Assembly: GCA_934317205.1 (NCBI GenBank)
Contig: CAKREL010000003.1
Coordinates: 1-49,329 of the forward strand
Length of the DNA: 49,329 nucleotides
Direction of reading: 5' to 3'
DNA from: an uncultured Eubacterium sp.
GTDB taxonomy: Bacteria > Bacillota > Clostridia > Lachnospirales > Lachnospiraceae
The translations under genes were made by a program, and so were the position numbers. Positions 1 through 49,329 of the stretch are shown piece after piece. How positions within the stretch are numbered: the first letter of the stretch is position 1; every line of letters begins with the position of its first letter. The notes under the pieces are model-generated. The model was not told the DNA's origin and ran no database searches. It worked only from the letters and a program-made list of their open reading frames with translations.

Positions 1-16
1 CGGGAGTGTGTTTGAG

Positions 17-114
17 CCAACAGCTGTTTTTGCTGTTGGTGAGTTCGCGGGAGCGGTCGGAGATAAGCGGCGCAGCGCAGATAGAAAATCCGTCGTGCCG
101 GCATTGGAGTTTTC
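17..114 (-). repeat. family B terminator-like repeat and small hairpin at window edge
   Basis: The first 148 bases hold no gene. Positions 17-24 and 32-39 form an 8-bp hairpin (CCAACAGC/GCTGTTGG). Its core CAGCTGTTTTTGCTG recurs exactly in the hairpin at the proS stop (40968-40982). Positions 80-91 (GATAGAAAATCC) and 101-113 (GCATTGGAGTTTT) are identical to the inverted copy inside the hairpin at 9112-9163; only the middle differs. The element lies just downstream of the MATE stop and can pair as GAAAAnTCC/GGATTTTC on the minus strand, so it may be the operon's terminator. The function is inferred. Confidence 0.5.
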
Positions 115-148
115 TTCCAGCTTCTTTTTAAACTACCCTAAACAAGAT

Positions 149-1507
149 TTATACGACTTTATGTTCGAGCCATTTCCGTCTGTGGAACCGAATGGTAAAT
201 ATAATACTTCGCACGGACCAATCAGCAAACATTCCGATCCATACTGCAATTGGACCAAATCCCTGTGCTCTACAAAGATAAATGCACAGGCTCACACGAA
301 AGATCCACATAGAACAAGTAGACAAAATCATGGAGAATCTGACATCTCCGGCTGCACGAAGTCCATATGGCGGAATAAACGCCGGAACCCAGACAATCGG
401 TTTTACGATAGTGATCACTGTCATCATGAAGAAACACATATCCGCGCTCTCCGGTTCCATGCCTGCGATCATTGTAATTGGTTTTGTCAGTGCCCAGATC
501 AGCAGACAGCAACTGAACACAACAATCTCTGATATCACAGCCAGTTTTTTAATATAATATACTGCCTGTTCTTTTTCGCCGGCACCAATACACTGTCCAA
601 CAATCGTCATCAAACCAATTCCAATACCAATCGCTGCAATACCGTTTAAATTTTCCAGGATGATAGTCATAGCCTGAGCAGCAATCGCTGTAGTTCCAAG
701 TGTCGATACCGTAGACTGAATTGCAAGTTTACCAAATTGAAACATACCATTTTCAATACCGGAAGGAATTCCCACAGAAAGGATGATCAGGATCAGCTTC
801 ATATCCGGACGAATACTGAAATAATCCCGGATTACAATTTCCTGTTTTGGCATACGCTGGCGACAGATCATAATAACCGACATCAAAATACGGGATATAA
901 GTGTAGAAATTGCCGCACCTGCCACGCCCATATTGAATCCAAAGATCAGAATTGCATTTCCTGCAATATTTGCAATGTTACACAAAGCTGAAATTGTCAT
1001 TGGAAGTTTGGAATTTCCTTCTGCCCGGAAAAATGCTGCATTTGCATCAAACAAACCAATAAACGGAAATGATATCGCTGTGATCAGGAAATATATCTGC
1101 GAATTATCCATAACATCCTGCTCTACATTTCCGAAGATCAGTCTCAACAGCGGGTAACGAAATACAATGCATACTGCCATCAATCCAACGGAAATTACAA
1201 GCATTGCCAACAATACCTGCCGGGCAGCCTTATTGCAGGATTTTATATCTTTTCTGCCCAGATACTGGGAACAGATAATGGCACCGCCTGCTGTCAATGC
1301 CGTAAAAACCTGAATGACCAGCACATTGATGGAATCTACCAGCGAAACCGCAGAAATAGCTGCACTTCCCACGTTGCTGACCATCATACTGTCCACGGTT
1401 CCCATCAGGGAGTTTAACAACTGTTCCACCATCAACGGTATCAGCAATACCTTCAGATCGTGGTTGGAAAAAAGCAACTTACTCTCATCTATTTTCTGTT
1501 TTTTCAA
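149..1507 (-). CDS. MATE family multidrug/cation antiporter
   Basis: This is a 452-residue polytopic membrane protein with about 12 hydrophobic helices in two similar halves. Features typical of MATE exporters are the N-terminal MVEQLLNSLMGTVDSMMVSN segment and the QYLGRKD loop. Such proteins expel cationic drugs or metabolites against Na+ or H+; the substrate here cannot be read. The start is TTG at 1507, because the next in-frame ATG is deep inside helix 1. The TTG overlaps the TGA stop of the upstream glycerophosphodiesterase gene (TTGA), and a purine-rich AAGGTG lies about 8 nt upstream, so the two are probably translationally coupled. It is the last gene of a three-gene minus-strand group. 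Confidence 0.9.
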   Translation of the reverse strand: MKKQKIDESKLLFSNHDLKVLLIPLMVEQLLNSLMGTVDSMMVSNVGSAAISAVSLVDSINVLVIQVFTALTAGGAIICSQYLGRKDIKSCNKAARQVLLAMLVISVGLMAVCIVFRYPLLRLIFGNVEQDVMDNSQIYFLITAISFPFIGLFDANAAFFRAEGNSKLPMTISALCNIANIAGNAILIFGFNMGVAGAAISTLISRILMSVIMICRQRMPKQEIVIRDYFSIRPDMKLILIILSVGIPSGIENGMFQFGKLAIQSTVSTLGTTAIAAQAMTIILENLNGIAAIGIGIGLMTIVGQCIGAGEKEQAVYYIKKLAVISEIVVFSCCLLIWALTKPITMIAGMEPESADMCFFMMTVITIVKPIVWVPAFIPPYGLRAAGDVRFSMILSTCSMWIFRVSLCIYLCRAQGFGPIAVWIGMFADWSVRSIIFTIRFHRRKWLEHKVV

Positions 1508-2367
1508 CTCACTCTCACCTTTTCCCCTTCTTTGGGCATAAAACTGTCAAAAATAAACATATCAAATGTTTCGCGGGCAGCTTCAAGTTCTGCTTCATTC
1601 TTAATCGTCCAGGCCGCAGTTTTTACTCCAAACAACTTACGGCACATACGAAATCCACGTATTTGACAGTCTTTATGATTATATGAAATGAAATCCGGTT
1701 TTGCCCAGAAATTCAACAGCAGATTTGTCAGGAAAAAACGTATAATCTGTGGCATCTTATCTTCACTTTGGAAAAAGTTCATTGATAATTGTCCGCGTAA
1801 TACATTCGGATAATGTCTGCGATACCATACCAATGCCAATGGATTAAAACATTCTATACAATATATACCCTTATATTCTGACAGCATTGCCGCTGCTGCT
1901 TCTGTAGTAGCCTTATAGTCAAATCCAACTTTAATTTCAACTACAAGAGGCACTTTTCCACCGATCAGATTCAGCACATCAGAAAAAAGCGGTATCTTTT
2001 GTGTACTGTTCTTCAAAAGATACTGCTGTAATTCCGCATATGTTGATTCTGTTAATTTCTTATGTACACCACACATGCGCTTCAAGTCAAAATCATGAAA
2101 AACGACCAGCTTACCATCTTTGGTAAGCTGTACATCCAATTCCATGCCAAAACCACATTCCATTCCTCGTTGAAATGCCGCCAGACTATTTTCCGGTACT
2201 TCTGAAGCATTATTAAATAGTCCCCGATGTGCGATCATTGTATGCTCAAAGATGGCAAATGAACGAGTTTTCTCCATTTCCGGGCGAAGCATACATATAC
2301 TTAAACCAAGCACTCCGAAAACAACTACTCCTATAATAAGAAAAATAATAACTACCATTTCTGTCAT
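1504..2367 (-). CDS. membrane-anchored glycerophosphodiester phosphodiesterase
   Basis: This 287-residue protein has one N-terminal membrane helix (residues about 4-26) followed by a GDPD catalytic domain. The family's active-site signatures are in order: H47-R48-G49, E59-N60-S61, E76 with D78, H91-D92, and E144-x-K146. The enzyme hydrolyses glycerophosphodiesters, giving glycerol-3-phosphate and an alcohol, and acts in lipid turnover or phosphate scavenging. The single helix suggests a membrane-tethered enzyme. It lies between an unknown 158-residue protein (5 bp upstream) and a MATE exporter (4-nt overlap), so the three are likely cotranscribed. Its exact substrate is unknown. Confidence 0.9.
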   Translation of the reverse strand: MTEMVVIIFLIIGVVVFGVLGLSICMLRPEMEKTRSFAIFEHTMIAHRGLFNNASEVPENSLAAFQRGMECGFGMELDVQLTKDGKLVVFHDFDLKRMCGVHKKLTESTYAELQQYLLKNSTQKIPLFSDVLNLIGGKVPLVVEIKVGFDYKATTEAAAAMLSEYKGIYCIECFNPLALVWYRRHYPNVLRGQLSMNFFQSEDKMPQIIRFFLTNLLLNFWAKPDFISYNHKDCQIRGFRMCRKLFGVKTAAWTIKNEAELEAARETFDMFIFDSFMPKEGEKVRVS

Positions 2368-2372
2368 TTTCC

Positions 2373-2849
2373 CTATGCCTGTACTTTATTTAAGAAATGC
2401 TCCCATTCTACGACTGCTTTTTCAAACTCTACTTCCACCCAGTAAGTCTCTTCCTCTACATCGACAGCAATTTCACAGCAACATGCACCACCATTTTTTG
2501 CAGGCTTCGGTGTCACTACAAATACTTTTCCATCTTCCTGTATTTTCTGAAAAATCTCTTTGAACTGATCTTTTGGGATATCCTGATCCGGCACTTCCCG
2601 CTGCAGTACATTATTAGCATCGTAATATTTTGCGCCCTCTAATAAAAATCTTGTAATAACCGGAGATTTGAAACGAATTTCCGTATCATCCAGATAACGA
2701 TCTGCCAGTGTATCATTAGACGGATTGTTATGTCTTGCTGCCACACCAAGCAGCACCATTGTCATTAACCCCGGATTAAATTCCATTTTTTTCACTTCAG
2801 CATCCTGGAACATAAATTTGTCCAGTTCATTTACACATTTATACTTCAT
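2373..2849 (-). CDS. conserved hypothetical protein, 158 aa
   Basis: I do not recognise this family. The product is a soluble acidic protein of 158 residues without signal peptide or membrane helix. It has an unusual triple cysteine (GGACCCEIAVDVEEE, near residues 118-132) and an alternating beta-like C-terminal third (TYWVEVEFEKAVVEWEHFL). The start at 2849 is supported by a purine-rich stretch (AGAGAGAAG) just upstream and by a good promoter at 2920-2948. It is the first gene of the group with the glycerophosphodiesterase and the MATE exporter, which suggests an envelope or stress context, but no function can be assigned. Confidence 0.75.
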   Translation of the reverse strand: MKYKCVNELDKFMFQDAEVKKMEFNPGLMTMVLLGVAARHNNPSNDTLADRYLDDTEIRFKSPVITRFLLEGAKYYDANNVLQREVPDQDIPKDQFKEIFQKIQEDGKVFVVTPKPAKNGGACCCEIAVDVEEETYWVEVEFEKAVVEWEHFLNKVQA

Positions 2850-2919
2850 ATCTTCTCTCTCTTTCTACTTGCTGTTTTTCTGACTATTCTTATATGTTTT
2901 TCTTTTTTTCATAAGATAG

Positions 2920-2948
2920 ATTATAAGTATAATGCATTATTTTTGCAA
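2920..2948 (-). promoter_or_regulatory. SigmaA-type promoter with a 12-bp palindrome in the spacer
   Basis: On the minus strand the -35 box TTGCAA (2943-2948) is followed by 17 bp and a perfect -10 box TATAAT (2920-2925). The spacer contains the perfect palindrome ATAATGCATTAT (2929-2940), a plausible repressor site. It drives the gene starting at 2849. Confidence 0.65.
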
Positions 2949-2964
2949 GTACAAGAGCATAGAA

Positions 2965-3015
2965 GTAAAGCGGACATTCGCAATCCGCTTTCGCTACTTG
3001 CTTATTCTGCGTTCA
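2965..3015. repeat. family A two-hairpin repeat, copy 1 (internally deleted)
   Basis: AAAGCGGA (2967-2974) and TCCGCTTT (2984-2991) form the 8-bp first hairpin with the loop CATTCGCAA. The conserved CGCTACTTGCT follows and then joins directly to TATTCTGCGTTCA. That junction equals the two ends of the long copy at 15282-15444 with the middle missing. It lies 56 bp past the lrgB stop. Confidence 0.8.
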
Positions 3016-3035
3016 AATAATCCAAGTACATCAAT

Positions 3036-3061
3036 GAGCGGCAAAATTTACTTTGCCGCTC
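3036..3061 (-). terminator. hairpin after lrgB, probable terminator
   Basis: A perfect 10-bp stem, GAGCGGCAAA (3036-3045) with TTTGCCGCTC (3052-3061), has a 6-nt loop and starts 9 nt after the lrgB stop. The following bases on the minus strand are not a strong T-run, so termination efficiency is uncertain. Confidence 0.55.
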
Positions 3062-3070
3062 TTGTCATTT

Positions 3071-3763
3071 TTATATGATATGTGAAAAAATCGGTGCGAC
3101 AATAACAGTCAGGATACCTGCCACTGCAATGGACAGACCACCCATAGCACCCTCGATCTCACCCATTTCCAGTGCTTTCGCCGTACCAATGGCATGGGCA
3201 GAAGTACCAAGTCCAACTCCTTTGGCTACCGGATGAGTAACATGGAATAATTTGTATACAAAATCTGCCAGCACATTTCCCAGCACACCAGTAATAATGA
3301 TGACTGCAACGGTGATCGTTACGATACCATTTAACTCTTCTGATACGCCCATACCGATAGCTGTTGTAATTGATTTTGGAAGCAATGTAACAAACATATC
3401 ATGCTCCAGATGAAAAATCAGACACATTATTAAGACACAGACCGCACTGGTAAGAACGCCTGCTATGATACCACTCATAATGGCTTTCCAATTTTTCTTC
3501 AGAAGTTCCATCTGTTCATATAACGGAATGGCCAGACATACAGTGGCCGGTGTCAGCAGATAACTTAAAAGCTGTGCACCATCGTTATATGTATCATAAT
3601 CAATATGGAATCCCACTAAAATCAGGATAATGATCACAATGGAGATCAATAATGGGTTTAAAAGTGCAAATTTAAATTTCTTTTTCAGCAGTACACCAAC
3701 CTCATATGCAAGGATACTCACCAGTACGCCGAAAAACATAGAATTACTCAGAATGTCCTTCAT
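3071..3763 (-). CDS. lrgB: LrgB/CidB family membrane protein
   Basis: The 230-residue hydrophobic protein matches the LrgB family over its full length, with signatures such as LLSYLLTPATVCLAIPLYEQ, PKSITTAIGMGVSEELNG and the C-terminal GLGTSAHAIGTAKALE. LrgA/LrgB pairs resemble holin/antiholin modules and affect autolysis; some family members export small metabolites such as glycolate or pyruvate. I place the start at ATG 3763 (MKDILSN) rather than 3787, because it has a GGAAGA ribosome site and gives the usual N-terminus. It overlaps lrgA by 20 bp, indicating translational coupling. A hairpin terminator follows. Confidence 0.92.
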   Translation of the reverse strand: MKDILSNSMFFGVLVSILAYEVGVLLKKKFKFALLNPLLISIVIIILILVGFHIDYDTYNDGAQLLSYLLTPATVCLAIPLYEQMELLKKNWKAIMSGIIAGVLTSAVCVLIMCLIFHLEHDMFVTLLPKSITTAIGMGVSEELNGIVTITVAVIIITGVLGNVLADFVYKLFHVTHPVAKGVGLGTSAHAIGTAKALEMGEIEGAMGGLSIAVAGILTVIVAPIFSHII

Positions 3764-4118
3764 TTTTCTTCCGCTCCTCTGCTTCAATCATTGTCTGTGT
3801 TACTCTTCCGGAAATACCCATAACCACGATCGTAGATATAAACATGATTACAATAACCGGAATCAACACTGGCTTTAATGTATCCCATGCATTCAACAGA
3901 CCGACGCCTGCCGGGATAAACATCATCGGCATAATCTCAATCAGAAATTTTCCAGCATCCTGAACTGCCTCCACCTTCAATACTTTTGTCTCCAGCAATA
4001 CAAACAACAGCACCAGCCCATAAATACTTGCCGGAATTGGCAACGGCAATACGTATTTTAAAGCTTCTCCAATAAAAGAAATAAACAGAATAATGACAAA
4101 TTGACGAATATACTTCAT
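3744..4118 (-). CDS. lrgA: LrgA/CidA family holin-like protein
   Basis: The 124-residue protein has four predicted membrane helices and the CidA/LrgA pattern (FIGEALKYVLPLPIPASIYGLVLLF near the N-terminus; GVGLLNAWDTLKPVLIP later). It is the small partner of LrgB, proposed to form holin-like membrane oligomers. The start is ATG at 4118 (MKYIRQ); the TTG two codons upstream is less likely, since GAGGCG sits about 8 nt before the ATG. It is the first gene of the lrgAB operon. The upstream region carries an extended -10 and an inverted repeat at 4218-4246 that could bind a regulator; LytTR-type control is usual in this family but no such regulator gene is visible here. Confidence 0.9.
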   Translation of the reverse strand: MKYIRQFVIILFISFIGEALKYVLPLPIPASIYGLVLLFVLLETKVLKVEAVQDAGKFLIEIMPMMFIPAGVGLLNAWDTLKPVLIPVIVIMFISTIVVMGISGRVTQTMIEAEERKKNEGHSE

Positions 4119-4217
4119 AAACAACGCCTCTTTTCCTTAGTCAAAAAGTCTACATTTTAAAGTTTACATTTTATACTAATTATTTTTTCCTTAAAATGCA
4201 ATTCAAATTTCCAAATT

Positions 4218-4246
4218 ATTATATCATGAACAAAACCAGTTCATGA
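4218..4246 (-). promoter_or_regulatory. lrgAB promoter with overlapping inverted repeat
   Basis: On the minus strand TGATATAAT (4218-4226) is an extended -10 with a perfect TATAAT; no good -35 is visible. TCATGAAC (4224-4231) and GTTCATGA (4239-4246) form a perfect 8-bp inverted repeat with a 7-bp centre, directly upstream of and overlapping the -10, as expected for a regulator site. An activator-dependent promoter is plausible. Confidence 0.5.
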
Positions 4247-4403
4247 CCGACATTCGTCGTTCGTCAGAATTGTGCGAGCATATTCTGACTCTCTTGCACT
4301 CATTATATCAGATATTTCAATAATTTCAATACATTGGTGCTACCAATATTAATAAAAAAGTTTTTGTCCACTTTTATACCTGTCTGCTATAATCGGATTT
4401 TAT

Positions 4404-7100
4404 CTATGCTTTTTTTCGTTTATATAATGTGCTTCCTGCTGCCCAAATCACAAACAAGAATACAGACAACAGACTTGCCATGTTACCATACTTTTGACCT
4501 GGTGCATCAAATTTTAGATCAACCGTATGAGCACCGGCTGAAATTTTTGTTCCGGCAAAAGCAGTATTCACAGTTTCAAGCTTCGCTTCTTTGCCATCTA
4601 TATATAGCTTTAGTCCATTCTGCATCGGAATGGATGTCACGAAATACCCATCCTCATCAGCAGTGACCGTGCCATTTAAAATACTGTCAGATTCCCATTC
4701 TTCCTCTGGGAAAAGTTCCATAGATACTACTTGTTTTTTAGCAAACAGTTTTGTCGGCAAACGATAACTTTCCATATTGAGCAGATCATAAGTGCCTTCT
4801 GACAATTTCAGGGAAATATATTTGTTACTTCCTTTTTCTTTCAGCATATAGGAAAAACAGTCATTTTCATTCGGATAAGGTGCTATCACTCCGGACAATT
4901 TATTTTTTCTTCCATTTGCAGAGATTACTACAGCATCCTCCGTATGATTTTTCACATCAAATCGAAAATATAACGTGCCATTTTTCATACCTGGATCCAA
5001 CGGAATACGAACCACACCACCGCCCTCTCCAGCCTGAATACGATAACCATTTTTCAGTGCCTTAATCTGAACATTACCAGTTACGCTGACTTCTTTTGAG
5101 TCAAGTGCCGGGAAAGAAATTTTTTCCATTTCTGGAACTTTCACACTCTTTCCTTTCGCATCACCTGCTACTGTATAGCGACTCAGGGCTGTCATTTTCT
5201 CTGTATCGCTCAATCCGGCAAACTGTTCCTCTGATATGATATCTGCTGTGGTGTAAGCAATCGGCAACACATTAAAATTCTCTGCGATTACATATTTTCC
5301 TTTCTGCAGGAGAACAGAATATCCGGAAGGCATTTTATTTTCTGTAGTCAAAATATAACGTTCACCCATCAACTGTGCAAACAATGGATTGCGTTCCTCC
5401 AGAAGTGCTGTCCGATTGTTGATCTGGATCGGCATTTTTACTACGTTATAGTAAAAATTCTGATACAGCGGATTTGTTATTGAAGAATACATATTTGCAC
5501 TCTGCTGTCCGTAAAACTGCAGCGCATTGCACTCCCTCTTGGTATCTGTCAGTTTATCGCAACGATACATTTTATTTCCACAGAGCATCTGTAATTCTTC
5601 TTCCGTAAAGCATTCTTCTTCCGGTGTCTGCTCTGTCATATTCTTTTGATCCTTCTCGTGATTTTGATTGGCACTGTTTTCTTCCGGTGCAGAGTTGCCC
5701 TGCGCTTCCGTTTCCTCTGTCCCCATCAAAAAATTTACGAGCGCAGCGGATTTTGCCTCTTTCAGCTGACTGGCCGCTTCATTTGAGATGCCTTGCCAGC
5801 CTTCTCCTGCTGCTATGCACAAATAAATCAAAAATGGCATTACAAACAGTGGAAGATAGCGTACGAAACCGGTTTCTCTGCCAGAAATACGTTCCGCATC
5901 CATACTTCCGGTCAGTTTACGCCAGATCAGATCCATTACTACAATCACAAAGAGAACAATCAAATCCAGAGAAATTCCTGTAAACCAGATCTCACCCCGC
6001 TGAGTTAAAATTCCTACAAGTAACAATACAAATGGCCAGAACTTCCAACGCACTTCGCCGCAGCGGATCTTCTGAAAAATCTTCATACAATATAAAATCA
6101 CAACCAACACAAACGGAATCAAAATTTTTCCCCTTGCATACAATGCCGCATTCAATACATACGAAGCCACTCCAAACAGGCTGCCGGCCAGCAGCAGTGC
6201 GCACTGCCACCGTACCTCACAAATTGTAAGTCCCAGAAGCAACAGATAGACACAAATGATCGTAAGTCCCATTCCATACGGAGAATACAACAGGTTCTGC
6301 GCATTTGGCACAATCAGGTCAGCCAGCGTCGTTGCTTTTTCTCCGCTGTGTCTGTGTTCCAGAATTGACAGGAAGGTAGGGAGCAACAGCATCATCGCCA
6401 TTCCAACAGACAAAATGACACTTACCACACCTTGAAACAACAATTTCTTTCTGCCGGATCTATCCTCTCTGCGCAGCATACCGATTGCAAACCATCCAAT
6501 AACTGCCAGACAGGCAATTGCATAATAAAAACTGTGCAGGTAAATCAATGTCAGACTGACAGACATGAGTGCAAATCTTCTTTTTTTCAAAAAAATCAAT
6601 GCCAAAAGCAAAAATGGCAGGTAGTTTACAAACATGATCTGTCGATGTGTCTGGAAGAAGCAATCCGCCAGTAAAAAAAGCATACTTCCAAAAAATGCCA
6701 GAAACGGGGAAAGCCCCTCCAAACGCAGCCAATATTCCATCAACAAAACAGATGCCAGATAGCAGCCCAATGCATACATTGGTATCAGCACAGTCATCGG
6801 CATCTGCGGAAACAGACAGCCTATGATAATATCCGGTCGGTAATATCCGTAATATGCAAATTGAAAACCATTGCTGCCACCGCCAAGAGGTATCCATGCC
6901 GGTGCCAGCGTCTTCTCCTGCAAACAGATCTTGCGGATCGTCTCTGCCAGCGTCACATGCTGATCGTACCAGTCTGTCGTGGAACCAAAAAAACATCCCT
7001 CCGGCATGATCAGACCGATCAGACATACAAACATCGCTACCAATATTGCCGTATATATGACTGTCTGTATCATATTCTTTCTTAGTTCTGTCTTTTTCAT
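4404..7100 (-). CDS. YfhO family polytopic membrane protein
   Basis: This protein of 898 residues has about 12-14 membrane helices in the first 430 residues. A long soluble region follows (about 430-870), with a low-complexity acidic patch near 460-500 rich in E, N and Q, then a final helix at the C-terminus followed by KRKKA. The C-terminal pattern, a polar domain ending in GTKISAGAHTVDLKFDAPG, is typical of YfhO proteins. YfhO family members are glycosyltransferase-like (GT-C fold) and are linked to glycosylation of wall or lipoteichoic polymers; the donor and acceptor here are unknown. It is monocistronic, with ribosome site GGAAGG and an extended -10 at 7186-7194. Confidence 0.85.
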   Translation of the reverse strand: MKKTELRKNMIQTVIYTAILVAMFVCLIGLIMPEGCFFGSTTDWYDQHVTLAETIRKICLQEKTLAPAWIPLGGGSNGFQFAYYGYYRPDIIIGCLFPQMPMTVLIPMYALGCYLASVLLMEYWLRLEGLSPFLAFFGSMLFLLADCFFQTHRQIMFVNYLPFLLLALIFLKKRRFALMSVSLTLIYLHSFYYAIACLAVIGWFAIGMLRREDRSGRKKLLFQGVVSVILSVGMAMMLLLPTFLSILEHRHSGEKATTLADLIVPNAQNLLYSPYGMGLTIICVYLLLLGLTICEVRWQCALLLAGSLFGVASYVLNAALYARGKILIPFVLVVILYCMKIFQKIRCGEVRWKFWPFVLLLVGILTQRGEIWFTGISLDLIVLFVIVVMDLIWRKLTGSMDAERISGRETGFVRYLPLFVMPFLIYLCIAAGEGWQGISNEAASQLKEAKSAALVNFLMGTEETEAQGNSAPEENSANQNHEKDQKNMTEQTPEEECFTEEELQMLCGNKMYRCDKLTDTKRECNALQFYGQQSANMYSSITNPLYQNFYYNVVKMPIQINNRTALLEERNPLFAQLMGERYILTTENKMPSGYSVLLQKGKYVIAENFNVLPIAYTTADIISEEQFAGLSDTEKMTALSRYTVAGDAKGKSVKVPEMEKISFPALDSKEVSVTGNVQIKALKNGYRIQAGEGGGVVRIPLDPGMKNGTLYFRFDVKNHTEDAVVISANGRKNKLSGVIAPYPNENDCFSYMLKEKGSNKYISLKLSEGTYDLLNMESYRLPTKLFAKKQVVSMELFPEEEWESDSILNGTVTADEDGYFVTSIPMQNGLKLYIDGKEAKLETVNTAFAGTKISAGAHTVDLKFDAPGQKYGNMASLLSVFLFVIWAAGSTLYKRKKA

Positions 7101-7185
7101 ACTCGTCTGTCCTTCCAGGTCACATCAATCTACTTCACATACACTTTTTATCGGTACATAATTTTTTTCTTTTTGTGACTTACCC

Positions 7186-7194
7186 AGTATAACA
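7186..7194 (-). promoter_or_regulatory. possible extended -10 promoter of the yfhO-type gene
   Basis: TGTTATACT on the minus strand is an extended -10 (TGn plus TATACT), about 90 nt before the start at 7100. No convincing -35 box is visible. Confidence 0.35.
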
Positions 7195-7241
7195 GAGAAT
7201 TTTGAAAATCTTCTATTGAATTTCTGAATTTTTCTTAAGAT

Positions 7242-9074
7242 TCAGATCGCACGCAGCCAGTCCGCATACGCACAGATCACATGCTCAATCCGGAAAAGTT
7301 CTGCTTCCCTGCTTGTAGTGCGCCAGAGTTCCTTGTAATCATAAAGCCAGTATTCCAAAGCCTCCGCCAATTTCCGGTATTCCTCTTTTCCTGCTTTTCC
7401 ATTAACTGTTTTGCCGGATGCAGCATCATTTTCTGCAAGTACCTTTCCGATCTTTTGCAATAAAATCATTCCCTGTACAGCGATCAGATATGCATGGATC
7501 TGTCCTCTCTGTGTTGTCGGAAGGTTTGTGACAGATTGATACAACTCCGTTTTAATCTGCTCCAGATCCATGACGGCATTCTCATAGATTTCTGCATTGT
7601 GTAATAATTGTAATTTTCCCTGTTCCATCCAGTCTACTGCATTTCTCCAGGTAAATTTCCAGCTCTCAGAAATACGCGCCAGTAAAGACACCAGGGTTTC
7701 TGTCTCATCTCCGTAAGCAATTCTTGAAATCTGATGATTCATATCCTCAAACTCCGGAATATCCAGATTCCAGGAAAAAGCTGCTCCATAGATCATTCCA
7801 GGAAGACTAAAATCCGGATGATTGATATGTCCACAATCACCCCAATCCGTATTCAACAGGCCTTCTGCTTTGTAAGTATGTGCATACTGACACATTCTGC
7901 TGATATTTTCATAAGAAACATGTATCTGATTCACCAGCTGATCCCATCCACTGACACCCGGACAATTATAAAGTCTGACTCCGGCTTCTGCCAGTTTTCG
8001 CGTAGAATCCTCCGGCCAGTCTGCATCATAGCCCCAATTCAGACAGATTGTCTCTTTCGGCAGCTCCTGCACAGCCTCCGGAAATTCGCAGATAATATCT
8101 CCCCAGAACATCGGTGTTTTTCCCTTACTTACCACATATTCACATAGCTCTTTCACAAAATCCAGATATAGTCGCTGTGTACCCATTTCCGCTGCCAGTG
8201 CTGCACTCTTTCCTTTCCCGAGATCAAAGGTTTCGTCCGCACAGATATTAAAATACTGTGAGGTAAAAAGCGGCATAAATTCATCGATCAGAGATTTTAC
8301 CAGCCGCATACTCGCCGGATTAGATACATCCAACGTATGATGCCTCATCCGGTCCATAAAGCCAAATGGCTCCTCCTCCATCCCGGACAGTTCACACAAT
8401 GCACCATACGTTTTTGTGCGGAGCACTTTATACAAATGTCCAAAACATGCAATACTCGGAATCAATTCCACATGCCGTTTTCTGCAATAAGCATCCAGTT
8501 CCAGAATATCTTGTGCTGTCAGTGGTGTATCATCCCGCCAGACTTCAGAAAAAGCCTGAAACTGGAAAGTATGCTCCATATAAAGCTGCAGCTGATTCAG
8601 CTTATAAAAAGACATGCGGTCCACCAGTTTTTTCAGATAATCCATGGTCGGGATCCGCCCTCTGGTCACATCATGATAAAATCCTCTGTGCAATATTTCC
8701 GGATGATCTACAATGATCGTATACGGGATACAACACCCACACTGCAAAATAATCTGCCTCAGTGTCTGAATCCCATAAAAAATACCACAGGCACTCCCAC
8801 CTGTGATACAAATGCCCTGTGGCTGAACAAGCAGCGTATATTCCTGCTCTTCCATATGCTCACCTAACTGTAGACAAATATCTCCTTTTTCCGGTATTCC
8901 ACGGCTGATATGCATGGGAAACCCCGCATACTCCTTCAAATCCTGCTGCAGCAACTGCACATCCTCATAAATATCCGGAGGACAATTACTTCCCAGCACG
9001 ATCCCACGATCATATTTTAATGTAAATGTCCCCTCTTTCTGATACCACTGCTGTGGTTTTGGAATAATGTACAT
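7242..9074 (-). CDS. glycoside hydrolase family 20 beta-N-acetylhexosaminidase
   Basis: The 610-residue protein has an N-terminal GH20b-like alpha/beta domain (about 1-125), then the GH20 barrel starting at HRGFYHDVTRGRIPTMDYLK. The catalytic Asp-Glu pair is D280-E281 (NICADETFDLG). Other family features are a conserved histidine segment (HTLDVSNPAS) and a tryptophan-rich segment (NTDWGDCGH). GH20 enzymes release terminal GlcNAc or GalNAc through substrate-assisted catalysis, in which the aspartate orients the acetamido group. There is no signal peptide, so it should act in the cytoplasm on imported oligosaccharides or recycled wall sugars. Its ribosome site AAGGAAAAG lies just before ATG 9074. 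No transporter for glycans is adjacent; the neighbouring ABC system is an amino-acid importer with its own terminator between. Confidence 0.9.
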   Translation of the reverse strand: MYIIPKPQQWYQKEGTFTLKYDRGIVLGSNCPPDIYEDVQLLQQDLKEYAGFPMHISRGIPEKGDICLQLGEHMEEQEYTLLVQPQGICITGGSACGIFYGIQTLRQIILQCGCCIPYTIIVDHPEILHRGFYHDVTRGRIPTMDYLKKLVDRMSFYKLNQLQLYMEHTFQFQAFSEVWRDDTPLTAQDILELDAYCRKRHVELIPSIACFGHLYKVLRTKTYGALCELSGMEEEPFGFMDRMRHHTLDVSNPASMRLVKSLIDEFMPLFTSQYFNICADETFDLGKGKSAALAAEMGTQRLYLDFVKELCEYVVSKGKTPMFWGDIICEFPEAVQELPKETICLNWGYDADWPEDSTRKLAEAGVRLYNCPGVSGWDQLVNQIHVSYENISRMCQYAHTYKAEGLLNTDWGDCGHINHPDFSLPGMIYGAAFSWNLDIPEFEDMNHQISRIAYGDETETLVSLLARISESWKFTWRNAVDWMEQGKLQLLHNAEIYENAVMDLEQIKTELYQSVTNLPTTQRGQIHAYLIAVQGMILLQKIGKVLAENDAASGKTVNGKAGKEEYRKLAEALEYWLYDYKELWRTTSREAELFRIEHVICAYADWLRAI

Positions 9075-9111
9075 ATCTTTTCCTTCTCCTTAATCTTTGG
9101 TTTGTATGTAA

Positions 9112-9163
9112 GGAACAAGATAGAAAAAACTCCAATGCAGGATGGATTTTCTATCTTTGTTCC
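9112..9163 (-). terminator. family B hairpin, terminator of the amino-acid ABC operon
   Basis: A 16-bp stem, GGAACAAGATAGAAAA (9112-9127) with TTTTCTATCTTTGTTCC (9147-9163), carries one bulged base. It lies 23 bp beyond the stop of the ABC ATPase. The same outer arms and the same bulge position recur at 49183-49252, and the inner part matches 80-114. Confidence 0.7.
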
Positions 9164-9185
9164 ATTTGCACAGACAAACAAGAAT

Positions 9186-9908
9186 TTACAGCACTTTGGA
9201 CAGGAATTCCTGTAAACGTGGATTTTGCGGATTCTCAAAGAAATCCTTCGGATTATTCTGCTCAGCGATATTTCCGCCATCCATGAACAATACGCGCGTT
9301 CCGACCTCACGGGCAAAGCCCATTTCGTGAGTTACAACCACCATGGTCATTCCATCATCTGCCAGTTCTTTCATCAGCTGAAGAACCTCGCCAACCATCT
9401 CCGGATCCAATGCGGAAGTCGGCTCATCAAAAAGCATTACTTCCGGATTCATAGCCAGTGCACGGGCAATAGCGATACGCTGCTGCTGTCCACCGGAAAG
9501 CTGCTTTGGATATGCATCTGCCTTATCCGGAAGACCAACACGCTCTAAAAGTTCCATAGCTTTCTGATCTGCTTCACTGTCAGACATTAATTTTAATGTC
9601 ACAGGTGCGAGCTTGATATTTTCTTTGATCGTCAAATGCGGAAACAGATTAAACTGCTGGAATACCATTCCCATTTTCTGACGCACTTTATCAATGTCTG
9701 TCTTTGGATCTGTGATATCCACACCATCTACGGTAATAGTACCGGAAGTCGGCTCCTCTAACAGATTCAGGCAGCGCAGAAAGGTTGATTTTCCGGAACC
9801 GGAAGGTCCGATGACAACAACTTTTTCTCCCGGATAAATATGTTCATTGATTCCGTCTAAAACTTTGTGATCCCCAAATCTTTTTTCCAAATTCTTAACG
9901 TCTATCAC
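9186..9908 (-). CDS. polar amino-acid ABC transporter ATP-binding protein
   Basis: The 240-residue ATPase has all ABC motifs: Walker [10 protein letters not shown] (34-42), Q-loop FQQ near 83-85, signature LSGGQQQ (137-143), Walker B VMLFDEP (157-163) and switch H194. It closely follows the GlnQ/HisP class, which powers uptake of polar amino acids. The start is GTG at 9908, with AGGAGG 10 nt upstream. It overlaps the permease gene by 14 bp. It is the last gene of the importer operon (binding protein, permease, ATPase) and is followed by a strong hairpin. The substrate (arginine, cystine, glutamine or similar) cannot be fixed from sequence. Confidence 0.95.
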
Positions 9909-10623
9909 TGTTTCTCATCCTCCTCTCAAATATAGCAAGTAATTTCGACAATACCATAACGCATACAAGATAAATTACTGCGACACTGATATACGGCATA
10001 AATGGCTGATAAGTAACCGCTGTAACAGTCTGTGCTGCTTTCATCAGATCCTTTGCTCCGGTAACTGTCATAAGAGAAGTATCTTTTAATAATGTGATCA
10101 TCTCATTGCCCAATGCCGGCAGAATATTTTTGATAGCCTGTGGAATGATGATGCGGCGCATGGTCTGTGTATAATTCATACCAAGAGAACGACCAGCCTC
10201 CATCTGTCCTGCATCTACAGACATAATGCCGCCTCGCACGATTTCTGCTACATACGCACCGGAATTAATACCAAAAGCCAGCGTTGCCACTCCGACGGAA
10301 TTACGGCTGGAAGCAAAAATAACGAAATATACGATCATCAGCTGAACCATCATCGGTGTTCCACGGATCACAGTCAGATAAACCTGACAGATCGCATTTA
10401 AAATATTTAAGATCACATTGCCGAAGCCATGTGCATTTTTCTTTCTGGAATCATGTTTTGTACGAACAATTGCGACAAGGATACCGATCACAATACCCAT
10501 TAAAAGCGCAAGGAGCGCTACACGGATCGTAACACCAAATCCTTTTAAAAACAACTGCCAGCGGTCACTGGTTATAAATGTTTTGGTAAAAGAATTTGCC
10601 AGATTTGCAAACCATTCCTGCAT
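9895..10623 (-). CDS. polar amino-acid ABC transporter permease
   Basis: This 242-residue HisM/GlnP-type permease has about five helices and the cytoplasmic EAA-like loop ([23 protein letters not shown]). I choose ATG 10623 (MQEWFANLA), because AAAGGAG lies 8 nt upstream; a longer open frame to 10671 would start inside the hairpin at 10661-10684. The permease pairs with the ATPase downstream (14-bp overlap) and the lipoprotein upstream. One permease gene implies a homodimeric channel. Confidence 0.93.
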
Positions 10624-10660
10624 ATTTATTTCTCCTTTGTTTTTTTCATAATCAGTAAAA

Positions 10661-10684
10661 TGGAGCAGCATAATATGCTGCCCC
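10661..10684 (-). terminator. intercistronic hairpin between binding protein and permease genes
   Basis: GCAGCATA (10665-10672) and TATGCTGC (10674-10681) form an almost perfect palindrome, extended by GG/CC pairs. Its position between the binding-protein and permease genes fits an RNA-stabilising or partially terminating hairpin that lets the binding protein be made in excess. This role is known for such operons and inferred here. Confidence 0.5.
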
Positions 10685-10708
10685 GTTTCATACGTTTCTT
10701 AACGTGGA

Positions 10709-11530
10709 CTACTCAGCCTTGATATATTTATCAATGATGGACTGTAATGTTCCGTCTGCTTTTAACTGTGCCAGAATTGTATTGATCTGGTCTAATAATT
10801 CTTTATTTCCCTTCTGTACAGCAATCGCATAATCCTCTGTTACATACTCAGTATCAAGAATCTTCAATCCGTCATTCTCAGCTACAAATGCTTTTGCCGG
10901 CTCATTATCAATAACAACTGCATCAACTTTTCCTGTCAGTAATGCCTGGATCGCACTTGCACCATTCGGGTAAGCTGTTACATGATCTTCTCCAAATCCA
11001 CCCTTTTCCGGTGTATCAGAACAGTAGATATGACCGGTTGTTCCCTGCTGAACTCCAATCATTTTGTCATTTGCCAGATCGTCCGGACCTGTGATATCAG
11101 AATCTTCCGGAACGATGATTACCTGTACGCCGGTTGCATAGCTATCAGAGAAATCCACGCTCTCTTTTCGCTCGTCTGTTACTGTCATACCAGCCAGAGA
11201 CATATCAGCTTTTCCTGTTGTGATTGCCGGGATGATAGAATCAAAATCAATATCATCTACAACCAGTTTTTTGCCCATCGCATCAGCGATTGCCTGTGAA
11301 ATCTCAATATCAATTCCTTTGTACTCATCACCGTCTACATACTCATATGGCGGGAATGTAGCATTTGTTGCCATAACGAGTGTGTCGCTGTCAGATGCTT
11401 TATCTGTAGCTTCTGCTTTTGCACTTCCGTCTGCTGCATTGGATCCGTTATCTGCTGTGCTGCCACATGCTGCCATAGAAAGCACCATTGCTGCAGCTGC
11501 CACAAGGGCTACGATTTTCTTTACTTTCAT
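10709..11530 (-). CDS. amino-acid ABC transporter substrate-binding lipoprotein
   Basis: The 273-residue protein starts with a lipoprotein signal peptide, cleaved before C22 (LSMAACGS). An acidic, serine-rich linker follows (about 23-50) and then a SBP_bac_3 (HisJ-type) domain starting at TLVMATNATFPPYEYVDGDEYKG. The conserved DIDFDSIIPAITTGKADMSLAGMTVTDERK block is present. It captures a polar amino acid outside the membrane and delivers it to the permease. It is first in the operon, has the ribosome site GAGAGGAG, and is driven by the promoter at 11619-11647. A hairpin separates it from the permease gene. Confidence 0.95.
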   Translation of the reverse strand: MKVKKIVALVAAAAMVLSMAACGSTADNGSNAADGSAKAEATDKASDSDTLVMATNATFPPYEYVDGDEYKGIDIEISQAIADAMGKKLVVDDIDFDSIIPAITTGKADMSLAGMTVTDERKESVDFSDSYATGVQVIIVPEDSDITGPDDLANDKMIGVQQGTTGHIYCSDTPEKGGFGEDHVTAYPNGASAIQALLTGKVDAVVIDNEPAKAFVAENDGLKILDTEYVTEDYAIAVQKGNKELLDQINTILAQLKADGTLQSIIDKYIKAE

Positions 11531-11618
11531 TTTTTCTCTCCTCTTTTTTCCATCCGAGCAGAATAAAATGTCATGTAACAGTCGCTTCTGCTCTTTTTCT
11601 TTTTCTTAACTGCTGTCT

Positions 11619-11647
11619 ATTATAATTCTATTGAGGAAAGAATGCAA
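11619..11647 (-). promoter_or_regulatory. promoter of the amino-acid ABC operon
   Basis: On the minus strand TTGCAT (11642-11647), a 17-bp spacer and TATAAT (11619-11624) form a SigmaA-type promoter about 90 nt before ATG 11530. The rest of 11531-11832 is A+T-rich and holds no gene. It contains several TGCAT-type words, one of which (11655-11672) resembles an ArgR box. Confidence 0.6.
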
Positions 11648-11654
11648 TGGTGAT

Positions 11655-11672
11655 TCTGCATAAAAATTAATA
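11655..11672. promoter_or_regulatory. possible ArgR-box-like operator
   Basis: TCTGCATAAAAATTAATA fits the loose ArgR/AhrC pattern TnTGnATwwwwATnCAnA except for one position. It sits directly upstream of the -35 box. Such patterns are common in A+T-rich DNA, so this is tentative; if real it would point to arginine or ornithine transport. Confidence 0.25.
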
Positions 11673-11832
11673 TTATCTGCATATTTTTTCAGTCTAACCG
11701 AACAATTTATGCAGTTTTTGTGTTTATTTATTCATATATGCATTATTTTATTCATTTTCATGTATACATATATCCATTTGTATGCGCTCTTCTTACTCCC
11801 CCAATTCTACCCAATATTCGCACATCGTAGTT

Positions 11833-13131
11833 TCAGGCTTTTGACACTGGCATCATTATATTTTTAAAATGAAACTGCTTTTTACCGGTAGCATAATCGT
11901 CTACAATCTGACCGTGTCCATACAGTTTGTATTTGTAACTTACCAGTCCTTCCAGTCCAACCGGTCCTCTTGCATGAAGCTTTCCGGTGCTGATGCCAAC
12001 TTCTGCACCAAATCCGTATCGATATCCATCTGCAAAACGAGTGGAACAGTTCTGATATACGCCAGCGGAATCTACCAGATTCATAAAGTGCTCTGCCGTC
12101 TGTGGATTTTCTGTAATAATACAGTCAGTATGATGTGAACCAAAATAGTTGATATGCTCAATGGCCTCATCAATATCTTTCACCATTTTTGCAGATAGAA
12201 TATAATCCAGATATTCGGTCTTGTCATCTGCATCGGTGGATGGTACACAATCTACCACTTCCGCAATATCTTTTGTACCGCGCAATTCTACTTTTTTCAC
12301 ATCCAATGCTTCTTTTAAGATTGGAAGCAGCCTGTCTTTGATATCTTCGTGAATGAGAAGTGTCTCTACTGTATTGCAGGCTGACACATACTGTGTTTTT
12401 GCATCCACGATGATCGGCACTGCCTTTGCAAGGTCTGCTTCTTTATCTACATAGATATGACAGATGCCATCTGCATGTCCCATCACAGGAATTTTCGTAT
12501 GGTTCATAATATACTGCACAAAGGCATTGGAACCTCGCGGAATCAGCAGGTCCACAGAATCGTGACACGCCAGAAGTTCATTAATTTCAGAACGGGCTTC
12601 CAGCTGCATCATACAGTTTGCAGGAAGTCCTGCATGAATGGCTGCTTCATATATAATCTCAAACAGTTTTTTATTACTTCGCAGTGCCTCACTGCCTCCT
12701 TTTAAAATTGCACAGTTGCCGCTCTTGATGCACAATGCCGAAATCTGAACCAGTGCATCCGGCCGAGCCTCAAAAATAACACCGATGACACCGATTGGAC
12801 AAGTAACACGCTTTAGCACCAGTCCTTCATCCAGTTCTCTGGCAAACTGTGTCTGAAACAGCGGATCTTCCATCCTGGTCAGGTCTGCAATTCCTGCTGT
12901 CACATCGCGAAGCTTTCCTTCATCAAATTTCAGACGTTTCAACACCGGAGCAGATATTCCTTCTGCCTCTGCCTGCTCCATATCCAGTCTGTTTGCCTCA
13001 AAGATTTCATCCTGATGCTGCAGCAATGCTTCTCTCACCGCTGCCAGCGCTGCATTTCGCTGATCATTTGTAGTTGCAGCCAGCTTCGGCGCTGCCTGTT
13101 TTACCTTTCTTACCTGTTCCTGAAATAACAT
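11833..13131 (-). CDS. proA: glutamate-5-semialdehyde dehydrogenase (gamma-glutamyl phosphate reductase)
   Basis: The 432-residue protein is ProA over its full length. Signatures include the N-terminal DIFEANRLD-like segment, the cofactor-side CPIGVIGVIFEARPDALVQ (about 111-129), LKGGSEALRSN, and the catalytic cysteine C252 in YVSACNTVETLL. It reduces gamma-glutamyl phosphate with NADPH to glutamate-5-semialdehyde, the second step of proline synthesis, in the cytoplasm. No proB (glutamate 5-kinase) lies next to it, so it must be encoded elsewhere. It is 36 bp downstream of the secreted wall-binding protein gene on the same strand, without an evident separate promoter or terminator. Confidence 0.95.
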   Translation of the reverse strand: MLFQEQVRKVKQAAPKLAATTNDQRNAALAAVREALLQHQDEIFEANRLDMEQAEAEGISAPVLKRLKFDEGKLRDVTAGIADLTRMEDPLFQTQFARELDEGLVLKRVTCPIGVIGVIFEARPDALVQISALCIKSGNCAILKGGSEALRSNKKLFEIIYEAAIHAGLPANCMMQLEARSEINELLACHDSVDLLIPRGSNAFVQYIMNHTKIPVMGHADGICHIYVDKEADLAKAVPIIVDAKTQYVSACNTVETLLIHEDIKDRLLPILKEALDVKKVELRGTKDIAEVVDCVPSTDADDKTEYLDYILSAKMVKDIDEAIEHINYFGSHHTDCIITENPQTAEHFMNLVDSAGVYQNCSTRFADGYRYGFGAEVGISTGKLHARGPVGLEGLVSYKYKLYGHGQIVDDYATGKKQFHFKNIMMPVSKA

Positions 13132-13167
13132 ACTCTTGCTTCCTCACTTCTCTCACATCTGCTATAT

Positions 13168-15228
13168 TTAAGCATTCACTTTTCCGTTTTTCACCGCATA
13201 GGCTTTTCCATTTACATGAATGGTTCCGTTATAATTAAAATCAACTTTTCCGTTTTTGATATACCACCAGCCATTTTCGTTGTTGGCAATTCCGTTAAAG
13301 TTAAAGTTAACTTTACCATTTTCCACACGCCACCAGCCGTTTTCATTGTTAGACACGCCGGTATAATCAAATTTAACCTGTCCGCCGCGGATATACCACC
13401 AGCCATTCTGATTGTTTGTGATTCCATTATAGTTAAAGTTGACCTGTCCGTTTTCTACACGCCACCAGCCATTTTCATTGTTGGATACGCCGGTATAATC
13501 AAATTTTACTTCACCACCGCGGATGTACCACCAGCCATTCTGATTGTTTGTGATTCCATTATAAGTAAAATCTACTTTTCCGTTTTTAATACGCCACCAG
13601 CCGTTCGCATTATTAGCAACTGTATCGGAAAAGATGACCTGACTTCCACGTACATTCCACCAGCCACTCTCACCATTTACGGTTCCTTCAATGATATTGT
13701 TGGTTTTCATACTTACCAGACCGTTTTCTACATACCACCAGCCTGCTGCATTTTTTGCAAATCCGGTAAAAGTCGTATCCTGTTTTCCATTTACCGTATA
13801 AATCCAGTTTCCTTTTGTATCCTGGACAATGTCTTTTTTGTCACTGCCGATGATATCAGAAGATCCGGTATAGACTTTGTTAAAATACAATCTGCGGATC
13901 AGTTCTCTTATCGTATCCACACCGGCATCCCCGTCTGCGGACAGACCGGCATTCTGCTGAAATTCTTTTACGGCTGCTTTCGTTGCCGGGCCATAACTTC
14001 CATCCAGAGCAAGACCGGCATCCTGATACTCGTTCAGTGCTTTCTGCAGCCACTGGATTCCGATCTTGTTTGTTCTCGGAGATATTGACGGCATACGGTA
14101 ATCGCCGGATTTGCAATAAGTCCAGCCCTCCCCGGAAGCGTCCACATAGGCCTTGATCCTTCTTGTGATAAAAGATTTCCGGTTTGCATCGGACTGTGCC
14201 AGCCATGTATTTCGGTTTGTATATGCATAACAAACGGTCGCAATATGTATCTCATTTAATGTCAGTTCAGACAGACTGCCAAGATTTTTTGCATAACTAA
14301 GAATCGTATTTACACCGCCGGATCCCGTCTGATTTTCTACATCTGCAAGATAGGCAACAGCTGCTGCATTTCTGATACCGCGATTGTAAATATCATTCAC
14401 ATAACCAGTTACATCCGTCTCTTCCAGGGAATCCTGCGCCATCTGGCTCTGGTTTGTTGCCAGAAGTTCCTTGATCTTCGCAGTTTCATCGGTATTTAGC
14501 ACACGCTTGCTCCAACTAGATTCACTTTGAATCTCATTATATAGAGGCTCACCCAGAATCTGTTTTGCCATGTTGGTATCTCCGGCAACGATCATCTGAA
14601 GCAGGCTTTTTGCGCGGTTCGCATGCCACTGCATTTTTCCGATGGAAAGTGCTCCATTATCGTTCGGATTGACGGAATTATACGTACCCTCGTATTTGCG
14701 GATCATGACTTTCGCTGTATTGATAATATCTGTGGTAGCCACACCTCCGATACTGGATGGAGTGCTCACTGCCGCTGTTGCCATAATCTGTGCCTCCTGC
14801 AGCGAAACTTCATCCTCGGATTCCTGCAGCATTGTGCTGTCATTCACATTCTCTGATATATCAGCTGCATTTCCGGCTCCAATCATGGTCGTATCGGTTG
14901 ACGGATTCTGTACATCAGTTCCTGATGTCGTATCAGCTGCCGCACTGTCTGCGGTATTCTGATCTCCCTTCGTTGTACCCGTTCCATTTTCCACGGCAGG
15001 ATCGGCCGGCGTTGTTCCACCCTGATCCTGATCCGTATCGGTGTCATTTGTCACACTTTCTACCGTTTTCTGTGTCTCCTCTGTATTTTCTGCCTTCTGT
15101 GTCTCTGCAGTTTCTGTCACAGCCACTGGCTGCTGCGTCTGTGGCAGAGAAGCGGCCCATACTGCAGAACTGCTGCTTACCGTCAGCACTGCAACCAATC
15201 CGAGTGCTACTATTTTCTTGCGTCTCAT
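13168..15228 (-). CDS. secreted cell-wall hydrolase-like protein with peptidoglycan-binding domain and GWW repeats
   Basis: The 686-residue protein has a Sec signal peptide (1-25, AVWA-AS) and then a T/D/Q-rich linker (about 30-145). A lysozyme-like domain follows (about 165-385), with NPNDNGALSIGKMQW at 187-201 resembling phage and chitosanase-type muramidase active regions. Next are a PG_binding_1-type helical domain (387-445) and about eight tandem GWW repeats of roughly 22 residues (472-670) of the cell-wall-binding type found in Lachnospiraceae. It probably binds and cleaves peptidoglycan at the surface; the catalytic residues cannot be fixed by eye. Residues 559-602 and 603-646 are a 44-residue duplication. 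The ribosome site AAGGAGG precedes ATG 15228. Confidence 0.8.
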   Translation of the reverse strand: MRRKKIVALGLVAVLTVSSSSAVWAASLPQTQQPVAVTETAETQKAENTEETQKTVESVTNDTDTDQDQGGTTPADPAVENGTGTTKGDQNTADSAAADTTSGTDVQNPSTDTTMIGAGNAADISENVNDSTMLQESEDEVSLQEAQIMATAAVSTPSSIGGVATTDIINTAKVMIRKYEGTYNSVNPNDNGALSIGKMQWHANRAKSLLQMIVAGDTNMAKQILGEPLYNEIQSESSWSKRVLNTDETAKIKELLATNQSQMAQDSLEETDVTGYVNDIYNRGIRNAAAVAYLADVENQTGSGGVNTILSYAKNLGSLSELTLNEIHIATVCYAYTNRNTWLAQSDANRKSFITRRIKAYVDASGEGWTYCKSGDYRMPSISPRTNKIGIQWLQKALNEYQDAGLALDGSYGPATKAAVKEFQQNAGLSADGDAGVDTIRELIRRLYFNKVYTGSSDIIGSDKKDIVQDTKGNWIYTVNGKQDTTFTGFAKNAAGWWYVENGLVSMKTNNIIEGTVNGESGWWNVRGSQVIFSDTVANNANGWWRIKNGKVDFTYNGITNNQNGWWYIRGGEVKFDYTGVSNNENGWWRVENGQVNFNYNGITNNQNGWWYIRGGQVKFDYTGVSNNENGWWRVENGKVNFNFNGIANNENGWWYIKNGKVDFNYNGTIHVNGKAYAVKNGKVNA
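13291..13554 (-). repeat. 132-bp tandem duplication inside the GWW-repeat region
   Basis: 13423-13554 and 13291-13422 encode two nearly identical 44-residue blocks. Each joins an ITNNQNGWWYIRGG unit to a VSNNENGWWRVENG unit. Conservation at the nucleotide level indicates recent duplication or ongoing copy-number change. Confidence 0.9.
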
Positions 15229-15281
15229 TTACATATCCTCCTTACAAATAAAACATGCTCTTATCCATTGTTGTCTCTCTA

Positions 15282-15444
15282 GTAAAGCGGACATTCGCAA
15301 TCCGCTTTCGCTACTTGCTCATGAACGCAGTCGCTTTGCGACCTGTCAGTGGGAGCTTTTAACTCCCACTAACATAAGCATCCCCCTACCCACCGCTTAG
15401 TGCTCTACGCACTTGAAGCGGGGAAATGCTTATTCTGCGTTCAT
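15282..15444. repeat. family A repeat, copy 2 (long, nested form)
   Basis: This is the fullest copy. First hairpin: AAAGCGGA (15284-15291) with TCCGCTTT (15301-15308). ATGAACGCAG (15321-15330) then pairs with CTGCGTTCAT at the far end (15435-15444). Enclosed are AGTGGGAG/CTCCCACT (15348-15355/15363-15370) and ATAAGCAT/ATGCTTAT (15374-15381/15426-15433), with further pairing inside. It lies between the TrmH stop and the start of the secreted hydrolase. No gene lies in 15229-15523. Confidence 0.85.
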
Positions 15445-15523
15445 AATCCCAAAATTTATGCTATAACTATTCAATCAAATCTATATTTTTGCTACTCATC
15501 TGCGTTCTGATATCTGCGCCATC

Positions 15524-16351
15524 TTACTTTCTGTTGCCCAGCTGCCAGAAAGCCACTGCGCTGGCTGCCGCCACGTTCAGGGAATCTACCCCGTGCGCCA
15601 TCGGAATTTTTACTGTATAATCACAGTCCGCAATGGTATCACTGCCGAGCCCGTCTCCCTCCGTGCCAAGCACGATGGCCAGTTTTTCTTCACGCATCAG
15701 TTCGGGATCGTCAATATTGACCGTATCATTTCGTAGTGCCATGGCCGCTGTCTTAAATCCCAGTTTCTGTAATGTCTCCATACCTTTTTCCGGCCATTTT
15801 TCCTTTTCCGGAAAGATGGTCCAGGGCACCTGAAATACGGTTCCCATACTCACACGCATCGCTCTGCGATACAAGGGATTGCTGCATCCCGGTGTCAGAA
15901 GCACCGCGTCCATATGTAATGCTGCGGCTGAGCGAAAAATCGCTCCCACATTCGTTGGATTAACCACATTTTCCAGTACTGCGATCCGACGTGCATTACT
16001 GCAAACTTCCGCTACAGTTGGCAGTGTACGGCGTTTCATGGCGCACAGCATGCCGCGTGTCAGTGCAAATCCGGTAAGTTTTGTCAGCACATCATATTCT
16101 GCTGTATAAACCGGGAGATCCCCACAGCGTTCAATCAATCCTCTCGCCTGGGTTTCGATATGTTTCTGCTCCACCAGCATGGAAATCGGTTCATATCCCG
16201 CATCCAACGCCCTCTCCACGACTTTCGGGCTTTCTGCAATAAAAATACCCGGTTTCGGTTCGTGGAAGCGCAGCAGCTGTACTTCGGAATAACGTGCATA
16301 AATATCCAGTTCCGGTGCCGCAAAATCTGTAATTTCAATTATGTTTGCCAT
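15524..16351 (-). CDS. TrmH/SpoU family RNA 2'-O-ribose methyltransferase
   Basis: The 275-residue protein has an N-terminal substrate-binding region (about 1-105; FIAESPKVVERAL) and a C-terminal SPOUT knot. All three family motifs are present: motif 1 ENVVNPTNVGAIFRSAAAL, motif 2 LAIVLGTEGDGL, and motif 3 IPMAHGVDSLNVAAASAVAFW. It transfers a methyl group from S-adenosylmethionine to a ribose in rRNA or tRNA; the target base cannot be named. It is followed at 80 bp by the long family A repeat. No clear promoter is seen. Confidence 0.93.
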   Translation of the reverse strand: MANIIEITDFAAPELDIYARYSEVQLLRFHEPKPGIFIAESPKVVERALDAGYEPISMLVEQKHIETQARGLIERCGDLPVYTAEYDVLTKLTGFALTRGMLCAMKRRTLPTVAEVCSNARRIAVLENVVNPTNVGAIFRSAAALHMDAVLLTPGCSNPLYRRAMRVSMGTVFQVPWTIFPEKEKWPEKGMETLQKLGFKTAAMALRNDTVNIDDPELMREEKLAIVLGTEGDGLGSDTIADCDYTVKIPMAHGVDSLNVAAASAVAFWQLGNRK

Positions 16352-16435
16352 ATTCTAAAAATGCTCCATTTTTATCACTATCTGATATTTGTTCTTAGAT
16401 ATTTGTTCTTAAGTTTAACATAATTTAACTTTATT

Positions 16436-17425
16436 TTACACCCCACTGACTTGATTTTGCCAGCAGATCTGCTCTCCTTTGATTGGAGTATAACGGATCA
16501 GTTCTGTTGCATCCAGATTCTCTGCATGCATATCCACTGCTGAAATCTGATGATTTTCATAGGTTGTATAATAATAAATTCCTCTGTTCAAATTGCAGCA
16601 GGACGTGTATAACGTAATCTCATATTTTCCTTCTGCAACTTCACAACATCCACGCTGCTGATCTACGGAATTTAAAATGTGGAAAAACTGGCTGACACTC
16701 TCATTTTCTGAGTCTCCGGAAATCGCATTCAGTTTTGTAAATGCCACACGGACAAAACGGGAAGTGGAAGACAGATCCCCCGGAAGCCCAAGTGCTCCCA
16801 TACCACGGCTGTATGCCTGTAATCCAAGTTTATCAGAAAAATAATTTTCCGGCTGTTTCGGTGATAAGTGCATATATTGATTCAGCTGAAACATCTGCTG
16901 CGGAAATGGCGGATTGTTGGTCAATACGCCCGCCGGATTGTCATATACATGCAAACCATCTGCCATGCATTCTACAGTAATTGCTTTCTTCGCATCCGCA
17001 ATGATCCAGTGAAGCTGTGCCGTCGGCAGGCTTTCATGGAATGGTGTTCCAACAAGGTTCATCCGTCCCAGACATTCTTTTGCCTCCTGTACAGTTGCGC
17101 ACTGACGCAGAATCCATGGAATAAATTCATACTGCGCTACATTTTCTTTTTCCTCCGATACTTCCTGATATACTGCATTTCCGACAAAATTTAATCCAGC
17201 CATTCCCAGACCTTTTTCATTGACGGCATCATAATATAACGGATAGTCACCAACCACATGCGCCATGCCAAGGATTGCATAATTTTTGTCAATTTCTCCT
17301 ATATGGCGAAACTGCATCGGATACCTGCGCGGTGTGATGGTCAGTTCGTCTCCATAAGAGAATTCATAGTCTAAGGTTCTGCCAAAATAAGTATCTTTTG
17401 TTTTATACGTCGCTGCGGTACACAT
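16436..17425 (-). CDS. choloylglycine hydrolase (bile salt hydrolase type)
   Basis: This 329-residue Ntn hydrolase starts MCTAAT. I place the start at ATG 17425, with GGAGGG 8 nt upstream, because removal of Met exposes the catalytic nucleophile C2. Other family active-site residues are visible: R16 and D19 in FGRTLDYEFSYGD, Asn in GLGMAGLNFVG, Asn in GVLTNNPPFPQQ and Arg in SSTSRFVRVAF. This set matches Gram-positive bile salt hydrolases, which cleave glycine or taurine from bile acids; penicillin V acylase or N-acyl-homoserine-lactone acylase activity cannot be excluded. It is probably cytoplasmic, since no signal peptide is present. It lies 49 bp downstream of an alpha/beta hydrolase gene, likely one unit. 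It strongly suggests a gut habitat. Confidence 0.9.
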   Translation of the reverse strand: MCTAATYKTKDTYFGRTLDYEFSYGDELTITPRRYPMQFRHIGEIDKNYAILGMAHVVGDYPLYYDAVNEKGLGMAGLNFVGNAVYQEVSEEKENVAQYEFIPWILRQCATVQEAKECLGRMNLVGTPFHESLPTAQLHWIIADAKKAITVECMADGLHVYDNPAGVLTNNPPFPQQMFQLNQYMHLSPKQPENYFSDKLGLQAYSRGMGALGLPGDLSSTSRFVRVAFTKLNAISGDSENESVSQFFHILNSVDQQRGCCEVAEGKYEITLYTSCCNLNRGIYYYTTYENHQISAVDMHAENLDATELIRYTPIKGEQICWQNQVSGV

Positions 17426-17473
17426 GCTGTTTTCCCTCCACTTATAGTCCATATTACAGGCAAAGTATTTCTT

Positions 17474-18334
17474 TTACTTTTCCAAAAACTCTTCTATGAT
17501 ACACTGTGCAAATTTATCCGGCTCATCCGAAGCGAAATTGTGATATCCCGGTACGATTCTGTGTTCCCATCCTTTGGTCTCTGCCGCCTGATACGCAGAA
17601 CGATGAAACATTCCGGTTCTATCATCTGCTCCGCAGGCTACCGTCACCGGAACGGATATGTCAAAATCATCCAACTTCAAACTGGAAAAGCTGTCCATCT
17701 CTTTCTCCAGAAATAGTTCCAGATTTTTCAGATTGCGGCTCTGCTGTTCCATGGACTGGCTTTCTTTATCCCGGTTCATGCCACCCATAGCATTAATAAA
17801 ATGCATCATACAGGTAATAATTCTATGCTTCTTGGCACTTTTTCGCAGTTTCTCCCAGAATGCATCCTGCTCAGCTGCCAGTTCTCCACTTCCCCGCATC
17901 AGTGGTTCGTGCAAAAATACCTGACGCACTAATTCCGGATACTTCGTTGCCAACGCAGCTGTGACCGCACCACCAGCACTGCAGCCGGCCACAAATGCAC
18001 ATCCAGCCACATGTTTCTTTTTTCTACTCTGATAATCCGTCTCTCCCAGACACATTTTTTCCTCTTTCACCCGTTTCAGTTCTGCCTGAAGGATCTGCGC
18101 AGCATCATCCGCATGAGCCCAGGCTGAAAAATCGTTTTCTCCTTCTGCCGGAATACTTCGGCTGTATCCTCTTCGATCATAACTGATCACCGTAAAATGC
18201 TCCGCCAGGATTGCGGATGCCTGACGAAAAAATTCGCTGTCACAGGCTACTCCATGTATAAGCAGAAGGGTTGGTCCACTGCCCTCCCTTCTGCAAAACA
18301 GCGTTCCATGCGCTGTCTTCATCTCATATTCCAT
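17474..18334 (-). CDS. alpha/beta-fold hydrolase
   Basis: The 286-residue protein carries the alpha/beta hydrolase signatures LLLIHGVACDSEFF (oxyanion loop), SYDRRGYSRS and the nucleophile elbow G117-C-S119-A-G121. A late acid region (VACGADDRTGMF) and histidine (GYHNFASDEP) follow. It is likely a cytoplasmic esterase, lipase or amidase of unknown substrate. A lysine-rich insertion (about 88-110, with two cysteines) separates the early strands from the nucleophile. Ribosome site GGAGGAAT lies before ATG 18334. Same orientation and short spacing suggest cotranscription with the bile-salt-hydrolase gene; a joint role on conjugated or esterified host compounds is speculation. Confidence 0.88.
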   Translation of the reverse strand: MEYEMKTAHGTLFCRREGSGPTLLLIHGVACDSEFFRQASAILAEHFTVISYDRRGYSRSIPAEGENDFSAWAHADDAAQILQAELKRVKEEKMCLGETDYQSRKKKHVAGCAFVAGCSAGGAVTAALATKYPELVRQVFLHEPLMRGSGELAAEQDAFWEKLRKSAKKHRIITCMMHFINAMGGMNRDKESQSMEQQSRNLKNLELFLEKEMDSFSSLKLDDFDISVPVTVACGADDRTGMFHRSAYQAAETKGWEHRIVPGYHNFASDEPDKFAQCIIEEFLEK

Positions 18335-18406
18335 TTCTATTCCTCCACAAATACGACTACTGTTAGTTTAACATAAATGTAAAGCAATAAAAATGGAAAA
18401 ATCTTT

Positions 18407-20122
18407 TTATATCCCCTGCTTCAGACAGGTTTTGATATCATCCTCCGCATTGCTGATCAAATGCAATTGGAACGTATCTACCAGATACTGCACCACATTC
18501 GGGCTTAAAAACGCTGGCAGAATCGGTCCGAGATAGATATTTTTGATGCCAAGGCTTAGCAGAGCAAGCAATACCGCCACAGCCTTCTGCTCATACCAGG
18601 ACAAAATCATGGATAAAGGCAGACTATTTACATCCGTGTCAAAAGCATCTGCCAGCGCGGTTGCAATTCGTACTGCAGAATACGCATCGTTACATTGCCC
18701 GACATCCAGCAATCTCGGAAGCCCTGCCACAGTTCCAAAATCAATTTTATTAAAGCGGTATTTTCCGCAGGCAAGTGTCAGGATCACACAATCCTTCGGC
18801 ACAAGTTCCGCAAATTCGGTATAATAATTTCGCCCAGGTCTGGCTCCATCGCAGCCGCCAATCAGGAAAAAGTGACGAATCTGTCCCTCTTTTACCGCCC
18901 GTACGATCTCTCCCGCATGGCTTAGAGTCGCTCCATATGCAAAACCCGTCAGAAGTTCAGATACCTGATGACATTTCGGACAGTCTGACAGTTCCACCGG
19001 CTGTACTTCCCGGTCATTTGCATAACCGCCAAGTTCCAATGCCTGACGAATGATCTCACTGAAATCCTTCTCGCCATTCTCTTTCTTTCCGATATGTTTC
19101 ACGCCATCCCATCCAACAACATTTGTGCTGTAAATGCGGTCTTTGTAACTTTCCCTCGGACGCATCAGACAGTTGGTGGTCATCAGAATACAACCTGGGA
19201 TGTTGTCAAACTGTTTCTGCTGATCCTGCCATGCACCGCCAAAATTTCCGATGAGATGTGGATATTTTTTCAATCCTTCATAACCATGTCCCGGAAGCAT
19301 CTCACCGTGAGTATAAATATTCACTCCGCTTCCTTCACTTTGTTTCAGCAGCATTTCCAGATCATGAAAATCATGACCGGAAACAATGATAAACGGACCG
19401 GCTTTTAATGTTGTTGATACCGCATGAGGGGTCGGATTTCCATATTTCTGTGTGTTTGCCTCATCCAGCGTCTTCATCACGGCCAGCGCCATCTCACCGG
19501 TCCTCATGGAAAAACGAATCAGTTCTTCCACCGTCATTTTATCATCCGTCACCGCCGCCAGTGCTTCCACATAAAAGTCATCCACCGCATCATTGAAATA
19601 GCCTAATTCCCGTGCCTGATGTCCGTAAGCGCTGATTCCCTTTAATCCATAGATGATCAGCTGGCGCAGAGAACGGATATCTTCATCCAGATTCTGGTCA
19701 TACATGATACCAGCAATTTGGGCAGTGCGCAGCATCTCACTTTTTTTCTGCGGAAGACGGTAGGACATATAAATACTTTCAGTGCCAACTCCACCGGTCT
19801 GCTGACGCAGTTCATCCTTGATCTTCTGCGCTTCTTTCAGAAGGTTCACATGGACTTCTGCATCAAAGTTTACATTGGTCAGGGTCGTAAACAGGCAGTT
19901 TTCGATAAAAGAAATCACACATTTATTCAGTTTCTCTCCCTGATCCAACCGCATTTTTCCATAACAACTGATGCCTTTTAACTGAAAAATGAGCAGATCC
20001 TGCAGATTGGCCACCTCCGGCGTTTTCCCACACACGCCCTGCCTGGTACACCCTTTTCCATTTGCCGTCTGCTCACACTGATAGCAAAACATTTCGTATC
20101 CAAGTTCCATATTATTCTGCAT
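18407..20122 (-). CDS. hcp: hybrid cluster protein (hydroxylamine reductase)
   Basis: The 571-residue protein is Hcp over its full length. N-terminal cysteines C13, C16, C25 and C31 (spacing CX2C-X8-C-X5-C) bind the cubane cluster, in the spacing of clostridial class I/III proteins. Downstream motifs for the hybrid Fe-S-O cluster include FIIVSGHDFHD, GHGYEGLKKYPHL, TNCLMRP, FLIGGCDGARPGRNYY and LTLACGKYRF. It reduces NO or hydroxylamine and acts in protein S-nitrosylation and nitrosative stress in anaerobes. Ribosome site GGAGG lies 7 nt before ATG 20122. It has its own upstream region with a small palindrome (20156-20166) and is separated from L25 by a terminator. Confidence 0.96.
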   Translation of the reverse strand: MQNNMELGYEMFCYQCEQTANGKGCTRQGVCGKTPEVANLQDLLIFQLKGISCYGKMRLDQGEKLNKCVISFIENCLFTTLTNVNFDAEVHVNLLKEAQKIKDELRQQTGGVGTESIYMSYRLPQKKSEMLRTAQIAGIMYDQNLDEDIRSLRQLIIYGLKGISAYGHQARELGYFNDAVDDFYVEALAAVTDDKMTVEELIRFSMRTGEMALAVMKTLDEANTQKYGNPTPHAVSTTLKAGPFIIVSGHDFHDLEMLLKQSEGSGVNIYTHGEMLPGHGYEGLKKYPHLIGNFGGAWQDQQKQFDNIPGCILMTTNCLMRPRESYKDRIYSTNVVGWDGVKHIGKKENGEKDFSEIIRQALELGGYANDREVQPVELSDCPKCHQVSELLTGFAYGATLSHAGEIVRAVKEGQIRHFFLIGGCDGARPGRNYYTEFAELVPKDCVILTLACGKYRFNKIDFGTVAGLPRLLDVGQCNDAYSAVRIATALADAFDTDVNSLPLSMILSWYEQKAVAVLLALLSLGIKNIYLGPILPAFLSPNVVQYLVDTFQLHLISNAEDDIKTCLKQGI

Positions 20123-20155
20123 GACATTTCCTCCAATTTTATTTTTACATTTTAG

Positions 20156-20166
20156 AATGTCACATT
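20156..20166. promoter_or_regulatory. possible operator upstream of hcp
   Basis: AATGT-C-ACATT is an 11-bp palindrome about 35 nt before the hcp start, flanked by direct TAGAAT words. Crp/Fnr-type nitrosative-stress regulators often bind such dyads before hcp genes. No clear -10/-35 pair was found. Confidence 0.3.
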
Positions 20167-20181
20167 AGAATATTTTTATAC

Positions 20182-20220
20182 AAAAAAACGGAACCACAGC
20201 GCTTAACTCTGTGATTCCGC
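20182..20220 (-). terminator. rho-independent terminator of the L25 gene
   Basis: On the minus strand, CGGAATCACAG pairs with CTGTGGTTCCG (20209-20219 with 20189-20199; one G-U pair) and is followed by seven T (20182-20188). It lies 80 bp after the L25 stop. Confidence 0.9.
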
Positions 20221-20299
20221 CTTCTTAGCATTTGTTAGTGTTTCTGTTCACCTGCACCTTTTGAAAAACGCCTTTTCAGGTTTTTCTATAGCTGCACTT

Positions 20300-20890
20300 T
20301 TATTCCTCTGCTGCTTCTTCATCAGCATCCTCATCATCCGGAATATTATTTCTGATAGCATCAACCATGACAACGATTGCCTCTGGATCATTATGAACAT
20401 CCACATCCGGGTTTTTCGCAATGTCCAGATCTTTGACACGGATAACGTCGCCGACTTTCATGCCTGCCACATCAACGGTAACATGATCAACCAATGCTGC
20501 CGGTAATGCCTTGAATTCAATCTCCTCTAAGCACTCCTGCAGAGCACCTTCAAGGACTTTTTCACGGTTTTCAATAACAACAACTGCTGTTGAATGAACT
20601 TTCTCGGTACTTACCAGTGCCTGGAAATCAATTTCATCCACACAACGTTTCATTGCATTATAATCTACCTCTTTGATCAGAACATCGTAATCCTGTCCAT
20701 CCACATTCAGCATAATCTGGCTTCCTTTGTGATCAGTCTTTAACAGACGGTCAACTTCGATTCTGTCCATCTTTACAGGAATAGAACCCTCGATTTCTTT
20801 GCCGAACAGGTTACCTGTTACGAATCCTTCTCTTCTGAGTTTCTTTGCTTTGACATCCATGCTTCTTTTTTCAGCTTTTAAAGTATTCAT
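20300..20890 (-). CDS. rplY: 50S ribosomal protein L25/general stress protein Ctc
   Basis: The 196-residue protein has the L25 N-terminal 5S-rRNA-binding domain (about 1-90; MNTLKAEKRS...KLRREGFVTGNLFGKEI). The C-terminal TL5/Ctc beta domain follows (about 95-180; LPAALVDHVTVDVAGMKVGDVIRVKDLDI). It ends in an acidic DDEDADEEAAEE tail common in this form. It binds 5S rRNA in the large subunit; the Ctc form is stress-inducible in Bacillus. It is monocistronic, between an extended -10 at 20976-20984 and the terminator at 20182-20220. The N-terminal segment is somewhat diverged from Bacillus Ctc. Confidence 0.92.
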   Translation of the reverse strand: MNTLKAEKRSMDVKAKKLRREGFVTGNLFGKEIEGSIPVKMDRIEVDRLLKTDHKGSQIMLNVDGQDYDVLIKEVDYNAMKRCVDEIDFQALVSTEKVHSTAVVVIENREKVLEGALQECLEEIEFKALPAALVDHVTVDVAGMKVGDVIRVKDLDIAKNPDVDVHNDPEAIVVMVDAIRNNIPDDEDADEEAAEE

Positions 20891-20975
20891 TTATCTTTTC
20901 CTCCAAAAATCTGAATTGCTTAGCAGCCTTCTACAAAGAGGTTTTGTTAAGTAGTTCCTTATTTGTTACAGCGTC

Positions 20976-20984
20976 ATTATAGCA
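20976..20984 (-). promoter_or_regulatory. extended -10 promoter element for the L25 gene
   Basis: TGCTATAAT on the minus strand is an extended -10 with a perfect TATAAT, about 85 nt before ATG 20890. No good -35 is seen at 16-18 bp, as is usual for extended -10 promoters. The rest of 20891-21083 shows nothing else. Confidence 0.5.
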
Positions 20985-21083
20985 GTTATAGCAGAAACAG
21001 ATTAACCAAAATTGTAAAAATATTTGTCTTATTTTTAGTAATTATGAAACGATTTTTATCTTTTGGTACTCTGATCCTAGCAA

Positions 21084-21125
21084 ACAAAAAACATCCTCCA
21101 CACAGTTGTCCTGCATGAAGGATGT
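21084..21125 (-). terminator. terminator downstream of the LCP/zinc-ribbon pair
   Basis: ACATCCT (21091-21097) and AGGATGT (21119-21125) form a stem with additional weak inner pairing. On the minus strand it is followed by a T-run (21086-21090). It lies beyond family A copy 3. Confidence 0.6.
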
Positions 21126-21136
21126 CATTTTACTTA

Positions 21137-21200
21137 GTAAAGCGGACATTCGCAATCCGCTTTCGCTACTTGCTCATGAACGCAGTCGCTTTGCGTTCAT
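21137..21200. repeat. family A two-hairpin repeat, copy 3 (compact form)
   Basis: Hairpin 1: AAAGCGGA (21139-21146) with TCCGCTTT (21156-21163). Hairpin 2: ATGAACGCA (21176-21184) with TGCGTTCAT (21192-21200). The link CGCTACTTGCTC is conserved. The stop codon of the zinc-ribbon gene (21197-21199) lies in the last arm. Confidence 0.9.
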
Positions 21201-21391
21201 TTTATCCGATGTATATACATCCAACTGTCCACATAATCCTTGCGTTCCTGCTCTGACATTTTCACATACCTGGAATATTCCAGTTTTACAGGTTGCATCG
21301 CTACACCCTCACATTTAAAGCATTCCACACCGCTTCTACGCGAAACAGTCCGCAACCACCCGCATTTGGGGCATATGAACAAACGTATCAT
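21197..21391 (-). CDS. small zinc-ribbon protein, 64 aa
   Basis: The 64-residue protein contains CPKCGWLRTVSRRSGVECFKC, a two-CxxC zinc ribbon, followed by a short basic helix (MSEQERKDYVDSWMYIHRIK). The start ATG overlaps the stop of the LCP gene (ATGA), so it is translationally coupled and probably real despite its size. Function is unknown; similar ribbons bind nucleic acid or act as structural subunits. The stop codon is supplied by the repeat element at 21137-21200, so the original C-terminus may have been changed by the insertion. Confidence 0.7.
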   Translation of the reverse strand: MIRLFICPKCGWLRTVSRRSGVECFKCEGVAMQPVKLEYSRYVKMSEQERKDYVDSWMYIHRIK

Positions 21392-22563
21392 TCCGTTGTA
21401 CCCTCCGAATCACTTGAGGTATTATCCGATTCCGCAGTACTTGTACCATTTCCAAAAAATTCATCCTGACTGCTGAAACTATTGTCACTTTGATAATCAG
21501 CATCCATCTCAGACAGATCAATGATTTCCTGGCTATATTTTTTTACTGTCTCAGACGGTTCATAATCCTCAGTACCAAATAACTGCTTATGCAATTCAAT
21601 AACATTTTTCTCCAGATCCAGCGGAACTACAACATCACCAGTTTTCTTACTAACTGGCTTGGTATTCTTGGTATATGGAAAACCACCACTGTTTGCCATG
21701 TCATATTTGATCATGACCGCCATCATACTGATGATATCTTTCTTATTCAAATCTGTGGAAATCTGTGGGAATACAGTATTGATCGCACTGTTCAGTTCAC
21801 TTAAGCTTGCACCTTTTGCTTTCTTGATGATCTCAGTCAGGACACGACGCTGACGTTCTGCACGCTTGTAATCTCCGCCGGCTGTGTAACGGATCCGCGC
21901 ATAAGATACTGCCTGTGTACCATTGAGTGTCTGCTTTCCGGTATGCTCTACCAGAGTACTGTCTCCTCCTGTATGATTACTTGTATCAATAATATACTGA
22001 TTCAGATAATCAAGCTCCTTGTCGCTCTCAATATCAATCTCCACACCGCCGAGAATATCAATCACATCTGCTACTGCGGAAAAATCAAATGCCACATAAT
22101 TATCAATTTCCAGATCCAGGTTACGGTTCAGCATTGTCACTGCCTGTTCTGCACCACCCGCTGCGTATGCCGCGTTGGCTTTTCTGAAGTAAGCATCCTC
22201 ACCTTCACCGGCCACATTCAGGAATGTATCACGATATATGGATACCAGACTTACTTCCTTCGTATCATTATTGATATTCATAACCATAATGACATCACTG
22301 TTACCTGTCTTGTAATCGCCCTGCTCACGATTATCCAGACCCAGTAATGCAATTGTTGTATATCCATTAAATGTTGCCTGCGTATCAGCAGATACATCTG
22401 CTTTACCTACCTTGGACGCATCCAGTTTCTTGTTGTTGATCAAATCCAGTTTACTGTACAGGAATAATACTCCTGCCACCAGAATCAAAATAATAATCTC
22501 AATAATAAATAATATCAGTTTACGTTTTCGTCTTTGTCTCTTGGAAATTTTTCGTTTTGCCAT
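21388..22563 (-). CDS. LytR-CpsA-Psr (LCP) family wall-polymer ligase
   Basis: The 391-residue protein has a basic cytoplasmic start (MAKRKISKRQRRKRK), one membrane helix (about 16-40) and an extracellular LCP domain. Family markers are TIALLGLDNREQGD, GNSDVIMVMNIN, VSLVSIYRDTFLN, the KANAAYAAGG block, and YARIRYTAGGDYKRAERQRRVL. The arginines and aspartates bind polyprenyl pyrophosphate. LCP enzymes transfer lipid-linked glycopolymers such as teichoic acid or capsule to peptidoglycan. The C-terminal tail is serine- and acid-rich. A good promoter lies at 22633-22661, and the zinc-ribbon gene follows with a 4-nt overlap. Confidence 0.93.
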   Translation of the reverse strand: MAKRKISKRQRRKRKLILFIIEIIILILVAGVLFLYSKLDLINNKKLDASKVGKADVSADTQATFNGYTTIALLGLDNREQGDYKTGNSDVIMVMNINNDTKEVSLVSIYRDTFLNVAGEGEDAYFRKANAAYAAGGAEQAVTMLNRNLDLEIDNYVAFDFSAVADVIDILGGVEIDIESDKELDYLNQYIIDTSNHTGGDSTLVEHTGKQTLNGTQAVSYARIRYTAGGDYKRAERQRRVLTEIIKKAKGASLSELNSAINTVFPQISTDLNKKDIISMMAVMIKYDMANSGGFPYTKNTKPVSKKTGDVVVPLDLEKNVIELHKQLFGTEDYEPSETVKKYSQEIIDLSEMDADYQSDNSFSSQDEFFGNGTSTAESDNTSSDSEGTTE

Positions 22564-22632
22564 CTTTTATCTCCATGTCTCTTCTGTTAACGTTTTCTTA
22601 TGTACGGAGTCTTACCGTGCATGCATGAAAAT

Positions 22633-22661
22633 ATCATACCCCAAGGAAGAAAAAAACTCAA
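22633..22661 (-). promoter_or_regulatory. promoter of the LCP operon
   Basis: TTGAGT (22656-22661), a 17-bp spacer and TATGAT (22633-22638) on the minus strand, about 70 nt before ATG 22563. Confidence 0.6.
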
Positions 22662-22673
22662 CCGTTTATTTTC

Positions 22674-23420
22674 TTAATTTTTTTGAAAGAATGGCTCACC
22701 AATGATCAGCTCATATACATCCCGGCAGAATTTTTCTGTATGTTCAAATATCAGTCGTTCAAAACGTTGATCTGTCTGCAATCTTTCAGACTCCCTCATC
22801 CGCATGGCAAACACATACTGGCTGTTTTTACCAGGAACCAGGCTTCCCGCCGGGGTCATCACATGATATTCCGGCGTTTCACTATAAGATCCGCAAAATC
22901 GACGATCTGCTGCATCTGCCATATAGATTACACCATAACGATAATCTGCTCCATCTGTATCGATCGGCTCATGAATTTCTTCTTCCAGCAAAGGACGCCA
23001 TCCCTCTTCTATCTCATCCCATATACAACATGCATAAAATAGTGCCATATCAAAATTACTTGTAAATGCTGTCCATTCCTTTGCTTCTCCAAAGTATGCC
23101 GGTGTGACACCCGGAATATACTCCATTGGAAACTCCTGTTTTTGCACATGACATCCTCTGACCACATATGCATTTTCACCCCTGAAGTAATTTGGCAGAG
23201 AAAACTGCTTCGTAAAAGTCCCATTGGGTAATGTCACTCTCTGGTCCATTTCATAACGACTTCGGTCTTCCAATGAAAAAATACCTTCGGTCGGCTTCCA
23301 CTCGACTCCCTTGCGTGCACAGGCATCCAGTTCCAGGTTCAATAAAATTGCTTTCTTGCGCTCTAACTGCTGTTTTACATGGATTTTTGCAATCTCCCCA
23401 ATCGATACTCTCTTCTCCAT
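22674..23420 (-). CDS. FRG-domain-like protein of unknown function
   Basis: The 248-residue protein is soluble with no signal peptide. It contains YFRGENAYVVRG (about residues 77-88) and, further on, TAFTSNFDMALFYACCIWD. Together these resemble the F-R-G motif and the later helix of FRG-domain proteins, whose biochemical role is not settled, though some occur in defence or toxin-like contexts. I choose ATG 23420 (MEKRVSIGEIAK), because AAGGAG is 7 nt upstream; the longer frame to 23510 would run through a repeat. No partner gene is adjacent. The family call is tentative. Confidence 0.6.
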   Translation of the reverse strand: MEKRVSIGEIAKIHVKQQLERKKAILLNLELDACARKGVEWKPTEGIFSLEDRSRYEMDQRVTLPNGTFTKQFSLPNYFRGENAYVVRGCHVQKQEFPMEYIPGVTPAYFGEAKEWTAFTSNFDMALFYACCIWDEIEEGWRPLLEEEIHEPIDTDGADYRYGVIYMADAADRRFCGSYSETPEYHVMTPAGSLVPGKNSQYVFAMRMRESERLQTDQRFERLIFEHTEKFCRDVYELIIGEPFFQKN

Positions 23421-23469
23421 TTCTTTTCTCCTTCCCCTGTAATCCAAGAATGCCCTCGCCATTCTTATT

Positions 23470-23521
23470 AAGCGAATATTCGCTATCCACCCATTCACGC
23501 TACTTGCCAAGCGCAGGCAAG
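23470..23521. repeat. diverged relative of the family A repeat
   Basis: This has the same plan with different bases: a perfect 14-bp palindrome AGCGAATATTCGCT (23471-23484), the conserved CGCTACTTGC link, then CTTGCC/GGCAAG (23503-23508/23516-23521). It lies directly upstream of the FRG-like gene. Confidence 0.6.
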
Positions 23522-23637
23522 TCCCCCTGTGCGCGACTATTTTAGCAATTTAGTCAAGCAATTTTCAAGTGTTTTTAGCAAAAAAATCTCAAATCCAAAA
23601 GGCTGTCGACAATATTCGCCGAGTTCTCCTATAACGC

Positions 23638-23683
23638 AAAAAGTCACCAGAAATGTGCCATTCTCTCTGGCTCATTTCTGATG
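23638..23683 (-). terminator. terminator of the BlaI/BlaR1-type operon
   Basis: A 16-bp stem with two imperfect pairs (23645-23660 with 23668-23683) and a 7-nt loop is followed on the minus strand by ACTTTTTG. It lies 38 bp after the M56 gene stop. Confidence 0.75.
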
Positions 23684-23720
23684 TCTCCTTACTTTGTCAT
23701 TATTTACTTAAATACAAATA

Positions 23721-25121
23721 TTATTTGACATAATATCCAGCAGCATGAAGTTCCGTTGATAACATATTTTCTACAAACACATAATAGGTTCCTGTCTTTT
23801 CACAAGGAAATGTCCCCGCCACATTACGCATTCCTGACATGTAAAGCATGGATCCGTCCGGTCTGCGAATTCCATAGCGATGATACCTGTCGGAATAGAT
23901 GTAACAGGAAATCGATATGCTTGTACCGGCCTTTTTTATAAATCCAGTAGAACGTACAAAATTATGCCCCGGTATATACCAATTAAAATTTTTCTGTACA
24001 GACAACGGTTCAATGCTATCTTCTTCCATAACAATTGCATTGTTCCACTTTTCTTCATCCACCTGGTCAGCCGGAATCATATGTATCTCAGATTCCACAT
24101 CACTGTTATCCTTCTGAAGTAGTTCAGTCTCTCTGGTTTTGCAATAGAGATTATTCTGACCTTCTGCTATATGCGTACTGGATGCAAATGCAGTTACAGA
24201 ACTTCCCGCAATCAGAGTCAATACCAAAGCCATACTAAGACAGGCTCTTTTTCCACTTTTCTGCCACTTAATCATATACTCCACTCTCCTTTTCAATGAT
24301 TCCTCATTGTTCAGTTGTGAAACAAAAGGCGGTAATATCGTTCGGCCACTCTCGCTGGCTTTCAGCAGCAGATTAAAATAAATTTTCGCTTTTCCATTAA
24401 AATATTTCTTACAGACACGAATATCACAGGCAATATCAGACCATGTATCGAAATCCTCCAGATACAAATGTAAAATCGGATTGAACCAGTTGATCAATAT
24501 AATTCCCAGAGCAATCTTTTTTGCCAGATTATCCCGTCGCACAATATGCATTCCTTCATGCATCAGGATAATTTGCATATCCTCATCTGTATATGTGATT
24601 TCAGGAAGCACGATTTTTTGATGAAATACACCCATAACGCATGGGGATTTTATCGTAAAATTTGTGCAGAATTTGATTCGATTCCAGTTCCTGCCAGGAT
24701 ATAAACGCTGTAATATTTCCCTATAGTTATTACCACGGATTGGAAGATTATTTCTGCAGATCCACCGGTAGTGTTTCCACTTATTTGCATAATATCCGGC
24801 AAACCATATCATCCCAATCACCCAGATAAACAATGATACCTCAAGTATCCGGTAAAACAACGTATTTCCAAAAAAGCAATCACCGAGCATAATCTGTATC
24901 TCCAGACCATATCCACATTGCATCATGGTCCTGCACCTGATATACAGATATCCAAATGGCACGACAAAAAATAGCAGCACCAGTCTGTGCAGCGGATATA
25001 TGATCCGTATTGCATTGCATTTCTTTGCGAGCAAAGTCAGCAATTTACACAAAAAATATGCGGCTGTTCCTGCCAGTGTATTCAGAATAATTACGAAAAA
25101 AAAGAAATTAATCCAGCTCAT
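23721..25121 (-). CDS. BlaR1/MecR1-type M56 metallopeptidase sensor
   Basis: The 466-residue protein has four membrane helices. The M56 zinc protease motif H188-E-G-M-H192 lies between helices 2 and 3 (IILMHEGMHIVRRDN), and a last helix near 283-305 is followed by about 160 extracellular residues. In BlaR1 the C-terminal domain is a penicillin-binding sensor. Here it is short and lacks SxxK, SxN and KTG motifs, so it senses something else. It ends with a beta-rich domain (SISCYIYSDRYHRYGIRRPDG...GTYYVFVENM). The start overlaps the BlaI-type repressor gene by 14 bp, so the protease probably cleaves that repressor when its signal is present. A terminator follows. Confidence 0.85.
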   Translation of the reverse strand: MSWINFFFFVIILNTLAGTAAYFLCKLLTLLAKKCNAIRIIYPLHRLVLLFFVVPFGYLYIRCRTMMQCGYGLEIQIMLGDCFFGNTLFYRILEVSLFIWVIGMIWFAGYYANKWKHYRWICRNNLPIRGNNYREILQRLYPGRNWNRIKFCTNFTIKSPCVMGVFHQKIVLPEITYTDEDMQIILMHEGMHIVRRDNLAKKIALGIILINWFNPILHLYLEDFDTWSDIACDIRVCKKYFNGKAKIYFNLLLKASESGRTILPPFVSQLNNEESLKRRVEYMIKWQKSGKRACLSMALVLTLIAGSSVTAFASSTHIAEGQNNLYCKTRETELLQKDNSDVESEIHMIPADQVDEEKWNNAIVMEEDSIEPLSVQKNFNWYIPGHNFVRSTGFIKKAGTSISISCYIYSDRYHRYGIRRPDGSMLYMSGMRNVAGTFPCEKTGTYYVFVENMLSTELHAAGYYVK

Positions 25122-25497
25122 CCATTAAGTCTTTTAATTCCTTCAGACCCTCCTGCCAATTCTGATCCTTGCCACCCGTTGCAAATAATGCAGAAAGAAA
25201 TTCTGTCGGTGTCCCAGGATCACCCCAGTAATGAACCAGTTCATTAATCTGAGAGGAACGGTAAGCCTCCTCAGATACTTCCGGATGATACAGAAATACT
25301 TTTCCGGATCTGCGCATACTAAGATATCCTTTTCTTACCAGATGTGCCAAATAAGTAGAAATTGTCTGAGGTCTCCAATCTTTATCAAAGCGCTCATTCA
25401 CCATTGCTACCAATTGTGACAAGGCCAACTCTTCAGGGGTATCCCAGATACATTTCATTATCAGCATTTCAATATTAGTCAAGTCATTCTCCAGCAT
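25108..25497 (-). CDS. BlaI/MecI/CopY family transcriptional repressor
   Basis: The 129-residue protein has an N-terminal winged helix (LTNIEMLIMKCIWDTPEELALSQLV, about 4-30, and WRPQTISTYLAHLVRKGYLSMRRSGKVFLYHP, about 40-72). A C-terminal dimerisation region follows. These repressors bind dyads and are inactivated by cleavage or ligand. I place the start at ATG 25497 (MLENDLTN), with GGAGGAG upstream; the longer frame to 25647 runs through the promoter. The gene precedes and overlaps the M56 sensor. A promoter with a possible operator lies at 25564-25592. Confidence 0.92.
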   Translation of the reverse strand: MLENDLTNIEMLIMKCIWDTPEELALSQLVAMVNERFDKDWRPQTISTYLAHLVRKGYLSMRRSGKVFLYHPEVSEEAYRSSQINELVHYWGDPGTPTEFLSALFATGGKDQNWQEGLKELKDLMDELD

Positions 25498-25563
25498 AAC
25501 ATTCTCCTCCTTATAATTCCTTGCCCTTTCATGAGATGCACATAGCAAAATCTCATTGCGTTC

Positions 25564-25592
25564 ATTGTAACATGAGCCTTTTCTTTTGACAA
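25564..25592 (-). promoter_or_regulatory. promoter and possible autoregulatory operator of the blaI-type gene
   Basis: TTGTCA (25587-25592), a 17-bp spacer and TACAAT (25564-25569) on the minus strand. An imperfect dyad TCAT-n6-ATGA overlaps the -10 (25562-25575), a fitting place for the repressor. The BlaI consensus (TACAnnTGTA) is not matched exactly. Confidence 0.6.
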
Positions 25593-25735
25593 TAAAAGAA
25601 CGTATGAAGATTGTTTTTTGCTCTGAAAGCCAAACCTTTTGTTTCAATTAATTCAGTTACATTTCAAGTATATCATAGCACGGTTCTTCATACAACTAAT
25701 TCTGTCGGATTAAATTAATGCTCATCTGTAATATT

Positions 25736-27844
25736 TCATTCCTCTTCTGTGGTGTGTCTGAGCACAACAGCTGAAAATTTCGGCAATGTCAGCTTCAGAT
25801 AGCTGCCTTCCAGCTGATAAGTAACCGGTGCCATAGAATAATTTTCCTCCGTAGAATACATGATCTGTGTCAGCTTGCAGGAGGACGGAATTCCGGCACC
25901 ACACACACCAACCTCAATCGTTCTCGTATAAGCATCATTGTTGACCACAACCACGAATTGCTGGTTTCTGTTAAATCTTGCAAAACAAAGAATGTCTTTT
26001 TCTCCACGCAGGAATTTTACAGAACCGGTTCTCAAAGCCGGATTTTCCCGATGAATACGAATCATATCCCTATGGAAGCGAACCAGTGTCTTATCTTCTC
26101 TGCCCCATGGATAGGTACGTCGGTTATCTGGATCAGTAAATCCGCAAAGTCCCGCCTCATCTCCATAATACAACGTCGGTGCTCCCGGCCATGTCATCTG
26201 AATGACAACAGCCTCTTTCATGACACCTTTATTGATTCCCTCAGAAGCGGCCTGCGTACCAAGCTGTGCTGCACGACCTACTTTATGATTTGTTCGTGTC
26301 AGGAAACGGGAATGGTCATGGTTGGACAGCTGGTTCATAGCGCACTGCAAAGACGGCGTTGCAAAACTTGCCATATAATGTGTCATAGCATTCTCATAGT
26401 TTTCAATATTTCCAAGCATATAATCCTTGTACTCATCACTATGTTTTTCCATACCTGTAAGGAACCAGGTCATCGGCTCCATAAAAGCATCATAGTTCAT
26501 GACACTGTCCCACTGATCCCCCTGCAGCCACTCTTTCGGATCCCCATAATGCTCTGCCAGAATCAATGCTTCCGGGTTTGCCTCTTTTACTGCCTTACGG
26601 AATTTTTTCCAGAACAGATGGTTATATTCCCTGCTATGCCCCAAATCAGCTGCCACATCCAAACGCCATCCATCTGCATTATAAGGCGGAGAAACCCATT
26701 TTTTTGCAACTTTTAGAATATATTCCTCCAGTTCCGGAGATTCTTCATAATTCAGTTTTGGCAATGTATCATGTCCCCACCAGCCTTCATATGACACATT
26801 ATCCGGAAAGGCATTATCATTCTGAAAATGGAAATAACTATGATACGGACTATCTTTTGTTGCAAAAGCACCCGGCTCAAAATCCGGGCATTCATCGTAT
26901 ATTTTTTCACGATCCAACCATTTATTAAAAGAACCACAATGATTAAATACACCATCCAGGATGACACGCATGCCACGGCTATGAGCTTCCTCCACCAGCC
27001 GGATAAACAGTTCATTGCTCGCTTCCAGGTTTTTCTTATTCGTCACACGGGCTTTATAGATAGAAGCCTGGCGATTATCTGCACAGCCCTGCGGCATTGG
27101 TTCACCGCCATCCTCAATAATCACGCCAAAATGTGGATCAATATAATCATAATCCTGTGTATCATACTTATGACTGGACGCAGATACAAACAATGGATTG
27201 AAGTAAATAACTTCCACGCCCAGCTCTTCCAGATAATCTATCTTATCTATAACACCTTGCAGATCACCACCATAGAAATTAGCCACATCAAAATCTTCCG
27301 GACATTTATCCCAGTTTTCCACTTGCTTCGTCTGACGGTCGATATAAAAATATTCGCCTGTTTTTACATCATTGGATTTATCTCCATTATAGAAGCGATC
27401 CGTAAAAATCTGATACATCACGGCACCTTTCGCCCATTCCGGAGTTGCAAATCCCGGAATAATGCAAAACTCATACTGCGGTCGAAAATCTCTGGACACA
27501 CCGGCTCTGTCATAACAGCAACGCAGCATACCGGAAACAATTTCAAAATGGTATTTATACTGCTCCTCACCTACACGAATCTCTGCTTCATAATAATCAA
27601 AATCACGTTCACGATCCACAGGCCGCATCTCAATCTTTTCATCTTCATGGCAGAGCAGTACCAGATCCACGTTATCGGCGGCAGTACGAAAACGAATTTT
27701 CACTGTCTCGCCTGCTTTCGGTTCCGGTGGAATCCGATAATCAGATGTTCCATCCGAAAATAACGCTCTCTTTCTCAGAATTGGGCGCATTTGCAAGATG
27801 TAATTCTCTACACTATTGAATTTTTGTACTGAATCATATTTCAT
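25736..27844 (-). CDS. GH13 alpha-amylase family enzyme (neopullulanase/cyclomaltodextrinase-like)
   Basis: The 702-residue protein has an N-terminal CBM34-like beta domain (about 15-130). The GH13 barrel shows all four conserved regions: DGVFNH (297-302), GWRLDVAAD with nucleophile D396, the acid E431 (ALILAEHYGD) and SNHDHS with D510. A C-terminal all-beta domain closes the protein. With no signal peptide it acts in the cytoplasm on maltodextrins, pullulan-type oligosaccharides or cyclodextrins; exact specificity is unknown. I choose ATG 27844 (MKYDSVQK), preceded by GAGGAAG; the frame extends to 27991 but would cross the ftsH terminator. No sugar transporter lies nearby. Confidence 0.92.
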   Translation of the reverse strand: MKYDSVQKFNSVENYILQMRPILRKRALFSDGTSDYRIPPEPKAGETVKIRFRTAADNVDLVLLCHEDEKIEMRPVDRERDFDYYEAEIRVGEEQYKYHFEIVSGMLRCCYDRAGVSRDFRPQYEFCIIPGFATPEWAKGAVMYQIFTDRFYNGDKSNDVKTGEYFYIDRQTKQVENWDKCPEDFDVANFYGGDLQGVIDKIDYLEELGVEVIYFNPLFVSASSHKYDTQDYDYIDPHFGVIIEDGGEPMPQGCADNRQASIYKARVTNKKNLEASNELFIRLVEEAHSRGMRVILDGVFNHCGSFNKWLDREKIYDECPDFEPGAFATKDSPYHSYFHFQNDNAFPDNVSYEGWWGHDTLPKLNYEESPELEEYILKVAKKWVSPPYNADGWRLDVAADLGHSREYNHLFWKKFRKAVKEANPEALILAEHYGDPKEWLQGDQWDSVMNYDAFMEPMTWFLTGMEKHSDEYKDYMLGNIENYENAMTHYMASFATPSLQCAMNQLSNHDHSRFLTRTNHKVGRAAQLGTQAASEGINKGVMKEAVVIQMTWPGAPTLYYGDEAGLCGFTDPDNRRTYPWGREDKTLVRFHRDMIRIHRENPALRTGSVKFLRGEKDILCFARFNRNQQFVVVVNNDAYTRTIEVGVCGAGIPSSCKLTQIMYSTEENYSMAPVTYQLEGSYLKLTLPKFSAVVLRHTTEEE

Positions 27845-27970
27845 ACTATCTTCCTCATATTTAAAAATTTGTATTGGAATAAAGGTGACGAATGACTGAC
27901 TGATTAGAAAAGATTTCCCGATTTTGTATTTTTCGATAACTTTCATTTTATCAAATAACAAAGCTCTGAA

Positions 27971-28011
27971 AAAAATAAAAGAGACAGCCATTTCGATCTG
28001 CTGTCTCTTTT
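27971..28011 (-). terminator. rho-independent terminator downstream of ftsH
   Basis: A perfect 12-bp stem, AAAAGAGACAGC (27977-27988) with GCTGTCTCTTTT (28000-28011), and an 11-nt loop is followed on the minus strand by TTATTTTTTT. It lies about 220 bp past the ftsH stop. It also looks able to act on the plus strand. Confidence 0.9.
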
Positions 28012-28229
28012 AAAAGGAGAAGGTATTTTTTACTATGGGGGTAGCAAAAAACTATATAATGTATTGGGGGTATTTACAGGTATTATAATAGCAAACCCCA
28101 ATCGATAAGTGTTCACAAAGTTCACAAATATCGGTTACTATTTTTGTGCATATTGCCGTTACCACAAAGTAACCTTCTCGCTTTTCTATAGAAATTCCGC
28201 ACAATTATCTGTGCACTTCCTACAATTTC
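28012..28229. other. gene-free stretch between ftsH and its terminator
   Basis: This 218-bp 3' region of ftsH holds a tandem 9-mer GTTCACAAA (28111-28128), A+T-rich words resembling -10 boxes on both strands (for example 28082-28087), and a 17-codon plus-strand frame at 28035-28088 after a weakly placed GGAGAAGG. None of these is convincing as a gene. Confidence 0.4.
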
Positions 28230-30065
28230 TTACTCAGCAGACGTTTCTATTGCCTTTTTTTCTTCGAATAAAGCTTCAAATTCATCACGATTGATTTTTT
28301 CTTTTTCCAGAAGCAGTTTTGCACAGCGATGTAATACATCTTCATGCTCACAGATCATCGTGCGGGCCTTCGCATAACACTCGTCTACGATTCTTTTCAC
28401 TTCACTGTCAATTTTAGCAGCCACAGTCTCACTGTATCCACGAGTATGTCCTAAATCTCTGCCAATGAAAACTTCCTCGTCATCATCATAACAGATCAGA
28501 CCAATGTCATCTGACATACCATATTTAGTAACCATGGATTTTGCCAGGGAAGTAGCCTGCTTAATATCCTGAGATGCTCCTGTCGTCACATCTTCAAAGA
28601 TCAGTTCTTCAGCCACACGACCGCCGAGATCCACGATGATCTCCTGCAGCATCTGACCTTTTGTATGGAACATTTCGTCTTTTTCCGGCAACGGCATTGT
28701 ATAACCTGCTGCACCTACTCCGGTCGGTATGATAGAAACGGTATACACCGGTCCCACATCCGGAAGCAGATGGAATAAAATTGCATGACCTGCCTCATGG
28801 AAGGCGGTAATCCGTTTTTCCTTATCGGTAATGATACGACTCTTCTTCTCCGCACCGATTCCTACTTTAATGAATGCTTTTTTGATATCTTCCTGGCAGA
28901 CATACATCCGTTTTTCTTTTGCTGCGATAATCGCAGCCTCGTTTAACAGGTTTTCCAGATCTGCTCCGGTAAATCCTGCCGTCGTCTGCGCGATCTGCTT
29001 AAGATCCACATCATCTGCCAATGGTTTGTTCTTGGCATGGACACTTAAAATCTGCTCACGGCCGCCCACATCCGGTCGACCAACGTATACTTTACGGTCA
29101 AAACGTCCCGGACGAAGTAATGCCGGATCCAGTATATCGACACGGTTGGTTGCTGCAATGACGATAATTCCTTCATTAATACCAAAACCATCCATCTCAA
29201 CCAGTAACTGGTTCAGTGTCTGCTCACGCTCATCATGTCCACCGCCCATGCCGGTTCCACGGCGACGGCCCACGGCATCAATCTCGTCAATAAATACGAT
29301 ACACGGTGCATGTTTTTTTGCTTCAGCAAACATGTCACGGACACGGGATGCACCAACACCGACAAACATTTCCACAAAATCAGAACCTGAGATAGAGAAA
29401 AACGGTACCCCCGCCTCTCCAGCCACTGCTTTCGCGATCAGAGTTTTACCCGTACCAGGAGGTCCCACTAAAATGACGCCTTTTGGGATACGCGCACCAA
29501 GCTTTGTATACTTGCCTGGATCTTTCAGGAAATCAACCATTCCCTCTAGTTCCTCTTTTTCCTCATTCAGTCCGGCAACATCTTTAAATCTGACTTTAAC
29601 ATTTTCACCCATGGTCAGTGTGGCACGGTTTTTACCAAAATTCATCATCTTGGAATTACCACCACCTCCGGCCTGCGCATTCATGCTCATGATAAAAATG
29701 ATTAAAACTATTACCATGAGCAATGTCGGCAGAATTTCGATCAGCGCATTCTGTCCTGGCACATCCTTTAAGGTATAATTATCAAAATCTGCTTCTTTTA
29801 ATGTATCCTGTAATACGCTTACATCAGACACATTCATCTGTACCCGGCTGCCATCCTTCAAAAGAATCGTGGCGGTTCCTGTCGGTACTTCTTCATTCTG
29901 TTTAATCACAATGGAATTGATCTTATCATCTTCCAGATTCTGCTCAAACTCTGACCGTGTACAAGTATTGCCTCCAATATTCTTTGAACCGAAGGAATAC
30001 CAGCCCAGGATAATGATCAGGAAAATAATAACATATATTCCAAAGCCCCTAAAATTACGTTTCAA
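28230..30065 (-). CDS. ftsH: ATP-dependent zinc metalloprotease FtsH
   Basis: The 611-residue protein has a membrane helix at 9-24, an extracytoplasmic domain and a second helix at 110-128. The AAA ATPase follows, with Walker A GPPGTGKT (201-208), Walker [10 protein letters not shown] (255-263) and the second region of homology [20 protein letters not shown]. The M41 protease has zinc motif H423-E-A-G-H427. It degrades membrane and regulatory proteins such as SpoVM or Spo0E in Bacillus. It is the last gene of the conserved order spoIIE-tilS-hpt-ftsH, about 130 bp behind hpt, with a degenerate family A repeat in that gap. A strong terminator ends the unit. Confidence 0.97.
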
Positions 30066-30139
30066 CTTTCAAAGCTCTCCTTTTTCTATATTCAGCCATT
30101 TTTCATACTCGGTATGGTATTTTATCTCAGCTTACGCTG

Positions 30140-30191
30140 GTAAAGCGGACATTCAGAATCACACATCAAGTCTCACATGCGTTCGACTTGA
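30140..30191. repeat. family A repeat, copy 4 (degenerate)
   Basis: The left end GGTAAAGCGGACATTC is intact, but the first stem's right arm is lost. The second part forms a different hairpin, TCAAGTC (30166-30172) with GACTTGA (30185-30191). It lies 4 bp beyond the hpt stop. Confidence 0.65.
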
Positions 30192-30194
30192 AAT

Positions 30195-30719
30195 TTAATC
30201 TGTTTCTACAACACCTACATACGGAAGATTTCTGTATTTCTGTGCGTAATCCAGACCATATCCGACTACAAATTCGTCCGGAATCTCATATCCAATATAA
30301 TCTACCGGAACATCTACCACACGACGGGATGGTTTACTCATCAGCGTGCACAGACGTACAGATTTGGCTCCTCTGCTCTTTAAATTATCTACCAGATAGC
30401 TTAAGGTACGACCGGAATCAATAATATCCTCCACGATCAGTACGTTTTCGCCTTCGATAGAATCATCCAGGTCCTTGATGATACGAACAATACCCGATGA
30501 CTCTGTACCATCTCCATAACTGGATACAGACATGAAATCAATATAAACCGGAACGCTGATGCGTTTTGCCAGCTCACATGCAAAAAAACTTGCTCCTTTT
30601 AAGATACAGATAATCTTTACCGGCTCTCCATTCAGGTCGCCACTGATCTGAGCACCAAGCTCTTTGATTTTTGCATTTACTTCTTCTTCCGTAAACATTA
30701 CATGAATTTTGTCACTCAT
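30195..30719 (-). CDS. hpt: hypoxanthine phosphoribosyltransferase
   Basis: This 174-residue type I phosphoribosyltransferase has the PRPP-binding motif VLIVEDIIDSGRTLSYL and the base-side YIGYEIPDEFVVGYGLDYAQKYRNLPYVG. It converts hypoxanthine or guanine plus PRPP to IMP or GMP in purine salvage. The start is ATG 30719 (MSDKIHVMF), with GGAGG upstream inside the end of tilS, overlapping the tilS stop by 8 bp. The order tilS-hpt-ftsH is conserved in Firmicutes. A family A remnant lies right after its stop. Confidence 0.96.
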   Translation of the reverse strand: MSDKIHVMFTEEEVNAKIKELGAQISGDLNGEPVKIICILKGASFFACELAKRISVPVYIDFMSVSSYGDGTESSGIVRIIKDLDDSIEGENVLIVEDIIDSGRTLSYLVDNLKSRGAKSVRLCTLMSKPSRRVVDVPVDYIGYEIPDEFVVGYGLDYAQKYRNLPYVGVVETD

Positions 30720-32214
30720 TTTTTTCTTTTCCTCCATTAACGCATACTTCAAGAATGCGTTTTGTCTCCTGTGTCACTTTATATGCCTCACTGATCCGCC
30801 TTCCAACAATCCATAATATATGACTGCCTTCTGCCAAAAGTACCAGTGTATCCCTCTCCTTTTGTGGGATCTTGCTGTTAATCAGATAATCTTTCAGTTT
30901 CTTATGTCCGCCCTCTGAGCGAACCTGCAGAAAGTCTCCCGGACGCCGTGTCCTTATCTGAACAGTATTTTTAATTTTATCATAATCAAACCATTTCGTA
31001 TATGTTTTTTCCGGAATTTGTTGAAAATTTCCATCAAAAGGAAAAACGCACGCACTTATCTGTATACCAGAGAACTCCTGAATCTGACCAGATACATCCA
31101 ACACCATTTCTGTCATGTTTTCCCTGGAACTCTTTTCAAAATCATTTTGCTTGTCACCGGAATCTGCCAGTTCATCTGAGTCCTCATTTATCCTGCATGT
31201 TTCCTCCTTCTGATACAGACAAATATCCTCATACCCGGCTTTTGCAACCATCCGATAAGGCAGATCGATCTGTCTCCCTACCTGTCCTTGAAATAATTCC
31301 CGTACTTTTTCCACATGCACCGCTGTAATATCCTTGCGACTTCCCGCAAGTTCTCCCATTAAACGCTGCAACAGATTTTCCTGCAATATTTTTGGCATCT
31401 CTGTAAATCCAGCCCTCGTAATCCGCACTTCCCGCAGGTTTTGTTTTTCCGGAAGATAACAAATATATTGCCTGCCAAGGCTCCAGGCAACCTCGTCGAT
31501 ATAGTCACACACTTCTTCCATATAACCTGCTGTCCGCACCATATGAGGTACTGCCGCCGGATTGATCTGACACAACTGCGGCAATACCTGACTGCGAATC
31601 CGGTTGCGGCTCATGTTCTGATCAGCATTTGTGCTATCTGTCCGATATTCCTGCTGCATTTTCTTCAGAAATCCTTCGATTTCTGCTCTTGTCAGACACA
31701 AAAGTGGCCGGATCAGCTTCACATTGTTCTCTTCTATCTGCCGCACCGGCACAATCCCACACAACCCGCGAATGCCTGTTCCTCGGCTTAAATGAAACAG
31801 CATTGTCTCTGCACAGTCATCCCCATGATGCGCTACCGCCAGACGGCTGGATCCACCTTCCATGCATGCCTGATAAAAACATTCATACCGTAGTTCCCGG
31901 GCTGCTTCCTCCAACGACTGATGTCTTTGCTGTGCCCGTGCCGGCGCATCTACATGAAATATTCGCAACGGCACGTTCAGATCTGCACACAGTTTCTGTA
32001 CAAATTCCGCATCCTGCAGACTTTCTATTCCACGGATTCCATGCTCCACATGCACAGCTGACAGCGAAAAACCAACGCTTTTTTGCAGCTGCTCCAGTAC
32101 ACGGAGCAGGCAGACAGAATCCGCACCGCCGGATACTCCCGCCACTACATGGTCTCCATGCTCTATCATATGATATTGTTCCATAAATATTTGTATTTTT
32201 CTTTGCATACTCAT
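30712..32214 (-). CDS. tilS: tRNA(Ile)-lysidine synthetase
   Basis: The 500-residue protein has the N-type ATP pyrophosphatase loop S28-G-G-A-D-S33. The TilS domain follows (VEHGIRGIESLQDAEFV; LAVAHHGDDCAETML; RPLLCLTRAEIEGFL), then the C-terminal TilS_C domain (IRTRRPGDFLQVRSEGGHKKLKDYLINSKIP). It attaches lysine to C34 of tRNA-Ile2 so that it reads AUA, an essential step. An acidic spacer near 340-375 is not conserved in the family as far as I know. It starts 16 bp after spoIIE and overlaps hpt. Confidence 0.96.
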   Translation of the reverse strand: MSMQRKIQIFMEQYHMIEHGDHVVAGVSGGADSVCLLRVLEQLQKSVGFSLSAVHVEHGIRGIESLQDAEFVQKLCADLNVPLRIFHVDAPARAQQRHQSLEEAARELRYECFYQACMEGGSSRLAVAHHGDDCAETMLFHLSRGTGIRGLCGIVPVRQIEENNVKLIRPLLCLTRAEIEGFLKKMQQEYRTDSTNADQNMSRNRIRSQVLPQLCQINPAAVPHMVRTAGYMEEVCDYIDEVAWSLGRQYICYLPEKQNLREVRITRAGFTEMPKILQENLLQRLMGELAGSRKDITAVHVEKVRELFQGQVGRQIDLPYRMVAKAGYEDICLYQKEETCRINEDSDELADSGDKQNDFEKSSRENMTEMVLDVSGQIQEFSGIQISACVFPFDGNFQQIPEKTYTKWFDYDKIKNTVQIRTRRPGDFLQVRSEGGHKKLKDYLINSKIPQKERDTLVLLAEGSHILWIVGRRISEAYKVTQETKRILEVCVNGGKEKNE

Positions 32215-32229
32215 ATGTGTTTTCCTCGT

Positions 32230-34071
32230 TTATCTGCTCCAGACTTCTGCCGTCAGCACTGTCATATCATCCCTCACCCTGCCGCCGGTAAAAAGCAGCA
32301 CCTGTTCCAGTATATTTCGCGAAAATTCTGCCGGATTTGTGGTGTCAACGCCACGAACAATCTCCTTCATCGTCTCCCCGGCATCTTTTACATGCAGATG
32401 ATCCATTACACCATCTGTAATCATAACAATAAAATCGCCATCCTTGATCTGCTCCGTCACCTTTGGCACACGCTGTCCCGCAAACACACCCACCGGCATG
32501 CTGTTTTGTACAATCTGACGCACCTCATTTCCATGACGGATAAACGTAGCTGCCGCGCCAATCTTGTAGAAATCACATTGCCCGCTATCCAGATCCAGCC
32601 GCATCAGATCCACCGTAGAAAACAGATTATGTTCCCCATGTGTGACCATGGCTGAGTTCATCATCCGCAATGCGGTATCCGGCAGAAATCCTGCTTCCAT
32701 AAATTTCTCTATTAAATCTATCACCATTTCACTTTCTTTACAAGCCGCATAACCGCTTCCCATACCATCTGACACTGCCATCACACAGCTGCCATTATCC
32801 AGCATCTGAAACGTAAAATTGTCCCCGGACACCTGTTCATCCTCCCGTACCGCCCGAACCACACCGTAATTTGCTGTCAGACGACAACTCTGCACAAATA
32901 CAACAGACTGTTCCATCGCTCCCAGAAGCGCTTTACTATCCTTTACCGCCACAAAATTTCTGCCACTGACTCCACTCAATAGTTTTGCCATTTCCCGGAC
33001 AGATATGCACTTGGTTCCTTTTGATCTTCCCTGAAGCAGCACCTGCCATTTTCCATGGCTGTTTTCTAAGATGCGCAGCTGTCTGATCACCACTCCTGCC
33101 TCTTTCCAGATATATCGGACAGATGCTGCGATTTTACCTTCCCGGGCTGTTACATCCTGCTCTTCGTTAGCACAATCCTCCATAATATAGGCCATTGCAT
33201 CCAATTGCTGAGCAATTACATCTCGATTTTCCTGCAAACGATTGTACCATGCCATGTTCAGATGTGCTTTTTCAAATACCAGCATTACCTGTTCCACTAA
33301 TTCTTCTTTATACACACAATATTGCCCAAGCTCCGCAGAACTTTCCTGCACATCATCCCCACGCTGCAGTGATTGCAAAAAGCGGTACAGAACCTGATAC
33401 ATCGGCATCGTATTCTCCTCCCAGCACAATGCACACTGACTACAGGAAACACAAATCCGCCCTGTGACCTCCGTCTGCATGCGTCCAAGTTCCTCTGCGG
33501 AAAAATCATCCTTAAACCGGTTCATTTTTCGAAAGGTGGAGGATAACTTTTCAAATGACTCTGCATAATCCGTCAGCCTGCGTCCACCCGGCACATACAT
33601 CAACGGTAACTGTTCTTCCCTGGGTTCCCATTCCGGAATCATGACCAGCAACCGGCTCACCACATAAATAAAACAGCTCACCAAAATCCCCTCACATATC
33701 CGGATGAAACCCCCGGATGTGCCAGGCAGCCGCATTCCATTCCAAAACAACCCGATACTTACTGTAATACTTCCGCACAAAATCCCCGCAAGAAACGTAC
33801 GGCAATGCCCGGTATACCATTCCACGCCTCTCACCACCAGAGCGCTAATCAGCACGATCAGAGCATATTTTGCCATAACTGACACCGGCGCCAGAATAAT
33901 AAGTCCACTGATACTGCACAAAAACAGCAGACTCCGGTTCACTCCCGCCAGATATCCTGTCATAAAAAAGGCCGGAACTAAAGGATAGACTCCTGCCAGT
34001 TCAAATTGCGGGGCCACTAATGCCGCCATATACAAAACCAGATGTTTCAAACTAAAATTCATTTTTTTCAC
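32230..34071 (-). CDS. spoIIE: stage II sporulation protein E (short form)
   Basis: The 613-residue protein has an N-terminal membrane region with about six helices (about 5-160), a central coiled/oligomerisation part with a Cys cluster (CVSCSQCALCWEE), and a C-terminal PP2C phosphatase. Phosphatase motifs are SGDNFTFQML, VMAVSDGMGSGYAA, DFYKIGAAATF and GDFIVMITDGVMD. SpoIIE dephosphorylates SpoIIAA to activate SigmaF in the forespore and acts at the polar septum. Bacillus SpoIIE has about 827 residues and ten helices, so this is a shortened form. I choose GTG 34071, because GGGAGGG lies 7 nt upstream. It is controlled by the Spo0A-type promoter at 34118-34182. Confidence 0.93.
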   Translation of the reverse strand: MKKMNFSLKHLVLYMAALVAPQFELAGVYPLVPAFFMTGYLAGVNRSLLFLCSISGLIILAPVSVMAKYALIVLISALVVRGVEWYTGHCRTFLAGILCGSITVSIGLFWNGMRLPGTSGGFIRICEGILVSCFIYVVSRLLVMIPEWEPREEQLPLMYVPGGRRLTDYAESFEKLSSTFRKMNRFKDDFSAEELGRMQTEVTGRICVSCSQCALCWEENTMPMYQVLYRFLQSLQRGDDVQESSAELGQYCVYKEELVEQVMLVFEKAHLNMAWYNRLQENRDVIAQQLDAMAYIMEDCANEEQDVTAREGKIAASVRYIWKEAGVVIRQLRILENSHGKWQVLLQGRSKGTKCISVREMAKLLSGVSGRNFVAVKDSKALLGAMEQSVVFVQSCRLTANYGVVRAVREDEQVSGDNFTFQMLDNGSCVMAVSDGMGSGYAACKESEMVIDLIEKFMEAGFLPDTALRMMNSAMVTHGEHNLFSTVDLMRLDLDSGQCDFYKIGAAATFIRHGNEVRQIVQNSMPVGVFAGQRVPKVTEQIKDGDFIVMITDGVMDHLHVKDAGETMKEIVRGVDTTNPAEFSRNILEQVLLFTGGRVRDDMTVLTAEVWSR

Positions 34072-34117
34072 GATTCTTCCCTCCCTGATTTTCACCTGTC
34101 TTTTTTCTTAGGGAGTT

Positions 34118-34182
34118 ATTCTACCTGCACAACTACAAAATCTTTGTCAAATGGCAGTCCGGTTTTTGAAAATCTTTCGGCA
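34118..34182 (-). promoter_or_regulatory. Spo0A-type spoIIE promoter with 21-bp spacer and 0A boxes
   Basis: On the minus strand TTGACA (34145-34150) and TAGAAT (34118-34123) are 21 bp apart, too long for ordinary SigmaA use but the arrangement known for Spo0A-activated spoIIE and spoIIG in Bacillus. A 0A-like box TTTGTCAAA (34143-34151, plus strand) overlaps the -35, and TGCCGAA (34176-34182, minus strand) matches TGnCGAA exactly. The start codon lies about 45 nt further on. Confidence 0.7.
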
Positions 34183-34309
34183 AAATTCGTTCATGGCTGG
34201 GGATTTGAAGTCTTTCGATGCACCTAAGGTATTTTAGGATGTTTCTGTGAATGACGTTTCCTACTATACCTGAATTGCTGTATTCTGATATTTTTTTGTA
34301 AACATAAAT

Positions 34310-34374
34310 AGCGGGATTTTAGAATCTTCCTGTCAGGCAATTATTAGCTGACAGGAATCGTTTAAAATCCCGCT
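34310..34374 (-). terminator. large two-part hairpin between divIC and spoIIE
   Basis: The outer stem is AGCGGGATTTTA (34310-34321) with TAAAATCCCGCT (34363-34374), 12 bp. After a symmetrical 5-nt internal loop comes an inner stem TTCCTGTCAG with CTGACAGGAA (34327-34336/34348-34357). It lies 54 bp after the divIC stop. The trailing minus-strand bases are only weakly T-rich. It probably separates the divIC unit from spoIIE. Confidence 0.65.
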
Positions 34375-34427
34375 CACATAATTAAATGAATTTGAGTGCC
34401 AAAATGCTCAAATCTATTTAATTATTC

Positions 34428-34727
34428 TTATTTTTCTTTAAATACAATCTCATCCGGAAATGTCATACCAAGTTTTGACTTTGCTGTATCAATAACATAC
34501 TGATCTGATCCGACATAAGCTTCCTTTTCCTGTAACTCACTGGCACGATCCTGCTCATCCTTTAACTGCGCCTGTTTTGTCTTCTCTTCCTGCTTATATC
34601 CTTCATTCACTCCATACAAATGTACAATCTGAACTGACAGGATCAGCGTCAGAACCAGCACCATGCAGGAGATACAGATTTTTCCTGTTCGGTTTTGCTT
34701 TTTCTTTTTCTGCTTCATTTTACGCAT
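34428..34727 (-). CDS. divIC: FtsB/DivIC-type septum formation initiator
   Basis: The 99-residue bitopic protein has a basic cytoplasmic N-terminus (MRKMKQKKKKQNRTGK), one helix (about 17-38) and a coiled coil (about 42-72, EEKTKQAQLKDEQDRASELQEKEAY). The C-terminal YVIDTAKSKLGMTFPDEIVF is typical of FtsB/DivIC. It forms part of the divisome complex with FtsL and FtsQ/DivIB. Its position after yabQ and before spoIIE is the conserved divIC place in Firmicutes. Ribosome site GAGGG precedes the start. Confidence 0.88.
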   Translation of the reverse strand: MRKMKQKKKKQNRTGKICISCMVLVLTLILSVQIVHLYGVNEGYKQEEKTKQAQLKDEQDRASELQEKEAYVGSDQYVIDTAKSKLGMTFPDEIVFKEK

Positions 34728-34763
34728 TATGTAATCTACCCTCTATTTACCTATACTCTGCAT

Positions 34764-35258
34764 TTAAAGTTTACATAAGCCCATTTTAACTGCTTTCCAC
34801 AGTTTTTTCAATTGTTTTTTTACATATCGGTTACTTTTTTTACCCGTTCCACACAACATCTGTACACTTTTACCAATGGGATTCATTATAATTCGTACAG
34901 GTTTCATAAGTATCCGGCTAATCCAACGGACTCCACCACAAATTTTCTTTAGAAAAAATGTCCCAAAGCGTACCACAATTCCACTAAAACTCTTTCCATA
35001 CAACAGCATTCCAAGAAACATTCCAAGGATTACAAATCCCCTGACTTTCCCGTCATTTTCCTGATACAGGAACTGAAACAGTATGAATGCGCTGAGCACC
35101 CAGAAAAACATATCCTCCACTGCAATCCATACGGTTCCGTGAATCGCCACCCGCCGAAAGATCCGCAGCAGATCATAGACAAACAGCATGGCGATCCCAA
35201 AAAATACTGCCTGTACAAATAATTGCCCCTGCTGCCAGATTTCCGGGCTTACCATCAC
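34764..35258 (-). CDS. yabQ: spore cortex biosynthesis protein YabQ
   Basis: The 164-residue protein has several membrane helices (MMVSPEIWQQGQLFVQAVFFGIAMLFVYDLLRIFRR at the start, more at about 40-95) and a basic C-terminal part rich in K and R. This fits YabQ, a mother-cell membrane protein needed for cortex formation in Bacillus. Its ATG overlaps the yabP stop by 4 bp, so the two are coupled. Molecular activity of the family is not known. Confidence 0.88.
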   Translation of the reverse strand: MMVSPEIWQQGQLFVQAVFFGIAMLFVYDLLRIFRRVAIHGTVWIAVEDMFFWVLSAFILFQFLYQENDGKVRGFVILGMFLGMLLYGKSFSGIVVRFGTFFLKKICGGVRWISRILMKPVRIIMNPIGKSVQMLCGTGKKSNRYVKKQLKKLWKAVKMGLCKL

Positions 35259-35542
35259 TTAAACAGCCGCCCAAGCAGCGACTCCCCCTGTCCATTTTTT
35301 CCTTTGTTCAGATCCGAATACTGAATAGAATCAATTTTCCCCGACAGATCTACCTCGCCCTTTTCCAGGGTCAGTCGATTCACATGCAGATCCATCCCGC
35401 GGATCATCAGCATGCCCATTTCCGTTTCAAGCAATATTTCATTGACATCAAAGGATAAGATATCGGATATTCCATTTAACGCACAGGTTCCCCTGTTGGT
35501 CAAGATTATCTTGTGCTGTCTGGCTGCCTGTCTCTCTTCCAT
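35255..35542 (-). CDS. yabP: sporulation protein YabP
   Basis: The 95-residue protein has the YabP pattern: HKIILTNRGTCALNGISDILSFDVNEILLETEMGMLMIRGMDLHVNRLTLEKGEVDLSGKIDSIQY, a small beta-rich domain related to YqfC. YabP is a mother-cell, SigmaE-controlled protein needed for spore cortex assembly in Bacillus. The start ATG 35542 has a perfect GGGAGG ribosome site 6 nt upstream, but that site lies in the 3' arm of a strong hairpin (35546-35581) with a SigmaE-like promoter inside it. This suggests translation only from the sporulation transcript. It is coupled to yabQ by a 4-nt overlap. Confidence 0.9.
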   Translation of the reverse strand: MEERQAARQHKIILTNRGTCALNGISDILSFDVNEILLETEMGMLMIRGMDLHVNRLTLEKGEVDLSGKIDSIQYSDLNKGKNGQGESLLGRLFK

Positions 35543-35545
35543 ATA

Positions 35546-35594
35546 AAACCTCCCTTACTGTTTCCAGTATATGGGAGGTTTCCAAAATTATGAC
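35546..35594 (-). promoter_or_regulatory. SigmaE-like promoter embedded in an RBS-sequestering hairpin (yabP)
   Basis: On the minus strand GTCATAAT (35587-35594), 13 bp and CATATACT (35566-35573) match the SigmaE consensus closely. The -10 overlaps the edge of a hairpin: AAACCTCCC (minus strand, 35573-35581) pairs with GGGAGGTTT (35546-35554), which is the yabP ribosome site. An inner ACTG-GAAA-CAGT stem has a GNRA tetraloop. Transcripts starting near 35558-35560 would lack the 5' arm. Confidence 0.7.
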
Positions 35595-35620
35595 TGCTGT
35601 GCCATTCTGCGAACTAACTC

Positions 35621-35866
35621 TTACAGATAGCGGAACATTTCCTTTGCTTCCTCCTTACGTGAAGTGTCTGCCACCACCAGCACCTCAGCACGGACAGATT
35701 TGTTTCCAAAAGCAATTTCTATAATATCGCCAACTTTCACATCCTGGGAAGCTTTCGCTACACGGCTATTTACCATGACACGCCCTGCATCACAGGCTTC
35801 ATTAGCCACCGTGCGTCGTTTGATCAGACGAGATACCTTCAAATATTTATCTAATCTCATTTTCAT
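35621..35866 (-). CDS. rqcP: S4-domain RNA-binding protein RqcP (YabO/Hsp15 family)
   Basis: The 81-residue protein is almost entirely one S4 domain: MRLDKYLKVSRLIKRRTVANEACDAGRVMVNSRVAK...VGDIIEIAF. RqcP works with RqcH in ribosome-associated quality control, positioning the peptidyl-tRNA on the obstructed 50S subunit during alanine tailing. I choose ATG 35866 (MKMRLDK), with AAAGGAAA close upstream. It lies between the HU terminator and yabP, the conserved place of yabO. The frame could start nine codons earlier, but that lacks support. Confidence 0.93.
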   Translation of the reverse strand: MKMRLDKYLKVSRLIKRRTVANEACDAGRVMVNSRVAKASQDVKVGDIIEIAFGNKSVRAEVLVVADTSRKEEAKEMFRYL

Positions 35867-35885
35867 TATTTCCTTTCTATAATTC

Positions 35886-35922
35886 AAAAGGGGCCTGTCC
35901 CATTGGAACCGGCCCCAGTTTT
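35886..35922 (-). terminator. terminator of the HU gene
   Basis: GGGGCC (35890-35895) and GGCCCC (35911-35916) with inner pairing, flanked by AAAA and TTTT on the two sides. It lies 23 bp after the HU stop and could act in both directions. Confidence 0.85.
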
Positions 35923-35945
35923 CGCTTACATTTATCGCGTAAAAA

Positions 35946-36221
35946 TTATGCGTTTACGATATCTTTTAATGCTTTACCAGCTTTGAATTTCGGAGATTTG
36001 GAAGCCGGAATAACGATATCTTTACCTGTCTGTGGGTTTCTTCCTGTTCTCTCAGCACGCTCAGCTACTTCAAAAGTACCAAAGCCTACTAACTGAATTT
36101 TATCCCCATTTTTTAAAGTATCTGCAACAACTTCTGTAAAAGCTGCTAAAGCTTTCTCTGCATCTTTCTTGGAAATTTCTGCTTTCTCTGCGATTGCTGC
36201 AACGAATTCTGTTTTGTTCAT
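35946..36221 (-). CDS. hup: DNA-binding protein HU
   Basis: The 91-residue protein is HU over its full length: [53 protein letters not shown], with the DNA-clasping arm and conserved proline ([21 protein letters not shown]). It is an abundant dimeric nucleoid protein that bends DNA. Ribosome site AGGAGGAC and a near-consensus promoter (36276-36304) fit high expression. It has its own terminator. HU at this place, before rqcP/yabP, is the usual order in Firmicutes. Confidence 0.97.
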
Positions 36222-36275
36222 TATAATGTCCTCCTGTAGAACGAAAAATATGTTCTCTTTTTTTACTATAGACTA

Positions 36276-36304
36276 TTTATACTTGTTTTCCCTTTATTTG
36301 TCAA
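36276..36304 (-). promoter_or_regulatory. strong SigmaA promoter of the HU gene
   Basis: TTGACA (36299-36304), a 17-bp spacer and TATAAA (36276-36281) on the minus strand, about 55 nt before the start. Confidence 0.8.
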
Positions 36305-36365
36305 GGAAAGTTTATGGTTCACGGTCTATGAGACCAGGCGTGATCGCATGTCTGATATGTTCCTT

Positions 36366-38102
36366 TTATCCTAACATCGGTTCTACGATTGCCATAACAG
36401 CGGCACCAAGTTCAGCGGATTTTGTATCTGCTGCTTCCATGCTGTCTGCCTTTACTCCATAGTAGAATTTCAGTTTCGGCTCTGTACCTGACGGACGGAA
36501 GCATACCCATGCAGCATCCGGAAGTTCATAGTAAAGTACATTGGAACTCGGAAGTCCGGTCGGCTCTACTTCACCTGTCGTCAGATCTGTCACGGTATCT
36601 TTCTTGTAATCTCTTGCTTTAAGTACTTTATACTCACCAATCTGTGCAGGTGTGTTCTCACGCAATGTAGTCATAATCTCCTGGATTTTTGCAAGACCCT
36701 CGATTCCCTTTAATGTGATAGCTTTTACATCATCTTTGTAATAGCCGTACTTCTCATAGAGATCCAGCATTGCATCCCACAGAGTCTTTCCCTGTGTCTT
36801 GTAATATGCTGCTGCCTCACATAATGCCATAGAGGCAACTACTGCATCTTTGTCACGGCAATACGTACCCGGAAGACATCCGTAACTTTCTTCCATACCA
36901 AAGAGGTATGTACCGTTTCCTTTTGTCTCAAACTCAAGCATCTTCTGTCCGATGAATTTGAATCCGGTCAGAACTTCATACAGTTTTACACCATAATCTG
37001 CCGCGATCGCATCTGCCAGGTTTGTGGAAACGATAGATTTTACAAAAGCTCCGTCTGCCGGAAGTCCGTATTTTGCCTGTCTCTGACTGATCTCATAAGC
37101 GCCGATCAGACAGCCGGACATATTTCCTGTAAGAGAATGATACTCTCCTGTCTTGCTGTCCTTTACATAAACACCGAGACGATCCGCATCCGGGTCGGTA
37201 GCCAGTACAAGATCTGCATCCAGTTTTTTAGCCATACCGAGACCAAGAGTAAATGCCTCAGCAGCTTCCGGGTTCGGATAACTTACTGTCGGAAATTCTC
37301 CATCCGGGAGTTCCTGCTCCGGAACAACATAAACATGCTTGAAACCAAGTTCTTTTAATACACGGCGAACCGGGATATTTCCGGTACCATGAAGTGGAGT
37401 ATATACGATTTTAAGGTCATCTGCTACAGCATCGATCGCTTCCTGATGAAGTACCAGTTTTTTCAGCTCCGCAATATATGGATCATCGATATTTGCTCCA
37501 ATCACTTCGTACAGACCTGCTGCAGCGGCATCTTCTTTTGTCATTGTCTTTGTCGTTGCATAGTCTGTCACAGCTTTTACTTCTGCCATAATTCCGCTAT
37601 CATGCGGCGGTGTTATCTGTGCGCCATCTTCCCAGTATACTTTATATCCATTATACTCTGGTGGATTGTGGCTCGCTGTCACATTGATTCCTGCGGTACA
37701 TCCAAGATACCGAACTGCATAAGACAGCTCCGGTGTCGGACGAAGACTTTCAAAAATATATGCCTTGATTCCGTTTGCTGCCAGACATAATGCTGCTTCA
37801 TTTGCAAATTCCGGAGACATTCTTCTGGAATCGTATGCAATGGCCACGCCTTTTTCCTGTGCTCCAACTTTGATAATATAGTTTGCAAGTCCCTGTGTCG
37901 CTTTGCGGACAGTATAGACGTTCATACGGTTTGTACCTGCTCCAATGACACCTCTTAAACCTGCTGTACCAAATTCGAGATCCATATAAAAACGATCTTC
38001 AATCTCTTTCTCATCATTTGCAATGCTGCGCAATTCTGCTTTCGTATCTTCATCAAAATACGGATTGCTCAGCCAGGATTCATATGCTTCTCTGTAACTC
38101 AT
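36366..38102 (-). CDS. alpha-phosphoglucomutase/phosphomannomutase family protein
   Basis: This 578-residue alpha-D-phosphohexomutase has all four domain signatures: the phosphoserine loop TASHNPP with S144, the Mg2+ loop DPDADR (303-308), the sugar loop GMEESYG (402-408) and the phosphate loop FRPSGTEPKLKFYY near the C-terminus. It interconverts glucose-1-phosphate and glucose-6-phosphate (PgcA type) for glycogen, UDP-glucose and wall polymers; mannose activity is possible. The start is ATG 38102 (MSYREAYES), with a perfect AGGAGGT 6 nt upstream. It is monocistronic, with an extended -10 at 38160-38168. Confidence 0.95.
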   Translation of the reverse strand: MSYREAYESWLSNPYFDEDTKAELRSIANDEKEIEDRFYMDLEFGTAGLRGVIGAGTNRMNVYTVRKATQGLANYIIKVGAQEKGVAIAYDSRRMSPEFANEAALCLAANGIKAYIFESLRPTPELSYAVRYLGCTAGINVTASHNPPEYNGYKVYWEDGAQITPPHDSGIMAEVKAVTDYATTKTMTKEDAAAAGLYEVIGANIDDPYIAELKKLVLHQEAIDAVADDLKIVYTPLHGTGNIPVRRVLKELGFKHVYVVPEQELPDGEFPTVSYPNPEAAEAFTLGLGMAKKLDADLVLATDPDADRLGVYVKDSKTGEYHSLTGNMSGCLIGAYEISQRQAKYGLPADGAFVKSIVSTNLADAIAADYGVKLYEVLTGFKFIGQKMLEFETKGNGTYLFGMEESYGCLPGTYCRDKDAVVASMALCEAAAYYKTQGKTLWDAMLDLYEKYGYYKDDVKAITLKGIEGLAKIQEIMTTLRENTPAQIGEYKVLKARDYKKDTVTDLTTGEVEPTGLPSSNVLYYELPDAAWVCFRPSGTEPKLKFYYGVKADSMEAADTKSAELGAAVMAIVEPMLG

Positions 38103-38159
38103 GATTGACCTCCTGCGTTTCTTTCCTTGATATGTTTCTGTTTCATATCCACGCCAAAT

Positions 38160-38168
38160 ATTATAACA
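38160..38168 (-). promoter_or_regulatory. extended -10 promoter of the phosphoglucomutase gene
   Basis: TGTTATAAT on the minus strand, about 58 nt before the start; no clear -35 box. Confidence 0.55.
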
Positions 38169-38207
38169 TATCCATAACCAAAAAGAAACTATCTTTTCCA
38201 GTTCACT

Positions 38208-38268
38208 CATCACATATATTCAGGTAAGTATCATGCTTGTATGAGAAATTACCTAAATATATATGATG
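38208..38268. other. 20-bp inverted repeat upstream of the phosphoglucomutase promoter
   Basis: 38208-38227 and 38249-38268 are complementary over 20 bp with two G-T pairs, around a 21-nt loop. It has no T-run on the minus strand, so it is not a typical terminator. It may be an operator or cruciform about 40 bp before the promoter, or a remnant of a repeat. Confidence 0.5.
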
Positions 38269-38324
38269 AAAAGTGCGCTTTTTTATGAGCCAATACAGTG
38301 ACCGGCATCTTCTTGAAGAAAGGT

Positions 38325-38362
38325 AAAGCGGACATTCGCAATCCGCTTTCGCTACTTGCTCA
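38325..38362. repeat. family A repeat, copy 5 (3' truncated)
   Basis: AAAGCGGA (38325-38332) and TCCGCTTT (38342-38349) form hairpin 1, then CGCTACTTGCTCA ends the element. The stop codon of the CotS-like gene (38360-38362) lies in these last bases. Confidence 0.85.
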
Positions 38363-39355
38363 CAGCTGGTATTTCGCACAGCATTCCCATAAAGCTCTCA
38401 AAAACTGACTGCGCACCTGATTCTGCCGGATCTCCCGGGACAGTTTTTCATAATTCTGACCAGAATCCCACACTTTTCTCGTCCGGTAGTAATGGCTTGC
38501 AATTTTCCAGAACTTCTCCGGATATGCCAGACGGTAGTAAAGCCCCCGCAGATCTTGCCGGCTTAAGGGATGTACCCGGCAGTATTCCCCGATAAGATCC
38601 AGTCCAAGCTGCCGATTCCACTCATTTTTCTCCAAAATCTTGCGCAACAGATTGCCCAGATCCGTAATCTGCGCTCCGACATGGGCATGTTCCATATGGA
38701 TCAGTGCAGCTCCTCCGTTTGTCAGCAAAATATTATGCTGGTTCATTTCTCCATGGCAGATTCCTGTAGTATAACCACTGCCCAGCTCCGGATAACGTTC
38801 CAGATAACATGTTACTTCTTCAGATTGCCGGAAAAACTCATCATAGCACTGCAAAAAAAGACGTTCAAAATCACTTTTATTATTCTGTTTCAAAACAAAC
38901 CTGCGGATATGCTTTAAATCTCTGTGGTGCCGTGCATATTCCTGATTCAGATCTTTTTTCTGACCTGGCTCTTCCGGTATTTTTTCAAATTCTGTTCCAT
39001 CGCAGACCGCGTGGAACCGGGCAAGGAATGAAATAATTACTGTCAGATCCATCCTGTTTCGAATCTCACATTCCCGCCCCAAAAACCAGTGATGAAAAGT
39101 ATAACATACATGATCTATGCCTTCCGTGATCAGATTACCGTCTTTATTTTTTAACATGGAATCACATAAGACCCCCTGCTGTTCCAGACAAATTCCAAGC
39201 CAATATAAAAACTCCGCTTTCTGTGCGGAGCCAAAATATTCCTTTAATGCGTACACCCCTTTTTCTGATTCACAGATGAGGATGCCCCTACCCTTATAAA
39301 ATTTTTCTATTTCCGGTTCCTGTCGTTCCAATATCTGTTCTACTTGATAATACAC
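38360..39355 (-). CDS. CotS-like spore coat protein (kinase-fold)
   Basis: The 331-residue protein has an aminoglycoside-phosphotransferase/CotS fold. The region HGEMNQHNIL (201-210) followed by LIHMEHAHVGAQITDLGNLL (218-237) corresponds to the kinase catalytic loop and metal site. The usual catalytic Asp of HGD is Glu (E203) and the metal-binding Asp of the ID motif is His (H220), so it may be inactive. CotS proteins sit in the inner spore coat. The start is GTG 39355, whose AGGGG ribosome site lies in a hairpin arm; a SigmaE-like promoter is inside the hairpin. Its stop codon comes from repeat copy 5. Confidence 0.75.
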   Translation of the reverse strand: MYYQVEQILERQEPEIEKFYKGRGILICESEKGVYALKEYFGSAQKAEFLYWLGICLEQQGVLCDSMLKNKDGNLITEGIDHVCYTFHHWFLGRECEIRNRMDLTVIISFLARFHAVCDGTEFEKIPEEPGQKKDLNQEYARHHRDLKHIRRFVLKQNNKSDFERLFLQCYDEFFRQSEEVTCYLERYPELGSGYTTGICHGEMNQHNILLTNGGAALIHMEHAHVGAQITDLGNLLRKILEKNEWNRQLGLDLIGEYCRVHPLSRQDLRGLYYRLAYPEKFWKIASHYYRTRKVWDSGQNYEKLSREIRQNQVRSQFLRALWECCAKYQL

Positions 39356-39359
39356 AAAA

Positions 39360-39434
39360 ACACCCCTTTATATGATAATAGTAAAGCTGCCATTCGCTCT
39401 ATTTATCATATGAAGGGGTGTCTCAGATTATGAC
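39360..39434 (-). promoter_or_regulatory. SigmaE-like promoter embedded in an RBS-sequestering hairpin (cotS-like)
   Basis: On the minus strand GTCATAAT (39427-39434), 14 bp and CATATGAT (39405-39412) resemble a SigmaE promoter; CATATGATA also fits a SigmaK -10. The -10 forms part of the 5' arm of a 9+9-bp hairpin (39403-39421 with 39360-39378). The 3' arm holds the AGGGG ribosome site, 5-7 nt before GTG 39355. The 24-nt loop contains a fragment of the family A repeat (AGTAAAGC, CATTCGC). Confidence 0.65.
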
Positions 39435-39467
39435 TTGATAGCTGCTCTGCGGCTTATCAGAAGGGGT

Positions 39468-40838
39468 TTACACTTCCTCCTGATATAAGGAAGTATCCTG
39501 CAAATCTTCCTTATTTTGGCTAAAGTACCAGTCCAGTAATGCTTCTTTTTTATTCCATTCTGGCTCTTCCAGCACTTTTTCAAGCATTTCATGCAGAATT
39601 GAACCGATTTCTTTTCCCGGCTTGATTCCCTTTGCAATCAGATCTGAACCGTTTACTGCCAGATCTTTCAGTGAAAAACACTGCTTTTTTTCCAGAATCT
39701 GACGATACATGTGTTCATAGCGATCAACATACAGCAATTTTTCCTGCTGAAGAAAGCTGCTCTGTGCCAGAATGTCTGCACGCTTTACATCAAAAAGCTC
39801 TGGATACTGTTCGATTCCATTTCGAAAGATTGCCCGGCGGATCGCACGCTCGGTCAGTGGCGGACGGTCATCATGTGACCGGATCAGCGCTGTTACTTTT
39901 TGTATCGTATCGTTGTCAAATTTCAGTCTGCGCAAAATTTTTCGTGTCATTTCTGCACCGACTTGAGGATGTCCGTGAAAATGATCAATTCCGTTCTCAT
40001 CCTCCGTGCAGCAGACAGGTTTTGCCACATCATGAAACAGCATAGTCAGACGCAGCACTTTATCCGACCGGATTTCCTGCATAGAACGGATTGTATGCTC
40101 TCCTACTGTATAAATATGGTGTGGATTATGCTGTTCTGTCTCCATCATAGTACACAATTCCGGTAATATCACTGCTGCGATCCCGGTGTCATAGATGGTT
40201 TTCATCTCTTCCGGGTGATCAGAAGTCACCAGTTTCACCAGTTCAACCTGAATTCGTTCTGCACTGATCTTTGACAGATTTTCTGTCATTGCACAGATGG
40301 CCACCCTGGTATTCACTTCAATTTCAAATCCAAGCTGTGCTGCAAAACGAACTGCACGCATCATGCGCAATGCATCTTCTGTAAATCGTTCTGTCGGCTC
40401 ACCGACACAACGGATCTGCTTCGCCTTTAAGTCAGCAATTCCGTCAAATGCATCTACCAGACCGGTCTCATCATTATAAGCCATAGCATTGATAGTAAAA
40501 TCTCTGCGTTTCAGGTCTTCCAGCAGATTTGAAGTGAAGATCACATCCTTCGGATGACGGGCATCTTCATATTCTCCATCTATACGGTATGTCGTCACTT
40601 CAAAGCCTTCTTTGCCCATCAGTACCGTTACGGTTCCATGCTGAATGCCCGTATCTACAGTCCGTGGAAAAATCGCTTTCACTTGCTGCGGTTTGGCAGA
40701 AGTGGTGATATCCCAGTCTCCTGGTGTGCGTCCAAGGATACTGTCACGGATACAGCCGCCTACTGCATAGGCATCATGACCATGTGCTTTCAGCTCACCT
40801 ATAACAGTTTTTACTTTTTCCGGTAACTCAATCTTCAT
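39468..40838 (-). CDS. cca: CCA-adding tRNA nucleotidyltransferase
   Basis: This 456-residue class II nucleotidyltransferase has GG at 27-28 with R31-D32 (AVGGCIRDSILG) and the metal-binding D41-W-D43. The TYRIDGEYEDARHP and RRDFTINAMAYN motifs follow, then an HD domain (LRLTMLFHDVAKP; LIRSHDDRPP). It adds or repairs the 3' CCA end of tRNAs. I start it at ATG 40838 (MKIELPEKV), with AGGAGGGG upstream. The open frame reaches 41138, but the extra part translates the repeat element and the proS 3' region and is spurious. Confidence 0.95.
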   Translation of the reverse strand: MKIELPEKVKTVIGELKAHGHDAYAVGGCIRDSILGRTPGDWDITTSAKPQQVKAIFPRTVDTGIQHGTVTVLMGKEGFEVTTYRIDGEYEDARHPKDVIFTSNLLEDLKRRDFTINAMAYNDETGLVDAFDGIADLKAKQIRCVGEPTERFTEDALRMMRAVRFAAQLGFEIEVNTRVAICAMTENLSKISAERIQVELVKLVTSDHPEEMKTIYDTGIAAVILPELCTMMETEQHNPHHIYTVGEHTIRSMQEIRSDKVLRLTMLFHDVAKPVCCTEDENGIDHFHGHPQVGAEMTRKILRRLKFDNDTIQKVTALIRSHDDRPPLTERAIRRAIFRNGIEQYPELFDVKRADILAQSSFLQQEKLLYVDRYEHMYRQILEKKQCFSLKDLAVNGSDLIAKGIKPGKEIGSILHEMLEKVLEEPEWNKKEALLDWYFSQNKEDLQDTSLYQEEV

Positions 40839-40871
40839 TACGCACCCCTCCTGAAACTCCATATTTTTTAT

Positions 40872-40922
40872 ACTGCGTTCATGAGCAAGTAGCGAAAGCG
40901 GATTGCGAATGTCCACTTTACC
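40872..40922. repeat. family A repeat, copy 6 (inverted orientation)
   Basis: Read on the minus strand it gives AAAGTGGA-loop-TCCGCTTT (40912-40919/40895-40902; one G-U pair), CGCTACTTGCTCATGAACGCAGT, then stops. It lies between the proS end and the cca start. Confidence 0.85.
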
Positions 40923-40962
40923 GCAAATCTTCCTCTGCAAATCTGTGCGATCTACTATACTG

Positions 40963-40987
40963 GGAATCAGCTGTTTTTGCTGATTCC
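40963..40987 (-). terminator. hairpin at the proS stop codon
   Basis: GGAATCAGC (40963-40971) and GCTGATTCC (40979-40987) form a perfect 9-bp stem with a 7-nt loop, starting at the proS stop codon. There is no T-run, so intrinsic termination is uncertain. The central CAGCTGTTTTTGCTG is also found at 21-35. Confidence 0.45.
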
Positions 40988-42426
40988 TAGTATGCTTTAC
41001 CCCAGTATACCAGTTTTTTCGCCGGTTTTCCACAGCATGCACACACGTCAGAAATATGCTCCTGATCATTGAATGGCATACATCTGGATGTAGCACCTGT
41101 CTCCTCTTTGATCTTGTCCTCACATGCGCGGTCTCCACACCACATTGCGCGGATGAATCCCGGTTTATTTTCTACAGCATCACAAAACTCGTCATAGTTG
41201 TGTGCGTCAGAAATATGTGCATCACGATGTGCTTTTGCACGTTCAAACATATCTTTCTGAATTGTTTCCAGTAATTCTGGAACTTTGGTTTCTACTTCAT
41301 CCAGAGATACAACGACTTTTTCACGTGTGTCCCTGCGAACCAGTACACACTGATTATTCTCGATATCTTTCGGTCCTAATTCCACACGGATCGGAATACC
41401 ACGCATCTCCTGCTCAGAGAATTTCCAACCAGGGCTCTTGTCAGAATCATCTAATTTTGCACGGCAGACTTTACCTAAACGCTCCTGAATTTCCTGCGCT
41501 TTCTCCATAACGCCTTCTTTTCTCTGCTGAATTGGAATTACCATAACCTGTGTCGGTGCAATGTGCGGTGGCAGAACCAGTCCGGAATCATCGCCGTGAA
41601 CCATGATGATAGCACCGATCAGACGTGTTGTCATACCCCAGGATGTCTGATGTACATACTGTAATTTATTCTCTTTATCTGTAAACTGAATGCCGAATGC
41701 TTTTGCAAATCCATCACCAAAGTTGTGGCTTGTACCGGACTGCAATGCTTTTCCATCATGCATCAATGCCTCAATGGTGTAAGTTGCCTCTGCTCCTGCA
41801 AATTTTTCTTTCTCTGTCTTCTGTCCGCGGATGACTGGCATAGCAAGTACTTCCTCACAGAAGTCTGCATACAGATTCAGCATCTGTACAGTACGTGCCT
41901 CGGCTTCTTCAGCAGTTGCATGAGCTGTGTGGCCTTCCTGCCATAAAAACTCTCTGGAACGGAGAAACGGACGTGTCTCTTTTTCCCATCTTACAACAGA
42001 ACACCACTGATTATATACTTTCGGCAGATCGCGGTAAGACTGGATATCATTTTTATAAAAATCACAGAATAATGTCTCAGATGTCGGGCGTACACAGAGA
42101 CGCTCCTGCAACGGATTTAATCCACCGTGTGTTACCCATGCAACTTCCGGTGCGAATCCTTCTACATGATCTTTCTCAACATTCAGCAGACTCTCAGGAA
42201 TGAACATTGGCATGTATACATTCTCTACACCTGTCTCTTTAAAACGGCGGTCAAGCTCTTTCTGGATATTCTCCCAGATTGCATAACCTGCCGGTTTAAT
42301 TACCATGCATCCTCTGACGCTGGAATAGTCGGTCAATCCTGCTTTTTTTACCACATCTGTGTACCACTGTGCAAAATCCACATCCATAGATGTAATGGCT
42401 TCTACTAATTTTTTGTCCTTTGCCAT
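40987..42426 (-). CDS. proS: prolyl-tRNA synthetase, archaeal/eukaryotic-like type
   Basis: This 479-residue class II synthetase has the short ProRS form (no editing insertion) used by many clostridia. Motif 2 lies at [29 protein letters not shown], motif 3 at [21 protein letters not shown], and an anticodon-binding domain follows. The C-terminal ProRS-C domain (CMPFNDQ...[18 protein letters not shown]) has cysteines for zinc and the typical terminal tyrosine. It charges tRNA-Pro. Ribosome site AAGGAGA precedes ATG 42426. It is controlled by the T-box leader at 42471-42797. Confidence 0.96.
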
Positions 42427-42470
42427 AATTGTATCTCCTTTTTCACTTATTTAATCTTGTTTAACCAAAC

Positions 42471-42797
42471 AAAAAAGCCGGAACGCTGATCCCTCATAGG
42501 GACCGGAATTCCGGCGGTACCACCCTGATTATATGCCCTTACGCATATCCACTCAAAAACCGTTAACGCCGGTTCTACGCCATACTCTTCGCACGGGGCT
42601 CAAGGGCCGGTTCCAAATGTTCCAAACAAGGATGTCTCAGCATACATGTCATCATGTACATCCTCTCTCTGTAGATCTTTCCATCTGTACTATTTCCTGT
42701 CACAGCCGATTTCCTATTTTTCACCTTTTTCTTAACAAGAAAGTGTACTATCACACACTCTCGCAACGAAAATCATCAAATGAAAAAACTATAATCA
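42471..42797 (-). ncRNA. T-box riboswitch leader of proS
   Basis: On the minus strand the T-box sequence AGGGTGGTACCGC (42514-42526) is exact. It is followed by a terminator with GCCGGAA/TTCCGGC arms (42477-42483/42509-42515), an inner TCCC/GGGA stem and a run of T (42471-42476). Upstream, AGAGAG and a GCTGAGA segment within a GGATGT/ACATCC stem resemble stem I. Uncharged tRNA should stabilise the antiterminator. I could not place the proline specifier codon with confidence. Confidence 0.93.
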
Positions 42798-42803
42798 ACC
42801 GTT

Positions 42804-42832
42804 ATTCTAAGCGAATTGCAAAAGAATGTCAA
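42804..42832 (-). promoter_or_regulatory. promoter of proS
   Basis: TTGACA (42827-42832), a 17-bp spacer and TAGAAT (42804-42809) on the minus strand, directly before the T-box leader. Confidence 0.85.
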
Positions 42833-42860
42833 GGGCGCAAATATTTTATACTTATTTAAC

Positions 42861-42889
42861 TTGCGAAGCATAGGGGAATGCACTATTAT
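42861..42889 (+). promoter_or_regulatory. promoter of the acyl-ligase/reductase operon
   Basis: TTGCGA (42861-42866), a 17-bp spacer and TATTAT (42884-42889) on the plus strand, divergent from proS and 60 nt before ATG 42949. The remaining bases show an AGAGGAG ribosome site, unusually about 15 nt from the start. Confidence 0.55.
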
Positions 42890-42948
42890 TAATAAGTAAA
42901 AGTTTCTGTATGTAAGCAGAAAGAACAGAGGAGATAAAAGAATCGATC

Positions 42949-45900
42949 ATGAAAAAAATAACCTCACTCATTGACATTCTTTCCGCGCAGACCGAAAAGT
43001 CTCCGGAACGTGTTATCTACCGTTTTCTGGAATACAAAAACGGCGACTGGGAATCGCAGGATATCACCTTGCGTTCCCTCTATCATAAATCTCTGGAGAT
43101 TGCTTATGCACTCCGAAAAAAGGGACTGCGACCAGGTGATCGGGCAGTCATTTTCAGTATGCAGGATTACGGCACAACCTATGCAATCCTTGGATGCATG
43201 ATGGCAGGTGTTACTTTTACCGTCATTCCACCACCATTGGACGAAGGCAAAATTGCCCGTTTTATCTCTGTATTGAAATCCTGTCAGCCAAAAGCACTGA
43301 TTTCCAATTATGCACTGGAGCAGGAATCTGGTGTCAGTCTCACCGGCCGCCTGATCCGTGAAGCCTTTGCCAGTGTGATTCGGCTGAAACGTATCTACAC
43401 TGACCGCCTGACTCCGTACAAACGAAAGGACGTCATCGTGACAGCTACGGAAAACCGTCTGGTTTACCTGCAATACACTTCCGGTTCTACCAGTGCACCG
43501 CGAGGCGTGCGTGTCACATGGAAAGCACTGATGAAAAATCTGGAGCAATGCCAGGCCTGTTATGATTTTAATCATGGCACCCTCGGCACCTGGGTTCCGT
43601 TTTTCCATAACCTTGGACTGGTTGTTACAATCTGCATGCCGCTCTGTACGACAGATGCCTGTGCATACTTTTTATCCACCATGCAGTTTCTTCAAAATCC
43701 AAAGCTATGGATAAAAATGCTGCATGACTTCAATCTTACCTTAACTGTCGGACCGGGTTCTGCATTTGACGCATGTACCCGTATTTTTACGCTGGAAGAA
43801 GCTGCCAGATATCCACTGACTCAGGTGACCCATTTTATGAATGGTTCGGAATTTATCAGTGCAAAGACAGTTGAAAAATTTTCCAAAATGTTTCAGCTTT
43901 CCCCAAATGCCATGGCACCAGGCTATGGACTGGCGGAAAATGTCTGCCTGGCTACCTTTGCAAGCCAGGACTACCGCACCTTAAAGCTCGATTATGAAGC
44001 TTATCAGAAAAACTGTGCAGTTCTGGTAGCAGAAGAAAAAGAAAACCAACAGGTCAAAGAAATCGTCAGCGTCGGCAAACCGGTCAAAGACCTCACTGTA
44101 GTCATTGCCAATCCGAAGACAAAGAAACCGTATCCGGATCTGCATATTGGTGAAATCTTTATTTCCGGTGACAGTGTGGCCAACGGCTATTGGGGCAATT
44201 TAAAAGAAAATGCGAACTTCCGCATACATCTGGAAGGCTACGAACGCAACTTCTACAAAACCGGCGACCTTGGATTTTTGTACGAAGGTCACCTTTATAT
44301 TACCGGTCGTATCAAGGAAATGCTGATCATCAACGGACACAATATCTTTCCAAGTGATCTGCAAACCCTGATCATGCAGAAAGTCCCTGCTCTGGCTACC
44401 ACTGCTTTCGGATTTTTCTCCACAAATGACGGAGAAAAAGAGCATGTCATTGCTGTAGTAGAATCCAAACCGGAAGAAGATTTCACAAAACGAGTAGGAC
44501 AGATCAACGCTGCTGTATCCGAGCGCTTTGGTTTTTCTTTCTATGATATTATATTTGTACCAAGAGGCGCGATTCCGCGTACCGACAACAATAAGTTGCA
44601 GATGTTGAAAGCAAGGGATCTGTATCAGCAGGGTAAATTACAAATTCTGCACAGCAGCCATGCCTATCGTACCGGCAACAGTGAAGCAACGATCATTGAT
44701 AAATCTATAGACAAAGCGGATGAAATCCTGCTTCAGGTAAAATCCGTATTTGAAAAAGTATTGGACATTGAACAGTATAGCCTTACAGACTCTTTCCTGG
44801 AGCTTGGCGGTGATTCCCTCATGGGATTTGAACTGGTCAGCAAAATTGAAGAGCGTTTTCATGTCAAACTGGATCTGCGCGAGGTGCTTTTAGACTCCTC
44901 CGTCTCCGGTGTGGCAAACTATGTCCGTCGTGTTCTGACTGGTGGAAAAGGCACTTCCAAAGCTGTTGACCTGAAACAAGAATGCCATCTGGATCCATCT
45001 ATTGCTCCGGCAGGTGCATATGACACTGCTCCGCAGGACTGCAGAAATATCCTGCTCACCGGTGCCACAGGATTCCTTGGTGCTCAGCTGATCCGCGCAA
45101 TCCTGACACAGTATCCTAAGAATGGGCTGAACCTGTATTGTCTGGTGCGCGCCGACTCCGAAGAAGCCGGTCTGGAACGCCTTGTCAACAACATGAAGCA
45201 TTATGAATGCTGGGAAGAAGATTATCGTGCCTTTTTGCATCCGGTCATTGGAGACTTATCCACAGAAAAACTGGGGCTTTCCGATGATCTGTGGCAGGAA
45301 CTGGCCAAAAAGATCCAGGTCATCTATCACAATGGAGCTCTGTTGAATTTTATCTTCCCATATGAGTTCCTGAAGGAAACCAATGTTTATGGCACCGTGG
45401 AAACCCTGCGGCTTGCATGCGCCATCAACCCAAAATATTACCATTATATTTCTTCCTACAGTGTCTACGACACTCCGAACAACAAAGGAAAACGGGTATA
45501 CGAAAATGATCCTCTGAATACTGCACATGGTTTCTCGCTTGCTTATTCTGAGACAAAATGGGTCTCTGAGAAACTTGTAGACATTGCCCAAAAACGCGGA
45601 TTGCACACTGTGATCTATCGCCCTGGCGATATCACCGGCGCAGCCAATGGTATCTGGGAAATGGATGATATGGTCAGCCGTATGATCGTTGGAACGATCC
45701 AGATGCAGGCAATCCCACGCACAAGCTACTGTATGCACATGACACCTGTGGATTTTGTCGCAGATGCAATCTGCTGCATCTCCCGCAAACTGGAAGCCAT
45801 GGATCAAGCCTTCAACCTGGTCAATCCAGAACCTGTTCCGGTGAAAAAAGCAATCTCTTATATCCGTGCAAACGGTTATCCGGTGCGCTACATTTCGTTC

Positions 45901-46149
45901 GGTGCATGGAAGAGTAAACTAAAGCAGGCTACTGCATCGGAAAATGCCCTTACCTTACTCGCATGCCTGTTTGAAAGCGGTACTGATGCCAACCCTGGCG
46001 TGCTGCGCCACTTTGTTGGAAAAGATACCATTTATGACTGTACAAAAGCCAACGTACTGTTAAACCAATCCGGAATCAGTTGTCCACCGGTGGATGAGAA
46101 GCTGTTTAGCGCTTATCTGAATTATTTTAAAAAGAATGGATGTATATAA
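42949..46149 (+). CDS. fatty-acyl-AMP ligase/ACP/thioester reductase fusion (A-T-R)
   Basis: The 1066-residue protein has three domains. Adenylation (about 1-560): ATP loop YTSGSTSAPRG (176-186), WVPFFHNLGLV (215-225), YGLAE (326-330), YKTGD (436-440), GRIKEMLIINGHN (453-465), catalytic K549; it resembles fatty-acyl-AMP ligases. Acyl carrier (about 590-662): GGDSL with S623 for phosphopantetheine. Reductase (about 698-1040): Rossmann GATGFLG (705-711), catalytic Y866-SET-K870, like Lys2/carboxylic-acid-reductase R domains. It should activate a carboxylic acid, load it on its carrier and release aldehyde or alcohol with NAD(P)H. There is no condensation domain. A phosphopantetheinyl transferase must come from elsewhere. 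It heads a four-gene operon; the acid is unknown. Confidence 0.9.
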   Translation: MKKITSLIDILSAQTEKSPERVIYRFLEYKNGDWESQDITLRSLYHKSLEIAYALRKKGLRPGDRAVIFSMQDYGTTYAILGCMMAGVTFTVIPPPLDEGKIARFISVLKSCQPKALISNYALEQESGVSLTGRLIREAFASVIRLKRIYTDRLTPYKRKDVIVTATENRLVYLQYTSGSTSAPRGVRVTWKALMKNLEQCQACYDFNHGTLGTWVPFFHNLGLVVTICMPLCTTDACAYFLSTMQFLQNPKLWIKMLHDFNLTLTVGPGSAFDACTRIFTLEEAARYPLTQVTHFMNGSEFISAKTVEKFSKMFQLSPNAMAPGYGLAENVCLATFASQDYRTLKLDYEAYQKNCAVLVAEEKENQQVKEIVSVGKPVKDLTVVIANPKTKKPYPDLHIGEIFISGDSVANGYWGNLKENANFRIHLEGYERNFYKTGDLGFLYEGHLYITGRIKEMLIINGHNIFPSDLQTLIMQKVPALATTAFGFFSTNDGEKEHVIAVVESKPEEDFTKRVGQINAAVSERFGFSFYDIIFVPRGAIPRTDNNKLQMLKARDLYQQGKLQILHSSHAYRTGNSEATIIDKSIDKADEILLQVKSVFEKVLDIEQYSLTDSFLELGGDSLMGFELVSKIEERFHVKLDLREVLLDSSVSGVANYVRRVLTGGKGTSKAVDLKQECHLDPSIAPAGAYDTAPQDCRNILLTGATGFLGAQLIRAILTQYPKNGLNLYCLVRADSEEAGLERLVNNMKHYECWEEDYRAFLHPVIGDLSTEKLGLSDDLWQELAKKIQVIYHNGALLNFIFPYEFLKETNVYGTVETLRLACAINPKYYHYISSYSVYDTPNNKGKRVYENDPLNTAHGFSLAYSETKWVSEKLVDIAQKRGLHTVIYRPGDITGAANGIWEMDDMVSRMIVGTIQMQAIPRTSYCMHMTPVDFVADAICCISRKLEAMDQAFNLVNPEPVPVKKAISYIRANGYPVRYISFGAWKSKLKQATASENALTLLACLFESGTDANPGVLRHFVGKDTIYDCTKANVLLNQSGISCPPVDEKLFSAYLNYFKKNGCI

Positions 46150-46152
46150 CAT

Positions 46153-47070
46153 ATGAAAATCGGAATACCTCGGGCTTTGCTTTATTATCGTTACCACATT
46201 CTCTGGGAAAACTTTTTTCAGGAACTTGGTCATGAAACCATTGCAAGTCCACATACAAACAAAACACTTATGGATGCAGGCAGTCACTATGCCATTGACG
46301 AGAACTGCCTCTCAAGCAAATTATTTTTTGGACATGTCTCTGCCCTGGAGGGAAAATGTGACGTTGTCTTTGTTCCGCGTATCGCAAATTACGGAAAAGA
46401 CGGTGTAATGTGCTCCCGTTTTGAAGCACTGTATGACATGGCTGTCAACACTTTCCGCGGGCATGATATTAACTTTATCACCTGCAACGTGGACCTTCAG
46501 CAGAAATGCCCGGAAGAACAGGCTTATGTGATGCTCGGTGTTTCTCTCGGTGCTTCTGAAAGCCAGGCCAGAAAAGCCTATCAGAACGCATACGCCGCAT
46601 GGAAGGAAGCTCACAAAAAGCATATTCAGGAAGAAGAAGCAAAACTGCATGATGACCGCATCAAAATCCTTGTAGTTGGACACAGCTACAACCTTTATGA
46701 TGAATATATCGGAAAGCCGATCATGAAGGGAATTGAACAGCTGGATGCTGTTCCTATCTGTTCTGATGCCGTAGATTTAAAGCAGGCACAGACGGATTCC
46801 CTGACTATCTGCAAAGCAGTTCCGTGGATCATGAACAGAGAGCTGCTTGGAGCAATTTCCAAATATCACAACGATGTGGATGGTATTATCCTGCTTACTG
46901 CATTTCCGTGCGGACCTGATTCCATGGTCAATGAGATGATCATCCGCCGGATCAAAGACCGCCCGATCCTGAACCTGCTCCTCGACAGCCAGGACGGAAA
47001 CGCTGGTATTGAGACCCGTCTGGAAAGTTTTATTGATATTATCCGTTTCCGAAAGGAGGCACGTCTGTAA
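46153..47070 (+). CDS. DUF2229/HgdB-like component of a 2-hydroxyacyl-CoA dehydratase-type reductase
   Basis: The 305-residue protein starts MKIGIPRALLYYRY. It carries the DUF2229 pattern DENCLSSKLFFGHV (about 38-51), FVPRI, MCSRFEAL and late TAFPCGPDSM with DSQDGNAGIETRLESF. Conserved cysteines C41, C90, C113 and others could bind [4Fe-4S] clusters. In large activase-reductase proteins this module lies between the ATPase and the HgdB-like part; here it is a separate gene. It begins 3 bp after the acyl-ligase gene and its stop overlaps the next start by 1 bp. It likely forms a heterodimer with the following protein. The reaction is inferred only. Confidence 0.82.
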   Translation: MKIGIPRALLYYRYHILWENFFQELGHETIASPHTNKTLMDAGSHYAIDENCLSSKLFFGHVSALEGKCDVVFVPRIANYGKDGVMCSRFEALYDMAVNTFRGHDINFITCNVDLQQKCPEEQAYVMLGVSLGASESQARKAYQNAYAAWKEAHKKHIQEEEAKLHDDRIKILVVGHSYNLYDEYIGKPIMKGIEQLDAVPICSDAVDLKQAQTDSLTICKAVPWIMNRELLGAISKYHNDVDGIILLTAFPCGPDSMVNEMIIRRIKDRPILNLLLDSQDGNAGIETRLESFIDIIRFRKEARL

Positions 47071-48218
47071 TGCCAGAAAAAAAATATAAACTATGTTATC
47101 CGCAACTTGGAAACTATGACATTCCAATCCAGTACTTTGTAAATAACGGTCTGCATCTGGAATATCTGGCTCCACCTGCCATGACAAAACGAACGATTGA
47201 ACTTGGAGCAAAATACAGCCCTGATTTTGTCTGTGCGCCATTCAAATGTATGATGGGCTGTTACATCGAAGCTTTGGAGCAGGGCGCCAACGTTCTGATC
47301 CAGACGGGTGGAACCTGCCGACTGGGCTACTATGGCGAACTTCATGAGCAGATTTTAAAGGATATGGGGTATGACTTTGACATGTTCAACTTAACCCTCT
47401 TCCGCTACAAAAACCTCATTGGCATGCTAAAAGGCATGAAACAGTTTGCCCCAAATGCGACATTACTTCAGATGGCCAAGGCCTTGCCTGCCACCGCCAA
47501 AATGATCACGGTTATTGATAAGGTAGAAGATAACTACCGTCAGAACATGGGATTTGAGATTGAAAAGGGCTCTTATGATAAAGTATACAATCGTTTTCTG
47601 GCACAGCTTCGCAAAGCCAAAGGATTAAGAGATGTCAACCGCATCTACAAGCAGACTATTTCAGACTTTGATGCTATTCCAAAAAACAAACCGGAGCATC
47701 CGCTGCGTGTCGGTGTGGTCGGTGAATATTTCACCATTATGGATCCTTATTCCAATCATGAAATTGAGAAAAAAATTGCGCAGATGGGTGCGGAAGTGCA
47801 TCGCTGGATGAACCTCTCCAACAGTGTACTTCTCTGTCCGGATGAAGGAACTCTGAAGAAATTAAAAGGTTATCTTACCTATGACCTGTATAAATTTCCA
47901 TCTTCCCTCTGGGTCAATATCCAGAAAAAGATTTCCAGCAAATATACAAAATTTGACATGGGAAGTTCCAGTATTTCCACCATCGCCCTGGCAGAACATT
48001 ATGCTGAAAAAGGCTTTGACGGACTGGTTCATGTAAAATCTTTCGGCTGTACACCAGAAATGGATGCCGTTCCGGTATTGCATAACATCAGCTCTGACTA
48101 CAAAATTCCAGTGCTGTACTTAAACTATGATACACAGACCAGTGATACCGGTATTGAAACTCGTCTGGAAGCATTTTATGATATGATCGCCATGAGAAAG
48201 GAAGTAACAAAATCTTGA
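47070..48218 (+). CDS. HgdB/BcrB-like component of a 2-hydroxyacyl-CoA dehydratase-type reductase
   Basis: The 382-residue protein has PDFVCAPFKCMMGCYIEALEQGANVLIQTGGTCRLGYYGE in the first quarter, with four cysteines typical of [4Fe-4S] ligation in the HGD-D family. A late FGCTPEMDAVPVL and DTQTSDTGIETRLEAFYDM block follows. Such subunits hold a low-potential cluster that gives a single electron to a thioester substrate. AAAGGAGG precedes the ATG; the start shares one base with the stop before it, and the end overlaps the activator gene by 4 bp. It shares the final GIETRLE-F motif with its upstream neighbour, so the two are related in fold. No substrate can be named. Confidence 0.85.
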   Translation: MPEKKYKLCYPQLGNYDIPIQYFVNNGLHLEYLAPPAMTKRTIELGAKYSPDFVCAPFKCMMGCYIEALEQGANVLIQTGGTCRLGYYGELHEQILKDMGYDFDMFNLTLFRYKNLIGMLKGMKQFAPNATLLQMAKALPATAKMITVIDKVEDNYRQNMGFEIEKGSYDKVYNRFLAQLRKAKGLRDVNRIYKQTISDFDAIPKNKPEHPLRVGVVGEYFTIMDPYSNHEIEKKIAQMGAEVHRWMNLSNSVLLCPDEGTLKKLKGYLTYDLYKFPSSLWVNIQKKISSKYTKFDMGSSSISTIALAEHYAEKGFDGLVHVKSFGCTPEMDAVPVLHNISSDYKIPVLYLNYDTQTSDTGIETRLEAFYDMIAMRKEVTKS

Positions 48219-49174
48219 AAAAAGCATATTTAGGAATTGACATCGGATCTATCTCCACTAAAGGTGTCATTATCGATGAAGGAAAAAACATCCTCGCCGG
48301 AATCTATCTCTGGACTGAGGGAAATCCGATGGGCGCAGCCAAAAAAGTAATTGCTGCCCTCGGGGAAAAAATTGATCAGAATGAATATAAAGTCGTTGCT
48401 GCCGGAACAACTGGAAGTGCCCGTAAACTGGTCGGTGCCATGTGCAACGCCAGCATTGTAAAAAATGAGATCACCGCTCACGCAGTAGGAACGACAACCC
48501 TGCATCCGGATGTCCGCACCATTCTCGAGATTGGTGGACAGGATTCCAAGATCATCTGCGTGGAAAACGGTGTGGCTGTGGACTATGCTATGAATACTCT
48601 CTGTGCAGCCGGAACCGGTTCATTCCTTTCCAGCCAGGCCCGTCGTCTCGGTGTGGAAGTAGAAGAATTCGGCAAGATTGCCCTTGGAAGCAAGAATCCT
48701 ACTCCAATCGCTGCCCGGTGTACAGTATTTGCAGAATCTGATCTGGTTCATAAAATCCAGATGGGACATAAAAAAGAAGATATCATTGCCGGTTTATGTA
48801 ATGCTGTTGCAAATAACTACTTAAACAATATCGGAAAAGGAAAGAAAATCCTTCCTCCAATCGTATTTCAGGGGGGTGTAAGTAAAAATGAAGGCGTTGT
48901 AAAAGCCTTTGCTGACTCTCTGGGAGAAGATATCATCGTAGATGAGAACGGACATCTGATGGGATGTTACGGTGCTGCGATTCTTGCACTTGGCTGTGGC
49001 ATTGAGAAACCGTTCAGTTTTGATGTGGCAGATATGGAATTTGTAACTCGCGAAGTTGTATGTCCAAACTGTGCAAACCACTGCGAGATCATCTGCGTTT
49101 ACCGCGATGGAGAACTCATTGATTCCTGGGGAAATCGCTGCGAACGTGGCGAGATCAAACAGGGCCAGGATTAG
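48215..49174 (+). CDS. BadF/BadG/HgdC-type ATPase activator (acyl-CoA dehydratase activase)
   Basis: This 319-residue ASKHA-fold ATPase has phosphate loop 1 GIDIGSISTKGVI, EIGGQDSK, and GGVSKNEGVVKAF. The cluster cysteines C130 (NTLCAAGTGSFL) and C169 (ARCTVFAESD) from two subunits hold one [4Fe-4S] cluster in HgdC. It hydrolyses ATP to fire an electron into the HgdB-like partner and is highly oxygen-sensitive. The start is TTG 48215, overlapping the preceding stop (TTGA), with AGGAAG about 10 nt upstream. A C-terminal CPNCANHCEIICVYRDGELIDSWGNRCERG extension adds cysteines. It is the last gene of the operon; a family B hairpin follows. Confidence 0.93.
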   Translation: MKKAYLGIDIGSISTKGVIIDEGKNILAGIYLWTEGNPMGAAKKVIAALGEKIDQNEYKVVAAGTTGSARKLVGAMCNASIVKNEITAHAVGTTTLHPDVRTILEIGGQDSKIICVENGVAVDYAMNTLCAAGTGSFLSSQARRLGVEVEEFGKIALGSKNPTPIAARCTVFAESDLVHKIQMGHKKEDIIAGLCNAVANNYLNNIGKGKKILPPIVFQGGVSKNEGVVKAFADSLGEDIIVDENGHLMGCYGAAILALGCGIEKPFSFDVADMEFVTREVVCPNCANHCEIICVYRDGELIDSWGNRCERGEIKQGQD

Positions 49175-49182
49175 GGTGGTTT

Positions 49183-49252
49183 GGAACAAGCAGAAACGAA
49201 CTCCAACAAGAACCTGAAAAATTTTCGTTGGAGTTCGTTTCTGCTTTGTTCC
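49183..49252 (+). terminator. family B long hairpin terminating the operon
   Basis: 49183-49207 and 49227-49252 are complementary over 25 bp with a single bulged base, around a 19-nt loop. It begins 8 bp after the last stop. Outer arms (GGAACAAG/CTTTGTTCC, including the bulge) equal those at 9112-9163. The following ATTTACGCCACCC is not a T-run. Confidence 0.7.
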
Positions 49253-49265
49253 ATTTACGCCACCC

Positions 49266-49329
49266 TTGACAATATACAAAAGAACTGCTATACGTCGATT
49301 ACCGACGGCGAGAAACTCAAAAACAGTTT
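49266..49329 (+). promoter_or_regulatory. promoter and leader start of a gene beyond the window
   Basis: TTGACA (49266-49271), 17 bp and an extended TGC-TATACG (49286-49294) on the plus strand, then a small CGTCG/CGACG hairpin (49293-49297/49303-49307). The transcribed gene lies outside the window. Confidence 0.5.

Follow-up and report, generated by a model that had tools for sequence, protein, structure and literature searches.

The plasmalogen synthase PlsA/PlsR is known from Clostridium perfringens and occurs as a single ORF in Enterococcus, Lactococcus, and Bifidobacterium. In the available text of PMC12838417, PlsA has the plan Act1-Act2-Red1-Red2, with two activators joined to the reductase parts, and plsA was cloned from Lactococcus cremoris, kin of Lactococcus lactis; Escherichia coli BL21(DE3) is given there as a strain that forms no plasmalogens. 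A modified PlsA of Thermotoga maritima has been linked to ether lipids (PMC8788747, available portion). The same PlsA-like domains make up Ger, the glycerol ester reductase of Thermotoga and Desulfatibacillum, which makes alkyl ethers; the accessible part of PMC13274423 reports validation of the Thermotogota Ger by expression and holds that PlsA and Ger are not separable by sequence alone. Validated Ger has two activation domains in one chain. In ElbD of Myxococcus, an aerobic host, an acyl ligase and an ACP are combined with a reductase-like domain and an added acyltransferase domain for ether lipids (PMC9131029, accessible part).

The locus analyzed here lies in a window of 49,329 nucleotides, the whole stretch of DNA that was studied, from an uncultured Eubacterium sp. 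On the plus strand it encodes a fusion of a fatty acyl-AMP ligase (FAAL)-like adenylation domain, an ACP, and a thioester reductase (AAR; 42949..46149, 1066 aa), a DUF2229 subunit (D; 46153..47070, 305 aa), an HgdB-like subunit (B; 47070..48218, 382 aa), and a BadF/HgdC-type activase with a TTG start (C; 48215..49174, 319 aa). The ORF listing of the window gives a gap of 3 bp between AAR and D, an overlap of 1 bp between D and B, and an overlap of 4 bp between B and C. The four coupled plus-strand genes of the preliminary description thus stand, and its spacing of 3 bp or less is exceeded by one base at B/C. Pfam matches, all above the cut-offs, agreed with the gene identities given there: AMP-binding (163 bits), PP-binding (45 bits), and NAD_binding_4 (206 bits) in AAR, DUF2229 in D (156 bits), HGD-D in the C-terminal part of B (34 bits), and BcrAD_BadFG in C (164 bits). 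No acyltransferase or lipid enzyme is encoded within the four-gene cassette. The start in the preliminary description, 42861, precedes the first ATG of AAR by 88 bp and has a weak promoter-like match. Promoter-like sites in the window numbered 14, compared with 11.1 +/- 3.5 in shuffles, which is no evidence for a promoter; the terminator scan of the window was at the shuffle level, and an Rfam gathering search of it found nothing.

D, B, and C were compared with a fused PlsA/Ger-like protein of 1412–1435 aa that was detected in Eubacterium ramulus (G001) and in nine other cassette genomes, i.e., in 10 of the 10 examined. Six of these (G001–G005 and G1039) are the genomes of loci L003, L001, L022, L009, L013, and L027, and the others (G692, G957, G988, and G883) were assigned to L020, L019, L023, and L029 by identical contig coordinates of B. 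The idea that the four-gene unit replaces an absent PlsA was rejected, given the fused protein in all ten genomes. The E. ramulus protein has the PlsA plan described in the available text of PMC12838417; a search of solved structures with the fused protein returned activases only. In hhalign alignments, whose E-values are single-target values, C matched Act2 of the E. ramulus protein (residues 324–644, E 6e-43, Cys4 tail included), D matched Red1 (residues 675–994, E 9e-21), and B matched Red2 (residues 1013–1404, E 7e-11). Cysteines face cysteines of the fused protein at D 52/87/253, B 55/83/327, and C 130/169/283/286/290/309, while D Cys69 and C Cys195 face none. The last four of the C positions form the tail motif Cys283-x2-Cys286-x3-Cys290-x18-Cys309, which is common to PlsA-like Act2. 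The three-cysteine sets of D and B are their predicted cluster ligands, invariant in 29 rows for D and kept in 57 of 58 rows for B (the sole exception, L102, has a broken frame); the C cysteines are kept in 98–100% of 46 rows.

These one-to-one alignments with matched cysteines bear out the earlier proposal that the three genes are a PlsA-like enzyme split into subunits and in a different order. The building blocks of PlsA/PlsR are also found here, namely a BadF activator with a Cys4 tail, a DUF2229 part, an HgdB-like part, and the cluster cysteines, as judged via the E. ramulus PlsA-like protein and not the tested C. perfringens enzyme. Compared with PlsA, however, the parts are encoded separately, as Red1-Red2-Act with the AAR gene in front, local matches have ~21–35% identity, and a single separate activator, best aligned to Act2, takes the place of two joined ones. 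Validated Ger differs from the unit in the same respect. We call the unit PlsA-like and file it as neither PlsA nor Ger because the two-activator feature is lacking.

The AlphaFold models of D (pLDDT 91.6) and B (pLDDT 82.4) matched the folds of (R)-2-hydroxyisocaproyl-CoA dehydratase, double-cubane protein, and benzoyl-CoA reductase subunits, and the fold of both reductase subunits together with the BadF activase places the unit in the HAD/BCR/DCCP superfamily. HadBC-HadI, HgdAB-HgdC, and BcrABCD-type enzymes resemble it in the fold seen for D and B, in having three-cysteine sites, and in an ATP-driven activase. Nevertheless, the sequence match of B to the HadBC beta subunit is very weak (E 0.009), D belongs to DUF2229, and solved activases align with C over query residues 5–260, beyond which the Cys4 tail lies. 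Against the curated NCBIfam families for HadBC/BcrBC, B reached 18.7 of 700 bits (HadC model) and D had no match. Because of the conserved cysteines, the alignment with the fused protein, and the fold matches, D and B are predicted to form a two-cluster heterodimer with C as its ATP-driven electron donor; by homology, each subunit would hold one [4Fe-4S] cluster and a C dimer would inject a low-potential electron using ATP.

The first gene product resembles FAAL-ACP-thioester-reductase/CAR proteins in domain order and catalytic motifs. Its adenylation domain (residues 13–568; 42985..44652, plus strand; PF00501, PF23024) had 11 matches to solved structures at E ≤ 1e-45, of which four are named fatty acyl-AMP/adenylate ligases; the other seven are named otherwise (acyl-CoA synthase, saframycin synthetase B, polyketide synthase), and we take them to be of FAAL type as well. 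The best full-length adenylation match in NCBIfam was to a fatty-acid-AMP ligase subfamily, below its curated cut-off. The stretch from GYGLAE to VGKP, presumably the site of the FAAL-specific insertion, has ~50 residues, about the length found in the matched FAAL-like structures. The acyl-carrier domain (residues 597–659; 44737..44925, plus strand; PF00550) has the pantetheine serine in GGDSL. The thioester reductase domain (residues 700–1065; 45046..46143, plus strand), which has the YxxxK pair, passed TIGR01746 with 303.9 bits against a cut-off of 213, and its nearest solved structure is MxaA. Among the 120 matches listed, 14 outside 1030–1180 aa were left out; GGDSL with the carrier serine, the YxxxK pair, and the A10 lysine were present in all 75 of those with ≥54% identity and in all 31 more distant ones. 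The fusion had been described as an acyl-AMP ligase/ACP/thioester reductase, and the FAAL-like matches and intact catalytic motifs agree with this.

On this basis, AAR is predicted to convert a free fatty acid to a fatty aldehyde or alcohol. By homology, the adenylation domain would form the acyl-AMP and load the chain on the ACP, and the reductase domain would release it in an NAD(P)H-dependent step. Relatives of AAR at 63% and 56% identity have the public names 'Linear gramicidin synthase subunit D' and 'non-ribosomal peptide synthetase', which are probably misleading; an amino-acid NRPS-like reductase, as these names imply, was set aside given the FAAL-like matches. Compared with FAAL-ACP-thioester-reductase/CAR proteins, the AAR subclade is distinguished by its tie to a PlsA-like reductase. 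Unlike ElbD, AAR has no acyltransferase domain (0 among 7 Pfam matches) and is paired with a reductase of an oxygen-sensitive type.

To profile the genomic context of the four genes, we scanned the B clade with one genome per species, which gave 46 loci, including a close clade (L001–L029) with 62–98% identity in B. The closest relatives are three loci (two of E. ramulus and one of a Lachnospiraceae MAG) with B 96–98% identical and AAR 91–93% identical, which places the window in E. ramulus or a near relative of it. In 27 of the 29 close-clade loci, AAR immediately precedes D on the same strand, with a spacing of 1–99 bp or a 4-bp overlap, and the recurrence of this order indicates that the arrangement is not due to chance. 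Of the two remaining loci, one (L015) is cut within D by the contig end. In the other (L027), D-B-C is not beside AAR, and its genome has an AAR (55%) whose end lies 112 bp short of a contig end, with the synteny of E. oxidoreducens L022. In some MAGs (L008, L010, L016, L017, L018, and L026), the AAR gene is truncated at a contig end or divided between frames. The survey of related genomes thus found the four genes conserved together. The other 17 of the 46 loci (L030–L046) have D-B-C with no AAR within the available stretch. Among 397 genomes of the family, 19 have B relatives (8 of the close clade, 66–98% identity, and 11 at 36–48% identity), and ten of the 11 distant ones were inspected and have D-B-C without AAR beside it. 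The split reductase of the preliminary description is therefore real but not peculiar to this operon, given the many other genomes with D-B-C and no AAR; the specific feature is the joining of AAR.

Relatives of AAR were rare in the genomes sampled, with 3 of 295 in the order, 2 of 391 in the class, and 2 of 398 in the phylum (the E. ramulus genome counted) at E cut-offs of 1e-60, 1e-120, and 1e-150, respectively; at most two candidates per genome were scored, so that misses are possible. One of the three in the order (G153) matches only residues 14–659, at 31%. Three AAR relatives at 37–44% identity occur in unrelated settings without D-B-C beside them. Of 22 genomes that have a distant B relative or a D-B-C not adjoining AAR, 21 lack an AAR match at E ≤ 1e-40 (the exception is that of L027). 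Both observations would fit two separate functions on one transcript, with AAR making an aldehyde or alcohol for other use and D-B-C doing a general job of its own. We consider this unlikely, as the adjacency within the close clade is near-constant and is accompanied by one origin, matched rates, and a clade-specific insertion in B (see below).

No other neighbor cluster was found in more than 7 of the 29 close-clade loci. The most frequent one, a CoA-transferase subunit pair close to C, occurs in 7 loci and can point either way, and a larger cluster with further constant genes was rejected on these counts. The scpA/scpB, DUF6465, and carbohydrate-kinase-like neighbors reflect local synteny. 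The hosts include E. ramulus and E. oxidoreducens, which are degraders of plant phenolics, and the fold of the reductase is BCR-like, so one may ask whether the breakdown of flavonoids or gallate provides aryl acids that the unit activates and reduces in the manner of benzoyl-CoA reductase. This appears highly improbable: the adenylation domain is FAAL-like, the eight neighbor clusters scanned include no aromatic-degradation family, and the fold is common to many non-aromatic enzymes.

The AAR-linked B subclade arose once. A maximum-likelihood tree was built from 57 B rows, with L102 left out for its broken frame; a branch with support 100/99 separates the 30 AAR-linked rows (window included) from the others, with a single label change. 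Over 210 pairs, the distances of AAR correlated with the D distances (Spearman 0.88), the B distances (0.79), and the C distances (0.87) for the 21 AAR rows that were left after proteins with <90% query coverage were dropped. These matched rates show joint inheritance, not contact, of AAR and D-B-C. The same subclade has a 24-residue insertion in B (residues 266–289; 47865..47936, plus strand) that was seen only there. Between B positions 255 and 296 there are 42 residues in 30 of 30 linked rows and 18–27 residues in 28 of 28 others (L102 included), and F276, P277, and W281 of the insertion are invariant in 25 rows. The insertion may be a docking or membrane element, a reading that the single origin confounds. 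Rate match and insertion both belong to this one clade and are not independent tests.

In another reading, D-B-C would act on a chain that is thioester-bound to the ACP of AAR, for example by dehydrating a hydroxyacyl-ACP or reducing an unsaturated chain, and the reductase domain would free the altered chain as an aldehyde or alcohol, a small metabolite that is secreted. The insertion could then be an ACP docking site. The nearest solved folds of D and B are HAD/BCR enzymes, the known members of which work on thioesters; thioester reductase domains, here of the TIGR01746 family with MxaA nearest, often release aldehydes or alcohols; and the CoA-transferase pair near C would also be in keeping with such a substrate. 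However, D is a DUF2229 protein and C has the tail of the PlsA-like protein, and neither D nor B is recognized by the curated families given above. Moreover, D-B-C has no adjoining AAR in 17 of 46 loci and ten further contexts, which argues that its basic substrate is independent of AAR. We regard action on an ACP-bound chain as a possibility, though a somewhat unlikely one.

The reading that we favor, tentatively and at a little short of an even chance, concerns ether lipids: for the product side, we infer that free fatty acids are turned by the unit, via an aldehyde, into ether or vinyl-ether lipids. The site of action of the D-B heterodimer would be the acyl carbonyl carbon, either in a glycerolipid or in a hemiacetal formed from the aldehyde, and removal of water there would give a vinyl ether, with more electrons leading to an alkyl ether. 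The unit would then amount to a PlsA/Ger-like system for ether lipids that supplies itself with activated or reduced chains and works beside the fused PlsA-like enzyme of the cell. This reading is favored by the matches of D, B, and C, cysteines included, to the fused PlsA/Ger-like protein, by the FAAL-like adenylation domain, by the near-constant position of AAR beside D with its single origin, matched rates, and B insertion, and by the rarity of any other neighbor cluster. DUF2229 was found in 4 of 14 control genomes; its presence in T. maritima and L. lactis favors ether lipids, but it also occurs in Thermus composti and Deinobacterium chartae and is therefore not limited to known ether-lipid anaerobes.

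Several observations weaken the ether-lipid reading. The fused protein is already present in the ten cassette genomes examined, and the cassette has no acyltransferase. PlsA reduces an ester and hence needs no aldehyde. The CoA-transferase pair fits a CoA- or thioester-linked acid rather than a lipid, three distant AAR relatives are in unrelated settings, and D-B-C is widespread without AAR. A single search of the open-access literature, judged by title, found no lipid data for E. ramulus.

The 2-hydroxyacyl-CoA dehydratases remove water with one recycled electron. By the same means, the AAR aldehyde might form a hemiacetal with a (lyso)glycerolipid that D-B-C dehydrates with one recycled electron to a vinyl ether, an aldehyde-first anaerobic plasmalogen route that we hold to be doubtful and of low probability. 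If true, it would accompany the known ester-reducing route of PlsA and account for an old report that bacteria employ long-chain aldehydes, and not alcohols, for plasmalogens. According to section 5 of a review (PMC9702350), long-chain aldehydes were used in bacterial plasmalogens and alcohols were not; such use agrees with an aldehyde-making partner without proving an ether-lipid route.

In the open-access full texts searched, a scope that most subscription journals lie outside, we found no paper naming the four-gene set. AAR with D-B-C is a real and conserved combination of two known enzyme kinds, apparently not described before, and it hints at a second, undescribed way of building ether lipids. 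According to the available part of PMC13274423, screened Bacillota genomes have additional PlsA homologs without an activation domain, whose role is unclear there. The D and B genes with their separate activase may be such homologs.

The D-B-C genes have a different partner in Dehalococcoidia, the class of L044, where 26 of 119 sampled genomes have a B relative. In L044–L046, which have no AAR and a B with 28–33% identity to that of the window, C overlaps plsX by 4 bp. Overall, plsX is directly 3′ of C in 10 of 14 loci that have separate D-B-C genes and sequence past C (L044, L045, L046, L151, L152, L153, L155, L158, L159, and L161) and is not found after C in the other four (L156, L157, L160, and L162). 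In six loci (L164, L167–L170, and L172) D and B are fused to one ORF, and plsX was found in 0 of the 4 that have C in the stretch. Loci in which C is cut or not seen (L122, L154, L163, L165, L166, L167, L168, and L174) and B-only loci (L171, L173, L175, L176, and L178) are outside these counts. The proximity of plsX to D-B-C points to acyl-lipid chemistry; these operons favor the lipid role first suggested for the unit and lend support to the ether-lipid reading. The argument is weakened because these are distant relatives without AAR and because plsX is missing from four of the 14 unfused loci and from all four fused ones with C.

D and B are thus coupled to a fatty-acid-activating reductase in one gut clade and often to plsX in Dehalococcoidia, and both couplings are entry points to the origin of anaerobic ether lipids and to the lipids of human gut bacteria. 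The plsX of L044 passed TIGR00182 with 320.8 bits against a cut-off of 243.4; its PF02504 match had raised a betaine/glycine reductase as a candidate, which was rejected as the reductase complex C model scored 26.4 bits. Beyond plsX, L044 has genes for a thioredoxin and a thioredoxin reductase.

In addition to the split cassette, which comprises the AAR gene (FAAL-like adenylation, ACP and thioester-reductase fusion) and the genes for the DUF2229 protein (D), the HgdB-like protein (B) and the BadF-type activase (C), a fused PlsA/Ger-like protein of ~1420 aa was found in all ten cassette genomes examined, with examples at L066:7407-11663 and L071:6764-11023. In several cassette genomes the fused gene lies close to one that we take to be glutaminyl-tRNA-synthetase-like.

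Natural D-B fusions with open frames of ~700-740 aa were detected at six loci (L164, L167, L168, L169, L170 and L172), and these possibly represent an intermediate between the split form and the fully fused PlsA-like form. At one locus of the close B clade, from a MAG, a single open frame of 730 aa spans B and C (L005:4553-6745), and this may be either a fusion or a sequence error.

Compared with the downstream block of Eubacterium oxidoreducens, D-B-C has the opposite orientation in G1039, which may reflect either a real inversion or a misassembly; contig ends lie close to both AAR and D-B-C, each separately (loci L119 and L117). In the clostridial genome G357 (L118:6324-9355), an AAR relative (39%) occurs together with a separate D-B-C, at 30% for B, and with two fused PlsA-like proteins; these are located on three contigs or far apart.

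In Dehalococcoidia, D-B-C-plsX operons were identified at ten loci (L044-L046, L151-L153, L155, L158, L159 and L161), several of them followed downstream by genes for thioredoxin, an unknown protein of ~109 aa and thioredoxin reductase. Two tandem B genes occur within the D-B-C operons at L046:8946-11092 and L151:5934-8115.

A CoA-transferase subunit pair (PF01144) is close to C, on either strand, at 7 of the 29 clade loci (for example, L004:13336-14734). In the window, a T-box leader (42495-42712, minus strand; RF00230, E 7.7e-20), scoring slightly below gathering (88.2 versus 93 bits), precedes an aminoacyl-tRNA synthetase gene (40987-42426), whose sequence presumably resembles prolyl-tRNA synthetase.
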